Shown here: positions 1 to 56,362 of the stretch, piece after piece | How positions within the stretch are numbered: position 1 is the first letter of the stretch | Layout of the letters: each line of letters begins with the position of its first letter | From: Marinitoga sp. 38H-ov | Lineage (GTDB): Bacteria > Thermotogota > Thermotogae > Petrotogales > Petrotogaceae | Reading direction: 5' to 3' | Length of the DNA stretch: 56,362 bases | NCBI RefSeq assembly: GCF_011057715.1 | Contig: NZ_LNGH01000014.1 | Location: 1-56,362 of the forward strand | The notes under the pieces: generated by a model | Databases searched by the model: none | Told to the model about the DNA's origin: nothing | The model's input: the letters and a program-made list of their open reading frames with translations, nothing else | Program-made: the position numbers and the translations under genes

Positions 1-406
1 TTGATATTATTTTTTTATTCTTGCTTGTGTTAATTATATAATCTGCTATTTCTTCTGCTTTTTCTATTGTCATTATTTTATTTCTCTTTGTTTCATAACA
101 ATATACACAATCAAAATTGCATTGGAAAGTTGGAATTATTGTAAACGTCGCTCGAGAATTATCAAATCGCGCTCTATAATTTCTCATTTTTATTTCTTCA
201 TATTCATTATAATCTTTTTCTATAATATATCCACCATATTTTAATTGTTCGAATAATTCCTTATCAACTATATTCCCTTTTAATGTTTCTTTTATTTTTT
301 GAACATTTTCACGGTTTACTTCTGCTATTGCTCCTGTTCTTAAGTTAACTAATACCGGAACTTTATCTATTTCTAAAAAGTAATTGTAATATGATTCTTT
401 ATACAT
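1..406 (-). CDS. Radical SAM peptide maturase, N-terminal part (cut by window edge)
   Basis: The reading frame opens at an ATG 4 nt after an AGGTGGA ribosome binding site and runs off the window after 135 codons with no stop. Residues 1-85 form a small N-terminal domain of the kind found before the core of SPASM-type peptide maturases. At about residue 100 there is CNFDCVYCY, the CX3CX2C motif that holds the [4Fe-4S] cluster of radical SAM enzymes. The family uses S-adenosylmethionine radicals to modify peptides, often by linking cysteine sulfur to a carbon. It is the last visible member of a minus-strand cassette with a Cys-rich peptide and an ABC transporter, so the likely substrate is that peptide. 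The substrate is inference; the radical SAM call is firm. Confidence 0.85.
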   Translation of the reverse strand, partial: MYKESYYNYFLEIDKVPVLVNLRTGAIAEVNRENVQKIKETLKGNIVDKELFEQLKYGGYIIEKDYNEYEEIKMRNYRARFDNSRATFTIIPTFQCNFDCVYCYETKRNKIMTIEKAEEIADYIINTSKNKKIIS

Positions 407-700
407 TTTTTCCACCTGCTATAATAAAGATTTAGTTTTTATTTATTAATTGTAATAATTTTAACAAAAAATATATATAATATAAATAACGTTAATGTAA
501 ATCTCTCTTTTCTTAAATTTAATAATTTTACTTATTTATTTTATCAAATGATATGTTTTTATTGTTAATTATTTAATTTATATTATACAATATTTGATAT
601 ATTCTCTTTGAGAATGAGGTTAAGAAAATTCAGGAGTTTTTTGTGTTCATTTACAAATTCTATTTTCCATTCTATATATTTTTACTAATATCTTTCAAAT
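407..700. other. AT-rich intergenic region before the partial maturase
   Basis: About 290 bases with no convincing ORF. It contains a small dyad, ATTCTC-TTT-GAGAAT, at about 602-616, and several TATAAT-like hexamers on the minus strand that could give the downstream maturase its own promoter. None has a clear -35 partner. No terminator hairpin is evident after the permease gene. Confidence 0.4.
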
Positions 701-1444
701 CTAATATTTTGGTTCATATTTTCTGAAAAATAGATATCCTATCATAAATATTGTTGTTACCATTAATAATGGTATTATTATTTTCCACAAACTAATATAC
801 ATTATAAATTCTATTCCTTTTGAGGATATTAATTTTCTTGTCATTATATATACAAAATTTAATGGATGATATATTTTATTTTGAACTGGCAATAGGAAAT
901 AACTATATATTACAAATAATGATATTATTATTGAAAATAAGTTATTCTTTACAATTGTATATATCATCATTCCCAATAATGCAGTAAACAATATTGCTAT
1001 TTCATAATTTAAATATGCTACTATTGTTAATGACATCCCTTTTGTATCGGGTTTTCCAATTACTATCATATAGTAATATGTTAATATTATTAGATTATAT
1101 ATACTATATAATGTTGTTATCCAGAATAATGAAATTGATTTTTTTATGTAGAATTTTAATCTTGTATTTTCCATGAATATATATGTGTATAATCTACTTT
1201 CTGTTATTTCATGTAATATTTTTATTCCAAGTATTATTGCTATTAATTGTATTAATCCCATAAAGTTCCACATTGTTCCAAAGTATTTTGCTGCTATTAT
1301 GGATATTGATGGTTTTCCATAATATCCTCTTGCTATCATATAAACTATACCTTTAGCCCTTATTGTTGAAAAGAAATAGTATATTATTAATGATGCTATA
1401 AAAAATTTATCTTTTTTTATCTTTTGTATTTCTGCTTTAATCAA
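701..1444 (-). CDS. ABC transporter permease (ABC-2-like), 247 aa
   Basis: An integral membrane protein with about six hydrophobic segments, starting near residues 14-30, 60-75, 105-130, 145-165, 170-190 and 218-240. It lacks the EAA loop of importers and has the length of ABC-2-type exporter subunits. The start is a TTG whose TTGA overlaps the stop of the upstream ATPase, with GGAGATGG as ribosome binding site, so the two subunits are probably translationally coupled. It should form the membrane part of an exporter with that ATPase. The presence of a Cys-rich peptide and maturases in the same cassette suggests peptide export or self-protection; this role is inferred from context. Confidence 0.8.
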   Translation of the reverse strand: MIKAEIQKIKKDKFFIASLIIYYFFSTIRAKGIVYMIARGYYGKPSISIIAAKYFGTMWNFMGLIQLIAIILGIKILHEITESRLYTYIFMENTRLKFYIKKSISLFWITTLYSIYNLIILTYYYMIVIGKPDTKGMSLTIVAYLNYEIAILFTALLGMMIYTIVKNNLFSIIISLFVIYSYFLLPVQNKIYHPLNFVYIMTRKLISSKGIEFIMYISLWKIIIPLLMVTTIFMIGYLFFRKYEPKY

Positions 1445-2283
1445 TTTTTTCCATCTCCTGATGATATTTTTATAAATGTTTTTCCCAGGATAGATGTATT
1501 TTTTTCTATATCTTTTATTCTTATTCCATATTGTGTGAGTTTTTCCAATGTTTGCATTATATTGTTGCTTTTTATTATTGTTTTACCCTCTTCTATTTTG
1601 TATTCTAACCATTCGGGATATTTCTGTGTTTCTGTAAATATTATATATTCATCATTTTTTTTAAATTCATCTTTTGATAGGATTTTTTTAATTTTTCCAT
1701 CATGTAATATACCTACTCTGTCTGCCATTTCTTTTGCTTCTGATAATACATGAGTGCTTATTATTATACTTTTTCCTCTTTCTTTTAAATCTTCCATTAA
1801 TTTAATGAAGTTTTTTCTTTCTATTGGGTCCAATCCTTCTGTTGGTTCATCAAATATGTATATATCTGGATCTATTAATAGTAATATTGAAACCGCAAGC
1901 CTTTTTTTCATTCCTGTTGAATATTTACCAACTTTCTTTTTTGCATGTTGTTGTATTCCCGTTATTTTTAAATATTTATCCATACTTTCTTTGTTTATTT
2001 TTTTATATATTGATGATGTTATATATTTTATGTTTTCGTATGCATTCATATTTTTCATAAATTGTGGTTCTTCTACAAAACCCAATAGTTTTTTGCCTTT
2101 TTTTATTTTTATTTCACCTTCATCTGGATTATATACTTTTGTTAATATATAAAATAGTGTTGATTTCCCTGCTCCATTTTCTCCTAATATTACAAATTTT
2201 TCCTCTTCTTTTACATCAAAGTTTATTCCTTTTAAAACTTCTTTTTCTTTAAACTTCTTTTTTATGTTTTTTATATCTATCAT
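1441..2283 (-). CDS. ABC transporter ATP-binding protein, 280 aa
   Basis: A complete nucleotide-binding domain. Walker A GENGAGKST lies at residues 34-42, the signature is YSTGMKKR at about 121-128 with STG in place of SGG, and Walker B with DEPTEGLDP falls at about 139-153. The switch histidine is in STHVLSEAKEMADR. About 75 residues follow the core, as in drug, lantibiotic and ABC-2-type exporters (CcmA/NatA class). The ATG follows GGTGGTGA. Its stop overlaps the permease start. It powers the membrane partner encoded next to it, and the cassette points to a peptide as cargo, although a drug or lipid cannot be ruled out. Confidence 0.92.
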   Translation of the reverse strand: MIDIKNIKKKFKEKEVLKGINFDVKEEEKFVILGENGAGKSTLFYILTKVYNPDEGEIKIKKGKKLLGFVEEPQFMKNMNAYENIKYITSSIYKKINKESMDKYLKITGIQQHAKKKVGKYSTGMKKRLAVSILLLIDPDIYIFDEPTEGLDPIERKNFIKLMEDLKERGKSIIISTHVLSEAKEMADRVGILHDGKIKKILSKDEFKKNDEYIIFTETQKYPEWLEYKIEEGKTIIKSNNIMQTLEKLTQYGIRIKDIEKNTSILGKTFIKISSGDGKN

Positions 2284-2388
2284 TTTTTCACCACCAATTT
2301 CAACATTTTTTATATTTTGTATTTCTAAATATTTTATGTTAAAATTATAATGTTTTTTAAAGTTTTTAATAAAAAATATCCATAGGGT

Positions 2389-2403
2389 TGTGGCTGGAAA
2401 AGT
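2389..2403 (+). repeat. Left arm of 15-bp perfect inverted repeat
   Basis: TGTGGCTGGAAAAGT. Its exact reverse complement lies at 2633-2647. The two arms enclose the 65-codon Cys-rich peptide gene and little else. The arms are much richer in G than their surroundings. Confidence 0.9.
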
Positions 2404-2410
2404 AAGTTTA

Positions 2411-2608
2411 TTATTCTGGAATATCTATATTATTACCAGTGCAGTGATCGACATTACATATATCTGTTGGTTTACAATCTCCCAAATCAATAGTAAAACA
2501 ACCATCTGTTAAACTACATGTTCCACCATCATAACCACTACAATAATCTAAAATGCAATTTTCAATTTGGTTATTGCTTTTTAATTTAACAATTTTTATA
2601 TGTTCCAT
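2411..2608 (-). CDS. Seven-cysteine small peptide, candidate RiPP precursor (65 aa)
   Basis: A 65-residue peptide with a Lys/Asn-rich N-terminal leader-like stretch (residues 1-16) and seven cysteines in the remainder, within ENC, DYC, GTC, DGC, GDC, DIC and DHC. There is no hydrophobic signal peptide, as expected for a substrate modified in the cytoplasm and exported by a dedicated transporter. A GGAG element sits 8 nt before the ATG. The seven cysteines and the radical SAM/SPASM neighbours recall the Clostridium Clo7bot-type Cys-rich peptides and other thioether peptides (ranthipeptides, SCIFF). In Thermotoga maritima the Cys-rich peptide TM1316 also lies beside a radical SAM gene and ABC genes. 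Homology to any named family is not proven here. The gene sits inside a perfect 15-bp inverted repeat. Confidence 0.7.
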   Translation of the reverse strand: MEHIKIVKLKSNNQIENCILDYCSGYDGGTCSLTDGCFTIDLGDCKPTDICNVDHCTGNNIDIPE

Positions 2609-2632
2609 AAAGGTTCAACTCCGCTATAAATA

Positions 2633-2647
2633 ACTTTTCCAGCCACA
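2633..2647 (+). repeat. Right arm of 15-bp perfect inverted repeat
   Basis: ACTTTTCCAGCCACA, the exact reverse complement of 2389-2403. The outer ends of the pair are 259 bp apart. It lies upstream of the peptide gene's ribosome binding site, so the arms bracket the whole transcription-translation unit. I see no obvious direct repeat immediately outside the two arms. Confidence 0.9.
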
Positions 2648-2666
2648 GAATTTAAAATTCATATTT

Positions 2667-3938
2667 TTATTCAAGTTTTAATTCATAAACTTCAAATATA
2701 AAAAGATTTTTATCTTCTTTTTTTTCTATTTCGTTTAATACACCATAATACTTATCTTTCATTTTAAAAAAATGTATTGCTTTATTCAAAATTTTATTTA
2801 TGTTACCTGTTTCAAGATTTATTTTATAAATGTTTCCATTAAAAAGAAATATTTCAAATTGATTTTGTAAGTTCAAACTAACTTTAAAAGGTGTATTTGA
2901 ACAGAGAAATATAACATAATCGGATTTTTTTAGTTCTTTTTCCCATAATATTTTAAATTTATTGTCTATTATTTTTCCTAATATTATTTTTGTTGTACTA
3001 TCTTCCTGCACTTCTATTAATATTTTTTCATTTTTATAGGTATAATAATGATAATTTATATTTCCTTCTTTCAAAAATTGATATATTTCTTCCATATTTA
3101 TATTTTCTATTTTATTATTATCAAGATTATATCTTTTTATATTTATTTTTCCCCCATAATTACCAAAATATACATATTTTTCATCTTGATATATATATGT
3201 ATAATAGTTCATATCTGAAAATGTTTTTTCATCTTTTTTTATTAATTCATAGTTTTTTGCATCAAATGTGTGTTTTAACTTTATATATTTACTGTTTGAA
3301 CCAAAAAAAGATGTCACACTTTTTTCTGGTATTGTTTCGAATATATATAGTTTATCTTTATACTTTGCCATTTCTAATATCCCTGAAAAATCTTTTAATG
3401 TTATTAATTCTTTATACCAGTTTAAATCTATATCCACTATCATTACCTTTCGTTCTGATTCATTTATGCCTACACTCATTATTATTTTATCTTTCAATTC
3501 ATAATCGATTGTAGCTGCAAATGACTTTACTCCTAAATTAAGCTTTTTGTTAAATATATATTTTCCTTCTTTTTTTATATATTCATTTATTTCCATATCT
3601 CCATTTTTTTCATTTCCACATATTATCCAGAATTTATTTTCAAATGCATATGTTGTTATTAATGTTGCACCTGTTAAATTATTAATTTCATATAGTGCTG
3701 GAGATTCCTTTTTTATTATTTGTTTTGTATCAGATTTTAATGAATATATTAATATTTCAAATTCTTTTCCTTTTGCAACTATTGGTGTAATTATTACTTC
3801 GTCTTTTGTAAATGATAGAACTGGTTTTATATTTTTTTTGCCGTCCAATTTAATTTTTTTTATTATTGTCAAATTTTCAGAAAGCAATAGAACTGATATT
3901 GCTAACATAAATAAAATCATTAATATATTTCTTTTCAT
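2667..3938 (-). CDS. Secreted protein of unknown function, probably beta-rich (423 aa)
   Basis: I do not recognise the family. Residues 1-20 form a typical signal peptide (MKRN, then a long hydrophobic run) without a lipobox cysteine. The rest alternates short hydrophobic strands with charged turns and recurring patterns such as 'YKDKLYIFE', 'DEKYVYFGNYGG' and 'LFNGNIYKINLETGNINK', which suggests a beta-propeller-like fold. The ATG follows a GGGAG site and lies 4 nt after the stop of the decayed maturase, so the two were cotranscribed. It sits between a maturase and the Cys-rich peptide, so a role in handling, sensing or immunity to that peptide is possible but untested. Confidence 0.6.
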   Translation of the reverse strand: MKRNILMILFMLAISVLLLSENLTIIKKIKLDGKKNIKPVLSFTKDEVIITPIVAKGKEFEILIYSLKSDTKQIIKKESPALYEINNLTGATLITTYAFENKFWIICGNEKNGDMEINEYIKKEGKYIFNKKLNLGVKSFAATIDYELKDKIIMSVGINESERKVMIVDIDLNWYKELITLKDFSGILEMAKYKDKLYIFETIPEKSVTSFFGSNSKYIKLKHTFDAKNYELIKKDEKTFSDMNYYTYIYQDEKYVYFGNYGGKINIKRYNLDNNKIENINMEEIYQFLKEGNINYHYYTYKNEKILIEVQEDSTTKIILGKIIDNKFKILWEKELKKSDYVIFLCSNTPFKVSLNLQNQFEIFLFNGNIYKINLETGNINKILNKAIHFFKMKDKYYGVLNEIEKKEDKNLFIFEVYELKLE

Positions 3939-3942
3939 TTTA

Positions 3943-5170
3943 TCATCTCCCTACTTTTAATTTTTCTACTCCTATTTTTGTTAGGGCGCAAGAAATACTT
4001 CGGCTTTTGCTTTTTGTTAATAATTCATATGGGCATCCACCATCGCATATATTTCTCAATTCGCATAAACCGCAATCTTCTTCTATTTTTTTAACTACTT
4101 TCTTATAAAATTCCTTTTTATAGTTAATAAATTCTTCCCATTGCATCCCCACTTCTCCAAGTTCATAGTCTTTTTCACCTGTGAATCTCTGGCATGGGTA
4201 CATTTTTCCATCTATATCTATTGATACTATTCCCAACCCCGCTCCACATGGATATTTTTTAATTTCTCCTTTTTTTATAGTTTCCCATACTCCACTTATA
4301 TTTAACGGGATAACCTTTTATCTTTTTTTCTATTATTTCTTCAACTTCTTTGTATAATTTTTTCTTTTCTTTTTCTGTCCATTTTTTTGTGTAAGGGTAT
4401 GATGCAATCGCAAAAGAATAGCCACCAACATTTAGCTCTTTTATAAAATGTTCTGCTATTTTTTTAATTTCTATTTTCTGATTTGTTACTGTTGCTCTAA
4501 CGTTTAACTTTTTTCTTTTTTCCAGCATTAACTCTATATTTTCTGCTATTTTTTCATATGATCCCTTTCCTCCAACAAATGTCCTTTGAAAATTTTATAT
4601 ATACTCACAACCATCTATACTTAATGTTAATGAAAAATTTTCTTTGATTAAAAAGTCTATTATTTCTTTATCCATTATCATCCCATTAGTGGTTATTGAC
4701 TATCCAATCTTTTTGTTATATTTCTTTCCTAATTTTTTTGATAATGCCACGCTTTCTTTTATTTTTTTGAATTCAAGTAATGGTTCTCCGCCAAAAAACG
4801 TTATTGTTATTTTTTTCTTTTTTGTATTTGAAAATATATATTCTAAACTTTCTTTTATCAATTTCATATTCATACTTTCTGGTTTCTCTTTATGAGCATA
4901 GCAGTATATACATTCAAGATTAAATGCTTTTGTTATATTTAATATAATATTTGATGGTTCAAATATTATGTCTGAATTATAGAATTTTTCGCTTTCTTTT
5001 ATTTTTTTATTGATTATATTTTTTAATGTTTTTATATCTTTTTCAACATCTTTATTTTTTTTATTTTCTGTAAGATGTGAATAGGCTATTTCATCTAGTT
5101 TGACTAATGTTACACTATCAAGGTCAAATAGATACTTTCTTTTATTATTTTGATAGAGTTTATATTTCAT
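3943..5170 (-). pseudogene. Decayed radical SAM/SPASM peptide maturase
   Basis: Three ORF fragments together make one maturase of about 410 codons. The N-terminal part (5170-4700) carries FNLECIYCYAH, where the first cluster ligand should be Cys but the codon is TTT (Phe), followed by the FFGGEP SAM-binding motif. It is broken by TAG at 4700-4702, within what should read IGYSITTNG. A second in-frame stop (TAA) follows SIDGCEYI near 4590. A frameshift near 4285 then separates the C-terminal SPASM part (YPCGAGLGIVSIDIDG, then the Cys cluster CGLCELRNICDGGCPYE and a last Cys). Two stops, a frameshift and a lost ligand agree on inactivation. Intact homologues install thioether links in Cys-rich peptides. 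Confidence 0.9.
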
Positions 5171-5288
5171 TTTTTTCCTTTCTTTTTAATATTAAAAATG
5201 TATTGTATCATAAAACCTTATATGCTATAATTTAAATGTATTCTACAAATAACTAGTATAAAGCTTTTAGTTTTCATATGATATCTTA

Positions 5289-5423
5289 TTATCCTCTAGA
5301 ATTTTCAATTTGAACTTGAAGATTAGTTGAATGAGTAGTTGAATTACTTTTATCATCACCACCATATACCATTGTTGAAGATAATATTATGATTGCCATT
5401 ATTAATATAATTATTTTTTTCAT
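5289..5423 (-). CDS. Small exported peptide, 44 aa
   Basis: A short ORF with GAGGGGGG as ribosome binding site. Residues 1-20 are a textbook signal sequence (MKK, a long Ile/Leu run, then STMVYG). The presumed mature part is only about 23 polar residues, beginning GGDDKSNS and ending QIENSRG, with no cysteine. A good promoter (TTGACA, 16 bp, TAAGAT) lies just upstream. The length, signal peptide and lack of fold suggest a secreted signalling or antimicrobial peptide. It is unlike the Cys-rich precursor nearby. The divergent gene at 5701 encodes a helical, repeat-like protein that could be its receptor, but this is speculation from position. Confidence 0.6.
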   Translation of the reverse strand: MKKIIILIMAIIILSSTMVYGGDDKSNSTTHSTNLQVQIENSRG

Positions 5424-5700
5424 TTTTCCCCCCTCATTTATCTTAGCATTTCTCATATGACTGTCAAGTGTTTCTTTTGTAGCCTGAAATTAGCTTTTTA
5501 TAAACATTTTAAACTGCAATATCATTTTTAATAAATGGTAATATTTTAGACATATAACTTCAACTTCTGAAATTCTTTATTTTGGATATTTATATATTTT
5601 TAAGTAACTATTATGTAACAAAATGTAACTTAACCTTAATTAAATATCATTCTTTAATTTTTTGTTTCAATATTTATAATTTTTATTTAAGAGGTGTTTT
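5424..5700. other. Divergent intergenic region
   Basis: 277 bases between the 44-aa peptide gene and the plus-strand gene at 5701. Apart from the promoter at 5440-5467 it is AT-rich sequence. The AAGAGGTG ribosome binding site of the 5701 gene is at its right end. No clear terminator or further ORF was seen. Confidence 0.5.
5440..5467 (-). promoter_or_regulatory. Promoter of the 44-aa exported peptide gene
   Basis: On the minus strand TTGACA (5467-5462) is followed after 16 bp by TAAGAT (5445-5440). The predicted start point falls close to the ribosome binding site, giving a very short leader. Confidence 0.6.
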
Positions 5701-7134
5701 ATGAAACATTATTCCTTAAATAAATTAATTGATATTATAGAATATGGAGCTTTTTCTAAACCTATTGTGAATTATATTTTAACTAATACTGAGGATGAAG
5801 ATTTGGTTTATTATCTTTTATGCTTAAAATCCATTTGGAAAAACAAACATAGAGAAGCTTTTAAATATGCCGATCTCGTTACTACTACTACTACTACTAC
5901 TACAATTTTAAATGAACTTGCTACTCTTGAAAAAATTAGTATTTTATTTAATAATAATAAAATTAAAAAAGCTAATATTGAACTAAGTAAGATTAAAAAT
6001 AATATTCAATCTCTTAATAAAAAAGCAAGAAAAATTATTATTCCTGCTTTGAGATTTATGGAAATAAGATTTTCAAATTTAATTGATGAAAATCTTGTTA
6101 GATATTGGAGTGAAGAGTATGAAAGTAGTTATGCACAGAAATCATTATTAAAATATTCTGAAGCCAGAAAATATTTAAATAATAAAGATTTTCATAAAGC
6201 TTTTGATTTATTTATTGAAGGGTTTAATTTTGCAAAAAGGTTTCCTCATCCCACAATGATATGTTCTGGATTGAATAATGCAGCATGGTGGATAAGAGAA
6301 GTAGATAAGAAGAAAGCGTTAATTGCTGCTGATTTATTAGAATATTACATCGGTTATTATTTTGAAGACTTATTTAAAATTTATAATTGGTTTGATACTA
6401 TTTTTGATGTTTTTTTTATTAATAATTATATTGGTTTATATGAAATTTCAAGAATTGTGAATGAATTAAAAAATAATATAAATGTTGATAATAAATTTAA
6501 TAAAGATTTTTATGATCGTTCAAATAAAAAACATATTAGTTTTTTATTTAAGAATAACATTAACCAAATTATGACTATATTTGATCTCAATTTTCCAATA
6601 GTATTTTTAGCAACATATTCATCATTAATAGAAAAACCATATTTTACAAAAAGTCGGATTTTGAAGTTGATTTTTGAAAGAGATAAAGATAAAATCATTA
6701 AATTTTTCTCAAGTAATTATGAGAAGATGTACTTTTTTAATTTAATGCTATCAAATTTTCAAGAAGAAAATTTGATAAATAATATTAATAATAAGAACTA
6801 TGACTTTCTAAAGTCTACCAGAAGTAGTCTATTTTATATCGCGAGAAAAAACTTAATTTTAAAGCTATTAAAGAATATAAGAAATAAAAAAGAATTTATT
6901 GTTCATTATTTTAATTTATCTGATAGCGAAAAAAATATTTTTGATATCTTTTTAAGAAATTGTGTCCGTTACGATATTAAATGGCCTATTATTCCAAAAG
7001 TTGATGGTAATTTGAAATCTTTTGCTTTGAAGTACAATATTACTCAAAAACGAGTTGCTTTAGGATATTATTCTTTTGAAGACAATGAAAGACTTTTTCT
7101 TGATTCTATTATTGAGAAGTTTTTGAAAATATAA
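5701..7134 (+). CDS. Helical, TPR-like protein of unknown function (477 aa)
   Basis: I do not recognise a named family. The protein is almost entirely amphipathic helix and has no signal peptide. Residues 140-240 contain TPR-like pairs such as 'YSEARKYLNNKDFHKAFDLFIEGFN', split here only by description. Residues 62-69 are eight consecutive threonines encoded by a run of ACT triplets. The last 40 residues (FALKYNITQKRVALGYYSF...) could be a helix-turn-helix-like end, but this is weak. ATG follows AAGAGGTG. It is divergent from a small secreted peptide gene, an arrangement seen for TPR receptors of peptide pheromones (RRNPP family). However, the N-terminal HTH of that family is absent, so the function is open. 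Confidence 0.6.
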   Translation: MKHYSLNKLIDIIEYGAFSKPIVNYILTNTEDEDLVYYLLCLKSIWKNKHREAFKYADLVTTTTTTTTILNELATLEKISILFNNNKIKKANIELSKIKNNIQSLNKKARKIIIPALRFMEIRFSNLIDENLVRYWSEEYESSYAQKSLLKYSEARKYLNNKDFHKAFDLFIEGFNFAKRFPHPTMICSGLNNAAWWIREVDKKKALIAADLLEYYIGYYFEDLFKIYNWFDTIFDVFFINNYIGLYEISRIVNELKNNINVDNKFNKDFYDRSNKKHISFLFKNNINQIMTIFDLNFPIVFLATYSSLIEKPYFTKSRILKLIFERDKDKIIKFFSSNYEKMYFFNLMLSNFQEENLINNINNKNYDFLKSTRSSLFYIARKNLILKLLKNIRNKKEFIVHYFNLSDSEKNIFDIFLRNCVRYDIKWPIIPKVDGNLKSFALKYNITQKRVALGYYSFEDNERLFLDSIIEKFLKI

Positions 7135-7224
7135 ATTTTATTAAGTTTCCTAAAATTTTTTGTGTAATATTAATGGTCAAACTATTTTAGTAGATGTTGG
7201 ATTGTCAAAATTCCCATTATAATC

Positions 7225-7253
7225 AAAAAGAGAAGCAGTATGCTTCTCTTTTT
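7225..7253. terminator. Bidirectional terminator hairpin
   Basis: AAAAAGAGAAGCA, a GTA loop and TGCTTCTCTTTTT form a 13-bp stem with U-runs on both strands. It serves the iron-transporter operon on the minus strand, whose last stop overlaps it, and possibly the plus-strand gene ending at 7134. Confidence 0.85.
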
Positions 7254-7902
7254 ATGTATATATTTCTTCGGGAATGCCAGTGAATGTTATTTTTCCATTT
7301 TCTATAATGATAATTCTATCTGCCAAAGCGAGAGCGTCGTTCCTATCATGCGTAACTAAAATAGTAGTAATTCCTGCTTCATATAATATTTCTTTTAAAT
7401 CATTTCTTATTTTATCTTTTAGTATTTCATCTAAATTACTAAATGGTTCGTCCAACAATAGTAGCCTCGGATTAGTAGCAAGAGTTCTCGCAAGAGCTAG
7501 TCTTTGTTGTTGACCACCACTTAATTCATATGGATATCTATTTTCATATCCTTCCAAATTTACTAATTTCAACATTTCTTGCGTTTTACCTTTTTTTGCA
7601 AATTCTATATTTTCTTTTACTGTCATATGAGGAAATAAAGCATAATCCTGAAAAACAAAACCTATATTTCTTTTTTCAGGCAATACAAAATGTTTTTTAG
7701 AAGTCAATACTTTATCTTCTAATCTAACAATTCCTTTTTGTGGTTTTTCAAACCCCGCAATTATTCTTAAAATAGTACTTTTACCACTTCCGCTTTCTCC
7801 TACTATAGCTACAGTTTCACCTTTTTTTATTTGGAAATCAATTCCTTTTAATATATATTCTTTATCGTATTTAAACCAAATATCTTCTAGATATAAAAAC
7901 AT
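7252..7902 (-). CDS. fbpC: Ferric iron ABC transporter ATP-binding protein (FbpC-type), 216 aa
   Basis: Walker A GESGSGKST is at residues 35-43, the Q-loop at VFQDYALFPHMTV, the signature LSGGQQQRLALART at 127-140, and Walker B with DEPFSNLD at about 147-158. The switch His is in VTHDRNDALALADR. At 216 residues it has only the nucleotide-binding domain; classical FbpC/PotA proteins of about 350 residues carry an extra C-terminal regulatory OB-fold region, which is missing here. The ATG shares bases with the stop of the permease gene. It energises import of the ligand bound by the protein encoded at 9490-10509. Confidence 0.9.
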   Translation of the reverse strand: MFLYLEDIWFKYDKEYILKGIDFQIKKGETVAIVGESGSGKSTILRIIAGFEKPQKGIVRLEDKVLTSKKHFVLPEKRNIGFVFQDYALFPHMTVKENIEFAKKGKTQEMLKLVNLEGYENRYPYELSGGQQQRLALARTLATNPRLLLLDEPFSNLDEILKDKIRNDLKEILYEAGITTILVTHDRNDALALADRIIIIENGKITFTGIPEEIYT

Positions 7903-9488
7903 TATTTATCATCTCCTGTTATCTTTCGCAAAATCATAATAAATATAAATATGATAATTATTATTGTTAATGAAGCGACTGAAGCTTCATGTATCATTTC
8001 ATCATTTGCATATTCAAATACTTTTGTAGCTAATGTATCAAAATTAAATGGTCTAAGTATAAGCGTTAAAGGTAATTCTTTTATTATCTCAATAAAAGAA
8101 AAAATGAATGCACTAATAATAGCAGGTTTAATCATAGGAACATCTACTTTTAAAAATGTATAGAAAAAAGATTTTCCTAAACTTCTTGAAGCTTCATGAT
8201 AACTTTTACCATTTTTTTCAAAATTTGCATCTATTGGACTATATGCAATATTTAAAAATCTAACAATATATGCATATATTAACATTAATATCGAAGAAGA
8301 TAATAATAATTTTGTTCTTAATCCTAATAGATTATATAATGGGTATAAACTTTTATCTAAGTTTATAAAAAATACTATAACACCTACTGCAATTACTGCT
8401 CCTGGTATTGAATATCCCATAGTTGCTAATTTTGATAATATCTTTGAGTTTTTTCTGCTAAATCTTATAGTATCAGAAATAATTAAAGCTGTAATTATTA
8501 TTAATATTGCACTAATAAAAGAAATAAATAAGGAATTAAAAGTTAATTCTAAAAATTTTATATTTGTATTTTTATATGAAAATATACTCCATTGTATTAA
8601 TTGCATTACTGGTAATAAAAAAGATAATAATATTACAATAACATAAAAAGACATTACAAAAAACAACTGTATTCCTTTCAAACTCCTTCTTTTTATAGGT
8701 TTCTTATTTTTAGTAAAATACGATCTATTTTGCCTTAAATATTTTTCTAAAGATAATATTATAAAGACAAATAATAACATTACAGCCGATAATTTAATAG
8801 CCGTATTAATATCTCCTAATGAAAACCATGCTTTAAAAATACCTGTACTAAATGTTGGTATACCAAAATACTTTACAACACCATAATCATTTAAAACTTC
8901 CATAAGTACAAGGCTAGTCCCGCCAACAATAGCGGGTCTAGCCAAGGGAAGAATTATTTTAAAAAATGTTGTTAGAATGTTTTTACCTAAAGATTGAGAT
9001 GCTTCAATAATCCCTGTAATTTGCTTTGAAAAAAAAGATTTTACTGTTAAATATATATATGGGAATAAGAATATTGAGAATATAAATACTGCACCTGGAA
9101 TTGACATTATATCTAATAAATATGACTTACCTTTAAATTCAGTATATTTCATTAAAAAGGTTTGTATAGTACCTGTATAACTTAACATACCTGCATATAC
9201 ATATGCTCCTATAAAAGGTGGTATTGTTAATGGTAAAACTAATGCCCATTCAATTGCTTTTCTATATGGAAACTCATAATAACTAACAAACCAAGCACTT
9301 AATACACCTAATATAGATGAAAGTATAGCTGTTCCAAATATTAATTTCAAAGAATTAATAACATAATCTTTTAATAAATAATCATATATATGTTTCCAGT
9401 TTTGATTAGAAGGCAAAATTAAATTATATAAGACTATAAATATTGGTATAGAAATAATCAAAACTAAAAGAAACGTTGTCTTTTTCAT
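7902..9488 (-). CDS. fbpB: Ferric iron ABC transporter permease (FbpB-type), 528 aa
   Basis: A fused two-domain permease with about 12 membrane segments. Each half contains a binding-protein-dependent transport domain with an EAA-like loop: 'EASQSLGKNILTTFFKIILP' in the first half and 'EASRSLGKSFFYTFLKVDVP' in the second. This duplicated architecture is typical of the FbpB/SfuB ferric permeases. The gene begins one base after the binding-protein stop and overlaps the ATPase start, so the three genes form one operon. Confidence 0.92.
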   Translation of the reverse strand: MKKTTFLLVLIISIPIFIVLYNLILPSNQNWKHIYDYLLKDYVINSLKLIFGTAILSSILGVLSAWFVSYYEFPYRKAIEWALVLPLTIPPFIGAYVYAGMLSYTGTIQTFLMKYTEFKGKSYLLDIMSIPGAVFIFSIFLFPYIYLTVKSFFSKQITGIIEASQSLGKNILTTFFKIILPLARPAIVGGTSLVLMEVLNDYGVVKYFGIPTFSTGIFKAWFSLGDINTAIKLSAVMLLFVFIILSLEKYLRQNRSYFTKNKKPIKRRSLKGIQLFFVMSFYVIVILLSFLLPVMQLIQWSIFSYKNTNIKFLELTFNSLFISFISAILIIITALIISDTIRFSRKNSKILSKLATMGYSIPGAVIAVGVIVFFINLDKSLYPLYNLLGLRTKLLLSSSILMLIYAYIVRFLNIAYSPIDANFEKNGKSYHEASRSLGKSFFYTFLKVDVPMIKPAIISAFIFSFIEIIKELPLTLILRPFNFDTLATKVFEYANDEMIHEASVASLTIIIIIFIFIMILRKITGDDK

Positions 9489-9489
9489 A

Positions 9490-10509
9490 TTATTTCCATC
9501 CTGCTTTATCCATTATTTCAACAGCTTTTGAATTATACTCACCTAATAATGTCAAATCTATACCTTGTGGCTCAAAACTACCAAATGATTTTAAAAATTC
9601 TGATGGTTCTACCTCAGGATTTGCAGGATATTCATAATTTGCTTCAGCATATAATTCTTGTGCATCTTTACTTGTTAAAAATTCCAATAATTTAATAGCA
9701 TTTTCTTTATTTTTTGCATACTTTACTACTCCAGCCCCACTAACATTTATATGTGTTTTTTCTGGAAAGTGTAATTTAACTTTTTTAGCAGCTTCTATTT
9801 GCTGAGGATCAGAAGAATTTAACATTTTACCCATATAATATGTATTTATAACGGCAATATCTCCTTCACCTGCTGCAACACCAATTACTTGAGCCCTATC
9901 ATTTCCTTGTGGCTCTCTAGCCATATTTGCTACAATTCCTTTAGCCCAATTATATGCCCATTCTTCACCATATATAGCAATGAAAGAAGCTACTAAAGAT
10001 TGATTGTATATATTTGAAGAAGATCTAATTAATATTCTTCCTTTCCATTCAGGATTTATTAAGTCACCATATGTTTTTATTTTAGAAATATCTACTCTTT
10101 CTGGTGCATATGCTAATACTCTCGCGCGCATTGTTAATGCATACCAATAATTATCTCTATCTCTTAATTTATTAGGAATGTTTTTAACCAATATATCTGT
10201 TGCTACAGGTTGTAATAATCCCATTGTTTTTGCTCTATGTAATCTACCAACATCTGCAGTAATAAATAAATCTGCGTTTGTATCCTCTCCTTCATTTTTT
10301 ATTCTCTCTATTAATTCATCTTCTCCAGCTTTAATTACATTAACTTTGATTCCAGTAACCTTTGTAAATTCATCATATAACTTTTGATCAGTATCATAAT
10401 GTCTACTAGTATATACATTTACTTCTCCACCTTGACCATACCCAAACATACCTGCAAAGATATTTAATGAAACTAATACTAAAGTAATAATAACGGCAAA
10501 CTTTTTCAT
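9490..10509 (-). CDS. fbpA: Ferric iron-binding periplasmic protein (FbpA/FutA-type), 339 aa
   Basis: A signal peptide (MKKF then a hydrophobic run to about residue 19) precedes a solute-binding fold beginning 'EVNVYTSRHYDTDQKLYDEF', a hallmark of the ferric-binding FbpA/FutA/IdiA group. The paired tyrosines in INTYYMGK match the iron-ligand tyrosines of the family, and a further Tyr lies in the YTSRHY motif. The length matches the family. It is the first gene of the operon and captures Fe(III) for the permease and ATPase. An imperfect palindrome over the -10 region suggests metal-dependent repression. Confidence 0.9.
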   Translation of the reverse strand: MKKFAVIITLVLVSLNIFAGMFGYGQGGEVNVYTSRHYDTDQKLYDEFTKVTGIKVNVIKAGEDELIERIKNEGEDTNADLFITADVGRLHRAKTMGLLQPVATDILVKNIPNKLRDRDNYWYALTMRARVLAYAPERVDISKIKTYGDLINPEWKGRILIRSSSNIYNQSLVASFIAIYGEEWAYNWAKGIVANMAREPQGNDRAQVIGVAAGEGDIAVINTYYMGKMLNSSDPQQIEAAKKVKLHFPEKTHINVSGAGVVKYAKNKENAIKLLEFLTSKDAQELYAEANYEYPANPEVEPSEFLKSFGSFEPQGIDLTLLGEYNSKAVEIMDKAGWK

Positions 10510-10561
10510 TTTGCAACCTCCTTTAATATTTTAAATTATATTTTTCACATTGCGAATTAAT

Positions 10562-10580
10562 TATAACAAATTTTGTCATA
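10562..10580. promoter_or_regulatory. Palindrome over the fbpA promoter, candidate operator
   Basis: TATAACAAA-T-TTTGTCATA forms 9-bp arms with 8 of 9 positions matching, about 50 bp upstream of the binding-protein start. On the minus strand it contains TATAAT (10565-10560), the likely -10 element, whose -35 is poor. This is the position expected for a repressor such as Fur or another iron regulator, although the sequence is not a canonical Fur box. Confidence 0.4.
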
Positions 10581-10680
10581 TTATTGGCTAAGAAAAAATT
10601 ACACATCAAATATATTTTTTTGTAACAATTAGAACTTTTTTACATAATATATAAATAAAATTAAAACAATAGAAAAATAA

Positions 10681-10708
10681 ACACCCCTGCCAATATGGGG
10701 TGTTTTTA
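10681..10708. terminator. Hairpin with U-run
   Basis: ACACCCC, a nine-base loop and GGGGTGT are followed by TTTTT on the plus strand, with A-rich/T-rich flanks on both sides. No gene clearly ends here on the plus strand. It may insulate the iron operon from the IS remnants on its right, or end a short transcript not recognised here. Confidence 0.65.
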
Positions 10709-10959
10709 TAATTCTTTATTTAATAGACTTTTGTTAATTAATATATTTGTAACATTTTTTACTTATTCTTAATAAACAAATATAAATTTGAAATTATTAT
10801 AATAATTAACTTATCCAAAAATTTTCCAATATTTATTATAATCTGGTCATACCAAAGAATTTTGGGCTATAAAAGTCAACATCAGAATGTTAAAAAAAGG
10901 GAAAATAAAAATGTACAAAAAAAGAATTAAGAATTAGAAACGAAATTCGATGAGGAATT
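10709..10959. other. Non-coding stretch left of the IS21 remnant
   Basis: About 250 bases of AT-rich sequence without an ORF. It may include the outer end of the decayed IS21 element, but I could not pair an inverted terminal repeat with the right side. Confidence 0.3.
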
Positions 10960-11620
<661 letters not shown>

Positions 11621-11621
11621 A

Positions 11622-12646
11622 CTGTCCAAAAAGTCTAAGGACCGAAAAATTAGAAATCTTTTTTAAATTATAACCATGGAAAAGATTAAAGAGAACAATT
11701 AAATAATAAAACAACAATACCAGCAAAAGTTAAATAATTTCTATTTCTAACATACCAAAAATACTCAGTTCCAAAATTGTATCCATAATGCCATTTACGC
11801 ATTCTATTTCCCAACGTAGTTTATAATCATCTTTAAATACTTTTCAATTTCATAACATATCTATTATATGATTCATAATATTTAGTATTCCTGTTATTCA
11901 AATCAATAACAGGAATATCTAAGATTTTATTTTTGAAAAAATATCGTATGAATCATATGCAGCATCTAATAATATTTTTAAAATAGATTTAATTGAAATA
12001 AATAAATCATCAAAGAATTTTGACATAGATGCTTTTTCTACAGTAAAATCAAGAACAAAATCATTCTTAACATCTAAAGATAAATAAAGTTTTTTACCAA
12101 ATTCTTTTTCTTTAGTAGTATATGTAAAACCAAATTCTTTTTTATTAGATGTAGCTTTGGCTTTATCATGACTTACATGGGTTAATAATATTAGCGTCTA
12201 TTGCAGCATGAGATTTGTGCAGCTTCATATTATTATATATCCAATTAAATCACTATTTATTTTTCTAAAGTAATTGTTCTATATAAGATGGTTTGAAAAG
12301 AAGGTATATCTTCTATTCCTATTAAAGATAAAAATTCAGGATGGTCACGAAATAAATTTTCAGATTTTCTATATGATAATTTTGCCATCTTCAATAATAT
12401 TAATATTTTTAAAATAGATTTATCTGAGTATTTTTTTCTTCTACCAAAAGAATAATTTTGTTCTTTAAAAAATATATCGATGATATTAAAAACAAAAATA
12501 TTTTCATTTTTAACAAAAGAAGCTTTGATTTTTCTATACTTTTGTGTTAGCATTGAATTGGGCACTCCTATTTAGTTTTTTCGCTCAATTCAATGTTTCG
12601 GCATAGAATTAAGGGTGCATATTTTTATTTCCTTACTTTTGGACAC
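11622..12646 (-). mobile_element. Decayed DDE-type insertion sequence inside the IS21 remnant
   Basis: Terminal inverted repeats are visible: TGTCCAAAAAGTCTAAGG from 11623 inward, and TGTCCAAAAGTAAGGAAA read inward from 12645 on the other strand. The element is about 1.02 kb. It lies between an istA fragment on the right and an istB fragment on the left, so it inserted into, or mediated a deletion within, an IS21 copy. A target-site duplication is not evident, which fits a deletion. Confidence 0.8.
11690..12553 (-). pseudogene. Broken IS4/IS5-superfamily transposase
   Basis: The N-terminal ORF (start ATG at 12553 after AGGAGTG) contains a helix-rich region with FGRRKKYSDKSILKIL and DHPEFLSLIGIEDIPSFQT, typical of DDE transposases of the IS4/IS5 superfamily. 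The rest is spread over shifted frames: IDANIINP (first catalytic Asp), KEFGFTYTTKEKEFGKKLYL, LDAAYDSYDIF (second Asp) and WEIECVNGIMD (Glu). Several stops and frameshifts make it inactive. Confidence 0.85.
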
Positions 12647-12654
12647 CCTATTAA

Positions 12655-12960
12655 ATACATTAAATTCATATTCATTAACATTTTTATCATGTAATTTTAT
12701 ATTCTCTTTCCAATCTACTTGTACTTGCACACCTGTAATGTTTCAAATCTAGGATGTCCCTTTATGTTTTTCTTTGACATCAACTCCTTTCTTTTTACTA
12801 AATTTCTCATCTGCTAAGGTTTTGTTCCTTTTATTCAATTATATATTTATTGTTACTTCGCTTATGCTATATTCGTTATTTAAATAATAACCTTTTTTCT
12901 ATTTTTTGTTATTAAATTCATCACTATATATTTTATCACTTCAACTAACATTATAAAAAA
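12655..12960 (-). pseudogene. istA: IS21 transposase (istA) fragment
   Basis: In broken frames the minus strand reads segments such as VQVQVDWKENIKLHDKNVNEYEFNVF (given here as one short recognisable block around 12655-12735), which matches the start of the IstA rve integrase core containing the first catalytic Asp. The rest of istA is missing, removed up to the second IS. Flanking residues to 12960 are degraded. Together with the istB pieces this marks an old IS21 copy. Confidence 0.7.
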
Positions 12961-12974
12961 AATTAATATAATAA

Positions 12975-13001
12975 ATAAAAAAGGCACGATTAACGTGCCT
13001 T
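12975..13001 (-). terminator. Terminator of the lipoprotein gene
   Basis: On the minus strand AAGGCACG, an ATTAA-type loop and CGTGCCTT are followed by TTTTTATT. It lies 13 nt after the stop of the lipoprotein gene at 13014. Confidence 0.85.
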
Positions 13002-13013
13002 GAAAAAATATTA

Positions 13014-14597
13014 TCATTTAATAATTTCATACTCTTTATCATCAATTTTAATACTTCCTAAATTAATTAGAACATCATGTTCAATACCATTAACATTATA
13101 TTTACCCTCAAATTTAATTCCATCAAATGTTCCTTCAAATATTCCATAATCTGTTACAAAAGTTACATCTATTGTATTTTGGCCTTTTCCTTTTACCAAC
13201 ATTATTTTTGTGTTATTATCTAATGATTTAACTTCTTCTCCATCAGTCGCCTCAAATTTCCATTCATCTAAATTATTTCTGTAGAATTTAACATTATATT
13301 TATATGTTCTATCGTATACAACATCTGTTGCTGTCATAGTTCCTTCAAATTTATTTGTTGAAGTTTGTTTAACATTTATAACTTCTTGGTAGTACATATT
13401 ATTCTTTGATATAGGATCATTATCTTTCTTATTTATCCATAAATAATATTTCTTTACATAATTCAAACCATCATTATCAGTAGATATTTCTAATTCATTA
13501 ATAAACTTATTTCCTATAGAACCATTTATTTTAATAAATCCGTATTCTCCAATTTCTCTATCTCCATTATCGTTTAATTCTTGTTTAAACATTTGATATA
13601 ATTTAAGAGGATAATTTCCACCTCCATTATTGTCATCTGAAATATATAATTTACCATAACCATTATTATCTCTCTCAAAATAAATTCTTGCTGACTCTAT
13701 TTTCTTGTATTTCATATCATCATTTGAATATATTTCAGATTTAGTTTTTGAATACCAATTAACTGTGGAATCACCAGTCGTATATTCTAAATCATCTAAT
13801 TTATTTGGAAATGAAAATGAATTTAAATTATCTAAAACATTTTTTGTAATTATAGAATTTAAATTAACTTTAACATCTGAATTTGCTTCCTTTACTTCTT
13901 CCCTTTCGTATTCTCCATTATAATAACTCACAAAATTTAAACCTTTTATCTTATTATTGGTATTTTCTTCAACAAATCCTACTAATCCCCATCCATTACT
14001 TGGAATTACATAATTTTCTTCCCTATATTTATATGATTCAGGAACAGCAGGATAAATGAATAGTTGAACCCAAAAATAAGGAGCTTCATCTACATTATCA
14101 TTAGCATTTTCAACTAGCGGCGTTAAAACAAAATATGTATTAAATTGTGTACTATCATTATATCCTTTTAACATTTTATCTGGATCATTGTCAGCGCCTT
14201 TAGGAAATACTTTATGTTCATTTTTTATAAAATACATTTTGTCGTTAATATTAACTCCACTATACTTAGATAATCTATTTGGTTTATTATCCTTTTTCTC
14301 GCCTTTATCATTATTTGCATATAATTCCGAAGGTGTCATAATTTCTCCATTTTTTTGTAAATAATCATTAAATGGGGTTCTATCTGCAGTTATAGTTCTT
14401 GTAATACTACCAGCCTTTAAATTTAAAAACTCAAAAGTATCTATCAATGATCTATAGTCATTTAGCTTGTGTAAATTACTTGCAAATTGAAATTCTGGGT
14501 CCATTTGATTATTAACCTCAGGTTTTTCTTTTACCAAACAACTACTTAATAATATTACTAATAGCAAGGTACTTAAAACTACTAATAGCCTTTTCAT
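13014..14597 (-). CDS. Lipoprotein of unknown function (527 aa)
   Basis: The signal peptide ends in the lipobox LLSSC with Cys at about residue 20, so the protein should be lipid-anchored to an outer face of the envelope. The remaining 500 residues are rich in Asn, Asp, Lys, Tyr and Glu with many predicted beta strands, for instance 'EGTMTATDVVYDRTYKYNVK' and 'NTIDVTFVTDYGIFEGTFDG'. I do not recognise a domain. ATG follows GGAGGGATATT. It is monocistronic, with its own terminator. A role as a surface or periplasmic structural or binding protein is possible. Confidence 0.75.
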   Translation of the reverse strand: MKRLLVVLSTLLLVILLSSCLVKEKPEVNNQMDPEFQFASNLHKLNDYRSLIDTFEFLNLKAGSITRTITADRTPFNDYLQKNGEIMTPSELYANNDKGEKKDNKPNRLSKYSGVNINDKMYFIKNEHKVFPKGADNDPDKMLKGYNDSTQFNTYFVLTPLVENANDNVDEAPYFWVQLFIYPAVPESYKYREENYVIPSNGWGLVGFVEENTNNKIKGLNFVSYYNGEYEREEVKEANSDVKVNLNSIITKNVLDNLNSFSFPNKLDDLEYTTGDSTVNWYSKTKSEIYSNDDMKYKKIESARIYFERDNNGYGKLYISDDNNGGGNYPLKLYQMFKQELNDNGDREIGEYGFIKINGSIGNKFINELEISTDNDGLNYVKKYYLWINKKDNDPISKNNMYYQEVINVKQTSTNKFEGTMTATDVVYDRTYKYNVKFYRNNLDEWKFEATDGEEVKSLDNNTKIMLVKGKGQNTIDVTFVTDYGIFEGTFDGIKFEGKYNVNGIEHDVLINLGSIKIDDKEYEIIK

Positions 14598-14692
14598 AAT
14601 ATCCCTCCTAAGATAAATTAATATTTTATTGTATATAATATTATAAATTTTATAATATTTTTTTGATTTTAGTGTTATTTTTATATTACAAA

Positions 14693-16441
14693 TTATAATT
14701 TATTAATTAATTCTCTTTCTACAAATTTAAATCCTTTTTCCCAAAATTCTCTTTTTGTTATATCAATACCTAATTTGGACAATAATACTTCTGGAGCATC
14801 ATTACCACCACTTGATAACAATTCTTTATATTTTGGTACAAAAGATTTTCCTTCTTCTAAATACTTTTCATATAATGCAATTACTAATAAATTAGCGAAA
14901 TTATATGCATATACATAGAAAGGAACGCCTATCATATGTGGAATAGAACTCCACTCATATTTGTATTCTTCTGTAATTTTTACAGAATCTCCAAACATGA
15001 TTTTTAATTCTTTTTCATATAGATTGGATAATTCCTCCCATGTAGCCATACCATTTTCATCAATCATTTGATGTGATTGAATTTCAAATCTTGCAAACAT
15101 ATTTTGTCTAAACATAGTTGCAAACATATCTTCTATTTTTGAGGCAATAAACATTTTTCTTTCGTCTTCTTCTAATTCTTTTAATAATTTATCCATTACT
15201 AACATTTCACCAAAAACAGATGCAACTTCTGCCATAGTTAATGGTGTATGATAATTCAAAAGAGTTTGTTTTGAAGATAATGTTCCATGAACTCCATGTC
15301 CTAACTCATGAGCTAAAGTCATAACATCTCTCATATTACCAGTATAATTCATTAAAATAAATGGCTTATAATTTGGTATATTATATGAACAGAACGCTCC
15401 ACCTCTTTTACCAGGTACAATTTCTGAATGTATTCTATTTTCATCAAAGAATGATTTCACTATATCTCCAATTTCCTTGTCAAATTCATAATATGATTCT
15501 AATACCATTTCTTTAGCTTTTTCAAATGAGATATCTTTTTTTACTGGATCTAATGGTGCATAAATATCAGCTAAAGTTAATTCATGTCCTAAATATTTTT
15601 CTTTCCACTTATAATATCTATGAACCATAGGTGTTTGTTCTGTTGTTACCTCTATAACCATATCAACAATTTCATCATTTACTTCATTTGCCATATTTCT
15701 CATTGAAATAGGCTTTGGATATTTCCTTAATTTGCTTTCAGTATCATAATATTTTGCAACAGAATTAAATGTACTTTCTAATACAATTTTATCCTCACTA
15801 TATCTTTCAAAAAACATTTTCATAGCTTTTCTTCTTAATTCCTTATTAGGACTTTGTCTTAAAGCTCTAATTTGTGGTCCTGTCATTTTTTTAACTTCAC
15901 CATCAATTTCTATTTCAAAATTATATGAAGAAGTCAATTTTTCATATAATAAATCAAATGCTTCTCTCCCTGCTGGTTGTAATGCAGATAATACCATTTC
16001 AGCATCTTCACTTAATACATGAGGTTTTTCTTTTATTAATTTTTCCATAACATGCTTATAATCTTTTAATTCTTCAGAGTTCTTCCATTTCTCTAACTTT
16101 TCTATTGGATGACTGAGTAAAACAGGTCTCCAAAAAGATAATTCTATTTCCCCTTTAGTTAAATAATCTTGCCCCATAGCAACAAGTTTTTGTGCTTCTT
16201 TATTTTGTGTATTTTCAGCATATAACAAATGTGCATATTGTATTGCAAAATAAGGCTTTTCAATAACCTTTTCTAAATCTGCAAAAAAATTTCTTATATC
16301 TTTTGCAGTCAAATCATCTGAAGAGAGTACATTATAATATTTTTCCTTTAAATTTTTTGCATTAATTACTGCACTTTCAAAATCCTTTTTTATTTGTATA
16401 TCTTCTGGAGAATCATAAAAAAAAGATAAATCCCATTTCAT
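14693..16441 (-). CDS. pepF: Oligoendopeptidase F, M3 family (582 aa)
   Basis: A cytoplasmic zinc metallopeptidase that cleaves short oligopeptides. The zinc-binding motif HELGH is at residues 378-382 in 'MTLAHELGHGVHGTLS', followed by the third ligand Glu in 'TPLTMAEVASVFGEML' about 25 residues later. The C-terminal substrate pocket motif 'YKYEWSSIPHMIGVPFYVYAY' (His/Tyr pair) is complete. Length, N-terminal helical domain and lack of a signal peptide fit PepF. ATG follows AAGGAGG. It is a single gene that fits a peptide-fermenting lifestyle. Confidence 0.95.
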   Translation of the reverse strand: MKWDLSFFYDSPEDIQIKKDFESAVINAKNLKEKYYNVLSSDDLTAKDIRNFFADLEKVIEKPYFAIQYAHLLYAENTQNKEAQKLVAMGQDYLTKGEIELSFWRPVLLSHPIEKLEKWKNSEELKDYKHVMEKLIKEKPHVLSEDAEMVLSALQPAGREAFDLLYEKLTSSYNFEIEIDGEVKKMTGPQIRALRQSPNKELRRKAMKMFFERYSEDKIVLESTFNSVAKYYDTESKLRKYPKPISMRNMANEVNDEIVDMVIEVTTEQTPMVHRYYKWKEKYLGHELTLADIYAPLDPVKKDISFEKAKEMVLESYYEFDKEIGDIVKSFFDENRIHSEIVPGKRGGAFCSYNIPNYKPFILMNYTGNMRDVMTLAHELGHGVHGTLSSKQTLLNYHTPLTMAEVASVFGEMLVMDKLLKELEEDERKMFIASKIEDMFATMFRQNMFARFEIQSHQMIDENGMATWEELSNLYEKELKIMFGDSVKITEEYKYEWSSIPHMIGVPFYVYAYNFANLLVIALYEKYLEEGKSFVPKYKELLSSGGNDAPEVLLSKLGIDITKREFWEKGFKFVERELINKL

Positions 16442-16507
16442 AATATTTCCTCCTTAAATTAATATAATTTTTCTATATATTAATATTATAACACTTAATT
16501 AATAATA

Positions 16508-16535
16508 TTGCAATACAAAAAACGAGTAATATAAT
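16508..16535 (+). promoter_or_regulatory. Promoter of the phosphoesterase-BMP operon
   Basis: TTGCAA (16508-16513), 16 bp, then TATAAT (16530-16535), 40 bp upstream of the ATG at 16576. A second TATAAT about 20 bp further down could be an alternative. Confidence 0.5.
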
Positions 16536-16575
16536 AAACGTTTTTTGATATAATAAAAAAGAAAGGAAGGTTAAT

Positions 16576-17307
16576 ATGCTAGATATAGTTGCAGTATCAG
16601 ATGAAGAACGAGTTTATATATCAAATAAAATAAAAAATTGTGATATTTTATTAGGATGTGGAGATTTATCTCCAGGTTATCTTGATTTTTTAATGAATAT
16701 ATTAAAACCAAAAATAAGTTTAATGATATATGGCAATCATGATAAAAAATATTTTAAAAATTTGTACAATGTAGAGTTAACTGGTTTTTCAAAAACTTAT
16801 AAAGGATTAGAAATTATACATCAGGATATTATAAATTTAAAAAATAAATTAAATATTAATAAAAACGTTTATATTAGTGGTTTTTCAGGAGCATATTCAT
16901 ATGGAAAAAAACCTTTTCATTTTTCTGAAAAGGATGCAAAAATATTTAAAAGAATATTAGGGCGCAAAAAGGCTTTTAAATTAATAAAAGATATTGATAT
17001 TATTATTACTCATTCACCGCCTGGATTAGAAAATTTATTTGAAAAAGACATAAGCGCATTTCACAAAGGTTCTAGTATTATGGCTAATATTTATATGAAA
17101 TATTTTCCTAAAATTTGGTTCTACGGTCACATACATCCCAGATATACAGATCAAATTCTTAATTTTAGAATTCATTATAAAAATAAAATATCTTATTTAT
17201 TAAATTCAGTTCCATATAAATATGTTAGATATGATGAAGAAAAAAAAGAAGTTGTTGAAATTATAGGTGAAGAAAAAAAAATAAAATTTAAAGATATTTA
17301 TTTTTAA
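16576..17307 (+). CDS. Calcineurin-like metallophosphoesterase (243 aa)
   Basis: The metallophosphoesterase signature blocks are present in order: an N-terminal 'IVAVSDEE' (usually D-x-H, here Ser-Asp), GCGDLSPGY (metal-bridging Asp), YGNHDKKY (Asn/His), ITHSPPG and YGHIHPR near the C-terminus. The first block lacks the usual His. The protein is cytoplasmic and would hydrolyse phosphoesters; the substrate is unknown. It is the first gene of a two-gene operon with the ParB-BMP fusion 14 bp downstream. A link to nucleotide or nucleoside turnover is plausible from the BMP domain but not shown. Confidence 0.85.
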   Translation: MLDIVAVSDEERVYISNKIKNCDILLGCGDLSPGYLDFLMNILKPKISLMIYGNHDKKYFKNLYNVELTGFSKTYKGLEIIHQDIINLKNKLNINKNVYISGFSGAYSYGKKPFHFSEKDAKIFKRILGRKKAFKLIKDIDIIITHSPPGLENLFEKDISAFHKGSSIMANIYMKYFPKIWFYGHIHPRYTDQILNFRIHYKNKISYLLNSVPYKYVRYDEEKKEVVEIIGEEKKIKFKDIYF

Positions 17308-17321
17308 CGGGAGAGGGTAAC

Positions 17322-19229
17322 ATGAAAAGATATGATTCATCAAAAGAATATTTAAATGCTAAAAAAAGGGGAGAACGAGAATTAGATTTTTGGAAAAATA
17401 GAGGTAAAGATGGATATTTAGCCGATTTAGAAAGCATATTAAAAAATGTTCAAATAATAAATGAAGTTAATTTAGGAATTATAGAGGTTCCACTTAAAAA
17501 TATAAAAGGTACATTTTACAAATCAAGAAGAAGTGCATTTTCAAAAAATTTCATGCCACTTTTAGAAGAAAATACAGAGTTTGCTATAAAATGGATTAAT
17601 TTATTTGAAGCTCAACAAGAAGAAGGTATTAGAGATGCAATAATAGCTTATGAATTTTTAAATAAGTTTTACGTTGTAGAGGGTAATAAGAGAGTTAGCG
17701 TTTTAAAATACCTAGACTCTCCTTTTATTATGGCTAATGTTAGAAGGTTAATACCAAAATATGATGAAATGGATTTAAATATTAGAATATATTATGAATT
17801 TTTAGATTTCTATGAAAAAACTAAAATAAATATGATTTGGTTTAAGAGAGAAGGAGGGTTTAAAGAATTAGAAGAAATATTAATTAATTATATAGAAGAG
17901 AATATGGAAAATCCAAAAGAATTTTTCAATTTTTTTGAAAAGTTTATATATTGGAATTTTAGAAAAATATACCATGAATTAAATGGAGAAAAATTACCAA
18001 TAACTACAGGGGAAGCCTTTCTATTTTATTTAAAAAAATATGGTATAGAGAAAGCATTATTAGATAAAGATTTAAAATTAAAAGTTAAAGAGGTTATAAA
18101 GGAATTAGAAGAAATTTATTTAGAAGAAAAGAAAAATATATTCCAAGAAATGTTATCCCCATTTATTAAATCAAATTCAACCCAAAAATTAAATATCGCA
18201 TTTGTATATAGAAATTATATAGAAGAAAGCACCTGGGTAAAATCACATGATTTAGGAAGAAAATATATAGAAGAAATTTTTGGTGACAAAATAAACACTA
18301 TTTATGTTGAAAATGTTTCTAAAGATAAATCATATGATGTGATAAAAGAATTAGCAGAACAAAATCATGATCTAATAATAACTACTAGTGTTGATTATAT
18401 GAATAGCACTTATAAGGCTGCTATAGATTATCCAAATACTAAATTTTTAAATTGTGCAGGGTATAAAAGTTATAGGAATTTATCTGTATATTTTGGCAGA
18501 ATATACCAACCAATGTTTTTAACAGGTATAATTGCTGGAGCAATCACGAAAAAAAATAAAATAGGATATATAGCTCCATATCCTATGCCATTATTTATAA
18601 GAACATTAAATGCTTTTTCTTTAGGCGTAAAAACGGTTAATCCACATGCTAAAATAATTGTAAAATGGACTAATTGTTGGATAAATGAAGATATAGAAAG
18701 TGAAAAAACATTAGATTTAATAAAAGAAAATATAGACGTATTAGCTTCAAATATGGATTCAACAATACCTCAATTAATAGCAGATAAACATAAAATTTAT
18801 TCTATAGGATATAATGTAATAACCCAAGAAGAAACTCCAGATACTTATATTGCATCAGCTTACTGGAAATGGGGGAAAATATATAGTAAAATTGTTAAAA
18901 AGTTATTGAATAATGAATGGGAAATAACTACTTCAAAAAATCTCGAAGATTTAAAAAGATATTGGTATGGAATGGACAGTAAAGTTGTTAAATTATATAA
19001 AAATAAAAACCTAATCCCAGGTCAAACTGAAAAAATTGTCGGAGTATTAAAAGAACTATTAAAAAAAGGAACATATGATATATTTTCAGGCCCTATATAT
19101 GATACAAATAAAAATCTAATTGTAGATAGAAATGAAAGTTTACTTGATGAAGACCTATTAAAAATGAATTGGTATCTTGATAATATAGAAGGTGATTTAC
19201 AAAATGTTATTTTTAATACTGAAAAATAA
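17322..19229 (+). CDS. ParB-like/BMP (Med/PnrA-type) fusion protein, cytoplasmic (635 aa)
   Basis: Residues 1-150 contain a ParB/sulfiredoxin-like segment with the signature FYVVEGNKRVSVLKYL at about 118-133. A helical linker follows to about residue 285. Residues 290-600 are a BMP-family fold: LNIAFVYRNY, ITTSVDYMNST, YFGRIYQPMFLTGIIAG, KIGYIAPYPMP, VLASNMDSTIPQLI, and ASAYWKWGKIY. BMP proteins are normally exported lipoproteins that bind nucleosides for ABC importers; this one has no signal peptide and no lipobox. It follows GGGAGAGG and ends at a terminator. An intracellular nucleoside sensor with DNA-binding or NTP-dependent activity is my inference. Confidence 0.75.
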   Translation: MKRYDSSKEYLNAKKRGERELDFWKNRGKDGYLADLESILKNVQIINEVNLGIIEVPLKNIKGTFYKSRRSAFSKNFMPLLEENTEFAIKWINLFEAQQEEGIRDAIIAYEFLNKFYVVEGNKRVSVLKYLDSPFIMANVRRLIPKYDEMDLNIRIYYEFLDFYEKTKINMIWFKREGGFKELEEILINYIEENMENPKEFFNFFEKFIYWNFRKIYHELNGEKLPITTGEAFLFYLKKYGIEKALLDKDLKLKVKEVIKELEEIYLEEKKNIFQEMLSPFIKSNSTQKLNIAFVYRNYIEESTWVKSHDLGRKYIEEIFGDKINTIYVENVSKDKSYDVIKELAEQNHDLIITTSVDYMNSTYKAAIDYPNTKFLNCAGYKSYRNLSVYFGRIYQPMFLTGIIAGAITKKNKIGYIAPYPMPLFIRTLNAFSLGVKTVNPHAKIIVKWTNCWINEDIESEKTLDLIKENIDVLASNMDSTIPQLIADKHKIYSIGYNVITQEETPDTYIASAYWKWGKIYSKIVKKLLNNEWEITTSKNLEDLKRYWYGMDSKVVKLYKNKNLIPGQTEKIVGVLKELLKKGTYDIFSGPIYDTNKNLIVDRNESLLDEDLLKMNWYLDNIEGDLQNVIFNTEK

Positions 19230-19230
19230 A

Positions 19231-19260
19231 AACTCCGGGAAATTAATCCCGGAGTTATTT
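19231..19260. terminator. Bidirectional terminator between convergent genes
   Basis: AACTCCGGGA and TCCCGGAGTT form a 10-bp GC-rich stem with a six-base loop, flanked by T-runs on both strands. It serves the plus-strand BMP fusion and the minus-strand ppdK. Confidence 0.9.
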
Positions 19261-19265
19261 TATTA

Positions 19266-21929
19266 TTAATCAGCGTAATTTACAAATTTTCCTCTTTTGA
19301 ATTTAACTGCTGCTTGAGCTGCTGCCAATCTTGCAATAGGAACTCTGTATGGTGAACAACTTACGTAATCTAATTGTGTTTTGTGGAAGAATTCGATTGA
19401 TTCAGGATCTCCACCGTGTTCACCACAAACACCTAATTTTAATTCTGGATTTACTGATCTACCATAATCTTTTGCAATTTTTACCATTCTACCAACGCCT
19501 GTTTGATCAACGTGTTTGAATGGATCTTTTTCATAAATTCCTTTTTCAATATAATCGTTGATAAATTTACCATAATCATCTCTTGAGAAACCTAATGTCA
19601 TTTGTGTTAAATCGTTAGTACCAAAACTGAAGAATTCTGCTACTTCAGCAATTTCGTCTGCTGTAATAGCTCCTCTTGGAACTTCGATCATTGTACCAAC
19701 TTTGTAATCTAAATCAATACCTGCTTCTTCAATTAATTTATCTGCTGTTTCTCTAACAATTTTATCTAAGTATTTTAATTCATTTACTGTACCTACTAAT
19801 GGAATCATGATTTCTGGTTTAACTTTTTTACCTTCTTTTACCATTTCAATAGCAGCCATAATAATAGCTTTTGTTTGCATTACTGCAACTTCTGGATATG
19901 TAATTGCTAATCTTACACCTCTGTGTCCCATCATTGGGTTGAATTCGTGTAAGTTTTCAACGATTTCTTTTAATTCTTCTACAGTAATACCTAATTGTGG
20001 AGCTAATTCTTTCATTTGTTCTTCATCTTGTGGTAAGAATTCGTGTAATGGTGGATCTAATAATCTGATTGTTACAGGGAATCCTTCCATAGCTTCAAAT
20101 AATCCTTTGAAGTCTTCTTTTTGTAATGGTAATAATTCTGCTAAAGCAGCTTCTCTTTGTTCAACAGTTTTTGCAACAATCATTCTTCTCATTTTTTGAA
20201 TTCTATCGCCTTCGAAGAACATATGTTCTGTTCTACATAATCCTATACCTTCTGCTCCAAAGTTTCTAGCAACATTAGCATCTCTTGGAATATCAGCATT
20301 AGCTCTTACACCTAATACTCTAATTTCATCAGCAAATTCTAATAATTCAGCAACTTCGCCTTCTAAACCTTGTGGTTTTATTGTTTTAACTTTTCCTAAG
20401 TATACTTTTCCTGTAGTACCATCTATAGAAATCCAATCTCCGTCTTTCACTTTTACGCCTCTTGCTTCAAATTCTTTTGCTTCTTCATCAATAACGATTT
20501 CTTCAGCACCAACAATAGCTGGTTTACCCATACCTCTTGCAACAACTGCTGCGTGTGATGTCATACCACCTGTAGCTGTTAAAATACCTTCAGCTGCATT
20601 CATACCTCCAACATCTTCTGGGCTTGTTTCAGGTCTTACTAAGATAACTGGAGTTCCTTCTTTAGCTAATTCTTCTGCTTCATCTGCACTGAATACAACT
20701 TTACCTGTTGCAGCACCTGGAGATGCAGGTAATCCTGCTCCAATTTCTTGTGCTTTTTTAATTTCTGCTTCATCAAATGCTGGGTGTAATAATTTATCGA
20801 TTTGTTCTGGAGATACTCTCATAACTGCTGTAGCTTTATCAATTAATCCTTCTTTAACCATATCTACTGCAATTTTAATAGCAGCTTTTGCTGTTCTTTT
20901 ACCATTTCTTGTTTGTAAGAAATATAATTTCCCTTTTTCAATTGTAAATTCAATATCTTGCATATCTTTATAATGTCTTTCTAATTTATCCATAATATCT
21001 GTTAATTCTTTATATACATCTGGCATTAATTCATTTAATTTTTCTAATGGATAAGGTGTTCTGATACCAGCAACAACATCTTCACCTTGTGCATTTGGTA
21101 AGTATTCACCATATTTTACTTTTTCACCTGTGTTAGGATCTCTTGTGAAACATACACCAGTTCCACTATCTTCACCCATATTACCGAATACCATCATAAC
21201 AACATTAACAGCTGTTCCTAATAATTCTCCTTCTTTAATTCCGTTAATAGCTCTGTATTTAATAGCTCTTTCATTCATCCAGCTACCAAATACTGCTTCT
21301 ATCGCAATCCATAATTGTTTTTTAGGATCTTGTGGGAATTCTTTTCCAGCTTTTTTATAGATTTCTTTGTATAATTCAACAACTTTTTTGAAATCTTCTG
21401 CTTCTAATTCAATATCTAATTTAACACCTTTTTCTTCTTTTACTTTATTTAATGCTTCTTCAAAGTCATGGTGAGGAATACCTAATGCAACATCACCAAA
21501 CATTTGCATGAATCTTCTGTAAGAATCATATGCAAATCTTGGGTTTCCTGTATTTTTTGCTAAAGCTTCAACTGTTTGATCGTTTAAACCTAAATTTAAA
21601 ATTGTATCCATCATACCTGGCATTGATACAGCTGCACCTGATCTAACAGATACTAATAATGGATTTTCTTTATCTCCAAATTTTTTACCTGAAACTTCTT
21701 CTAATTTTTTTAATGCTGCTTCAACTTCTGCTTCTAATGCTTCTGGGAATGATCTATCATGTTTCCAATAATAGTCACAAACTTCTGTTGTAATTGTAAA
21801 ACCAGCAGGAACAGGTAATCCCATTCTAGCCATTTCTGCTAAATTAGCACCTTTTCCACCTAATATGTGTTTCATCTTTAAATTTCCTTCAGCGATACCT
21901 CCGCCATAAAAATATACCATCTTTTCCAT
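19266..21929 (-). CDS. ppdK: Pyruvate, phosphate dikinase (887 aa)
   Basis: Interconverts pyruvate, ATP and phosphate with PEP, AMP and pyrophosphate, linking glycolysis and gluconeogenesis. The N-terminal nucleotide-binding domain starts GGKGANLAEM. The central phosphohistidine domain has TGGMTSHAAVVARGMG with His459 as phosphocarrier. The C-terminal PEP/pyruvate barrel contains GLCRTEHMF, MMGHRGVRL, GTNDLTQ and the Cys in LGVCGEHGG. Full length for the family. The ATG at 21929 is preferred over the in-frame TTG seven codons earlier, because the AAGGAGGG site lies between them. gpsA lies 31 bp upstream on the same strand. Confidence 0.97.
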   Translation of the reverse strand: MEKMVYFYGGGIAEGNLKMKHILGGKGANLAEMARMGLPVPAGFTITTEVCDYYWKHDRSFPEALEAEVEAALKKLEEVSGKKFGDKENPLLVSVRSGAAVSMPGMMDTILNLGLNDQTVEALAKNTGNPRFAYDSYRRFMQMFGDVALGIPHHDFEEALNKVKEEKGVKLDIELEAEDFKKVVELYKEIYKKAGKEFPQDPKKQLWIAIEAVFGSWMNERAIKYRAINGIKEGELLGTAVNVVMMVFGNMGEDSGTGVCFTRDPNTGEKVKYGEYLPNAQGEDVVAGIRTPYPLEKLNELMPDVYKELTDIMDKLERHYKDMQDIEFTIEKGKLYFLQTRNGKRTAKAAIKIAVDMVKEGLIDKATAVMRVSPEQIDKLLHPAFDEAEIKKAQEIGAGLPASPGAATGKVVFSADEAEELAKEGTPVILVRPETSPEDVGGMNAAEGILTATGGMTSHAAVVARGMGKPAIVGAEEIVIDEEAKEFEARGVKVKDGDWISIDGTTGKVYLGKVKTIKPQGLEGEVAELLEFADEIRVLGVRANADIPRDANVARNFGAEGIGLCRTEHMFFEGDRIQKMRRMIVAKTVEQREAALAELLPLQKEDFKGLFEAMEGFPVTIRLLDPPLHEFLPQDEEQMKELAPQLGITVEELKEIVENLHEFNPMMGHRGVRLAITYPEVAVMQTKAIIMAAIEMVKEGKKVKPEIMIPLVGTVNELKYLDKIVRETADKLIEEAGIDLDYKVGTMIEVPRGAITADEIAEVAEFFSFGTNDLTQMTLGFSRDDYGKFINDYIEKGIYEKDPFKHVDQTGVGRMVKIAKDYGRSVNPELKLGVCGEHGGDPESIEFFHKTQLDYVSCSPYRVPIARLAAAQAAVKFKRGKFVNYAD

Positions 21930-21960
21930 GTGTTTCTCCCTCCTTATCAAATATAAAAGG

Positions 21961-22944
21961 TTAATTTTCGTCTTTTAATTCTCTTATCATTAATTCATGA
22001 ATAGCTTTTTTAGGATCCTTATTTAAATATAATACTTCATATATTTTTTCAACAATAGGCATTTCAATTTTTAATTCCTTTATTTCACTATATAACGCTT
22101 TTACAGTATAAACTCCTTCAGCAACCATATTCATATTATTTATTATTTCATCCAAAACTTTTCCTCTACCTATCATCTCTCCAACATATCTATTTCTACT
22201 ATGTTGACTATTACATGTAACTATTAAATCACCTAAGCCAGCAAGACCCATGAATGTTTCTTTTTTCGCACCTTTTTTCTCACCATATCTAATAATTTCA
22301 GCTAAACCTCTAGTAATTAGCGCAGCTTTTGAATTATCCCAACCACCTATTCCATCAATAACCCCTGCAGCTATAGCAATTACATTTTTTATTGAGCCAC
22401 CTATTTCAACACCTATTACATCATCATTTGTATAAATTCTAAAGGAAACATTACTAAAGTTTTCCTGAATAATCTTTGCTAAATTTTTATTTTCAGATGC
22501 AGCTACTATACTTGTTGGTATGTCTCTAGCTACTTCTTCAGCATGACTAGGACCACTTAGAACTACATATTTTGGATTATTCAAAATTTCACTTATTACT
22601 TCACTAACTCTCTTATGTGTATTAATTTCTATCCCTTTTGAAAGATTTACAATAATTTGATCATTATAGTATAATTTTAGTTTTTCTAATACTTCTCTAA
22701 CAGCTTGAGCTGGTATAGCTAAAATTAAAATCTCTGAATTTTCTACAACTTCTTGTAAGCTTAATGAAGGTTTAATTGTTTTAGGTATAGATATACCAGG
22801 TAAATAATATGGGTTTTCCCCATTTTTTAAAGCTGATAACACTTTTTCATCTGTTGTCCATATTCTTACATTATGTCCATTATTTAAAAGAACTTTAGAT
22901 ATCGCACTTCCCCAACTCCCTGAACCTAAAACACCTATGTTCAT
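21961..22944 (-). CDS. gpsA: Glycerol-3-phosphate dehydrogenase [NAD(P)+] (327 aa)
   Basis: Reduces dihydroxyacetone phosphate to sn-glycerol 3-phosphate for phospholipid synthesis. The Rossmann start is MNIGVLGSGSWGSAISKVLL. Further family blocks are NLSKGIEINT, VVLSGPSHAEEVA, EIGGSIKNVIAIAAG (catalytic Lys), and GLAGLGDLIVTCNSQHSRNR, all intact. The length is typical. ATG follows AGGAGG. Probably cotranscribed with ppdK. Confidence 0.97.
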   Translation of the reverse strand: MNIGVLGSGSWGSAISKVLLNNGHNVRIWTTDEKVLSALKNGENPYYLPGISIPKTIKPSLSLQEVVENSEILILAIPAQAVREVLEKLKLYYNDQIIVNLSKGIEINTHKRVSEVISEILNNPKYVVLSGPSHAEEVARDIPTSIVAASENKNLAKIIQENFSNVSFRIYTNDDVIGVEIGGSIKNVIAIAAGVIDGIGGWDNSKAALITRGLAEIIRYGEKKGAKKETFMGLAGLGDLIVTCNSQHSRNRYVGEMIGRGKVLDEIINNMNMVAEGVYTVKALYSEIKELKIEMPIVEKIYEVLYLNKDPKKAIHELMIRELKDEN

Positions 22945-23111
22945 AATTTCCTCCTATATTATAACATATCTTTCGTAACAAAATGGTTTCCAAGTTATTA
23001 TTACGTACTCTATTATTAAATTTATAATGATATCAAATATAATATTACATTTTATTGTTTGATTCTTCGTTTAATTCCCCTAAACATTATATTAACTCAT
23101 TGAAAAATGAA

Positions 23112-23498
23112 TTATTTGTTATTACTTTTTTCTGATTTTTTCCTTTCTTGCCATATTTCAGAAGCTTTTTCTATAGAAATTTTTTCTTCCCAAAAAAGCC
23201 AAGGTTTTCTGTTTGAAATTTTATTAACTACCTTTTTTATGACATTTTTTGATGAAATATTATAATCTCTTTCTATTATTTTTAGAAGCAAAAAAGAATC
23301 ATATATTAAATCTCCTATTTCTTCTTCCAAGTTTTCTATATCATTACTGTTTAAAGCCTCTTCTATTTCTTTTATTTCTGAAGAAGCTTCATTTAACATT
23401 TTTTCTGAATCGATAGATTCAACCCATGGACATTTGTCAATGTTTCTTTGGACTATATCATATAATTTTTTTAATTCATTTAAAAATTCTTTATCCAT
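23112..23498 (-). CDS. MazG-like nucleotide pyrophosphohydrolase (128 aa)
   Basis: A small all-alpha NTP-PPase. The metal-binding motif is visible as EIKEIEEAL near residue 38 and LEEEIGDLIYD near 58, and is followed by the helix with KVVNKISNRKPWLF. It is half the length of two-domain MazG and corresponds to one domain. Such enzymes hydrolyse (deoxy)NTPs to the monophosphate and pyrophosphate, often for house-cleaning. It starts 8 bp after the solute-binding protein gene, so they share an operon without an evident functional link. Confidence 0.85.
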   Translation of the reverse strand: MDKEFLNELKKLYDIVQRNIDKCPWVESIDSEKMLNEASSEIKEIEEALNSNDIENLEEEIGDLIYDSFLLLKIIERDYNISSKNVIKKVVNKISNRKPWLFWEEKISIEKASEIWQERKKSEKSNNK

Positions 23499-23506
23499 AA
23501 TATCTC

Positions 23507-24409
23507 CTAATAATTTAAGTATAAATCTTCTGGAATATTTGATATAGCATTATATTCTAAAAGATTTTTCAAATACAAATCTGTTATTTCTTTTATATCA
23601 TTTCTATAATAAATTTCTGATCTAGAAGCAGCTTTTTCTAATACAGGTTTTGGCATTGTTTGCATTACCTTAAATACATAATCTATAGCTTGCTCAAAAT
23701 TGTTTTTATAAAACTCATTTGCCGAATTTTCATAAGCATCTAAAACTCTTTTTACAAAATTAGGATTTTCTTTATACTTTTTATTTGAAACAAATACTCC
23801 AGCAATAGGAATTTTTTGATCTTTTAAATTAAACATTGATGCATATATTTTTTGTAAATCCATTCGAACCTTTATTTTACCTTGTGTTTTTACTTCAGCA
23901 AGAGATACAAAAGGTTCTGGTAGAACAGCTATGTTTTCCTTACCAGATGCTAATAATTGTATTATCTCTGGACCACTGGTAACATATACTATTTCAAAAT
24001 CAATATTGTTCATTTTCTTTAAAATTTTCAATATAACATCAGCTGTTTGTCCAGGCCCATGCAAAGTAACAATTCTTTTCCCATTTAAATCATTTACTCC
24101 ACTTATTTCATTATTAGATATAAGATAAAAAGATTTCCATAATGAAATTCCAGCTAAACTATAGTCTGCCCCTTTATTAATCAATTCAACACCCAAAGCA
24201 ACAGGTAAAACTATAAAATCAGCTTGACTTTTTAAAACAAGAGTTTGGGCTTGATCTATATTCCTCCAAAAATCAGTTTGCAATGTAGGCACTTTATTAA
24301 TATACATTCCAGCAGCAGGTAATAAGGTTGGACCTAAAGGATTAAAAAAAGTGCCTGAAAAAGAAATTAAGGTTAAAAAAAGAAATAAAATTATAAGTAT
24401 TTTTTTCAT
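23507..24409 (-). CDS. ABC-type solute-binding protein, NMT1/SsuA-like (300 aa)
   Basis: A signal peptide covers residues 1-19 (MKKI, then LILFLFLTLISFSG). The mature part fits the periplasmic binding fold of the NMT1/THI5/SsuA class, with QAQTLVLKSQADFIVLPV, LNGKRIVTLHGPGQTADVILK and VLPEPFVSLAEVKTQ. Those families bind thiamine precursors, sulfonates or nitrate. No permease or ATPase gene is adjacent, so it is either an orphan or works with a transporter encoded elsewhere. The ligand cannot be told from sequence. Confidence 0.85.
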   Translation of the reverse strand: MKKILIILFLFLTLISFSGTFFNPLGPTLLPAAGMYINKVPTLQTDFWRNIDQAQTLVLKSQADFIVLPVALGVELINKGADYSLAGISLWKSFYLISNNEISGVNDLNGKRIVTLHGPGQTADVILKILKKMNNIDFEIVYVTSGPEIIQLLASGKENIAVLPEPFVSLAEVKTQGKIKVRMDLQKIYASMFNLKDQKIPIAGVFVSNKKYKENPNFVKRVLDAYENSANEFYKNNFEQAIDYVFKVMQTMPKPVLEKAASRSEIYYRNDIKEITDLYLKNLLEYNAISNIPEDLYLNY

Positions 24410-24606
24410 ACTTACACCTCCATATTTTATATATAAATATTATACTATAATTTCCCAAATTTTACTAAAATTAAAAAAAAGATTTGTCATTAATCATAAC
24501 TAAGCATAATTAGTTTTAATGGTATGAAAAATTTAAATATTAAACTATGAAATTTTTTTCAAAAATGATATAGTATATTTGTGAAAATATTTTTGGAGGT
24601 GAATAT

Positions 24607-25959
24607 ATGTTAAATTTTTTTAAAATCGATAAAATCCCAGAAGATTATGATTATTTAGATATTATGGTTGTAGATATATTCGGAAAATTAAAACATGTAA
24701 CTTTACCAAAAAGCTATGTTAGCGAAAAAATTTTCAAAGAAGGCATTGGTTTTGATGCTTCTAATTTTGGTTTTGCAAAGGTAACAGATTCTGATATGGT
24801 GGCAATTCCCGACTTATCAAAAATGTATCTTGAAGAAAAAGATGATATGAGAATATTACACGTATTATCCGATGTAATTAGCCCTTCAACAGGAGAGTAT
24901 TTCGATCAATATCCTAGAAGCATTGCAAAAGAAACATTAGAATATATAAAAAAATCAAATATTGCTGATGATGTAAAAATGTTAGTAGAATTAGAATTTC
25001 ATATATTTGATAATATAAATTATAGGACATCTTCTACCGAATCATATTATTACATTGAAAATTCTGAAGGTTTAGGTGAAGAACATGATTATCCAAAGGC
25101 TAGTGGCTCTTCTTATCATTTAAATGAACCATATGATATACATTTTGATTTAAGAAATGAAATTGTGAAAGTTTTAGAAAACGCTGGTATCCCTGTAAAA
25201 TATCATCATCATGAAGTAGGAATTGCCCAACATGAAATAGAATTAAATTTCATGTCTTTAGTAGATGCATCAGATAATGTAACATTAGCAAAATATTTAA
25301 TTAGAAGAGTTGCTGGTGAATATGGTTTATACGTAACATTTATGCCAAAACCATTATATAATATGCCTGGAAATGGTATGCATGTTCATCAATATTTAGA
25401 AGATAATGGAAAGAGTTTATTTGTTGGAGACGAATTATATAATTTAAGTAAATTAGCTCTAAATTATACAGCTGGTGTATTAAAACACAGTTTATCAGGT
25501 TCATTACTTTCATGGTCAAATCCTAGCACAAATTCATATAAAAGGCTTGTTCCAGGATTTGAAGCTCCTATTTCAGCATCTTTCTCAAAAGGAAGTAGAA
25601 GTGCAGCAATTAGAATACCAGGTTATTTAAGCAAGGCTGATACAAGAATTGAATTTAGAACAGGTGATGCTACATCAAACATCTATTTCTTTTTATCTGC
25701 AATGGTTTTAGCTGGATTAAATGGAATAGAAGAAAATTTAGATCCTGTTGAATTAGGTTTCCATTCAAAAGGGGAAAATGATAAAGAGTTTCCATTGAAT
25801 TTAAAAGATGTTATAAATGGTCTTAAAAAAGATAATGAATACTTAAAAACATTCCCTGAATCTTTAATTAATAAATGGATTGATACAAAAATAAAAGAAG
25901 CAAATATCATTTACTCAATTCCTCAACCAAAAGAGTTTGAATTATACTTTGAACTATAA
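24607..25959 (+). CDS. glnA: Glutamine synthetase type I (450 aa)
   Basis: Makes glutamine from glutamate, ammonia and ATP. The beta-grasp N-domain (DIMVVDIFGKLKHVTLP) leads to the catalytic domain with VELEFHIFD (metal Glu), AQHEIELNF, GNGMHVHQYL, NSYKRLVPGFEAPISASFS and RIEFRTGDAT. The C-terminal adenylylation segment of the long GSI-beta type is not recognisable, so it looks like the shorter alpha type. ATG follows GGAGGTG and the gene ends at a strong terminator, giving a single-gene unit. Confidence 0.95.
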   Translation: MLNFFKIDKIPEDYDYLDIMVVDIFGKLKHVTLPKSYVSEKIFKEGIGFDASNFGFAKVTDSDMVAIPDLSKMYLEEKDDMRILHVLSDVISPSTGEYFDQYPRSIAKETLEYIKKSNIADDVKMLVELEFHIFDNINYRTSSTESYYYIENSEGLGEEHDYPKASGSSYHLNEPYDIHFDLRNEIVKVLENAGIPVKYHHHEVGIAQHEIELNFMSLVDASDNVTLAKYLIRRVAGEYGLYVTFMPKPLYNMPGNGMHVHQYLEDNGKSLFVGDELYNLSKLALNYTAGVLKHSLSGSLLSWSNPSTNSYKRLVPGFEAPISASFSKGSRSAAIRIPGYLSKADTRIEFRTGDATSNIYFFLSAMVLAGLNGIEENLDPVELGFHSKGENDKEFPLNLKDVINGLKKDNEYLKTFPESLINKWIDTKIKEANIIYSIPQPKEFELYFEL

Positions 25960-25961
25960 TA

Positions 25962-25995
25962 AATCCCCCATCTTAAAAATGATGGGGGATTTTTA
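25962..25995 (+). terminator. glnA terminator
   Basis: AATCCCCCATC, an eight-base loop and GATGGGGGATT are followed by TTT. The 11-bp stem begins 2 nt after the glnA stop. It overlaps the 3' end of the convergent glutaredoxin-like gene and may serve both. Confidence 0.9.
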
Positions 25996-26232
25996 AATTC
26001 CTAGAAGTTTCTCAATTTTCCCTTTATCAAATCCAACTATTATTTGATTACCAATTTCAATAACAGGAACTCCCATTTGACCTGTCTTTTTTACCATTCT
26101 TTCTGCAGCTTTTTGATCTTTTTCAACATTATATTCCTTAAACGGAATCCCTAATTGTTTAAAATAATTTTTTGCCTTCTTACACCATGGACATCTTGAT
26201 GTAGTATATATTGAAATTTTTACATGAGCCAT
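25993..26232 (-). CDS. Glutaredoxin-like / NrdH-type redox protein (79 aa)
   Basis: A compact thioredoxin fold with active site CPWCKKAKNYF at residues 14-24 and the cis-proline block MGVPVIEIGN near residue 53, followed by the GFDKGKIEKLLG C-terminus. The CPWC motif suggests a dithiol oxidoreductase; NrdH-type proteins feed electrons from thioredoxin reductase to targets such as ribonucleotide reductase. ATG follows AGGAGGGTG. Its partner is not encoded in this window. Confidence 0.88.
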   Translation of the reverse strand: MAHVKISIYTTSRCPWCKKAKNYFKQLGIPFKEYNVEKDQKAAERMVKKTGQMGVPVIEIGNQIIVGFDKGKIEKLLGI

Positions 26233-26325
26233 ATAACACCCTCCTTATTATATACAATTTGTATATATCTAAATATATTTATGCCATAATAGGATTAAAT
26301 TTAAGAGCATTTTTTGTTAAAAATA

Positions 26326-26351
26326 AAAAAAATCTTCCCATTCGGGAAGAT
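26326..26351 (-). terminator. Terminator after the STAS gene
   Basis: On the minus strand GATCTTCCC, a GAAT loop and GGGAAGATT are followed by a run of Ts. It ends the long minus-strand run that includes the amylase and ABC-F genes. Confidence 0.88.
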
Positions 26352-26665
26352 CATTCAACATTATATTCTTTTACGGGTATTATTTTATCTAATTTAACAA
26401 TTTCAATTACTTTTTTGACATTTTCATTTCTAACATTATGTAATTCCATTGAACCACCTTGTTTTTTATAATTCATGAAAAAGTATAATATCCTTCCTAA
26501 TCCGCTACTATCAATGTAATCCAATTCTGACATATCTATAAATATTCTTTTGATTCCATTCTCTGCTAATTCATTTAATTCATCCCTTAATTCTTCTGAA
26601 TTATTTATATCTATTCTTCCTTGTAAAAAAACGGTTGCGCTATTTCCGTATATTTCCTTTTTCAT
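26351..26665 (-). CDS. STAS-domain anti-sigma factor antagonist-like protein (104 aa)
   Basis: A single STAS domain: 'YGNSATVFLQGRIDINNSEEL' at the N-terminus and 'IDMSELDYIDSSGLGRILYF' with the phospho-acceptor serine of the DSSG motif. Such proteins (SpoIIAA/RsbV) are inactivated by kinase phosphorylation and bind anti-sigma factors when unphosphorylated. No switch kinase or PP2C phosphatase is nearby. The ATG at 26665 is chosen because GGAGG precedes it; an in-frame GTG six codons earlier would contain that ribosome binding site. Confidence 0.9.
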   Translation of the reverse strand: MKKEIYGNSATVFLQGRIDINNSEELRDELNELAENGIKRIFIDMSELDYIDSSGLGRILYFFMNYKKQGGSMELHNVRNENVKKVIEIVKLDKIIPVKEYNVE

Positions 26666-26695
26666 TGTTATTCCTCCTCTCACACAATTATTATA

Positions 26696-28693
26696 TCACA
26701 AAAATTCAATTTTTTTATATACTATAGCAGTTTTCCCTTCTATATAACCATTAATTATTCCATTATATACATTAATACTTTCATTTTTTACTCCTTTTGT
26801 ACTAAAAATCGGTTTAAGAGAACCTTCGTATATCTCTGCTATCCATACTGGAATTTCATATTCATATTCTTCTTCATTTATATTTATTATTACTAGTAAA
26901 TGTTCATTATTATTCCAAATACCATATGAAAGGAATCCTTTATCCCATTTTAAAAATTCAATAGAACCATTTCTTAAAACATGATTCCATTTATAAAATT
27001 TTATCATATTTTTCATAAAATTCAAACGATGTTTGTATTCCTCTTCATTTAATTTATCCCAAGGAAAAGTTCGTCTATTATCTGGATCGGTCCATCCAGA
27101 TAAACCAATCTCATCTCCATAATATAGTCCCGGAGATCCTGGTAAAGTAAAATTCATTAAGTATCCTATTTTAAACATTTCCCAATCTATTCCTTTTTCC
27201 GCTTCTTCATGTCCTAAAATATGTGCTCTTCCAATTTTTTTAGTTGTTCTAGTTGCCCACCTTGAATGATCGTGATTACTTAACTGATTTAAAGAAATAT
27301 ATTTTGAATTTAAAGGCAATTGACTCCATGCCCATTTTAATTGATGAATAAACCATTCAGAATTACCAATTAATTCAGGTTTGAAATCATCGTTATGTTT
27401 TTCTATTCCTGTTAAAAAATAACTTATAGGATCCATTGAACCAATGTAATTCATTATTCCATCCCAAGAAAGATTTTCAATCCATTCTTTAGGAGATTCA
27501 TAATCTTCGGCAAAAATAATAGCGTCTTTATTTGCACGTTTTACAATAGTTCTAAAATATCTCCAAAATGTCTTATTAACATTTTTATTTTTTCCTAAAT
27601 CTCTAGCTACATCTAATCTCCAACCATCTGCATTAAAAGAATTTGAAACCCATTTTTCACCAATTTCAGAAATATATTTCCAAAGTAACATTGTTTTATC
27701 ATAATTTAATTTGGGTAAAGATTTATATCCCCACCATCCTTCATATCCATCTTCATTCCAGTAAAAATACTCTGATTCCGGAGCATTAGGATTATTAATA
27801 ACTCCCATATCTTTACCATATACATTGTATTCATTTACCCATTTGTGGTATGAACCACAATGGTTAAACACACCATCTAGCACTATTCTAATATTCCTTT
27901 TATGAGCTTCTTCTACTAATTTAGCAAATAAATTATCGCTTTCAATTAAATTTTTTTCAGATGTTGTTCTTACTTTATATTTTTCATTAATATCATCATT
28001 ATCCTCAATAATAACCCCTAAATGAGGATCTATATGTTCATAGTCCTGTGTATCATATTTATGGGGACTTGGAGATACAAAAATTGGATTTAAATATATT
28101 ACCTCTATACCTAAATCTTGTAAATAATCCAATTTTTCAATAATCCCTTGTAAATCTCCCCCATAGAATTCTTTGTGTCCTTTTGTTGGGTGTGGTAATT
28201 CATCCCATTCTTTTTTTATTATAGGTTCTCCATCATATATATACTCACCATTAACAGGATCATTAGATGGATCACCGTTATTAAATCTATCAGGAAAAAT
28301 TTGATAATATACAGCACCAATTGACCATTCAGGAACTTCAAAATCTGGTATAATAACAAAATCTTCAATATACCTATTATTCACTATACCCTGAGAATCA
28401 TATTTAATTATCTTATTTTCATTTGAAAAATTTATTTCAAAATGATATCTTATAAACCTTTCTGTTAATTTAAAACTTGTTGAATAATACCAAAAATAAT
28501 CATTTTCATATTCCAAACTCATATTCGTATGCTTATATCTATGAGTATTTTTCTTTGTTGCTAAATATAATTTCCCTGAAACTTCACCATACTTTTTAGG
28601 TATTCTTATTTTTATTGTAATTTCATCACCTGTTTTTGGATTTGTTGGGTTTAAATAATTGCTGCTTTGGTCGGAGTATATTCCGAAAATCAT
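26696..28693 (-). CDS. GH13 alpha-amylase family enzyme, neopullulanase/cyclomaltodextrinase-like (665 aa)
   Basis: An N-terminal beta domain of about 120 residues (CBM34-like) precedes a TIM barrel. Catalytic residues are D361 in GWRLDVARD (nucleophile), E396 in FAEDYES (acid/base) and D475 in LSNHDHSRW (transition-state stabiliser). The barrel start WSIGAVYYQIFPDRFNNGDP is typical of neopullulanases, maltogenic amylases and cyclomaltodextrinases. It lacks a signal peptide, so it should act in the cytoplasm on imported malto-oligosaccharides or cyclodextrins. The ATG at 28693 is preferred because GGAGGATG precedes it; an earlier in-frame ATG overlaps that site. The upstream ABC-F gene overlaps by a few bases. 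Confidence 0.92.
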   Translation of the reverse strand: MIFGIYSDQSSNYLNPTNPKTGDEITIKIRIPKKYGEVSGKLYLATKKNTHRYKHTNMSLEYENDYFWYYSTSFKLTERFIRYHFEINFSNENKIIKYDSQGIVNNRYIEDFVIIPDFEVPEWSIGAVYYQIFPDRFNNGDPSNDPVNGEYIYDGEPIIKKEWDELPHPTKGHKEFYGGDLQGIIEKLDYLQDLGIEVIYLNPIFVSPSPHKYDTQDYEHIDPHLGVIIEDNDDINEKYKVRTTSEKNLIESDNLFAKLVEEAHKRNIRIVLDGVFNHCGSYHKWVNEYNVYGKDMGVINNPNAPESEYFYWNEDGYEGWWGYKSLPKLNYDKTMLLWKYISEIGEKWVSNSFNADGWRLDVARDLGKNKNVNKTFWRYFRTIVKRANKDAIIFAEDYESPKEWIENLSWDGIMNYIGSMDPISYFLTGIEKHNDDFKPELIGNSEWFIHQLKWAWSQLPLNSKYISLNQLSNHDHSRWATRTTKKIGRAHILGHEEAEKGIDWEMFKIGYLMNFTLPGSPGLYYGDEIGLSGWTDPDNRRTFPWDKLNEEEYKHRLNFMKNMIKFYKWNHVLRNGSIEFLKWDKGFLSYGIWNNNEHLLVIININEEEYEYEIPVWIAEIYEGSLKPIFSTKGVKNESINVYNGIINGYIEGKTAIVYKKIEFL

Positions 28694-28697
28694 ATAA

Positions 28698-30488
28698 TCA
28701 TCCTCCATTTAATTCATTTAGTTCATCATTAATTTCTATTTCTCTTTCAGTAATTTCCTCAAGCTTATTTTCAAAATTTAATTTCTCACTCTGTAATTCT
28801 ATTAATTTTTGATAATCTTTGGAATACTTTATCATTAAATTTTCAACCTTTTCAATTTCTATTATTATTTTTTCAAATTCTTTTTCAAGTTTTTCTTTTT
28901 CTCTTTCTAGTGATTTAATTCTATTTTTTATTCTTTTATTTATCTCATAATCTTTATTTTCATTATTATCTTTTTTTAATTTAAATGAGTCATTTAATAA
29001 TATTGGTAATAACTTTCCAAATTCAGAAAATTCCAATAAATTAGCATTATTTATTAAAAAATATCTATCAGATAAACTAGTAATTAAATTTTCATCATGT
29101 GAAACCATTATTATTGATCCTTTAAACTCCTTTAAAGTTTCTTCTAAAGTTTGAACAGTAAAAATATCAAGGTGATTTGTTGGTTCATCCAATATTAATA
29201 CATTTGGTTTTTGTAAAATTAATTTTGCTAAAGCTAATCTAGTTAATTCCCCACCACTTAAAGTATTTATTTCTTTAAAAACTGAATCTCCGGAAAACCC
29301 AAATCTTCCTAGGTATTTCCTTACTTCAAAATCTTGCCATTCAGGAACATCTTGCCAAATAGTTTTTATAACATTAAATGATTGAGCTAAAGAAGAAATT
29401 ACTTGATCAAGATAACCAATCTTAATATTATATCCCCATTCTATAGTTCCTTTATTAGGAGTTAATTTTCCAATTAATAATTTTAATAATGTTGATTTAC
29501 CACTACCATTTTTCCCAAGAATAGTAACTTTTTCTCCTTCATTAATTTCAAAGTTAATATCTTCTAATATTTCTTTATTATCATATTTAAAATATAAATT
29601 TTTAACAGTAATTACTTTATACCCCGTTCTTTTTGGTTCAGGAATTTTTATTTTAATAACTTGCTGTTCTTCTAAAGAATCAATCTCCTCATATTCCTTC
29701 AATATTTTATCTCTGAGCATTTCTCTAAATTTTGCTTGCTTCATCATTTTTTCCGTTCCCCATTTTCGAAAACGCTCTATCATTTCATTTAATCTATTTA
29801 TTTCTTTTTCTAAATTTTTCTTTCTATTAGTAATATTTATTAAGATATTCTCTCTAAGATTTAAATATTGGTTATAATTACCTTGAAAATCCCATACTTT
29901 AAAATTATTTATTTCCCAAAATCTATTTGCTAATTCCTTAATAAATTTTCTATCATGCGATACAAATATCAAAGCCCCTTTATAATTTTTCAAATAATTA
30001 ATTAACCAATTAATAGAATATATATCTAAATGATTTGTAGGCTCATCTAAAATCAATAAATTATAATCTCCGGCTAAAAGTCTTCCTAATGCTAATCTTG
30101 TTAATTCCCCTCCACTAAGAGATTTAATTTTTCTAGCCCATTCATATTCTTCAAATCCCATACCCTTAAGAACAGATCTAACTATTTTATTTTTCATTTC
30201 ATCGTTTATGTTTTTTTCAATTTCTTTTAAAACATACTCAAACAAGGATAAATCCATTTCATCAGCTCTAAATTGCTTTAAATATCCTAATTTTAAATTT
30301 TTTGTTCTTAAAACTTTTCCTTCTAATGGTTCAATTTCCCCATTAATGATTCTTAATAATGTAGTTTTCCCAGAACCATTTGGACCAATCAGTGCAATTC
30401 TATCATTTTCATAAACAGATAAATTGACATCATAAAAGATGTCTTGACTTCCAAAATTATGAGAAACTTCATTTATTTTAAAAAGCAT
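28698..30488 (-). CDS. ABC-F family ATPase (596 aa)
   Basis: Two tandem nucleotide-binding domains without membrane segments. NBD1 has GPNGSGKTT at about residue 34 and LSGGELTRLALGRLL; NBD2 has GKNGSGKST at about 330 and LSGGELTRLALAKLI. Both have DEPTNHLD Walker B blocks. A charged inter-domain helix pair (about residues 215-275) and a C-terminal coiled coil (about 525-596) match ribosome-associated ABC-F proteins such as Uup, EttA or antibiotic-resistance ABC-Fs. The subtype is not certain. ATG follows GAGGTG. It lies in the run from the DUF1175-like gene to the STAS gene. Confidence 0.93.
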   Translation of the reverse strand: MLFKINEVSHNFGSQDIFYDVNLSVYENDRIALIGPNGSGKTTLLRIINGEIEPLEGKVLRTKNLKLGYLKQFRADEMDLSLFEYVLKEIEKNINDEMKNKIVRSVLKGMGFEEYEWARKIKSLSGGELTRLALGRLLAGDYNLLILDEPTNHLDIYSINWLINYLKNYKGALIFVSHDRKFIKELANRFWEINNFKVWDFQGNYNQYLNLRENILINITNRKKNLEKEINRLNEMIERFRKWGTEKMMKQAKFREMLRDKILKEYEEIDSLEEQQVIKIKIPEPKRTGYKVITVKNLYFKYDNKEILEDINFEINEGEKVTILGKNGSGKSTLLKLLIGKLTPNKGTIEWGYNIKIGYLDQVISSLAQSFNVIKTIWQDVPEWQDFEVRKYLGRFGFSGDSVFKEINTLSGGELTRLALAKLILQKPNVLILDEPTNHLDIFTVQTLEETLKEFKGSIIMVSHDENLITSLSDRYFLINNANLLEFSEFGKLLPILLNDSFKLKKDNNENKDYEINKRIKNRIKSLEREKEKLEKEFEKIIIEIEKVENLMIKYSKDYQKLIELQSEKLNFENKLEEITEREIEINDELNELNGG

Positions 30489-30529
30489 TTTTTCACCTCA
30501 AGCAAATAATAAAAATAAAATATTTAAAA

Positions 30530-31243
30530 TTATAACATTAATAACTTAAATTTAAAAACCCCTAAGAAATATTTATTATTTTTAACAGGAAGCCATGATG
30601 GATCAAATTTATAAAATTCACTTAATTTTACTACTTTAATATATCCACCTCCATCAATTGGCCCAGTATGATATATCAAAAATTTTTCATTTCTATATTC
30701 AATATATATCATTAAATGATATGGAAATTCCGGATCTTCCGGATGAAAAAAAGCTAAAATATCCCCAGATTTTGCTTTATCAATATCTTTAGAAATATAT
30801 TCTAAATTAAATTCTATTAAATATCTTGCAGTAACATATTCAGAAAAATCTTCATCAATATTTTTTTTATCAAATATACCATCATTTTTTCTAAAGATTT
30901 TCACTCCTACAAATGGAACATCTGGATAATTATATCTCAAATCTTTAAATATTGGCCCTTTATAATTATTACTGGCAAGCCAACTTGCGTCATGTTTTTT
31001 TAATGTTTCTTTATATGCAAATTTTATCAATCCAGCACAATCACTATAATTATATGGCAAATTTTTTTCAACAGCTATATTAATAACTATATTAGTAAAC
31101 CAATTTCTAAAAATAATGCTTTCTTCCTCATTAAATTCTAGAGAATCTTCAAAACCATTTAAATTCTTATCTATTGGTATATATTCTTTTTTACAACTTA
31201 TAAATAATAAAGTTATCAAAAAAAGAATAAATATCTTTTTCAT
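30530..31243 (-). CDS. DUF1175 (YfaT-like) lipoprotein (237 aa)
   Basis: A signal peptide ends in a lipobox (LLFISC, Cys at about residue 17). The mature part contains YSDCAGLIKFAYKE, then SGDILAFFHPEDPEF and PYHLMIYIE with an IYHTGPIDGGGY block. The order Cys-x-GL, GD-x-x-FF, His resembles NlpC/P60 cysteine peptidases, which suggests a related papain-like fold. In E. coli, yfaT (DUF1175) lies beside yfaS, an alpha-2-macroglobulin. Here too it follows the alpha-2-macroglobulin gene, which supports the assignment. Enzyme activity is unproven. Confidence 0.75.
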   Translation of the reverse strand: MKKIFILFLITLLFISCKKEYIPIDKNLNGFEDSLEFNEEESIIFRNWFTNIVINIAVEKNLPYNYSDCAGLIKFAYKETLKKHDASWLASNNYKGPIFKDLRYNYPDVPFVGVKIFRKNDGIFDKKNIDEDFSEYVTARYLIEFNLEYISKDIDKAKSGDILAFFHPEDPEFPYHLMIYIEYRNEKFLIYHTGPIDGGGYIKVVKLSEFYKFDPSWLPVKNNKYFLGVFKFKLLML

Positions 31244-31244
31244 T

Positions 31245-31604
31245 TTAAAACCCCAATTTTTTTATATATATATCTTGATATTTATAATTCATATTCAAAA
31301 AATTAGTTAAATAGTAATGATACAGCTCATGAATAATAGTTTTTCTAAATATATTTAATTTCTTTAATACATAAAAAGGTTGTGAAATAATAATATTTTC
31401 TTCTGGTATAAATATAGCAGCCTTTGAATATGGTTGATTTGTAAGTAGATTGTATTCAAATAATGTATCTGCTTCTATAATTAATACTTCAAAATCTAAA
31501 GGATAATTTAAATCAAAATCATATGGATATACATGTATTTTGTATCCTAATACAAATATATTAATTATCAAGAATATCAATATAAATAATTTTTGAACTC
31601 CCAT
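31245..31604 (-). CDS. Small membrane-anchored HExxH protein (119 aa)
   Basis: The ATG at 31604 is preceded by GGAGTGG and overlaps the 3' end of the alpha-2-macroglobulin gene by 44 bp in another frame. Residues 1-18 form a signal peptide or membrane anchor (VQKLFILIFLIINIFVLG). Near the C-terminus FRKTIIHELYHYYLTNF contains HELYH, the zinc-binding motif of zincin peptidases. It is too short for most known peptidase families and no third ligand can be assigned. It ends 2 bp before the DUF1175-like gene. A role in processing or sensing next to the alpha-2-macroglobulin is inferred from context. Confidence 0.65.
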   Translation of the reverse strand: MGVQKLFILIFLIINIFVLGYKIHVYPYDFDLNYPLDFEVLIIEADTLFEYNLLTNQPYSKAAIFIPEENIIISQPFYVLKKLNIFRKTIIHELYHYYLTNFLNMNYKYQDIYIKKLGF

Positions 31605-34600
31605 ATATTCCACTCCAATACATTGAATATCCAACTGTATGTAAAAGAGTATATCTTCCTGGTAGTGTTGGTTTCCAATAATATTCAAATATACCATTCT
31701 TAAATCCATTTGCAAAAAAAGATATTTTATTTTTATTTATTTGATAAGCACTATACCAATAAATCCAATTATTATACCAATTATAATAAAATTTATATGA
31801 TGGTTTAATAGTATTTTCATTATAATTAGTAAGTATTTGAGAAGAACCAATATATGGATCTTCAAAAATTAAATAAGCTGGAATTTCTGATATAAATTGT
31901 ATTTTTGTTTTTATAATATCAGATAAATATATATTATGTTTTCCTTTTTTAAATAGAATCTTAAATTTTCCAAAATTAGATATAGGCATTGAATTTCCTT
32001 CAAATTTCACAGATCCATAGTATATGTTATTATTTAATACTCTATATGCACTTATAGGAAATACATATTCCAACTTTTCATTATTTAACATATACATTGA
32101 ATCATTAAATAAATAAATATTATTATTAAATACATCAACATATCGAAAATCTTTATTTAATTCAATAGTTTTATCATCTAATATTAATTTATTATTTTTT
32201 AATATTATAATTCTATTGTTATATATAGCAAAATCTTTAATATTTTCATCAATTTTTTTATTAGATACAATTTCAAATAATCCTTTAGACGTATGTAAAT
32301 ATATTTTTTTATTAACGCTCCTTAAAGAATATGGATAACCATAATTAATATTGTTTGCAAAAACTTCCCCTTTTATAATTTCAAAAAATATATTAAATAA
32401 TTGAAACTTTTCATCTTTCCCTTTATATAACCATATATATTCATTCCCTCTTCTTTCCAAAATGCCAACAGACAATATCTCAACATTTTCCGGTATAAAA
32501 TTTTTATTCAATGGCATAAAACTATCAATTAAATAATTTCTTTTATCTTGAGAAATGATCATAGGATAGTTTTTATACAAAATTTTTTCTATTTTTATAC
32601 CTTTATTTACATATTCTTTATCAATATTCATCTTATCTATTATCTTTAAATTATTAAATTCTAAATTAGAAAAATCAAAAAGTGCCATATTAACTCTTGC
32701 CTTATCTTTTGTTGAATACCATTTGTTTAATAATAAATATTTCAATACTTTAAATGATAATTCTTTTTCATTTTTTTCTGTTAATAATTTTAATAACCAC
32801 GAATTTAATTCTATATTACTAACAAAATAATCTTCGTAATATTCCAAATAAGCTATATCATTTACTATTACAATTTTTTCTAATAAATTATTAAAGGCAT
32901 TATTATTAAAAAATGAATAAAATAATAAGTCAAGTTCATTTTCAGGTATTATATTTAAATCAATATTGTATAGTTTTAAAATATACCAAACATAACCCTT
33001 ATAGTTTGAATTTTGAAATTCAGATAATAAATATTTCAAGCCATTATCAATTATATTTTTATTAATATTAACGTTTGTCATATTTTTTATATAATAAAAT
33101 AATTCTAATACATATGTTGTTATATATGTATCTGACTTATCATTTGGCCACCATCCCCATCCACCATCAATATTCTGATATTTATATAATCTAAATATAA
33201 CATCATTTAATTTTTTTTGAATTTTATCTTCGTTAATACCCGAAATAACTGATGATACAGACTGCTCAGTACACATATATGGAAATTCTAATAATTCATT
33301 AATATTATCATCGATTATTTTTTTTATATTAAAAATTTCTCCTTCTTTACCTTGGACAATTTCTTTTTCATTTCTTTTTAAAATATTATCATATACTTTA
33401 AGATTTAATTTTACTATATCTTTTTCAAAATTAAATACTATAGGATATTCTTCTGCTTTATTAGCATTTAAAATAAATTTAATCACTTTATTTGAATTTT
33501 TTTTGATATCCATTACTCCAGATTTAGGAGAAATATCAAATTTACTATCTATATAATAATTTATTTTTAAATCTTTTTTCATATTATTGTATATTACAAC
33601 TGGAAATTCGATAAAATCACCTTTGATTGCAAATTTTGGTAAAATAGGTCTTATATAAAAATCTTTGTTAGAAATATATTTATCTATTTTTGTACCGATT
33701 TTACCATTTGATACACCATTAACAGTTACTCTAAAAGATGTTATTGAATCTGGATTTTTAAAAGATATTTTTGCATAACCATTTTTAGTTTTAATTGCTG
33801 ACAACCATAATGCCGTATCAGGAAAAAATTCCCTAGTATTTACTTTTTGAGAATTTACTACCTTTGTAGAAGCTAAAATATTTTTAGATTGTTTTAAACT
33901 TACTCTATTATTATAAAAGAAATATTGATTTGAAGAATCTATGATTATGTCAGGATAATATAATTCTGAATATAATGATTTCTCTAAATCAAATTTATAA
34001 TCAACCAATGAAAATATTGACTCATCGACTACAGATAAAGTAAATTCTGCATCTTCATTTGAAATAATCTCTAAATCAACCATCTCTTTAGGAGTATAAC
34101 TATCTTTTGATAATTTTATATAAAAATTTAAATTTCTATTTTGTTTTAAATTAACTGTTTGAATATTTTTAATAATTTTATAATTTTCTACATAAAAAGA
34201 TATTAGAAAAAGATTCCTTTCCAGAGGTGATTCGGGAATTTCCAATATATTTCCTTCATCATATAACTTTCTTCCGCATAGAAAAACATAACCATTAAAA
34301 TCTAATATTTTTATTGTATTATTATCTATTTTATATTTAATTCCTTTTTCTTCTTGATATAATGATGCATATGAATAAACATATACATATGCATCATCAT
34401 ATGAAAGTTTAATTTTATATGATCCTTCTTTTTTTAGTAATATTGGAATATCAAACTTTCCATCAAAAGAGTACGAAGAAGATGAAATTATATTATTTGA
34501 ATTATCGAAAATTTCAATCTTTATATTCCCAGAAACAGGTATATTATTTATATCACTCACAATACCAGAAATTGTAAATTCACTATTTAACTTACTTTGA

Positions 34601-35835
34601 TAATAATATTTATCAGTTTTTATTAAATAATTACCATTATATACTTTAACAGAATATTCATCTTCCATTTGTCTTTGGCTTTCATCAATGGTTACTATTT
34701 GTATAACATAATATCCGTTATGTTCCGATTGAACTTTAATTGGAAGAAGTATTTCGCCATTTTCATTGGTAAAAGAAATTCCTTGATATACTAATTTCTG
34801 ATCATTAGAATTTATAGGAAAATATCTTATATAATAAGCAACTTGAGCATTATTAACAGGTTCTTCATTATAATATTTTAACTTAATCTTATAATTTATT
34901 ATTTCATTAGAAAAGTAATATTCTTTATCAGAACTCAAAAAAATTTGATATTCTGGTTTAATGTAATTTTGTATATAAAAACCATAATATTCCTCTTCAC
35001 CTTCATATAAAACATTTAAAGAATAATAACCAATAGGTAATTCCTTATTCAAAACATAATCATAGCTTACCCCACCAAATTCATCTGTAATTATTTCATT
35101 ATTAAATAATTCTAAATCATTTGGCCCTTTTAATTTTAATAGTATTTTTTTATTTTTTGATGGCATATATATATTATCTTTATTTTCAAAAAGATGAATT
35201 TTTATATGTAATTCATCACCTGGTTTATATATTGGTTTATCAGTAATTATAATAATTTTATTATTCCCATATGTTTTATATGGGTTATATATATTTTTAA
35301 TAGCATATGAATTGTGTTTTTTTGCTATAATTTTTTTTAAATTTTTAATTTTTATTTCTAAATCAGATATATTTTTATAATTGATAACTTCTCCAAAATC
35401 ATCAACTAAATATATATCGGCATTTGATAATATACCATTTTTTAAATCTATAATTTTTATTTTTAAATATTCACCGTCATATATTGAAATAAAATCAATA
35501 GATCTTACTATAATAATATTATAATTAGTAATTTCTTTACCTTGTAACTCTAATAAATAAACTCCTTCATTATTAATTTTTTCAGAATAATTATTATCTT
35601 TAAACTTTATTTTTTTAGTGTAGATTAACTCTTTATTTAATTCATTTATTTTCTTTTCTTTATAAAAAACTTCCATTGGATCTAAAATATTGTATAATTT
35701 TAATATAACAGAATCCTCATTATATCCTTTAATTTTAATATTTTCTCCTGGATATAATATAGTATTTTCTATATATGTGTATGAAAAAACATTTAATATT
35801 AATAGTAGAAATAAAAATAAAAATATTTTTCTCAT
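31561..35835 (-). CDS. Bacterial alpha-2-macroglobulin (1424 aa)
   Basis: A large periplasmic protease-trapping protein. A signal peptide covers residues 1-18. MG-type beta domains follow, including 'DKPIYKPGDELHIKIHLFEN' (the MG1/MG2 hallmark) near residue 198. The segment 'DTALWLSAIKTKNGYAKISF' near 675 matches the A2M core start. The thioester motif CTEQ is at residues 855-858 in FPYMCTEQSVSS, and a helical alpha/alpha-toroid follows with 'YQNIDGGWGWWPNDKSDTYI'. The N-terminus has no lipobox. The gene starts one base after the GGDEF gene. Homologues trap attacking proteases by covalent thioester linkage. Eukaryote-like A2M is known in many bacteria with an outer envelope. Confidence 0.92.
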   Translation of the reverse strand: MRKIFLFLFLLLILNVFSYTYIENTILYPGENIKIKGYNEDSVILKLYNILDPMEVFYKEKKINELNKELIYTKKIKFKDNNYSEKINNEGVYLLELQGKEITNYNIIIVRSIDFISIYDGEYLKIKIIDLKNGILSNADIYLVDDFGEVINYKNISDLEIKIKNLKKIIAKKHNSYAIKNIYNPYKTYGNNKIIIITDKPIYKPGDELHIKIHLFENKDNIYMPSKNKKILLKLKGPNDLELFNNEIITDEFGGVSYDYVLNKELPIGYYSLNVLYEGEEEYYGFYIQNYIKPEYQIFLSSDKEYYFSNEIINYKIKLKYYNEEPVNNAQVAYYIRYFPINSNDQKLVYQGISFTNENGEILLPIKVQSEHNGYYVIQIVTIDESQRQMEDEYSVKVYNGNYLIKTDKYYYQSKLNSEFTISGIVSDINNIPVSGNIKIEIFDNSNNIISSSSYSFDGKFDIPILLKKEGSYKIKLSYDDAYVYVYSYASLYQEEKGIKYKIDNNTIKILDFNGYVFLCGRKLYDEGNILEIPESPLERNLFLISFYVENYKIIKNIQTVNLKQNRNLNFYIKLSKDSYTPKEMVDLEIISNEDAEFTLSVVDESIFSLVDYKFDLEKSLYSELYYPDIIIDSSNQYFFYNNRVSLKQSKNILASTKVVNSQKVNTREFFPDTALWLSAIKTKNGYAKISFKNPDSITSFRVTVNGVSNGKIGTKIDKYISNKDFYIRPILPKFAIKGDFIEFPVVIYNNMKKDLKINYYIDSKFDISPKSGVMDIKKNSNKVIKFILNANKAEEYPIVFNFEKDIVKLNLKVYDNILKRNEKEIVQGKEGEIFNIKKIIDDNINELLEFPYMCTEQSVSSVISGINEDKIQKKLNDVIFRLYKYQNIDGGWGWWPNDKSDTYITTYVLELFYYIKNMTNVNINKNIIDNGLKYLLSEFQNSNYKGYVWYILKLYNIDLNIIPENELDLLFYSFFNNNAFNNLLEKIVIVNDIAYLEYYEDYFVSNIELNSWLLKLLTEKNEKELSFKVLKYLLLNKWYSTKDKARVNMALFDFSNLEFNNLKIIDKMNIDKEYVNKGIKIEKILYKNYPMIISQDKRNYLIDSFMPLNKNFIPENVEILSVGILERRGNEYIWLYKGKDEKFQLFNIFFEIIKGEVFANNINYGYPYSLRSVNKKIYLHTSKGLFEIVSNKKIDENIKDFAIYNNRIIILKNNKLILDDKTIELNKDFRYVDVFNNNIYLFNDSMYMLNNEKLEYVFPISAYRVLNNNIYYGSVKFEGNSMPISNFGKFKILFKKGKHNIYLSDIIKTKIQFISEIPAYLIFEDPYIGSSQILTNYNENTIKPSYKFYYNWYNNWIYWYSAYQINKNKISFFANGFKNGIFEYYWKPTLPGRYTLLHTVGYSMYWSGIYGSSKIIYIDILDN

Positions 35836-35836
35836 T

Positions 35837-37573
35837 TTATCTCCTTATATTATTTTTATATTCATACATTCTTTTATCTGCGACTTCCAATAATATATCT
35901 ATATCTTTACCATCCTCTGGAAAAATCGCAATACCAAAACTAGATGAAATTTTTAAAGATATGTTCTCATACTCAAATTTATCTTCAAATAATTTATTTA
36001 TTTTATCTATAACTTTTTGTGCTCCTTGTAAATCAGAATTAGCTAAAGCAATAATAAATTCATCTCCTCCTAATCTTGCGAAAATATCACTTTCTCTCAA
36101 TATACTAGATATTTTTTTTGTGAAAAATTTCAAAACTTCATCTCCTATATTATGTCCGTAGCTATCGTTTATAGATTTAAATTTATTAATATCTAAGAAA
36201 ATAAACGCTATTTTCTGATAATTTCTTTTAGAAATTTTTATTATATCCTTTATTTTATACATAAAAGATTGTCTATTATATATCTTTGTTAAATAATCAT
36301 ATTCAGCAGCTTGACGTAATTTATCATCAGCATTTAATTTCCATAATAAAAATTCTAAATTTGTTTTTATTATTTTTGCAAAGTTAATTTCATAGTTTTC
36401 AAAAAAATGGTCATATGTATCTAATGTAATTGCCCCATATAAATTATTATTTACAACTAATGGAATATATAACGTTTCATTTATCATATTAATTTTTCCA
36501 AATTTTTCAAATATTTTTTTATCTTCAGATGTATAATTATATTCATCTTTCCAATTCTTTACAATAAACGGTTCCAATTTTCTTAACTTATTTATTTTCC
36601 CATCTAACCTAACATTTTTAAATAAATTAATATCATATCCCTTCATAGCCTTATATATATATCTATCTTTTTCTAATAAAACAAATGATCCTGCTTGAGC
36701 ATGAGGAACAATTTCAACTAAACTATCTATAATTTTTTTATAAATATTATATGAATTATCAAAATTTAATAATTCAGTGGATAAGTTAAAAAATTCATTT
36801 ATAAATATATTTTCATATTCAATTCTTTCTAAATATCTTCTTTCATCAGTAATATCTACTCCAAAGGAAATAACCTGATTAATTTTATCATTTTCTTTTA
36901 TATAATTATTTCTCCATGATATTAATCTTTTTTCTCCCTTTTTATTAATAATCTCATTTTCATAGTTATCAATATATTTTATTTTCCCCATTAAAATATC
37001 AAAAAAAACTTTTTCCACATTATTTTTAATTTCTTTTGGTATAAAGTTTTCAAACCAATTTAATCCAATAGCTTCTTCTCTAGAAACATGTAGTATTTCT
37101 AAAGCTTTTTCATTAATATCTCTTATGCAACCATTTTTATCAAGAACAACATTAATTGTAGGAGATAAATTAAAATATTTTTCAAATTTCTTTTTTTCAT
37201 AATTTAAAGCATTTTCTATTTTCTTTCTTTCGGTAATATTATAATCAATTTCTTGAATAATATAGGTATCTTTGTAAATTATAGGGGAGATATGGGATTC
37301 TACCCATATTATTTCATTATTTATTTTTATCTTTTTTTCAAAAATCTTTACTACTTCATTATTTTTAATTGATTCATTTATTCTATTTAAAATATCAATT
37401 TCTGGTTCAAAAATCAATGAATCATATGAAATTCCATTCATTTTTTCTGGAGATGAAAATCCATACAATAAAGCTGCCGCTTTATTAGCTTTTATTAATT
37501 TTAAATTTTTATCCCAATATATTACAGCATGTTCAGAATTTTCAAATAGATGTTTACATACAGTATCATCCAT
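35837..37573 (-). CDS. PAS-PAS-GAF-GGDEF diguanylate cyclase (578 aa)
   Basis: Two PAS domains (about residues 1-120 and 125-240; 'NAVIYWDKNLKL'-type core, then 'PTINVVLDKNGCIRDINEKA'), a GAF-like domain (about 260-405) and a C-terminal GGDEF domain. RLGGDEF has the catalytic signature at 502-506, preceded five residues earlier by RESD, the RxxD inhibitory site for c-di-GMP. No membrane segment is evident, so it is a cytosolic sensor. It makes c-di-GMP from GTP. It is first in a tight gene run with the alpha-2-macroglobulin, so c-di-GMP sensing and envelope defence may be coexpressed. Confidence 0.92.
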   Translation of the reverse strand: MDDTVCKHLFENSEHAVIYWDKNLKLIKANKAAALLYGFSSPEKMNGISYDSLIFEPEIDILNRINESIKNNEVVKIFEKKIKINNEIIWVESHISPIIYKDTYIIQEIDYNITERKKIENALNYEKKKFEKYFNLSPTINVVLDKNGCIRDINEKALEILHVSREEAIGLNWFENFIPKEIKNNVEKVFFDILMGKIKYIDNYENEIINKKGEKRLISWRNNYIKENDKINQVISFGVDITDERRYLERIEYENIFINEFFNLSTELLNFDNSYNIYKKIIDSLVEIVPHAQAGSFVLLEKDRYIYKAMKGYDINLFKNVRLDGKINKLRKLEPFIVKNWKDEYNYTSEDKKIFEKFGKINMINETLYIPLVVNNNLYGAITLDTYDHFFENYEINFAKIIKTNLEFLLWKLNADDKLRQAAEYDYLTKIYNRQSFMYKIKDIIKISKRNYQKIAFIFLDINKFKSINDSYGHNIGDEVLKFFTKKISSILRESDIFARLGGDEFIIALANSDLQGAQKVIDKINKLFEDKFEYENISLKISSSFGIAIFPEDGKDIDILLEVADKRMYEYKNNIRR

Positions 37574-37640
37574 AATATTCCCCCAAATATTAATATATAT
37601 ATAAATTATAATATATATAAATTATATCATAAATAAAGAA

Positions 37641-37666
37641 AAATGAATGGGAAATCCCATTCATTT
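37641..37666 (-). terminator. Terminator after deoD
   Basis: AAATGAATGGGA and TCCCATTCATTT form a 12-bp stem with a two-base loop; on the minus strand it is followed by TTCTTTATTT. It lies just after the purine nucleoside phosphorylase stop. Confidence 0.8.
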
Positions 37667-37669
37667 AGA

Positions 37670-38380
37670 TTAAGCCATTTCCAATGCTATTTTCATCATA
37701 TTAGTGAATGATTTCATTCTTTCTTCACTAGTTGTTGCCTTCATAGTAACTAAAGAATCAGAAACTGTTAATAAACAGGCAGCATTTTTTCCAGTAACTT
37801 GTGCATTAGCAAATAATGCAAAAGATTCCATTTCAACAGCTATACATCCGTAATTATCTCTAATTTTTTTATAATCATCAAAATTTTGTCTATAAAACAC
37901 ATCTGAACTGTGAATTCTTCCTTTGTGAATTGGTATATTTAAACTTTTTGCAGCTTCTTCTAATCTTTTGTTTAATTCACTTGAAGGTTTTAAAATATTA
38001 TCTTCTATACCTGCCATAACTTTAGCATAAGTAGATTCACTATATGAATCTTCAACTAAAATAACATCGTATAAATCTATTTCTTCTGAGTAAGCACCAC
38101 AAGAACCAACTCTAATAATATTTTGAACATCGTAAAATTTAAATAATTCATATGAGTAAATACCAATACTTGGCATACCCATACCACTACCCATAACACT
38201 TATTTTTTTACCTTTATATGTTCCTGTAAACCCAAACATATTTCTAACTGTATTAAATAAAACAGGGTTTTCTAAAAAATTTTCAGCAATAAATTTTGCT
38301 CTTAATGGATCTCCAGGCATTATAACAGTTTCTGCAATAATTCCTTTTTTATCAACTTCAATATGTGGTGTTGGTATCAT
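37670..38380 (-). CDS. deoD: Purine nucleoside phosphorylase, DeoD type (236 aa)
   Basis: Cleaves purine nucleosides with phosphate to free base and ribose 1-phosphate. Family blocks: VIMPGDPLRAKFIAE (phosphate-binding), MGSGMGMPSIGIYSYELF, RVGSCGAY and VEMESFALFA (ribose and base contact Met-Glu-Ser). The C-terminal SDSLV motif contains the catalytic Asp. Length matches hexameric DeoD. ATG follows AAGGAGG. It belongs to the same salvage theme as the guanine riboswitch-permease unit at 50.8-52.4 kb. Confidence 0.96.
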   Translation of the reverse strand: MIPTPHIEVDKKGIIAETVIMPGDPLRAKFIAENFLENPVLFNTVRNMFGFTGTYKGKKISVMGSGMGMPSIGIYSYELFKFYDVQNIIRVGSCGAYSEEIDLYDVILVEDSYSESTYAKVMAGIEDNILKPSSELNKRLEEAAKSLNIPIHKGRIHSSDVFYRQNFDDYKKIRDNYGCIAVEMESFALFANAQVTGKNAACLLTVSDSLVTMKATTSEERMKSFTNMMKIALEMA

Positions 38381-38530
38381 ATTAACTCCTCCTTATCTAT
38401 ATTAGCTTATCTATTATACAACTATTTATTTAAGAAGAAAATTCAAAAGTAAGAAATTTTTATAAATTTATCATATAAGTACTAAATTTATGATAAAATA
38501 TATAAGATAATAATTTGTGAGGTGTTATTA

Positions 38531-39061
38531 TTGATTAGATTATTTCTTATGTTTTTTAAAATTTCTGCTTTAGCTCTAGGTGGTGGATATGCCATGATAC
38601 CAGTTATGCTAAAAAATTTAACTTCAAATAACCTAATTACTGAAGAAGAATTCAAAGAAATTTTATCTATAGCTCAGGCAATGCCTGGACCCATAGCTTT
38701 TAAAGTATCATGGTTAATTGGAAAAAAAATAAATGGAATATACGGAGCATTAATAACTTCTTTAGGGATATTAATTCCACCATTTTTCAGTATAGTTTTA
38801 GTAGCTTCCATATTAAAGAAGTATTCAAATAATAATTATGTATTAGCTTTTACAAAAGGTGCTTATGCTTCTTTAATAGGTATGGTTACAGGTATTTTAG
38901 TTGATTTTATAAAAACCACTAAAAAAAAGATATTTGATATTATAATAATTATTTTATCAACTATAATCATGTATTTTTTCCCAAAATATACAGTAATAAT
39001 ATTTTTTTCTTCCATAATTTTATTTTATTTTTTAGAAAAAGGATATGGTAAAAATGTTTAA
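38531..39061 (+). CDS. Chromate transporter (CHR) half-protein, first subunit (about 176 aa)
   Basis: A short CHR protein of about six membrane segments with the paired motifs LALGGGYAMIPVML and AQAMPGPIAFK, as in the N-terminal half of ChrA. The best start is TTG at 38531 behind a GAGGTG site; an in-frame GTG at 38522 is an alternative and would overlap that site. The next gene overlaps it by 17 bp and encodes the other half. Such short pairs usually form a heterodimer that exports chromate or another oxyanion; the true substrate here is unknown. Confidence 0.85.
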   Translation: MIRLFLMFFKISALALGGGYAMIPVMLKNLTSNNLITEEEFKEILSIAQAMPGPIAFKVSWLIGKKINGIYGALITSLGILIPPFFSIVLVASILKKYSNNNYVLAFTKGAYASLIGMVTGILVDFIKTTKKKIFDIIIIILSTIIMYFFPKYTVIIFFSSIILFYFLEKGYGKNV

Positions 39062-39569
39062 AATGATACTGTTATTTTTTCAAATTGGATTTATATCATT
39101 TGGCGGAGGCTGGGCATCGTTAGGAATAATAAAACAACTTATATTAGAAAATAACCTATTATCCGAAAAAGCCTTGCAGCAAGCAATATCTATTTCTCAA
39201 ATGACCCCTGGTCCTGTTGCGGTAAACCTTGCTACTTACATAGGATATTTAAAATATGGGTTATTAGGAGCTACTTTGAATACTATTTTTTTAGTCATTC
39301 CTGCTATTATTTATTATTATATAGCAAAATGGCTATTAAAAAAATTCAAATTAAATAGAACAATTTTAATGCATTCTTTAAAATTAGGAACAATAATTTT
39401 AATTTTAATGACACTTTTGTCAGTATTAAAACCTGTTGTTTATACGAAAGATTTTTTAAGTGTAATTATTTCAATTTATGCTTTGATATTATTCATAAAA
39501 ACAAAAATAGATCCAATATATATAATTTTAAGTTCAGCATTTATTGGAATTATTTTTTTTCTTAGATAA
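39045..39569 (+). CDS. Chromate transporter (CHR) half-protein, second subunit (174 aa)
   Basis: The second short CHR half with FISFGGGWASLGIIKQLI and SQMTPGPVAVNLATYIGY, followed by hydrophobic segments to the end. It starts inside the 3' end of the first half in another frame, so translation is probably coupled. The start is the first ATG at 39045 or the nearby ATG at 39054. It ends at a bidirectional terminator facing folD. Confidence 0.85.
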   Translation: MVKMFKMILLFFQIGFISFGGGWASLGIIKQLILENNLLSEKALQQAISISQMTPGPVAVNLATYIGYLKYGLLGATLNTIFLVIPAIIYYYIAKWLLKKFKLNRTILMHSLKLGTIILILMTLLSVLKPVVYTKDFLSVIISIYALILFIKTKIDPIYIILSSAFIGIIFFLR

Positions 39570-39592
39570 AAAACAGGTCATGCCTGTTTTTT
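39568..39592. terminator. Bidirectional terminator between CHR pair and folD
   Basis: AAAAAACAGG, a five-base loop and CCTGTTTTTT give a hairpin with U-runs on both strands. The folD stop lies in the loop. Confidence 0.85.
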
Positions 39593-40396
39593 ATCCATTT
39601 GTATAAAAAATAATTTTGTTAAATTTTCGAATAAAATTAATGATGTAATTTCACCAACTCCACCAGGCACTTCGGTTATAAAAGCAATATCTTGAACTGA
39701 TTTCTCTACGTCTCCAATAATCTCACCATTAACAACATTTATACCTACATCAATTATTATAGAATTTTTTCTAATCATATCCTTAGTAATGAAATTAGGA
39801 TGTCCAACTGCTGATACTATAATATCAGAATTCAAAGTAATTTCTTTAATGTTTTTTGTGTGACTATGGCATATAGTAACTGTAGCATTGTTTTCTTTAT
39901 TGGATAACATAATAGAAACAGGCATCCCTACTATAACACTTCTTCCTATAACTGAAACTTTTTTCCCATCTAAATTAGTAAAGCTTTGTAATATTCTAAT
40001 TATTGAATCAGCCGTACATGGCTTTACAAAAGATTTTCCATATATTAATTTTCCTAGATTATATGGTGTAATACCCTCAACATCTTTTTTAGGATCTATA
40101 AGTAAAGATATTTCGTATGTATCAAAAGGTAATGGCTGAGATAGAAATATTCCGTTAACTTTTTTATCTTTATTTAATTCTAATATAGATTCTATTAATT
40201 TTTTCTTTGAATTTGTTTTAATTATTTCATATTCTATATTTAAATTTTTTGACATTTTTTTTTGAGAATTCAAATAAGCTAATGTGGCTTTATCTGGTTC
40301 CAAAGCCACGCTAACTAATTTTAAGTTATGCTTTTTAGAAATTTTTAAAATTTTTTCTTTTATTTTATTCGATAACGTATCAACTGATATTATCAT
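39578..40396 (-). CDS. folD: Methylenetetrahydrofolate dehydrogenase/cyclohydrolase (272 aa)
   Basis: Bifunctional enzyme interconverting 5,10-methylene-, methenyl- and 10-formyl-tetrahydrofolate. The active-site motif YLNSQKKMSKNL (Tyr and Lys of the cyclohydrolase), QPLPFDTYE and KDVEGITPYNLG are present, followed by the Rossmann part VSVIGRSVIVGMPVSIML and the C-terminal EVPGGVGEITSLIL. Length is standard. GAGGTGAGTT precedes the ATG. It follows fhs by 8 bp. Confidence 0.96.
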   Translation of the reverse strand: MIISVDTLSNKIKEKILKISKKHNLKLVSVALEPDKATLAYLNSQKKMSKNLNIEYEIIKTNSKKKLIESILELNKDKKVNGIFLSQPLPFDTYEISLLIDPKKDVEGITPYNLGKLIYGKSFVKPCTADSIIRILQSFTNLDGKKVSVIGRSVIVGMPVSIMLSNKENNATVTICHSHTKNIKEITLNSDIIVSAVGHPNFITKDMIRKNSIIIDVGINVVNGEIIGDVEKSVQDIAFITEVPGGVGEITSLILFENLTKLFFIQMDKKQA

Positions 40397-40404
40397 AACT
40401 CACC

Positions 40405-42066
40405 TCAAAACAACCCAGTTATATTACCTTTTGCATCAACATCTATCTTTTCTGCATTAGAATGCCTAGGCAATCCTGGCATTCTCATAATCTCTCCGGC
40501 TAATGCAACAATAAAACCTGCTCCGGCTGATAATTCAAAATCTCTAATTGTAAAATTATAATTACTTGGCGCTCCTAATTTTTTTGGATCATCTGAAATA
40601 GAATATTGAGTTTTTGCAACAATTACAGGTAAATGATCATATCCATATTTTTTTAGAAATTTAATCTTATTTCTTGCTGACATTTCATAATCTACATGTT
40701 TTGCTCTATATATTTCTTTGGCTAATTTAACTATTTTAACTTCTAAAGGGTCATGCCAATTGTATATTGTATTTAATTCGCTTTCAACCTCCGCAACTTT
40801 TACTATTTTTTCTGCTAAATCCAATGCACCTTCTGATCCTTTATAATATGCATCATTTATAGAAATAGGAACATTCATATTTTCAACAAAATCTATTACA
40901 TAATTAATTTCCATTTCAGTATCTGTGTCAAATTTATTTAGAGCAACCACTATAGGAATTCCAAATTTATTTAAATTTTCAATATGAACTTTTAAATTTA
41001 CAATTCCATTTCTCAAAGCCTCTAAATTTTCTTTATCATATTCTTTTACTCCTCCATTATATTTTAATGCCCTAATAGTAGCAACTAAAACAATCGCATC
41101 TGGTTTAAACCCTGCAGTAGGAGATACAAAATCCAGAAATTTTTCTGCTCCTAAGTCGGCTCCAAACCCACTCTCAGTAACAACATAATCAGAAAGCTTT
41201 AATGCCATTTTTGTGGCAATTAAAGAATTTGTCCCATGTGCAATATTAGCAAATGGCCCTCCATGGATAAATGCGGGTGTGTTTTCAATTGTTTGAACTA
41301 AATTAGGATCCAAGGCATTTTTTAATACAGCTGCTAACGCTCCTTCTATTTTTAAATCGCCTATAGTAATAGGTTTTCCATTTCTTGACCTTGCTACAAC
41401 TATATTTTGCAATCTTCTTTTTAAATCAGGAATATCTTCTGCTAAACACATTACAGCCATAATTTCAGAAGCCGCGGTAATAATAAAACCATCTTCTCTA
41501 GGATTACCATTTGAATGTCCTCCAAGAGAAACAACTATTTCTCTTAATGCCCTATCATTTATATCCATAGCTCTTTTCCAAAAAACTCTTGTTGAATCGA
41601 TATCTAACTCATTACCATATTTTATATGTGCATCAATAACTGCAGAAACAAGGTTATGGGCTGTGGTTATAGCATGAATATCTCCTGTAAAATGTAGATT
41701 TATTTCTTCCATAGGAAGAACTTGAGAATATCCACCACCAGCAGCACCACCTTTTACCCCCATGACAGGACCCAATGAAGGTTCTCTTAGTGCAACTATA
41801 GATTTTTTACCTAATTTGTTTATTGCCATAGATAATCCTATACTTGTTGTTGTTTTTCCTTCACCTGCTGGAGTTGGATTAATAGCAGTAACTAGTATCA
41901 ATTTCCCATTTTTTTTATCGCTTAATTCCTTTAAATAATGATGAGAAATTTTTGCAATATATTTTCCACATTGATGTATATATTCTTCTTCAATATCTAT
42001 ACCTTTTGCAATATCAACTATCTTCTCCATTTTTGCACTTTTTGCAATCTCTATATCATTTAACAT
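40405..42066 (-). CDS. fhs: Formate-tetrahydrofolate ligase (553 aa)
   Basis: Joins formate and tetrahydrofolate with ATP to give 10-formyl-THF, which FolD then uses. The P-loop-like [14 protein letters not shown], followed by [25 protein letters not shown] (read in two short blocks), GDIHAI and [16 protein letters not shown], are hallmarks. Length is standard. AGAGGG precedes the ATG. The gene starts only 11 bp after the chemoreceptor stop, so read-through from the chemosensory operon is likely. Confidence 0.97.
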
Positions 42067-42077
42067 ATTATCCCTCT

Positions 42078-43373
42078 TTAATCCTCTACTGTTTTTGTTA
42101 AAGTTAATAATTTGTCCAGATTAACTTTTATTTCTGTTAATGCTTCAGAAGTTTGTTTTATACCTTCTAAAACTTCATTCATTGACAATCTTGTAGTGTG
42201 CGAGAAGCCAGCTAAAGAATCAACATTTTCTGCAAAACTTTCAACTACTTGAGAAATTGAATCTAAGGAATTTTCTACGTTAACTAATTCTTTTGCAATT
42301 TTTTCAGATAATAATACATTTGAAGTAATATTATTTTCTATTTCTTTTAACACATTTTCAGAATTTCTAGATGTATTTCTAGATTCAGTAGCTAATTCGT
42401 TTATAAGATCTGCTATTTTTGATATACCTTCTTTATCAATATTTTCTTTACTTGTTTCAATAGATGAATTTATAGACAAAATTGATACAGTATCAGAAAT
42501 ATCTTTTATTTTATCATTTAATAAAGATAGATTATTTATAAAATCCGCAATTTTTAATGTCATTTGATTCATAGATTGTATATTAGAAAAAAATTCTTTC
42601 ATGTTTAATAAAGTAGCATTTAATTCGCTTCTGCCTTCTTCTATAGAAGATGAAAAATTTTGAACTAATTCATCTAATTTTTCTATATTTTTTTGAGTAT
42701 TATTTGCGACAGATTCAATCTCACTAGCTGCAGAACTATTTTCTGCAATATATGAAGATACATTTGTTGTAAATTCTTCAATAGTTTTTATCTGTTTTTT
42801 AAAAGCTTTACCAATTGATTTACTGATAATCAAAGAAATAATAAATATAGCAAATATAAATATTACTAATATCATTATTAAATAATTTCTAGATTTCTTA
42901 AGATTTTTAAATAATTCCGAATTAGTAATTGCATGTACTAGATAATAAGTATTGCCATTTAAATCAAAACTTGAAAAGGCTGTATATATTTTTTCATTTT
43001 CATATGTATATTCATATAATCCTTTTTTATTAATTTTCATATAATCCCATAAATCGCTTAATTTTGCGTCTTTTATAATATTCAAACCAATTCTATCCTT
43101 ATTAGAATGAAATATAGTATCACCAAGATTGTTCAAAACATAATAATATCCAATACCCTCATTTGAAAATTTAAATGAAAAATTTTCTTCCGATAATTCA
43201 TTGAAATCTTTCTCAATGGCATATGATATTTCATCTATTGTAGATAAATATTCATTTAATATATCCTTTTTTACGTTATTAGAAAATATGAAATACGAAA
43301 TAGAAAAAAATATACTAGTCAGAATAATAAAAATAATTGATATTAAAATAGCATACTTTAATTCAATCTTCAT
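42078..43373 (-). CDS. Divergent methyl-accepting chemoreceptor (431 aa)
   Basis: Topology is a transmembrane helix at about residues 8-30, an extracytoplasmic sensor of about 130 residues, a second transmembrane helix at about 165-185, then a long heptad-like helical region to the end. The helical region has the chemoreceptor pattern ([20 protein letters not shown] and [15 protein letters not shown]). The hairpin tip is unusual: [18 protein letters not shown] and [16 protein letters not shown] stand where classic receptors have the strongly conserved ILALNAAIEAARAGE and VADEVRKLAERS. No clear HAMP domain. ATGA overlap with the cyclase gene; last member of the signalling operon and the probable input to it. 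Confidence 0.82.
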
Positions 43374-44776
43374 TTTAACTCCTCCTCTGTAATTATTCTA
43401 TTTTTTCCTAATTTTTTAGCTAAGTATAATGCTGTATCTGCATTATCAATAAATTCAGTTAAACTTTTACCTTTATATTCACAACATACACCACCACTGA
43501 AAGTAATAGGTTTTATTATTCCTATTTTTTTCCAATCATATTCTCTTACCTTTTTTAATGCTCTTTCCAAAGCTACTTTTGCTTCTTGACAATTAGTACC
43601 TGGCATTATAACTAAAAATTCTTCACCACCATATCGACCAACAAAATCGTTTTCTCTCATTTCTGAATTTAATAAATTTGAAAATATTTTTAATACTTCA
43701 TCACCAACAACATGACCAAAATTATCATTTATTTGTTTAAAATCATCAATATCAAGCATAGCTATAGATAGATCGAACTTTTTTCTTTTGAAAGAAATTA
43801 ATAAATCATTTAATTTTTCTGTAATTACTTTTTTGTTATATAAATTTGTTAAACCATCTCTTTCAGATGCAGTTCTAAAATCAATAAATGAATTTAATGT
43901 TTTAAATAAAATGCTAATAGCTTCATTCAAAAAATTCATATAATATATAATATTATTTTTATTTTCAATATTTTCAAATGCTATTATACCTAAATCATTA
44001 TTATTATTTGTTATGTTAAAAATCAAAAAATCTCGCGGCATATCATTATTACTTTCATCAAAAATTCCTATATATTCCCATTTAGTTGGAGTTAATGGTT
44101 TTATTAAATTAGAAAACAAAAAGCTTTTTATACTATTTGATGAATATCTATTTTTTTCAGGAAACGAATAAACTCTACCAGAATTTGCTGAAAGTAACAT
44201 TATATGCAAACCTTCAAATAAAAAGAATTCTTTAAACAAATCATATAAATTATTGATTATATATTCTTCATCACTAACTTTATCAACAAGATCCAATACT
44301 GTAGATTTTAAAACTTCCATTTTTAACGTTTCTTCTAAAATATCAACTAATTCACTAAATGGGTTTACCCTAAATTTATAAAATTCTCTAGTCCATTCTA
44401 TTGAAAAATTATTATTTTTTATAAAATCATCTATCTTTTCAACTAAAATTTCAGATTCAATATCTTTTCTTAAAAACATATTTGCTCCACTTTTTTTTGC
44501 CCAAAATTCATTTATTGATTCATTTGCACCTGTTAAAATTAAAATACCAACTTTGGAAAAAGAACTATAACTTCTTATAAATCTACATAAATGCACACCA
44601 TTCATTTTTGGCATAACATAATCTGAAATAATAATATCTGGTAAAAACTCAAAAAACTTATTCAAACCTTCCAATCCATCTTCAGCAACTTCAACCTCAT
44701 AACCTAATTCTTCTATTTTTTTCTTTAAAAACATTTGCCAAGATGTACTATCATCAATAATCAATACTTTTTTCAT
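43370..44776 (-). CDS. REC-GGDEF response regulator diguanylate cyclase (468 aa)
   Basis: Residues 1-120 are a receiver: acidic pair IIDDS at the start, phospho-acceptor D52 in IIISDYVMPKMNG, Thr in ILILTGANE and Lys in FLRKDIE. A middle domain of about 170 residues could be GAF-like. The C-terminal GGDEF domain has GGEEF at 383-387, preceded by RENDFVGRY, so the RxxD inhibitory site is present. This is the architecture of WspR. Phosphorylation by the CheA hybrid encoded two genes upstream should switch c-di-GMP synthesis. ATGA overlaps on both sides show translational coupling. Confidence 0.92.
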   Translation of the reverse strand: MKKVLIIDDSTSWQMFLKKKIEELGYEVEVAEDGLEGLNKFFEFLPDIIISDYVMPKMNGVHLCRFIRSYSSFSKVGILILTGANESINEFWAKKSGANMFLRKDIESEILVEKIDDFIKNNNFSIEWTREFYKFRVNPFSELVDILEETLKMEVLKSTVLDLVDKVSDEEYIINNLYDLFKEFFLFEGLHIMLLSANSGRVYSFPEKNRYSSNSIKSFLFSNLIKPLTPTKWEYIGIFDESNNDMPRDFLIFNITNNNNDLGIIAFENIENKNNIIYYMNFLNEAISILFKTLNSFIDFRTASERDGLTNLYNKKVITEKLNDLLISFKRKKFDLSIAMLDIDDFKQINDNFGHVVGDEVLKIFSNLLNSEMRENDFVGRYGGEEFLVIMPGTNCQEAKVALERALKKVREYDWKKIGIIKPITFSGGVCCEYKGKSLTEFIDNADTALYLAKKLGKNRIITEEELK

Positions 44777-45327
44777 TCTTTCACCTTCTTGTTTAATAAT
44801 AATAAAAATTTATTCATTTCATCTAATGTTTTTAGATTAAATCTTTTTATTGATTTCATAGCGTTTGTTGTCATATAGGGAAATTGGGCATTTTTTTGAA
44901 TAAATATATTTGCCTTAGTACTTTCTAATATTTTAAGTCCTTCAGTGCCATCATTTCCTAATCCTCCAAGCAAAAATATATATGTATTATTATCTGCATA
45001 TAACAATAAACTTTCAAACAAATGATTAATTGATGGTGCAACAATATCTCTTTTGTTTTCAACCTTAATTGTGGAAGCACTAAAAAATACAATATCTTTT
45101 CCGCCTTCTGGTATATATATTCCCTTATCTAAAATTGTTATTTTATCTACAATATAAACTTTTTGCTTGGAAATATTTTCTATATAATTTTTAAAATTCT
45201 TTGTTTGACTTTCTAAATTATGCATCGCCAAAACAATTGGATAATTAATTTTAATATTAAATTTTAATAATTTTTTCAAAGCTTGAGGCCCTCCGGCGGA
45301 TGCACCTATTATTACCTTTAGAATAAT
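44773..45327 (-). CDS. cheB: Stand-alone CheB-type methylesterase (about 184 aa)
   Basis: CheB catalytic domain without an N-terminal receiver. The catalytic Ser is in IIGASAGGPQAL, the His in VLAMHNLE and the Asp in LGGLGNDGTEG. Ser lies upstream of the first plausible ATG/TTG in this frame (TTG at 45279). To include it translation must start near 45327 at ATT behind AAGGGG, or involve a one-base shift from the ATG at 45332, which otherwise gives M-I-L-F-stop. I therefore place the start at the ATT; this is provisional. It would remove methyl groups from the receptor. It overlaps cheA's stop region and the cyclase start. Confidence 0.78.
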   Translation of the reverse strand: MILKVIIGASAGGPQALKKLLKFNIKINYPIVLAMHNLESQTKNFKNYIENISKQKVYIVDKITILDKGIYIPEGGKDIVFFSASTIKVENKRDIVAPSINHLFESLLLYADNNTYIFLLGGLGNDGTEGLKILESTKANIFIQKNAQFPYMTTNAMKSIKRFNLKTLDEMNKFLLLLNKKVKE

Positions 45328-45328
45328 A

Positions 45329-47083
45329 TCATCCCCTTAAAAACTTATTTAAAAGATTTAAAATTTTTTCTGTATTTTCTCCTTTAATAACATATGCATT
45401 AGCACCAGAATCAAGACCTTTTTTTATGTCTTCGGGTGATGATTTTGTAGACAGCATAATTACAGGTATATCTTTATTTACTTTTTTTATATGTTTTACC
45501 ACTTCATAACCACTAATACCTGGTAATTCCACATCAACTATAGCAGCATCATATCCAGATTTTTTTATAGCTTCTTCTCCGGTTTCCGCTTCAATAACAT
45601 TATATCCGTTATTTTTTATCATTCTAGAAATAACAAATCTAGTAAGAACCGAATCATCTAATATCAAGACTGTTTTTTTAATTATATTTTTTGAATTTCT
45701 TTTTGAAGAAGCTTTTTCTGGTGAAATTATTGGTATAGGATATGAAAAGATATTTTTTGCAAAACCTATGATTTCATCAAAGTTATACGGGGATATAAAT
45801 GCTTCAAAATGTCCTAAGATCTCATCAGCAACAATAGCTTTATTATTTTTAGTAATAACTGCAAATTTAATATTGCCATTTCCATAATCTATTAAATCTA
45901 ATAAATTATTGCCGTAATTTATCTTACTATCTATAATCTCTATTTTATTTATAACCTCTCTAATTTCATTTGAATCAACCGAAAATATGTTTTCATTTCT
46001 TCTTATAACAAGTACTTTTTTTGAAGTTATTTTCGTTTTAAAAGCTATAATAAATTTTGAACCCTTATCCTTTTCAGTCTCTAATTTTACAAACCCCCCT
46101 TTTGCTTCAGCAAAAGCTTTTACTGTATCAAGTCCTATTCCTCTTCCAGATGATTGATCAGTTTTATCTTTTGTAGAAAAACCAGAATAAAAAATAACTT
46201 CTAATGGGTCAACATTCTCAAAACCTTTACTTTTTGCTTTTTCTTTCACCTTATCAATATCAATTCCTTTTCCATCATCAATAACTTCTAAATATATAAA
46301 ATCATTTTTTATATAACTTTTTACGGTCAAATTCCCAGTTGGTTCTTTCCCTTTACCTTTTCTTTCTGAAGGACTTTCTATGCCATGCGCAATAGCATTC
46401 TTTACTAAATGTATTAATACATCCTTAAGGCTTTCTGCATCTTTTTTTTCTATTTTTGTATTTTCAACTTCTATATTAAAATTAATTTTTTTCTTATTAA
46501 ATACAGCCTCTTGAAATACTAAATTCTCAAAACTTTTAATAACTTTATGAATTGATATAAATTTATTTTCTTCAATAAGATTTTGAGTATATAATCTTAA
46601 ACTTTTAGCTTCTTTTAAAGCTATAGAATAATTTTTATTAATTAAATTATTTTCTAATTTTAGTATTCTTTCATAAAACTTTTCCAATAAATCTATTGAA
46701 ATATTTTCATTTTTTGTCTTTGAAATAGTACCTTCATTTAAATTAATTTCACCACTTAATATAGATTCATAATAATTAACTTCTTCATCTGTTAAATCAT
46801 TTTTTTTATTTATAATTTCATTAGATATTTTAATAACCCTTGCTACAAATTTTTCATCTAAATCAGAATTCATTTTTTCTTTAAATGCAGATTCAAGTTT
46901 ATGCATAAATTCCCCTAATTTAGGCAGTCCTACCAAACCTGCAGATCCTTTTAAAGTATGATATATCCTATATAAATCTTTTATTATAACAGGATCATGC
47001 AATTCTAAATATTTTTTTAACAGTTCCATAGCCTCATTTAACTTTTCTTCCATTTCATTAAAATATATATCCATAAATTCCAT
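45329..47083 (-). CDS. CheA-REC hybrid histidine kinase (584 aa)
   Basis: Domain order: Hpt with phospho-acceptor H42 in YHTLKGSAGLVG, a short linker, a CheA-type dimer/ATPase with HLVKNAIAHGIESPSER (N box), IDDGKGIDIDK (G1) and SSGRGIGLDTVKAFAEAKGG (G2), a CheW-like domain, then a C-terminal receiver with D517 in AAIVDVELPG. The P2 domain of classical CheA is missing. This CheA-REC fusion is typical of Wsp/Frz-type alternative chemosensory systems. ATG at 47083 follows GGAGTG and starts 4 bp after the CheW gene; a longer in-frame ORF start lies inside that gene. Confidence 0.93.
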   Translation of the reverse strand: MEFMDIYFNEMEEKLNEAMELLKKYLELHDPVIIKDLYRIYHTLKGSAGLVGLPKLGEFMHKLESAFKEKMNSDLDEKFVARVIKISNEIINKKNDLTDEEVNYYESILSGEINLNEGTISKTKNENISIDLLEKFYERILKLENNLINKNYSIALKEAKSLRLYTQNLIEENKFISIHKVIKSFENLVFQEAVFNKKKINFNIEVENTKIEKKDAESLKDVLIHLVKNAIAHGIESPSERKGKGKEPTGNLTVKSYIKNDFIYLEVIDDGKGIDIDKVKEKAKSKGFENVDPLEVIFYSGFSTKDKTDQSSGRGIGLDTVKAFAEAKGGFVKLETEKDKGSKFIIAFKTKITSKKVLVIRRNENIFSVDSNEIREVINKIEIIDSKINYGNNLLDLIDYGNGNIKFAVITKNNKAIVADEILGHFEAFISPYNFDEIIGFAKNIFSYPIPIISPEKASSKRNSKNIIKKTVLILDDSVLTRFVISRMIKNNGYNVIEAETGEEAIKKSGYDAAIVDVELPGISGYEVVKHIKKVNKDIPVIMLSTKSSPEDIKKGLDSGANAYVIKGENTEKILNLLNKFLRG

Positions 47084-47087
47084 AAAA

Positions 47088-47831
47088 TCACTCCAAAATA
47101 GGTAATGTTTTATTATCAATTCTTAAAAATTTTTTATCTTGAGAATCAAAAATTTCTCCATATACAAAATCTATCTTTTCGCATAATAATGCCACTTTTT
47201 CACCAACAACTATCCATTTGGCTTTCTCTGAGGTTTTTATTACATTATATATTTTATTTTTATACTCTATAAATCCATCAAACTCACCGTGTTTAAAAGA
47301 GCAAAAAGTACTACTGTCAATAATATTTATTATTTTATTTCTTAATATAGAGTATTTATTGTCAATTACAAATACATTAGGATTAATTATATCTTCTTTT
47401 TTTTCTTTATCTTTTTCAACATTTTTTACTACAAAATTTGCTGGAAGTTCTTCATAAACCTTATTAACATTGAAAACAAAAATTTCTTCATTATCTAATT
47501 CAAAATAACCAGAGAAAATTCTTAAGTGTGGAAATTGTTCTAATGTTTCAGAATTAAATTTTTCTATTTCACTTACTTCTATATTTTTTATAATGGAACT
47601 TACACCAAAAGCAAAAGAGTTATAAATTAAAAAGAACTTTAATATAAATTCTTTGTTCTCGGGAATGGTAATAACAGGATAAAGTTTATCTTTAAATTTT
47701 GAATATCCTAAAAAATTCCCTTCAATATTTTTTTTTACGAACTTAGAGGAAACACCTATTATTTCATTTACTAATGCTATTTTTATTAAATTATTTTTCG
47801 AATCTTTTATTTCACATATATAGTAATTCAT
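47088..47831 (-). CDS. Tandem CheW-like adaptor (247 aa)
   Basis: Two CheW-like beta-barrel modules appear to be joined: residues 1-120 (YYICEIKDSKNNLIKIALV... LYPVITIP...) and about 150-247 (NVFVIDNKYSILRNKIINI... VALLCEKIDFVYGE...). The sequence is poorly conserved, so the call rests on the size, beta-rich repeats and position between cheR and cheA. It should couple the kinase to the receptor. The start ATG at 47831 follows GGGGATG; an in-frame ATG further up would overlap the CheR stop. Confidence 0.65.
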   Translation of the reverse strand: MNYYICEIKDSKNNLIKIALVNEIIGVSSKFVKKNIEGNFLGYSKFKDKLYPVITIPENKEFILKFFLIYNSFAFGVSSIIKNIEVSEIEKFNSETLEQFPHLRIFSGYFELDNEEIFVFNVNKVYEELPANFVVKNVEKDKEKKEDIINPNVFVIDNKYSILRNKIINIIDSSTFCSFKHGEFDGFIEYKNKIYNVIKTSEKAKWIVVGEKVALLCEKIDFVYGEIFDSQDKKFLRIDNKTLPILE

Positions 47832-47835
47832 ATAA

Positions 47836-48891
47836 TCATCCCCTATTTTCATTTAAATATTTCATATTCCATAACTCTTCATCATCGGGATTTAAAAAAA
47901 TAGCTTTATTTAAAGAATCTTTATAATCTAAATTTAATTGTATTTCTAAAAAAGCTTTATATTTCCATATTAAATAATTTATTGAATTATCTGCAATCTT
48001 TTTTATTAAACTATATGCAAAAACATAATTTTTTTCTGAAATTAATTTTTCTATAATCTCAATATATTCATCTTCAGAAATATTAACAATTGTATTAATT
48101 AATTTCTCTTTTTTAGAATCTTTAATTTTTATAATATTTTTTATTTTATTAGTTTTATTACTTATAAATTTGATCTCTTTATTAGCTTTTTTCCATAAAA
48201 CTACATTATTATGTATTTCAAAATCAAAAATTTCAGTTAAATAAGGATAAAACTCACCATGACCTAAAATCAAAATTCCATTATCATTTAGAATATTTTT
48301 TATATTTTTTAAAATATATGTAATTTGATGTTCTGTAAAATATATCAATACTCTTCTTAAGAGAATTACATCATACTTATTATTTGTTTTTATATAATTT
48401 GTTATATTGTCAACTTTAAATTCTATATTTTTTTTATATTTTTCTTTAACATAATAAAATTCGCCTCTTTTTTCAAAATATTTATCTATTTCTCCTTGAT
48501 TCAATTTTCTTATACTCCAGTATTTATACTTTCCCTCTATCGCTTGTTTAATTCTATAATTTGATGCATCTATCCCAATTATTTTATAATCTTTATTTAA
48601 ATTATTAAGAATAAATGAAAATGTATATACTTCTTCTCCACGGGAACAACCTAAACTTAGAATGTTATATTTTTTATTTTCTATTATATAAGATTTTATC
48701 GTTTCCCATAAGTTTTCATCCCTGAAAAAATATGACTCTCCTATGGTATAATTTTCCAATATTAATTTTTCTACCTGATCATTTTCTAAATTTTTAAAAA
48801 AAGATAAGGTATTTTTTACATGTTCTAATCTTTTTTTATCCTCTTTTAACCCGTATTTTTTTAATATAGACTTTATTAATTCTTCAACCAT
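47836..48891 (-). CDS. cheR: CheR-type methyltransferase with C-terminal helical extension (351 aa)
   Basis: Residues 1-240 are a CheR methyltransferase: N-terminal helical domain, SAM-binding LSLGCSRGEEVYTFSF, GIDASNYRIKQAIEG, and VILLRRVLIYFTEHQ, where the usual Asn of the NVLIYF block is Arg. Residues 250-351 form a helical extension of TPR-like helices (EYIEIIEKLISEKNYVFAYS). WspC also carries a TPR extension. It methylates glutamates on the chemoreceptor. First gene of the operon; ATG follows AGAGGTG. Confidence 0.9.
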   Translation of the reverse strand: MVEELIKSILKKYGLKEDKKRLEHVKNTLSFFKNLENDQVEKLILENYTIGESYFFRDENLWETIKSYIIENKKYNILSLGCSRGEEVYTFSFILNNLNKDYKIIGIDASNYRIKQAIEGKYKYWSIRKLNQGEIDKYFEKRGEFYYVKEKYKKNIEFKVDNITNYIKTNNKYDVILLRRVLIYFTEHQITYILKNIKNILNDNGILILGHGEFYPYLTEIFDFEIHNNVVLWKKANKEIKFISNKTNKIKNIIKIKDSKKEKLINTIVNISEDEYIEIIEKLISEKNYVFAYSLIKKIADNSINYLIWKYKAFLEIQLNLDYKDSLNKAIFLNPDDEELWNMKYLNENRG

Positions 48892-49018
48892 TTAATCACC
48901 TCTACCCTATATATAATTATAACATAAAAAATTCTTTTTTTAAATTTACTTGACAATAATATTAATTAAATATCAAGTTTTTTCTTCAAAAGACGATTTA
49001 TATATTGTAATTATGTCC

Positions 49019-49047
49019 TTGAAAATAATTAAACAATATGTTATAAT
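49019..49047 (+). promoter_or_regulatory. Promoter of the HD-GYP gene
   Basis: TTGAAA (49019-49024), a 17-bp spacer and TATAAT (49042-49047), about 70 bp upstream of the ATG at 49118. The divergent cheR operon has TTATAAT near 48920 on the minus strand but no clear -35. Confidence 0.6.
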
Positions 49048-49117
49048 TTCTAAGAATTAATTGATCGTTTGATATATTAATATTATATTTATATTAAAAA
49101 AACAAAGAGGTTATAGC

Positions 49118-50773
49118 ATGAGATATACAAACGTAATTGAAAACCATATTAAAAATTCAATAATTCAGAATTTTATTTTTTTATGCATAATTATTATTAT
49201 ATGGGTATTATCTTTTTTTTATATTTTTTCCGCAATAAACTCTGTTTCAAATATTAACTTAGACAAGTTCAATGAATTAATGGAAAACTATTATTATCAT
49301 TTAAAATATATTAGCATTATTGATGATGAAAACCTCTTAAAAGATTTGAATATGTCCAAAATATATGTTATAGATAATATGGGAAATATTAGAAAAAAGA
49401 TACCTTATAATATAGAAGAAAATATCAATGAAAGTACTACCGTAGAAAGTATTTTTTCAAAAATTAAAAATATAAATAATACTTTTATTTTTAGATTAAA
49501 TGATAATTTATACTTAGGAAGTAAAATAAATAATTTATATGTCGTTGGAGTTATAAATAAATTAAATATTAACGAAAGCACAGATGTTTTTATTACTTTA
49601 CATAATAACAATCAAATAATATATTCTAAATTTAACATTAATAAAATAAAACAAATTGATATTATAAACAGAGCATTGTATATTAGTAAAACGTTAAATT
49701 GGAAAAATATATATATCACTACATATTATAATATAACTAATTTTATTTTTATTAACCTAATAATATCTTTAGTTCTATCAATTTTAATAATATGGAATTT
49801 TGTAACCAGAAATAAAAACATTAAATTAATTAGTATATTTGAACAAGAGTTTAGAAAAGTATTAAAAAGCATGGATATATTATTAAAAGAGCTAAAAATA
49901 TTAGATAGTCAAAGTTTTATCAATTTATCGCCAAAAGATTTTGAAGGAGCATTAAGTGCAATAAAAGATAATAAATTTTATTTTGATGAATTAAATGAAT
50001 TAAAAGAAGTAGAAATTTATACAATAAAAGAAATTTTAGAACTTTTTGAAGAAATAAGCGCTTCAAATGAACAAATGGAAGCTACAAATAAAGAATTGGA
50101 AACACTATATAACCAACTTGAAGAAGCTTATAATGATTTAGAAGATTCATATAGAAAGTTTTCTTCTCATTTGTCTGCTATCGCAGAAAAGTATGATGAA
50201 GTAACTGGAAATCATATAGAAAGAGTTTCTGAATACTCAAAATTCATAGCAGTTAAAATGAATTTCGATGAAAAATTTGTCAAAAATATTACTATTTATT
50301 CTTCACTTCATGATATTGGTAAATTATTAGTTAGCCATGAGATTTTAAATAAACCTGGAGGCTTAACAAAATCAGAATATGATGAAATGAAAAAACATAC
50401 AATATATGCGGAAAAAATTTTTGGCAATGATGAGCGTTTTAAAATGGCAAAAAATATTGCTATGTATCATCATGAAAGATATGATGGAAGTGGATACCCT
50501 TTTGGGCTAAAAGGTGAAGAAATCCCTATAGAAGCTAGAATTGTTGCTTTAGCCGATGTGTATGATGCTTTAAGAAGTGATAGGCCATATAAATCAGGTT
50601 ATTCTCATGAAGAAGCATACAATATTATAGTAAATGGAGATTATAAAACAAAACCTTCAATTTTTGATCCAAGAGTATTAAAAGTATTTAAGATTTATCA
50701 TCGCGAATTTGATAAAATTTATACAGAATATAAACAAAAAGAATTAAATTTATCGCAAATAAATATTAATTAA
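49118..50773 (+). CDS. Membrane-anchored HD-GYP c-di-GMP phosphodiesterase (551 aa)
   Basis: A transmembrane helix at about residues 18-40, an extracytoplasmic sensor to about 205, a second helix at about 208-228, a coiled-coil stretch (EELYNQLEEAYNDLEDSY-type heptads, residues 320-350), then an HD-GYP domain. HD is at 398-399 in SLHDIGKLLVSH, with MYHHERYDGSGYPFGLKG carrying the HHE and GYP motifs and LADVYDALRS after it. It hydrolyses c-di-GMP to pGpG or GMP. Transcribed divergently from the chemosensory operon that contains a cyclase, so it is probably the opposing enzyme. Confidence 0.92.
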   Translation: MRYTNVIENHIKNSIIQNFIFLCIIIIIWVLSFFYIFSAINSVSNINLDKFNELMENYYYHLKYISIIDDENLLKDLNMSKIYVIDNMGNIRKKIPYNIEENINESTTVESIFSKIKNINNTFIFRLNDNLYLGSKINNLYVVGVINKLNINESTDVFITLHNNNQIIYSKFNINKIKQIDIINRALYISKTLNWKNIYITTYYNITNFIFINLIISLVLSILIIWNFVTRNKNIKLISIFEQEFRKVLKSMDILLKELKILDSQSFINLSPKDFEGALSAIKDNKFYFDELNELKEVEIYTIKEILELFEEISASNEQMEATNKELETLYNQLEEAYNDLEDSYRKFSSHLSAIAEKYDEVTGNHIERVSEYSKFIAVKMNFDEKFVKNITIYSSLHDIGKLLVSHEILNKPGGLTKSEYDEMKKHTIYAEKIFGNDERFKMAKNIAMYHHERYDGSGYPFGLKGEEIPIEARIVALADVYDALRSDRPYKSGYSHEEAYNIIVNGDYKTKPSIFDPRVLKVFKIYHREFDKIYTEYKQKELNLSQININ

Positions 50774-50802
50774 AATAATGTATATAAAATATGTAATTTT
50801 TA

Positions 50803-50882
50803 CTCTTCCTATATAATCCTGAGAATATGGCTCGGGAGTCTCTACCAAACAGCCGTAAACTGTTTGACTATAGGAGGAGAGT
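50803..50882 (+). ncRNA. Purine riboswitch aptamer, guanine class
   Basis: The three-way junction of the purine riboswitch is complete. P1: CCTATA with TATAGG (50809-50814 and 50869-50874). P2: CCTGAG with CTCGGG. P3: CAAACAG with CTGTTTG. Joining elements TATAATC, AGTCTCTACC and GACTATAGG match the family. The ligand-pairing base is C in GACTAT, which specifies guanine/hypoxanthine rather than adenine. The 3' side AGGAGGAGAG (50872-50881) can instead pair with CTCTCTTCCT (50904-50913) of the terminator. Ligand binding should therefore end transcription before the purine permease gene. Confidence 0.95.
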
Positions 50883-50900
50883 GTTGGTTAATTATAATCA

Positions 50901-50926
50901 CACCTCTCTTCCTGAGAGGTGTTTTT
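50901..50926 (+). terminator. Riboswitch-controlled terminator
   Basis: CACCTCTC, a TTCCT loop and GAGAGGTG, followed by TTTTT. It competes with the antiterminator formed by the 3' strand of the riboswitch P1. Confidence 0.92.
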
Positions 50927-51093
50927 ATTTTTATAATAAAAAATAAAATTTTAATTAATAATAAAGGATTTTATAATGAATACTATATTAAAGTTTACTT
51001 CTATTTAATCTTATTTTAATTAAAAAGAAAACATATTTTTATACAATAATGTTAAGGTTTTTTTATATTTTTATAACTAGGAGGTGTCAAGGG

Positions 51094-52437
51094 GTGGAAA
51101 AATTTTTTAAATTAAAGGAAAACGGGACAACAGTAACAACAGAGATTTTAGCAGGGTTGACAATTTTTTTGAGTATGGCTTATATTTTATTTGTTAACCC
51201 TAATATTTTAGTAACTGCTATGGCTCCAGGTGCAGAAGTTGGATCAACTATATACAACCAATACTTTGGTGCATTAATGGTTGCAACTATATTCGGTGCT
51301 GCTACAGCAACTTTAGTTATGGGTTTATATGCTAATTATCCATTCGCTTTAGCTCCTGGTATGGGATTAAATGCTTATTTCACATATACTGTTGTTTTAA
51401 AAATGGGGATTCCTTGGCAAGTAGCTTTGGGAGCAATTTTTGTTGAAGGTATTATCTTTATAATTTTAACAATGTCAGGCGCAAGAACATATGTTGTTAA
51501 AGTAATACCTCAAAACATAAAATTCGCCACTAGTGCAGGTATAGGTCTATTCATTGCTTTTATAGGTTTAAAAAGCGCTAGTATAATAGTATCTAATCCT
51601 GCAACATTTGTTGGATTAGGCGATTTAACAAAACCTGATGCATTATTAGCAATTATCGGTTTAATTCTTACAGGTGTTTTATTTGCATTAAAAGTTCCAG
51701 GCTCTATATTATTAGGAATAATTTTGACTACAATAATTGGTGCTTTCCCAATTTTTGGTGTAACTCATTATCAAGGTATTGTCGGTAAAATACCTAGTCT
51801 CGCTCCAACTTTTATGAAATTACAACTATCCTGGGGAGATTTATTAAGTGGATCTTTCTGGGTAGTAGTTTTAACTTTCTTCTTTGTTGACTTCTTTGAT
51901 ACATTGGGAACTTTAACAGGATTAGCTCAAAGTGCAGGGTTTATAAAAAAAGGAGAATCTGATTTCCCAAGATCAAATAAAGCATATATGGCTGATGCTA
52001 TAGGTACATCTGTTGGTGCCTTATTTGGAACTTCAACTGTTACTACATATATTGAAAGTGAAACAGGTATAGCACAAGGCGGAAAAACTGGGTTAACTTC
52101 TGTTACAGTAGCAGTTTTAATGTTATTGATGTTATTCTTCTCTCCTTTGGGTTTAACTATACCAGCTGCAGCAACTGCTCCAGCATTAATTTTTGTTGGT
52201 TCATTAATGCTTAAAAATTTAATTCACATTACTTGGGAAGATACAACAGAAGCATTACCAGCATTTATTACTATTATAATGATGCCTCTTACATATTCTA
52301 TTGCTAATGGTATAGCATTAGGATTAGTAGCTTATCCATTAATAAAAGTTTTTTCTGGAAAAGGTAAAGAAATACATTGGTTTAATTGGATATTAGCTTT
52401 AGCATTTGTATATTATTTAATATTCTTACAACACTAA
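51094..52437 (+). CDS. Guanine/hypoxanthine permease, NCS2 (AzgA-type), 447 aa
   Basis: A 12- to 14-segment transporter whose N-terminus VEKFFKLKENGTTVTTEILA and LTIFLSMAYILFVNPNIL are typical of AzgA/PbuG-type purine permeases. Further markers are ALAPGMGLNAYFTYT, FVDFFDTLGTLTGLA and GTSTVTTYIESETGIA. The GTG at 51094 preceded by AGGAGGTG is chosen rather than an earlier in-frame ATG at 51049, because the Shine-Dalgarno lies between. The guanine riboswitch upstream confirms purine-base transport. It imports guanine or hypoxanthine with a cation. Confidence 0.94.
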   Translation: MEKFFKLKENGTTVTTEILAGLTIFLSMAYILFVNPNILVTAMAPGAEVGSTIYNQYFGALMVATIFGAATATLVMGLYANYPFALAPGMGLNAYFTYTVVLKMGIPWQVALGAIFVEGIIFIILTMSGARTYVVKVIPQNIKFATSAGIGLFIAFIGLKSASIIVSNPATFVGLGDLTKPDALLAIIGLILTGVLFALKVPGSILLGIILTTIIGAFPIFGVTHYQGIVGKIPSLAPTFMKLQLSWGDLLSGSFWVVVLTFFFVDFFDTLGTLTGLAQSAGFIKKGESDFPRSNKAYMADAIGTSVGALFGTSTVTTYIESETGIAQGGKTGLTSVTVAVLMLLMLFFSPLGLTIPAAATAPALIFVGSLMLKNLIHITWEDTTEALPAFITIIMMPLTYSIANGIALGLVAYPLIKVFSGKGKEIHWFNWILALAFVYYLIFLQH

Positions 52438-52440
52438 AAA

Positions 52441-52466
52441 TAATGCCCCTCATTAGAGGGGTATTA
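52441..52466. terminator. Terminator after the purine permease
   Basis: TAATGCCCCTC, an ATTA loop and GAGGGGTATTA, then TTTT. It is close to the 3' end of the convergent gene at 52464 and probably serves both. Confidence 0.88.
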
Positions 52467-53198
52467 TTTTAGTGCTTCTAAAAATAAATAAAACAATTTA
52501 TCACTACCATTATGAGCTATATAATGATTTTGTACTATTGTAAACAATACACTATTAGCATTCGTTATTTTTCCTTTTGAGATTTTTTCAGAAAAATTTT
52601 TTAATAAAACTTTAAGTTCTTTCCTTATATCATTTAAATCTAATTTAATTGAAAATTTTTCAAATAATTTTATTGGTTTTTCAGAAAATACTATATATAA
52701 ATCATAATTATAATAATTTTTAAATATATATAATCTAGCAACTTTTTCATTTTTTATTTTTGATAACTCTTCAATATTAACTTCTTCATTATACTCTAAT
52801 GAAAGATCTCCCTTTATTCCAATGGAAAATAATGGTTTTAAATCGTCTATATTAAATACTTTTTTTAGAAGCCTTTTTAATATTAATTTTTTTATTTTTA
52901 AAACTGTATTGTAAGAAACTTCTAAATCCTCAGCAATTCTTTTTATTAATCTTCCTTTTGATAATTCTTCAATTATTTTTAAAAATATTAAAGGTTTAAT
53001 TCTAATATCTTTAAAAATACTATCATTATATTTTGACCATTCTCTTCTGCATACCTTACATTTAAAATGATTCCTTCTTATTGAATAAACTTCATTGCTG
53101 CCACAATAAGGGCATTCATCTTTTAATTTCAAAACACCAATCTCAATTAAAAATTGTTCCGCTTGTTTATCATCCTTTATTTTTTTTAGTATCTCCAT
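52464..53198 (-). CDS. Zinc-ribbon, transposase-derived protein of unknown function (244 aa)
   Basis: Residues 28-55 hold a zinc ribbon, CPYCGSNEV...HFKCKVCRREWS, and residues 80-115 a helix-turn-helix-like stretch (LIKRIAEDLEVSYNTVLKIKK). This pair opens IS1595/InsA-type transposases. The rest (GDLSLEYNEEVNIEELSKIK, DLYIVFSEKPIKLFEK) lacks a recognisable DDE/DDN triad, and no inverted terminal repeats are seen nearby. The ATG at 53198 after AAAGGAGAG is preferred to one six codons earlier. It may be a domesticated DNA-binding protein. Function unknown. Confidence 0.65.
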   Translation of the reverse strand: MEILKKIKDDKQAEQFLIEIGVLKLKDECPYCGSNEVYSIRRNHFKCKVCRREWSKYNDSIFKDIRIKPLIFLKIIEELSKGRLIKRIAEDLEVSYNTVLKIKKLILKRLLKKVFNIDDLKPLFSIGIKGDLSLEYNEEVNIEELSKIKNEKVARLYIFKNYYNYDLYIVFSEKPIKLFEKFSIKLDLNDIRKELKVLLKNFSEKISKGKITNANSVLFTIVQNHYIAHNGSDKLFYLFLEALK

Positions 53199-53245
53199 AA
53201 TTTTCTCTCCTTTCAAATATATTTTACCACATTAATAAAGACTTA

Positions 53246-53260
53246 ATTATTTGCCACCAA
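53246..53260 (+). repeat. Direct repeat ATTATTTGCCACCAA, copy 1
   Basis: ATTATTTGCCACCAA between the zinc-ribbon gene and the RND gene. The second copy is 85 bp downstream. Confidence 0.8.
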
Positions 53261-53330
53261 AATTTTCTTTTATTTTAAACAAAAATGAAATATATAGAGT
53301 GTATATTTATTTTCGTCATAATAAGTATTT

Positions 53331-53345
53331 ATTATTTGCCACCAA
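53331..53345 (+). repeat. Direct repeat ATTATTTGCCACCAA, copy 2
   Basis: Identical to 53246-53260. It abuts the AAGGAGGG ribosome binding site of the RND gene, so its 3' bases overlap the Shine-Dalgarno region. This suggests a regulatory repeat or a local duplication. Confidence 0.8.
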
Positions 53346-53356
53346 GGAGGGATATT

Positions 53357-56083
53357 ATGAAATTAGATAAAGGTAGATCAGTATTTATAGTTATTGCAAT
53401 ATCTATATTAACGCTATATTTTGGTTTTTACGCAAACAAAGTTAATGTTAAAGATAACATTGCAAGTTATGTACCTAAAAATGATCCAGATAAGAAAATA
53501 TATGATGAAGTTGCTGATGAGTTTGGATTAAATGGAATTATTTTAACGGGTGTTAAATTTGATGATGCTTATAAGTATTTCGATAAAATTAATGAGATTA
53601 CTGAAAAATTAAAAACTTTAGATGTTGTTGATAATGTTATTTCTCCTGTAAATGCTCCAAGAATAAGCGTATCAGATGACGGAGATATATCAGTAGGGAA
53701 CTTAAAATCAAGTTATGATTTTTCCACAGATAATTCATATGATTTAAAAAAACTAAAAAGTGAATTATTAAATGATGATATGATTAAAGGAAAATTTATA
53801 TCTGAAGATGGAAAAAGTGTTTTGTTTGCAATAGGTTTAAAAAAAGATATTGATGAAAAATCAGCAGGTTTAGTTGTTGAAAATGTATTTAAAAATTCTA
53901 ATGTCGAATATTACATATTTGGTACAGCAATAGCTAACAGAGAAATTGAGGAAATTGTTAAAGATAATTTATTAAAATTAATTCCAATTGTATTAATTCT
54001 TGTTATGTTAGTTCTATATTTTAGTTATAGAAATATTGCTGGAGTTATTTTACCAATAATATCCGTTTTGATTGCAGACATATGGACTGTTGGAATTATG
54101 TATTTACTTGGAATTAATTTCAATATAACAACCTCAGCAGTTCCTATTGCTGTTGTTGGAATAGGTACAGCGTATTCAATACATATTATTAGTAAATATT
54201 ATGAAGAATTACATAGAGGAATATCAGCTTCAGAGGCTGTTAATGAAACATTAAAACATGTTGGAAAAGCGGTTTTATTAAGTGCTTTAACTACAATTGC
54301 AGGTTTTTTATCTTTATTAACTGCAGATCTAACTCCTGTATGGCAATTAGGAATTTTCACATCTTTAGGTATTGCTTTGGCATTATTAATGGCAACCTTA
54401 TTTGTACCTGCTATGTTAATGATTTTTCAACCAAAATCAAAAGCTAATCTTTCTGAAGAAGGTGAAAGTCATTTATTAAGAAATTTTACTAATAAACTTG
54501 TATATCATAGAGCTATAACTTTAACAATAATATTTTTATTAGTATTATTAACTACTTTTTTTATTCCTAAAATAAAATCTGATATGCAAATAGAAAACTT
54601 TATGAGCGATAAAACCCATATGGTCCAAGGCTCAAAATTTTTAAGAAATAATTTTGGCGGTAATGATTATATTTTTGTTGATTTATTAGCAAAAGACGAA
54701 AACTCATTTAGAGATTTTTATTTCAATAGGACAATAAGAGATATTTCTATGTTTGCAAAAAATAATTTTTCTGTAGTTTCTCAAATTACAAATATAGGTG
54801 ATGTTGTTGCAAACTTAACTGAAGGTTTTACAGGGTATGAATATGTACCAGGTTCTAATTATGCGATGGAACAAAATTATATGTTAATTGAAGGTAGTGA
54901 AGGAATAGATAAAATTCTATCTCCAGAAAAAAATGAATCAATTTCACAAATAATGGTTAATACAAAAAGCTTTAGTAAAGTAAAAGAATTAGAAATAGCT
55001 TTAAAAAAGTATATCGATAATTATATAATTAAAAATTATAAAATAGAAGATTTTGATATAAACAATCCGCAACATATAAAAGCATATGAAAATGAAATAA
55101 AACAATTTATTATTTCAAGAAAAGGAAATTACAATGAAAAAATCTTAAATATTATGGTTGAAGCAAAATCAAAAGATATTAAAGAATTGGTATCTAATTT
55201 GGATAAAAGAAATTTATATAAATTATTTAATAATTACCTAAAATATAATGATGAAGAAGAAGTTGATTTTAACGCATTTTCTCAATTAATCGATGGGGAT
55301 AACTTTGATGAATATATTTCAGAATATTATGATTACTTTTTATACGATTATGAACCAAATATAAGAGCTGATTTTGCAAAAAGTAAATTAATTTCTTTAA
55401 ATTTAAATTTAACTGAAAAAGATCTGAATGAATTATCTCAATATGTAAATGATGAACAAGTTCCTGTAGAAGGTGGAAAAAGAATACTCGAAGTTAGAGT
55501 TACTGGAATTCCAATTTTAACAAATAAAGTAAATGATATGGTATTTGATAATCAAAAGGAAAGTATGATGTTAGCTTATGCTCTTGTGTTCATATTATTT
55601 GCTATACAAATGCATTCAATAATACTAGGCTTATTATCTCTAATACCTATAACATTAACTATTATTACAAATTTTGGGATTATGGGTTTAACCGGCATTT
55701 CATTAAACGCTGCAACAGTTACTATAGCATCTATAACAATTGGTACTGGAATAGATTACACCATCCATTATATTTCTAGATTCAAAAAGGAATATAAAGA
55801 AAGCAAAGATAAGTTTAAAGCGGCTATAAGAACATCCGCAACATCCGGAAGAGCTATAGTTATTAATTCATTGGCAGTTATACTTGGATTTGCAACATTT
55901 ATTTTTTCTGAAATAGGTATGCTCAAACAATTCGGTATTTTAACAGCAACTGCAATGTTTGTAGCTCCGTTATTAACTTTAACAATTTTCCCTGTGTTAA
56001 TGACTATGTTGAGTGACAAATTATTAATAAAATTTTCTAAAGATTCAATTATAAAAAGAAACCTAAAAAATAGTCTCCGGTAA
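53357..56083 (+). CDS. RND/MMPL-family membrane protein (908 aa)
   Basis: Two RND halves. Each has a large extracytoplasmic loop and a helix bundle. First half: one N-terminal helix (residues 8-25), a loop containing IASYVPKNDPDKKIYDE, then helices from about residue 205, with 'VPIAVVGIGTAYSIHII' and 'KAVLLSALTTIAGFLSLLTA'. Second half: helix near 385-405, loop, then 'TVTIASITIGTGIDYTIHYI' and 'GRAIVINSLAVILGFATFIF'. The architecture suits MmpL/hopanoid-exporter-type proton-driven transporters. The ATG at 53357, preceded by AAGGAGGG, is chosen over an upstream in-frame ATG. Substrate unknown; no membrane-fusion partner gene is adjacent. Confidence 0.88.
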   Translation: MKLDKGRSVFIVIAISILTLYFGFYANKVNVKDNIASYVPKNDPDKKIYDEVADEFGLNGIILTGVKFDDAYKYFDKINEITEKLKTLDVVDNVISPVNAPRISVSDDGDISVGNLKSSYDFSTDNSYDLKKLKSELLNDDMIKGKFISEDGKSVLFAIGLKKDIDEKSAGLVVENVFKNSNVEYYIFGTAIANREIEEIVKDNLLKLIPIVLILVMLVLYFSYRNIAGVILPIISVLIADIWTVGIMYLLGINFNITTSAVPIAVVGIGTAYSIHIISKYYEELHRGISASEAVNETLKHVGKAVLLSALTTIAGFLSLLTADLTPVWQLGIFTSLGIALALLMATLFVPAMLMIFQPKSKANLSEEGESHLLRNFTNKLVYHRAITLTIIFLLVLLTTFFIPKIKSDMQIENFMSDKTHMVQGSKFLRNNFGGNDYIFVDLLAKDENSFRDFYFNRTIRDISMFAKNNFSVVSQITNIGDVVANLTEGFTGYEYVPGSNYAMEQNYMLIEGSEGIDKILSPEKNESISQIMVNTKSFSKVKELEIALKKYIDNYIIKNYKIEDFDINNPQHIKAYENEIKQFIISRKGNYNEKILNIMVEAKSKDIKELVSNLDKRNLYKLFNNYLKYNDEEEVDFNAFSQLIDGDNFDEYISEYYDYFLYDYEPNIRADFAKSKLISLNLNLTEKDLNELSQYVNDEQVPVEGGKRILEVRVTGIPILTNKVNDMVFDNQKESMMLAYALVFILFAIQMHSIILGLLSLIPITLTIITNFGIMGLTGISLNAATVTIASITIGTGIDYTIHYISRFKKEYKESKDKFKAAIRTSATSGRAIVINSLAVILGFATFIFSEIGMLKQFGILTATAMFVAPLLTLTIFPVLMTMLSDKLLIKFSKDSIIKRNLKNSLR

Positions 56084-56247
56084 TAAGTCAAGAGGGAAAT
56101 AAAAAAACAATGAAAATTAACAAAGATGAAAAATAACAAGAATTCAGAATAATACAGATAGAAAAAAGAGTAAAACAAATATTATGCACATGGTGCAAAA
56201 ATTAGAATTATTTAGTTGTTTTGTTAATTGTAAACGCTTAATTATTA
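56084..56247. other. Intergenic stretch after the RND gene
   Basis: 164 bases of A-rich sequence without an ORF worth calling. No clear terminator after the RND gene was seen. Confidence 0.4.
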
Positions 56248-56362
56248 TTATTGATTATTACTATCATCCTTTAAAAACACCATTTTTTTAGAAGATTGAG
56301 ATAATTCAATAGGATTATAGGATGAATTATTTTTAAGCATATAATAAATACTTCTAACTAGT
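56248..56362 (-). CDS. C-terminal fragment of a possible transposase (cut by window edge)
   Basis: The minus-strand frame enters from the right edge and ends at TAA (56250-56248) after 37 residues, reading 'LVRSIYYMLKNNSSYNP' and ending in a polar tail. The arginine-helix-LKNN-x-YxP pattern resembles the C-termini of IS110-type transposases, but this is a weak match on a short piece. Confidence 0.35.
   Translation of the reverse strand, partial: LVRSIYYMLKNNSSYNPIELSQSSKKMVFLKDDSNNQ

What the first reader, a model, noticed from the sequence alone, without database searches (positions are those of the whole stretch)
1..5423. Candidate RiPP locus with a seven-cysteine peptide, two radical SAM maturases and an ABC exporter
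Seen directly: a Cys-rich 65-aa peptide without signal sequence, an ABC ATPase/permease pair, a radical SAM protein cut by the window edge and a second, decayed radical SAM/SPASM gene, all on one strand. Known: SPASM-type maturases install thioether links in Cys-rich peptides such as SCIFF, ranthipeptides and Clo7bot-type. Inferred: this is a modified-peptide system, perhaps a bacteriocin or signal. A T. maritima locus with Cys-rich peptide TM1316 has a similar composition, but this peptide's cysteine spacing and the secreted 423-aa partner may be distinct.
Basis: partly seen in the sequence, partly recalled or inferred. Interest (0 to 1): 0.75.

Follow-up and report, generated by a model that had tools for sequence, protein, structure and literature searches.

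The report
Decayed RiPP cluster under peptide-signal control
A hot-vent bacterium (Marinitoga) carries a modified-peptide gene cluster whose tailoring enzymes have broken; beside it sits what looks like an unreported peptide-signalling switch, found across the phylum, that controls many such clusters.

Summary
A 7-Cys, 65-aa peptide, an ABC ATPase/permease pair, a secreted 423-aa protein and two radical SAM genes lie on the minus strand of window 1-5423. The RiPP reading is supported by a Marinitoga relative (G004) with the same cluster intact. Its maturase is PapB-like (ranthipeptide type), not Clo7bot or SCIFF, and each of the seven Cys has its own acidic residue at CX2-5D/E. In this genome the PapB-like gene has two stops and two 1-base deletions, and the other radical SAM gene is truncated, so the cluster probably does not work as it stands.

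The larger find is next door. The operon begins with a 44-aa exported peptide facing a 477-aa regulator whose family (TPR; many with a central HTH) was found in 55 of 91 Thermotogota genomes. Of regulators, 40/60 have such a divergent mini-peptide; of other genes 3/524, and those 3 are regulators too. A conserved promoter occurs 28 times in Marinitoga, always at this cassette or at its RiPP/ABC operons, and a related one 46 times in sister genera. Best reading: an RRNPP-like pheromone/receptor system, outside Bacillota, controlling RiPP clusters. Peptide binding and modification chemistry are inferred, not shown.

The parts
2..415 (-). N-terminal 138 aa of a Clo7bot/TIGR04463-like radical SAM gene, cut by the contig edge; truncated a little further on in contig C48 (same in G001). 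Belongs to a second RiPP module.
701..1444 (-). ABC-2-type permease, 247 aa; relative to G004 a 1-base insertion puts the original ATG out of frame and leaves a TTG start
1441..2283 (-). ABC transporter ATPase, 280 aa (bacteriocin/lantibiotic-exporter-like, below all curated cut-offs)
2411..2608 (-). RiPP precursor peptide, 65 aa, 7 Cys, each with its own Asp at CX2-5D (four are CX3D)
   Evidence: homologue L025:9802-10011
2667..3938 (-). 423-aa exported partner protein, found only in Marinitoga; low-confidence all-beta model; occupies the slot of an S41 peptidase or beta-propeller protein in related clusters
3943..5170 (-). Pseudogene of a PapB-like radical SAM/SPASM maturase (two in-frame stops at 4702-4700 and 4597-4595, two 1-base deletions); intact 409-aa orthologue in G004
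5289..5423 (-). 44-aa exported peptide, candidate pheromone precursor (signal sequence, then tail ending NLQVQIENSRG), first gene of the operon
5440..5504 (-). Promoter/operator-like element of the mini-peptide/RiPP operon; core CTTGACAGTCATATGAGAAATGCTAAGAT at 5440-5468, by far the best hit in the window to the family motif
5701..7134 (+). 477-aa divergent regulator/receptor candidate of a Thermotogota-wide TPR(-HTH) family; this copy lacks the central HTH and carries a (ACT)n poly-Thr run

Best explanation
The locus is a PapB-like (ranthipeptide-type) RiPP cluster in decay. In its intact form (G004), a radical SAM/SPASM enzyme would form thioether links between the seven Cys and nearby Asp of the short precursor, an ABC-2 transporter would export the product, and an exported beta-rich protein would act on it or protect from it. 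Expression is most likely gated by a peptide-signalling cassette at the head of the operon: a Sec-exported 41-53-aa pro-peptide, transcribed from the same promoter as the RiPP genes, and a divergently encoded TPR-type regulator that senses the processed, re-imported peptide and switches that promoter (an autoinducing loop like Rgg/SHP of streptococci). Shown here: gene content, intact relative, lesions, conserved pairing, conserved promoter and its restriction to these operons. Inferred: modification chemistry, peptide processing and import, receptor binding, direction of control. In this genome both maturases are broken, so at most the signalling half is likely to work.
For: RiPP half: intact orthologous cluster in G004. 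Its maturase scores best with NCBIfam PapB (E 6e-78, 262 bits), and the nearest solved structure by sequence is PDB 5wgg (E 4e-30). 7/7 Cys have a private acidic residue at n=2-5 (P=0.0015 against shuffles); PapB accepts CXnD with n=0-6 (PMC9413430). PapB-like enzyme + Cys/Asp-rich peptide + exported partner (+ ABC) recurs in L185, L186 and L188. Lesions. Control half: regulator family in 55/91 Thermotogota genomes and 31/36 genera. Divergent exported mini-peptide beside 40/60 regulators against 3/524 other genes, those 3 being regulators missed by the first list. Promoter motif at 28 distinct Marinitoga sites, 0 in the reversed control, all at the cassette or at RiPP/ABC/secreted-partner operons; related motif at 46 sites in sister genera, 0 in the control. 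TPR and HTH signatures in the family; weak structural matches include PlcR and RapI. Radical SAM gene divergent from 16 of 28 Marinitoga regulators and present at 22 of 40 regulator loci outside the genus.
Against: The G004 maturase is below the PapB equivalog cut-off (262 of 340 bits). The CXnD pattern is significant only for this peptide family; the other Thermotogota peptides near PapB-like enzymes do not stand out from shuffles. The window regulator lacks the HTH, so it cannot bind DNA in the usual way. No Pfam TPR model hits the window copy itself; the AF2 model is poor (pLDDT 49) and no Foldseek hit has E below 0.001. Some regulators have no detectable peptide, or sit by transporters without a radical SAM gene. 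No expression data.
Confidence: 0.66

Rival explanations
1. An ordinary RiPP cluster in decay; the 44-aa exported peptide is a second small product (for example an unmodified bacteriocin or envelope peptide) and the divergent protein its immunity or housekeeping partner, not a receptor.
For: The peptide gene lies in line with the biosynthetic genes and has a signal sequence; the window regulator lacks an HTH.
Against: Relatives carry Cro/C1-type HTH matches; the promoter is conserved across genera and also precedes RiPP operons that lack the mini-peptide (L158, L169); peptides are short, acidic and variable except for the tail.
Confidence: 0.2
2. The promoter is switched by another DNA-binding protein (for example the HTH-bearing paralogue) and HTH-less copies such as the window's are Rap-like modulators or allelic competitors that only bind peptide or partner.
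For: HTH lost or eroded in the RiPP-linked Marinitoga subfamily while the C-terminal half stays conserved (A3); RRNPP families also contain HTH-less members (Rap; own knowledge).
Against: The HTH-bearing paralogue is broken in this genome (L079) though promoter and cassette persist.
Confidence: 0.35
3. The Cys-rich peptide is a metal-binding or disulfide peptide, not a radical SAM substrate.
For: Seven Cys; no experimental data either way.
Against: No signal sequence, lies in line with a maturase gene and an ABC-2 transporter, regular Cys-Asp pattern, and a similar gene set recurs in other Thermotogota.
Confidence: 0.1

Closest known systems
PapA/PapB freyrasin (ranthipeptides)
   Same: Radical SAM/SPASM maturase best matched by the PapB model; precursor rich in CX3D, all Cys-Asp spacings within the tested PapB range (PMC9413430)
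   Different: Below the PapB equivalog cut-off; seven Cys with mixed spacings; an exported 423-aa partner; maturase broken in the window genome
Rgg/SHP-controlled RaS-RiPP loci of streptococci (PMC12445099)
   Same: Radical SAM RiPP operon beside a TPR-type regulator gene and a short exported peptide; several such loci per genome
   Different: Thermotogota, not Bacillota; HTH central or absent instead of N-terminal; 41-53-aa peptide with an ordinary signal sequence; no homology to a known RRNPP family was detected
RRNPP quorum-sensing systems as defined in PMC10075063
   Same: Small exported pro-peptide next to a TPR receptor gene, also inferred there to control biosynthetic clusters
   Different: That survey covered Firmicutes, plasmids and phages; the present receptors are mostly 440-607 aa and unrecognised by Pfam/NCBIfam as a family
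Thermotoga maritima TM1316 locus (from memory; paper PMC3811502 not held)
   Same: Cys-rich peptide with radical SAM and ABC genes in the same phylum; a comparable locus was seen in G056 (L185)
   Different: In L185 the exported partner is an S41 peptidase, and no regulator of this family was found in G056

Membership tests
PapB-type ranthipeptide cluster | Maturase passes the PapB equivalog model (NF047865) | tested here: not met
   Best-scoring model, but 262 of 340 bits for intact G004 enzyme
PapB-type ranthipeptide cluster | Precursor with repeated Cys-Xn-Asp/Glu motifs | tested here: met
   7/7 Cys one-to-one with acidic residues at n=2-5, P=0.0015
PapB-type ranthipeptide cluster | Thioether from Cys S to Asp C-beta | not testable with these tools
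   Needs mass spectrometry
Clo7bot / SCIFF / CLI_3235 RiPPs | Precursor matches the family model | tested here: not met
   No NCBIfam match for the peptide at E<=1
RRNPP quorum sensing (five criteria of PMC10075063) | Small pro-peptide | tested here: met
   44 aa in window; 41-53 aa in most relatives
RRNPP quorum sensing (five criteria of PMC10075063) | Pro-peptide exported by Sec | tested here: inconclusive
   Clear N-terminal K + hydrophobic stretch + A/G site by pattern; SignalP not available
RRNPP quorum sensing (five criteria of PMC10075063) | Receptor about 250-500 aa | tested here: met
   477 aa in window; many relatives 520-607 aa
RRNPP quorum sensing (five criteria of PMC10075063) | Receptor has TPR repeats | tested here: inconclusive
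   TPR_12 in 7/27 members, weak; none in window copy; helical-pair model with TPR matches, E>0.001
RRNPP quorum sensing (five criteria of PMC10075063) | Receptor and pro-peptide genes adjacent | tested here: met
   Divergent, 277 bp apart; 40/60 regulators against 3/524 controls, those 3 also regulators
RRNPP transcription factors (Rgg, PlcR, PrgX, ComR) | N-terminal HTH | tested here: not met
   HTH_26/HTH_3 in the middle (about 280-345) of long members, absent from window copy
RRNPP quorum sensing | Peptide binding after re-import | not testable with these tools
   Needs binding and uptake assays

The most novel reading that the evidence does not exclude
A Thermotogota-wide peptide pheromone/receptor family, independent of the known Bacillota RRNPP families (central or lost HTH, Sec-exported 41-53-aa pro-peptide, dedicated conserved promoter), that switches batteries of radical SAM RiPP and ABC operons in hot-environment diderm bacteria.
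Probability: 0.55. Interest if true: 0.85.

Novelty: new variant of a known kind. Interest (0 to 1): 0.72.

Why it matters
Intracellular-receptor peptide quorum sensing is described for Bacillota and their mobile elements; no paper in the searched library reports it in Thermotogota, and a 2018 survey by homology found no further peptide systems in thermophiles beyond T. maritima (PMC6022435). A phylum-wide cassette with a recognisable promoter predicts which RiPP clusters are switched on together and by which peptides, and makes cell-cell signalling at high temperature directly testable. It also shows a RiPP cluster decaying while its signalling cassette persists, as might be expected for a social trait open to cheating.

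Tried and rejected
Clo7bot/SCIFF/CLI_3235 assignment of the peptide: no model match. Peptide homologues beyond Marinitoga: the other hits have E above 0.001; two were inspected (L026, L029) and lie among unrelated genes. Genome-contig scan with the peptide found nothing; a broad regulator alignment had no conserved stretch to search with; the genus alignment found Marinitoga lauensis loci, many frameshifted. Regulator in plasmids and phages: none. AF2 of the 423-aa protein (pLDDT 44) and of the regulator (pLDDT 49) too weak for fold claims. C-terminal identity of the window and G004 mini-peptides (QVQIENSRG) first looked like allele matching, but the flank is shared by descent up to about 5260, so it is not evidence of specificity. 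The TM1316 paper is not held.
Full report
Setting. The window is a complete contig (C14) of a 2.26-Mb, 56-contig genome. All seven fetched genomes of the genus carry the regulator family described below.

The observation. The peptide is MEHIKIVKLKSNNQIENCILDYCSGYDGGTCSLTDGCFTIDLGDCKPTDICNVDHCTGNNIDIPE. G001 carries the same locus at 99.4% identity, with the same broken maturase. G004 carries an intact version (L025) in the order 44-aa exported peptide, 409-aa radical SAM/SPASM enzyme, 427-aa exported protein, 69-aa Cys-rich peptide, ABC ATPase, permease. Behind it lies a second module with two radical SAM enzymes, a second Cys-rich peptide and another ABC pair. The radical SAM gene at the window edge belongs to that second module. 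It is truncated in both G000 and G001, where it runs into the tail of another radical SAM gene.

What the cluster would make. The G004 enzyme is best matched by the PapB model (262 bits, cut-off 340) and by PDB 5wgg. PapB links Cys to Asp or Glu in CX3D motifs and accepts CXnD with n=0-6 (PMC9413430). In the window peptide all seven Cys can be paired one-to-one with an acidic residue at n=2-5; shuffles of the same residues reach this in 0.15% of cases (0.3% for the G004 peptide). With a wider spacing the support is weaker (P about 0.012), so I treat the chemistry as likely, not settled. PapB-like enzyme, Cys/Asp-rich small peptide and large exported protein, with ABC genes in two of three, recur in L185 and L186 (exported S41 peptidases) and in L188 (beta-propeller matches). 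The 423-aa protein seems to fill that slot; its own model is poor but all-beta.

State of decay. Against G004, the window maturase is 98.6% identical but has in-frame stops at 4702-4700 and 4597-4595 and two 1-base deletions. The permease has lost its in-frame ATG through a 1-base insertion (read). The rest of 1-5250 is mostly 93-100% identical to G004, except two sharply bounded islands: the precursor (2401-2700, 78%) and the N-terminal part of the 423-aa protein (3601-3900, 69-79%). dS is 0.63 for the precursor against 0.03 for the ATPase. Precursor and partner N-terminus therefore look exchanged by recombination, as expected if they act as a matched pair (inference). Another PapB-like gene lies elsewhere in G000 with an open frame of 406 aa (C22, 34% identity), so action in trans cannot be excluded.

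The regulator next door. The divergent 477-aa ORF has no Pfam or NCBIfam match. Its family occurs in 55 of 91 Thermotogota genomes and 31 of 36 genera, with 4-22 matches per genome in this genus (fragments counted apart). It was not found in plasmids or phages. Members elsewhere show TPR and Cro/C1-type HTH signatures (best HTH_26 E 4.5e-7 in L112, above its cut-off). The HTH lies in the middle, not at the N-terminus, and is deleted in the window copy and eroded in its closest paralogues.

The exported mini-peptide. Upstream of most regulators, in divergent orientation and at a stereotyped distance, is a 41-53-aa ORF with a signal sequence and a short tail. Under fixed criteria 40 of 60 regulators have it against 3 of 524 other genes; the 3 exceptions (L139, L189, L191) are regulators that were not on the list (L139 and L189 tagged, L191 lies at a regulator position). 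In Marinitoga the tail follows GD...T.S.NPQIQ.E.SE; in the best-sampled sister genus it is ...PTEIVSVVEEVE.

A shared promoter. Aligned upstream regions gave two adjoining motifs. With up to 3 mismatches they occur at 28 distinct places in seven Marinitoga genomes and never in the reversed control. Every place is at a regulator/mini-peptide cassette or directly before a radical SAM, ABC or 423-aa-type gene. Some sites precede RiPP operons with no mini-peptide and no regulator next to them (L158, L169), which is what a regulon would look like. The window element (5440-5504) is a divergent copy, yet the best hit in the whole window by a wide margin. In sister genera a related core (TTGAAAAYCATATGG...TATGAT) occurs 46 times, control 0, and 23 of 30 inspected sites are beside a regulator. 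The window's CTTGACAGTCATATG core is shared with L095 from another genus. Calling the element a promoter rests on its resemblance to -35/-10 boxes only.

Link to RiPP clusters. A radical SAM gene is divergent from 16 of 28 Marinitoga regulators and lies in 22 of 40 fetched loci outside the genus (two of these matches are weak). Others sit by ABC or MFS-like transporters.

Mechanism. By the five published criteria for RRNPP systems (PMC10075063) the cassette meets three clearly and two with reservations (Sec signal by pattern only; TPR weak by sequence). It fails the N-terminal HTH feature of the RRNPP transcription factors. I therefore say it works like an RRNPP system, not that it is one. The proposed loop: low basal transcription gives mini-peptide; it is exported, trimmed and re-imported; receptor plus peptide raises activity of the shared promoter, and with it RiPP genes and more peptide. 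The weakest step is how an HTH-less receptor acts; Rap-like action through a partner is the main alternative.

Known or new. RiPP-like clusters in Thermotogota have been reported (Petrotoga mobilis, PMC3132745; Thermosipho melanesiensis, PMC4289311), and RaS-RiPPs under peptide control are known in streptococci (PMC12445099). I found no report of this regulator/peptide family; only one held paper contains both 'RRNPP' and 'Thermotog', a review of phage-plasmids. Most subscription papers are not held, so this is not proof of novelty.

Noticed in passing
window 5881-5904: The regulator carries a pure trinucleotide run (ACT)7ACA coding 8 Thr; G001 has 7, paralogues 4-10, nearly always pure ACT or pure ACA and only in the RiPP-linked Marinitoga subfamily: an in-frame microsatellite that may tune the protein.
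   Followed up: partly
window 2401-2700 and 3601-3900 against L025: Two sharply bounded divergence islands (precursor, and N-terminus of the 423-aa protein) in otherwise nearly identical DNA, suggesting joint exchange of a matched pair.
   Followed up: partly
window 5260-7200 against L025 and L064: The regulator and 5' part of the mini-peptide gene were swapped between clusters: the window copy is 95% identical to a regulator beside a different RiPP cluster in G004.
   Followed up: partly
L185, L186, L188: PapB-like enzyme + Cys/Asp-rich peptide + exported S41 peptidase or beta-propeller protein, with ABC genes in L185 and L186: a recurrent Thermotogota RiPP architecture; L188 has two precursor/partner copies.
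   Followed up: partly
L031:6008-8116 and L073:10320-12494: Another Marinitoga RiPP family with several Cys-rich precursors (many with a CPCKG-like motif) around a TIGR04463-like radical SAM enzyme.
   Followed up: no
G004:C1 about 2376958-2385099 (L066, L025): Two copies about 6.3 kb apart of the same mini-peptide and broken regulator, each by a different radical SAM gene.
   Followed up: no
L210:1501 onwards: In a sister genus the cassette precedes a 52-aa peptide (..ACGALCVAACAIACMVDG..) that may be of the thuricin-CD-like kind reported from Petrotoga in 2011.
   Followed up: no
window 7252-10509: ABC transporter (ATPase, fused permease, binding protein) that looks like a ferric-iron uptake system.
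   Followed up: no
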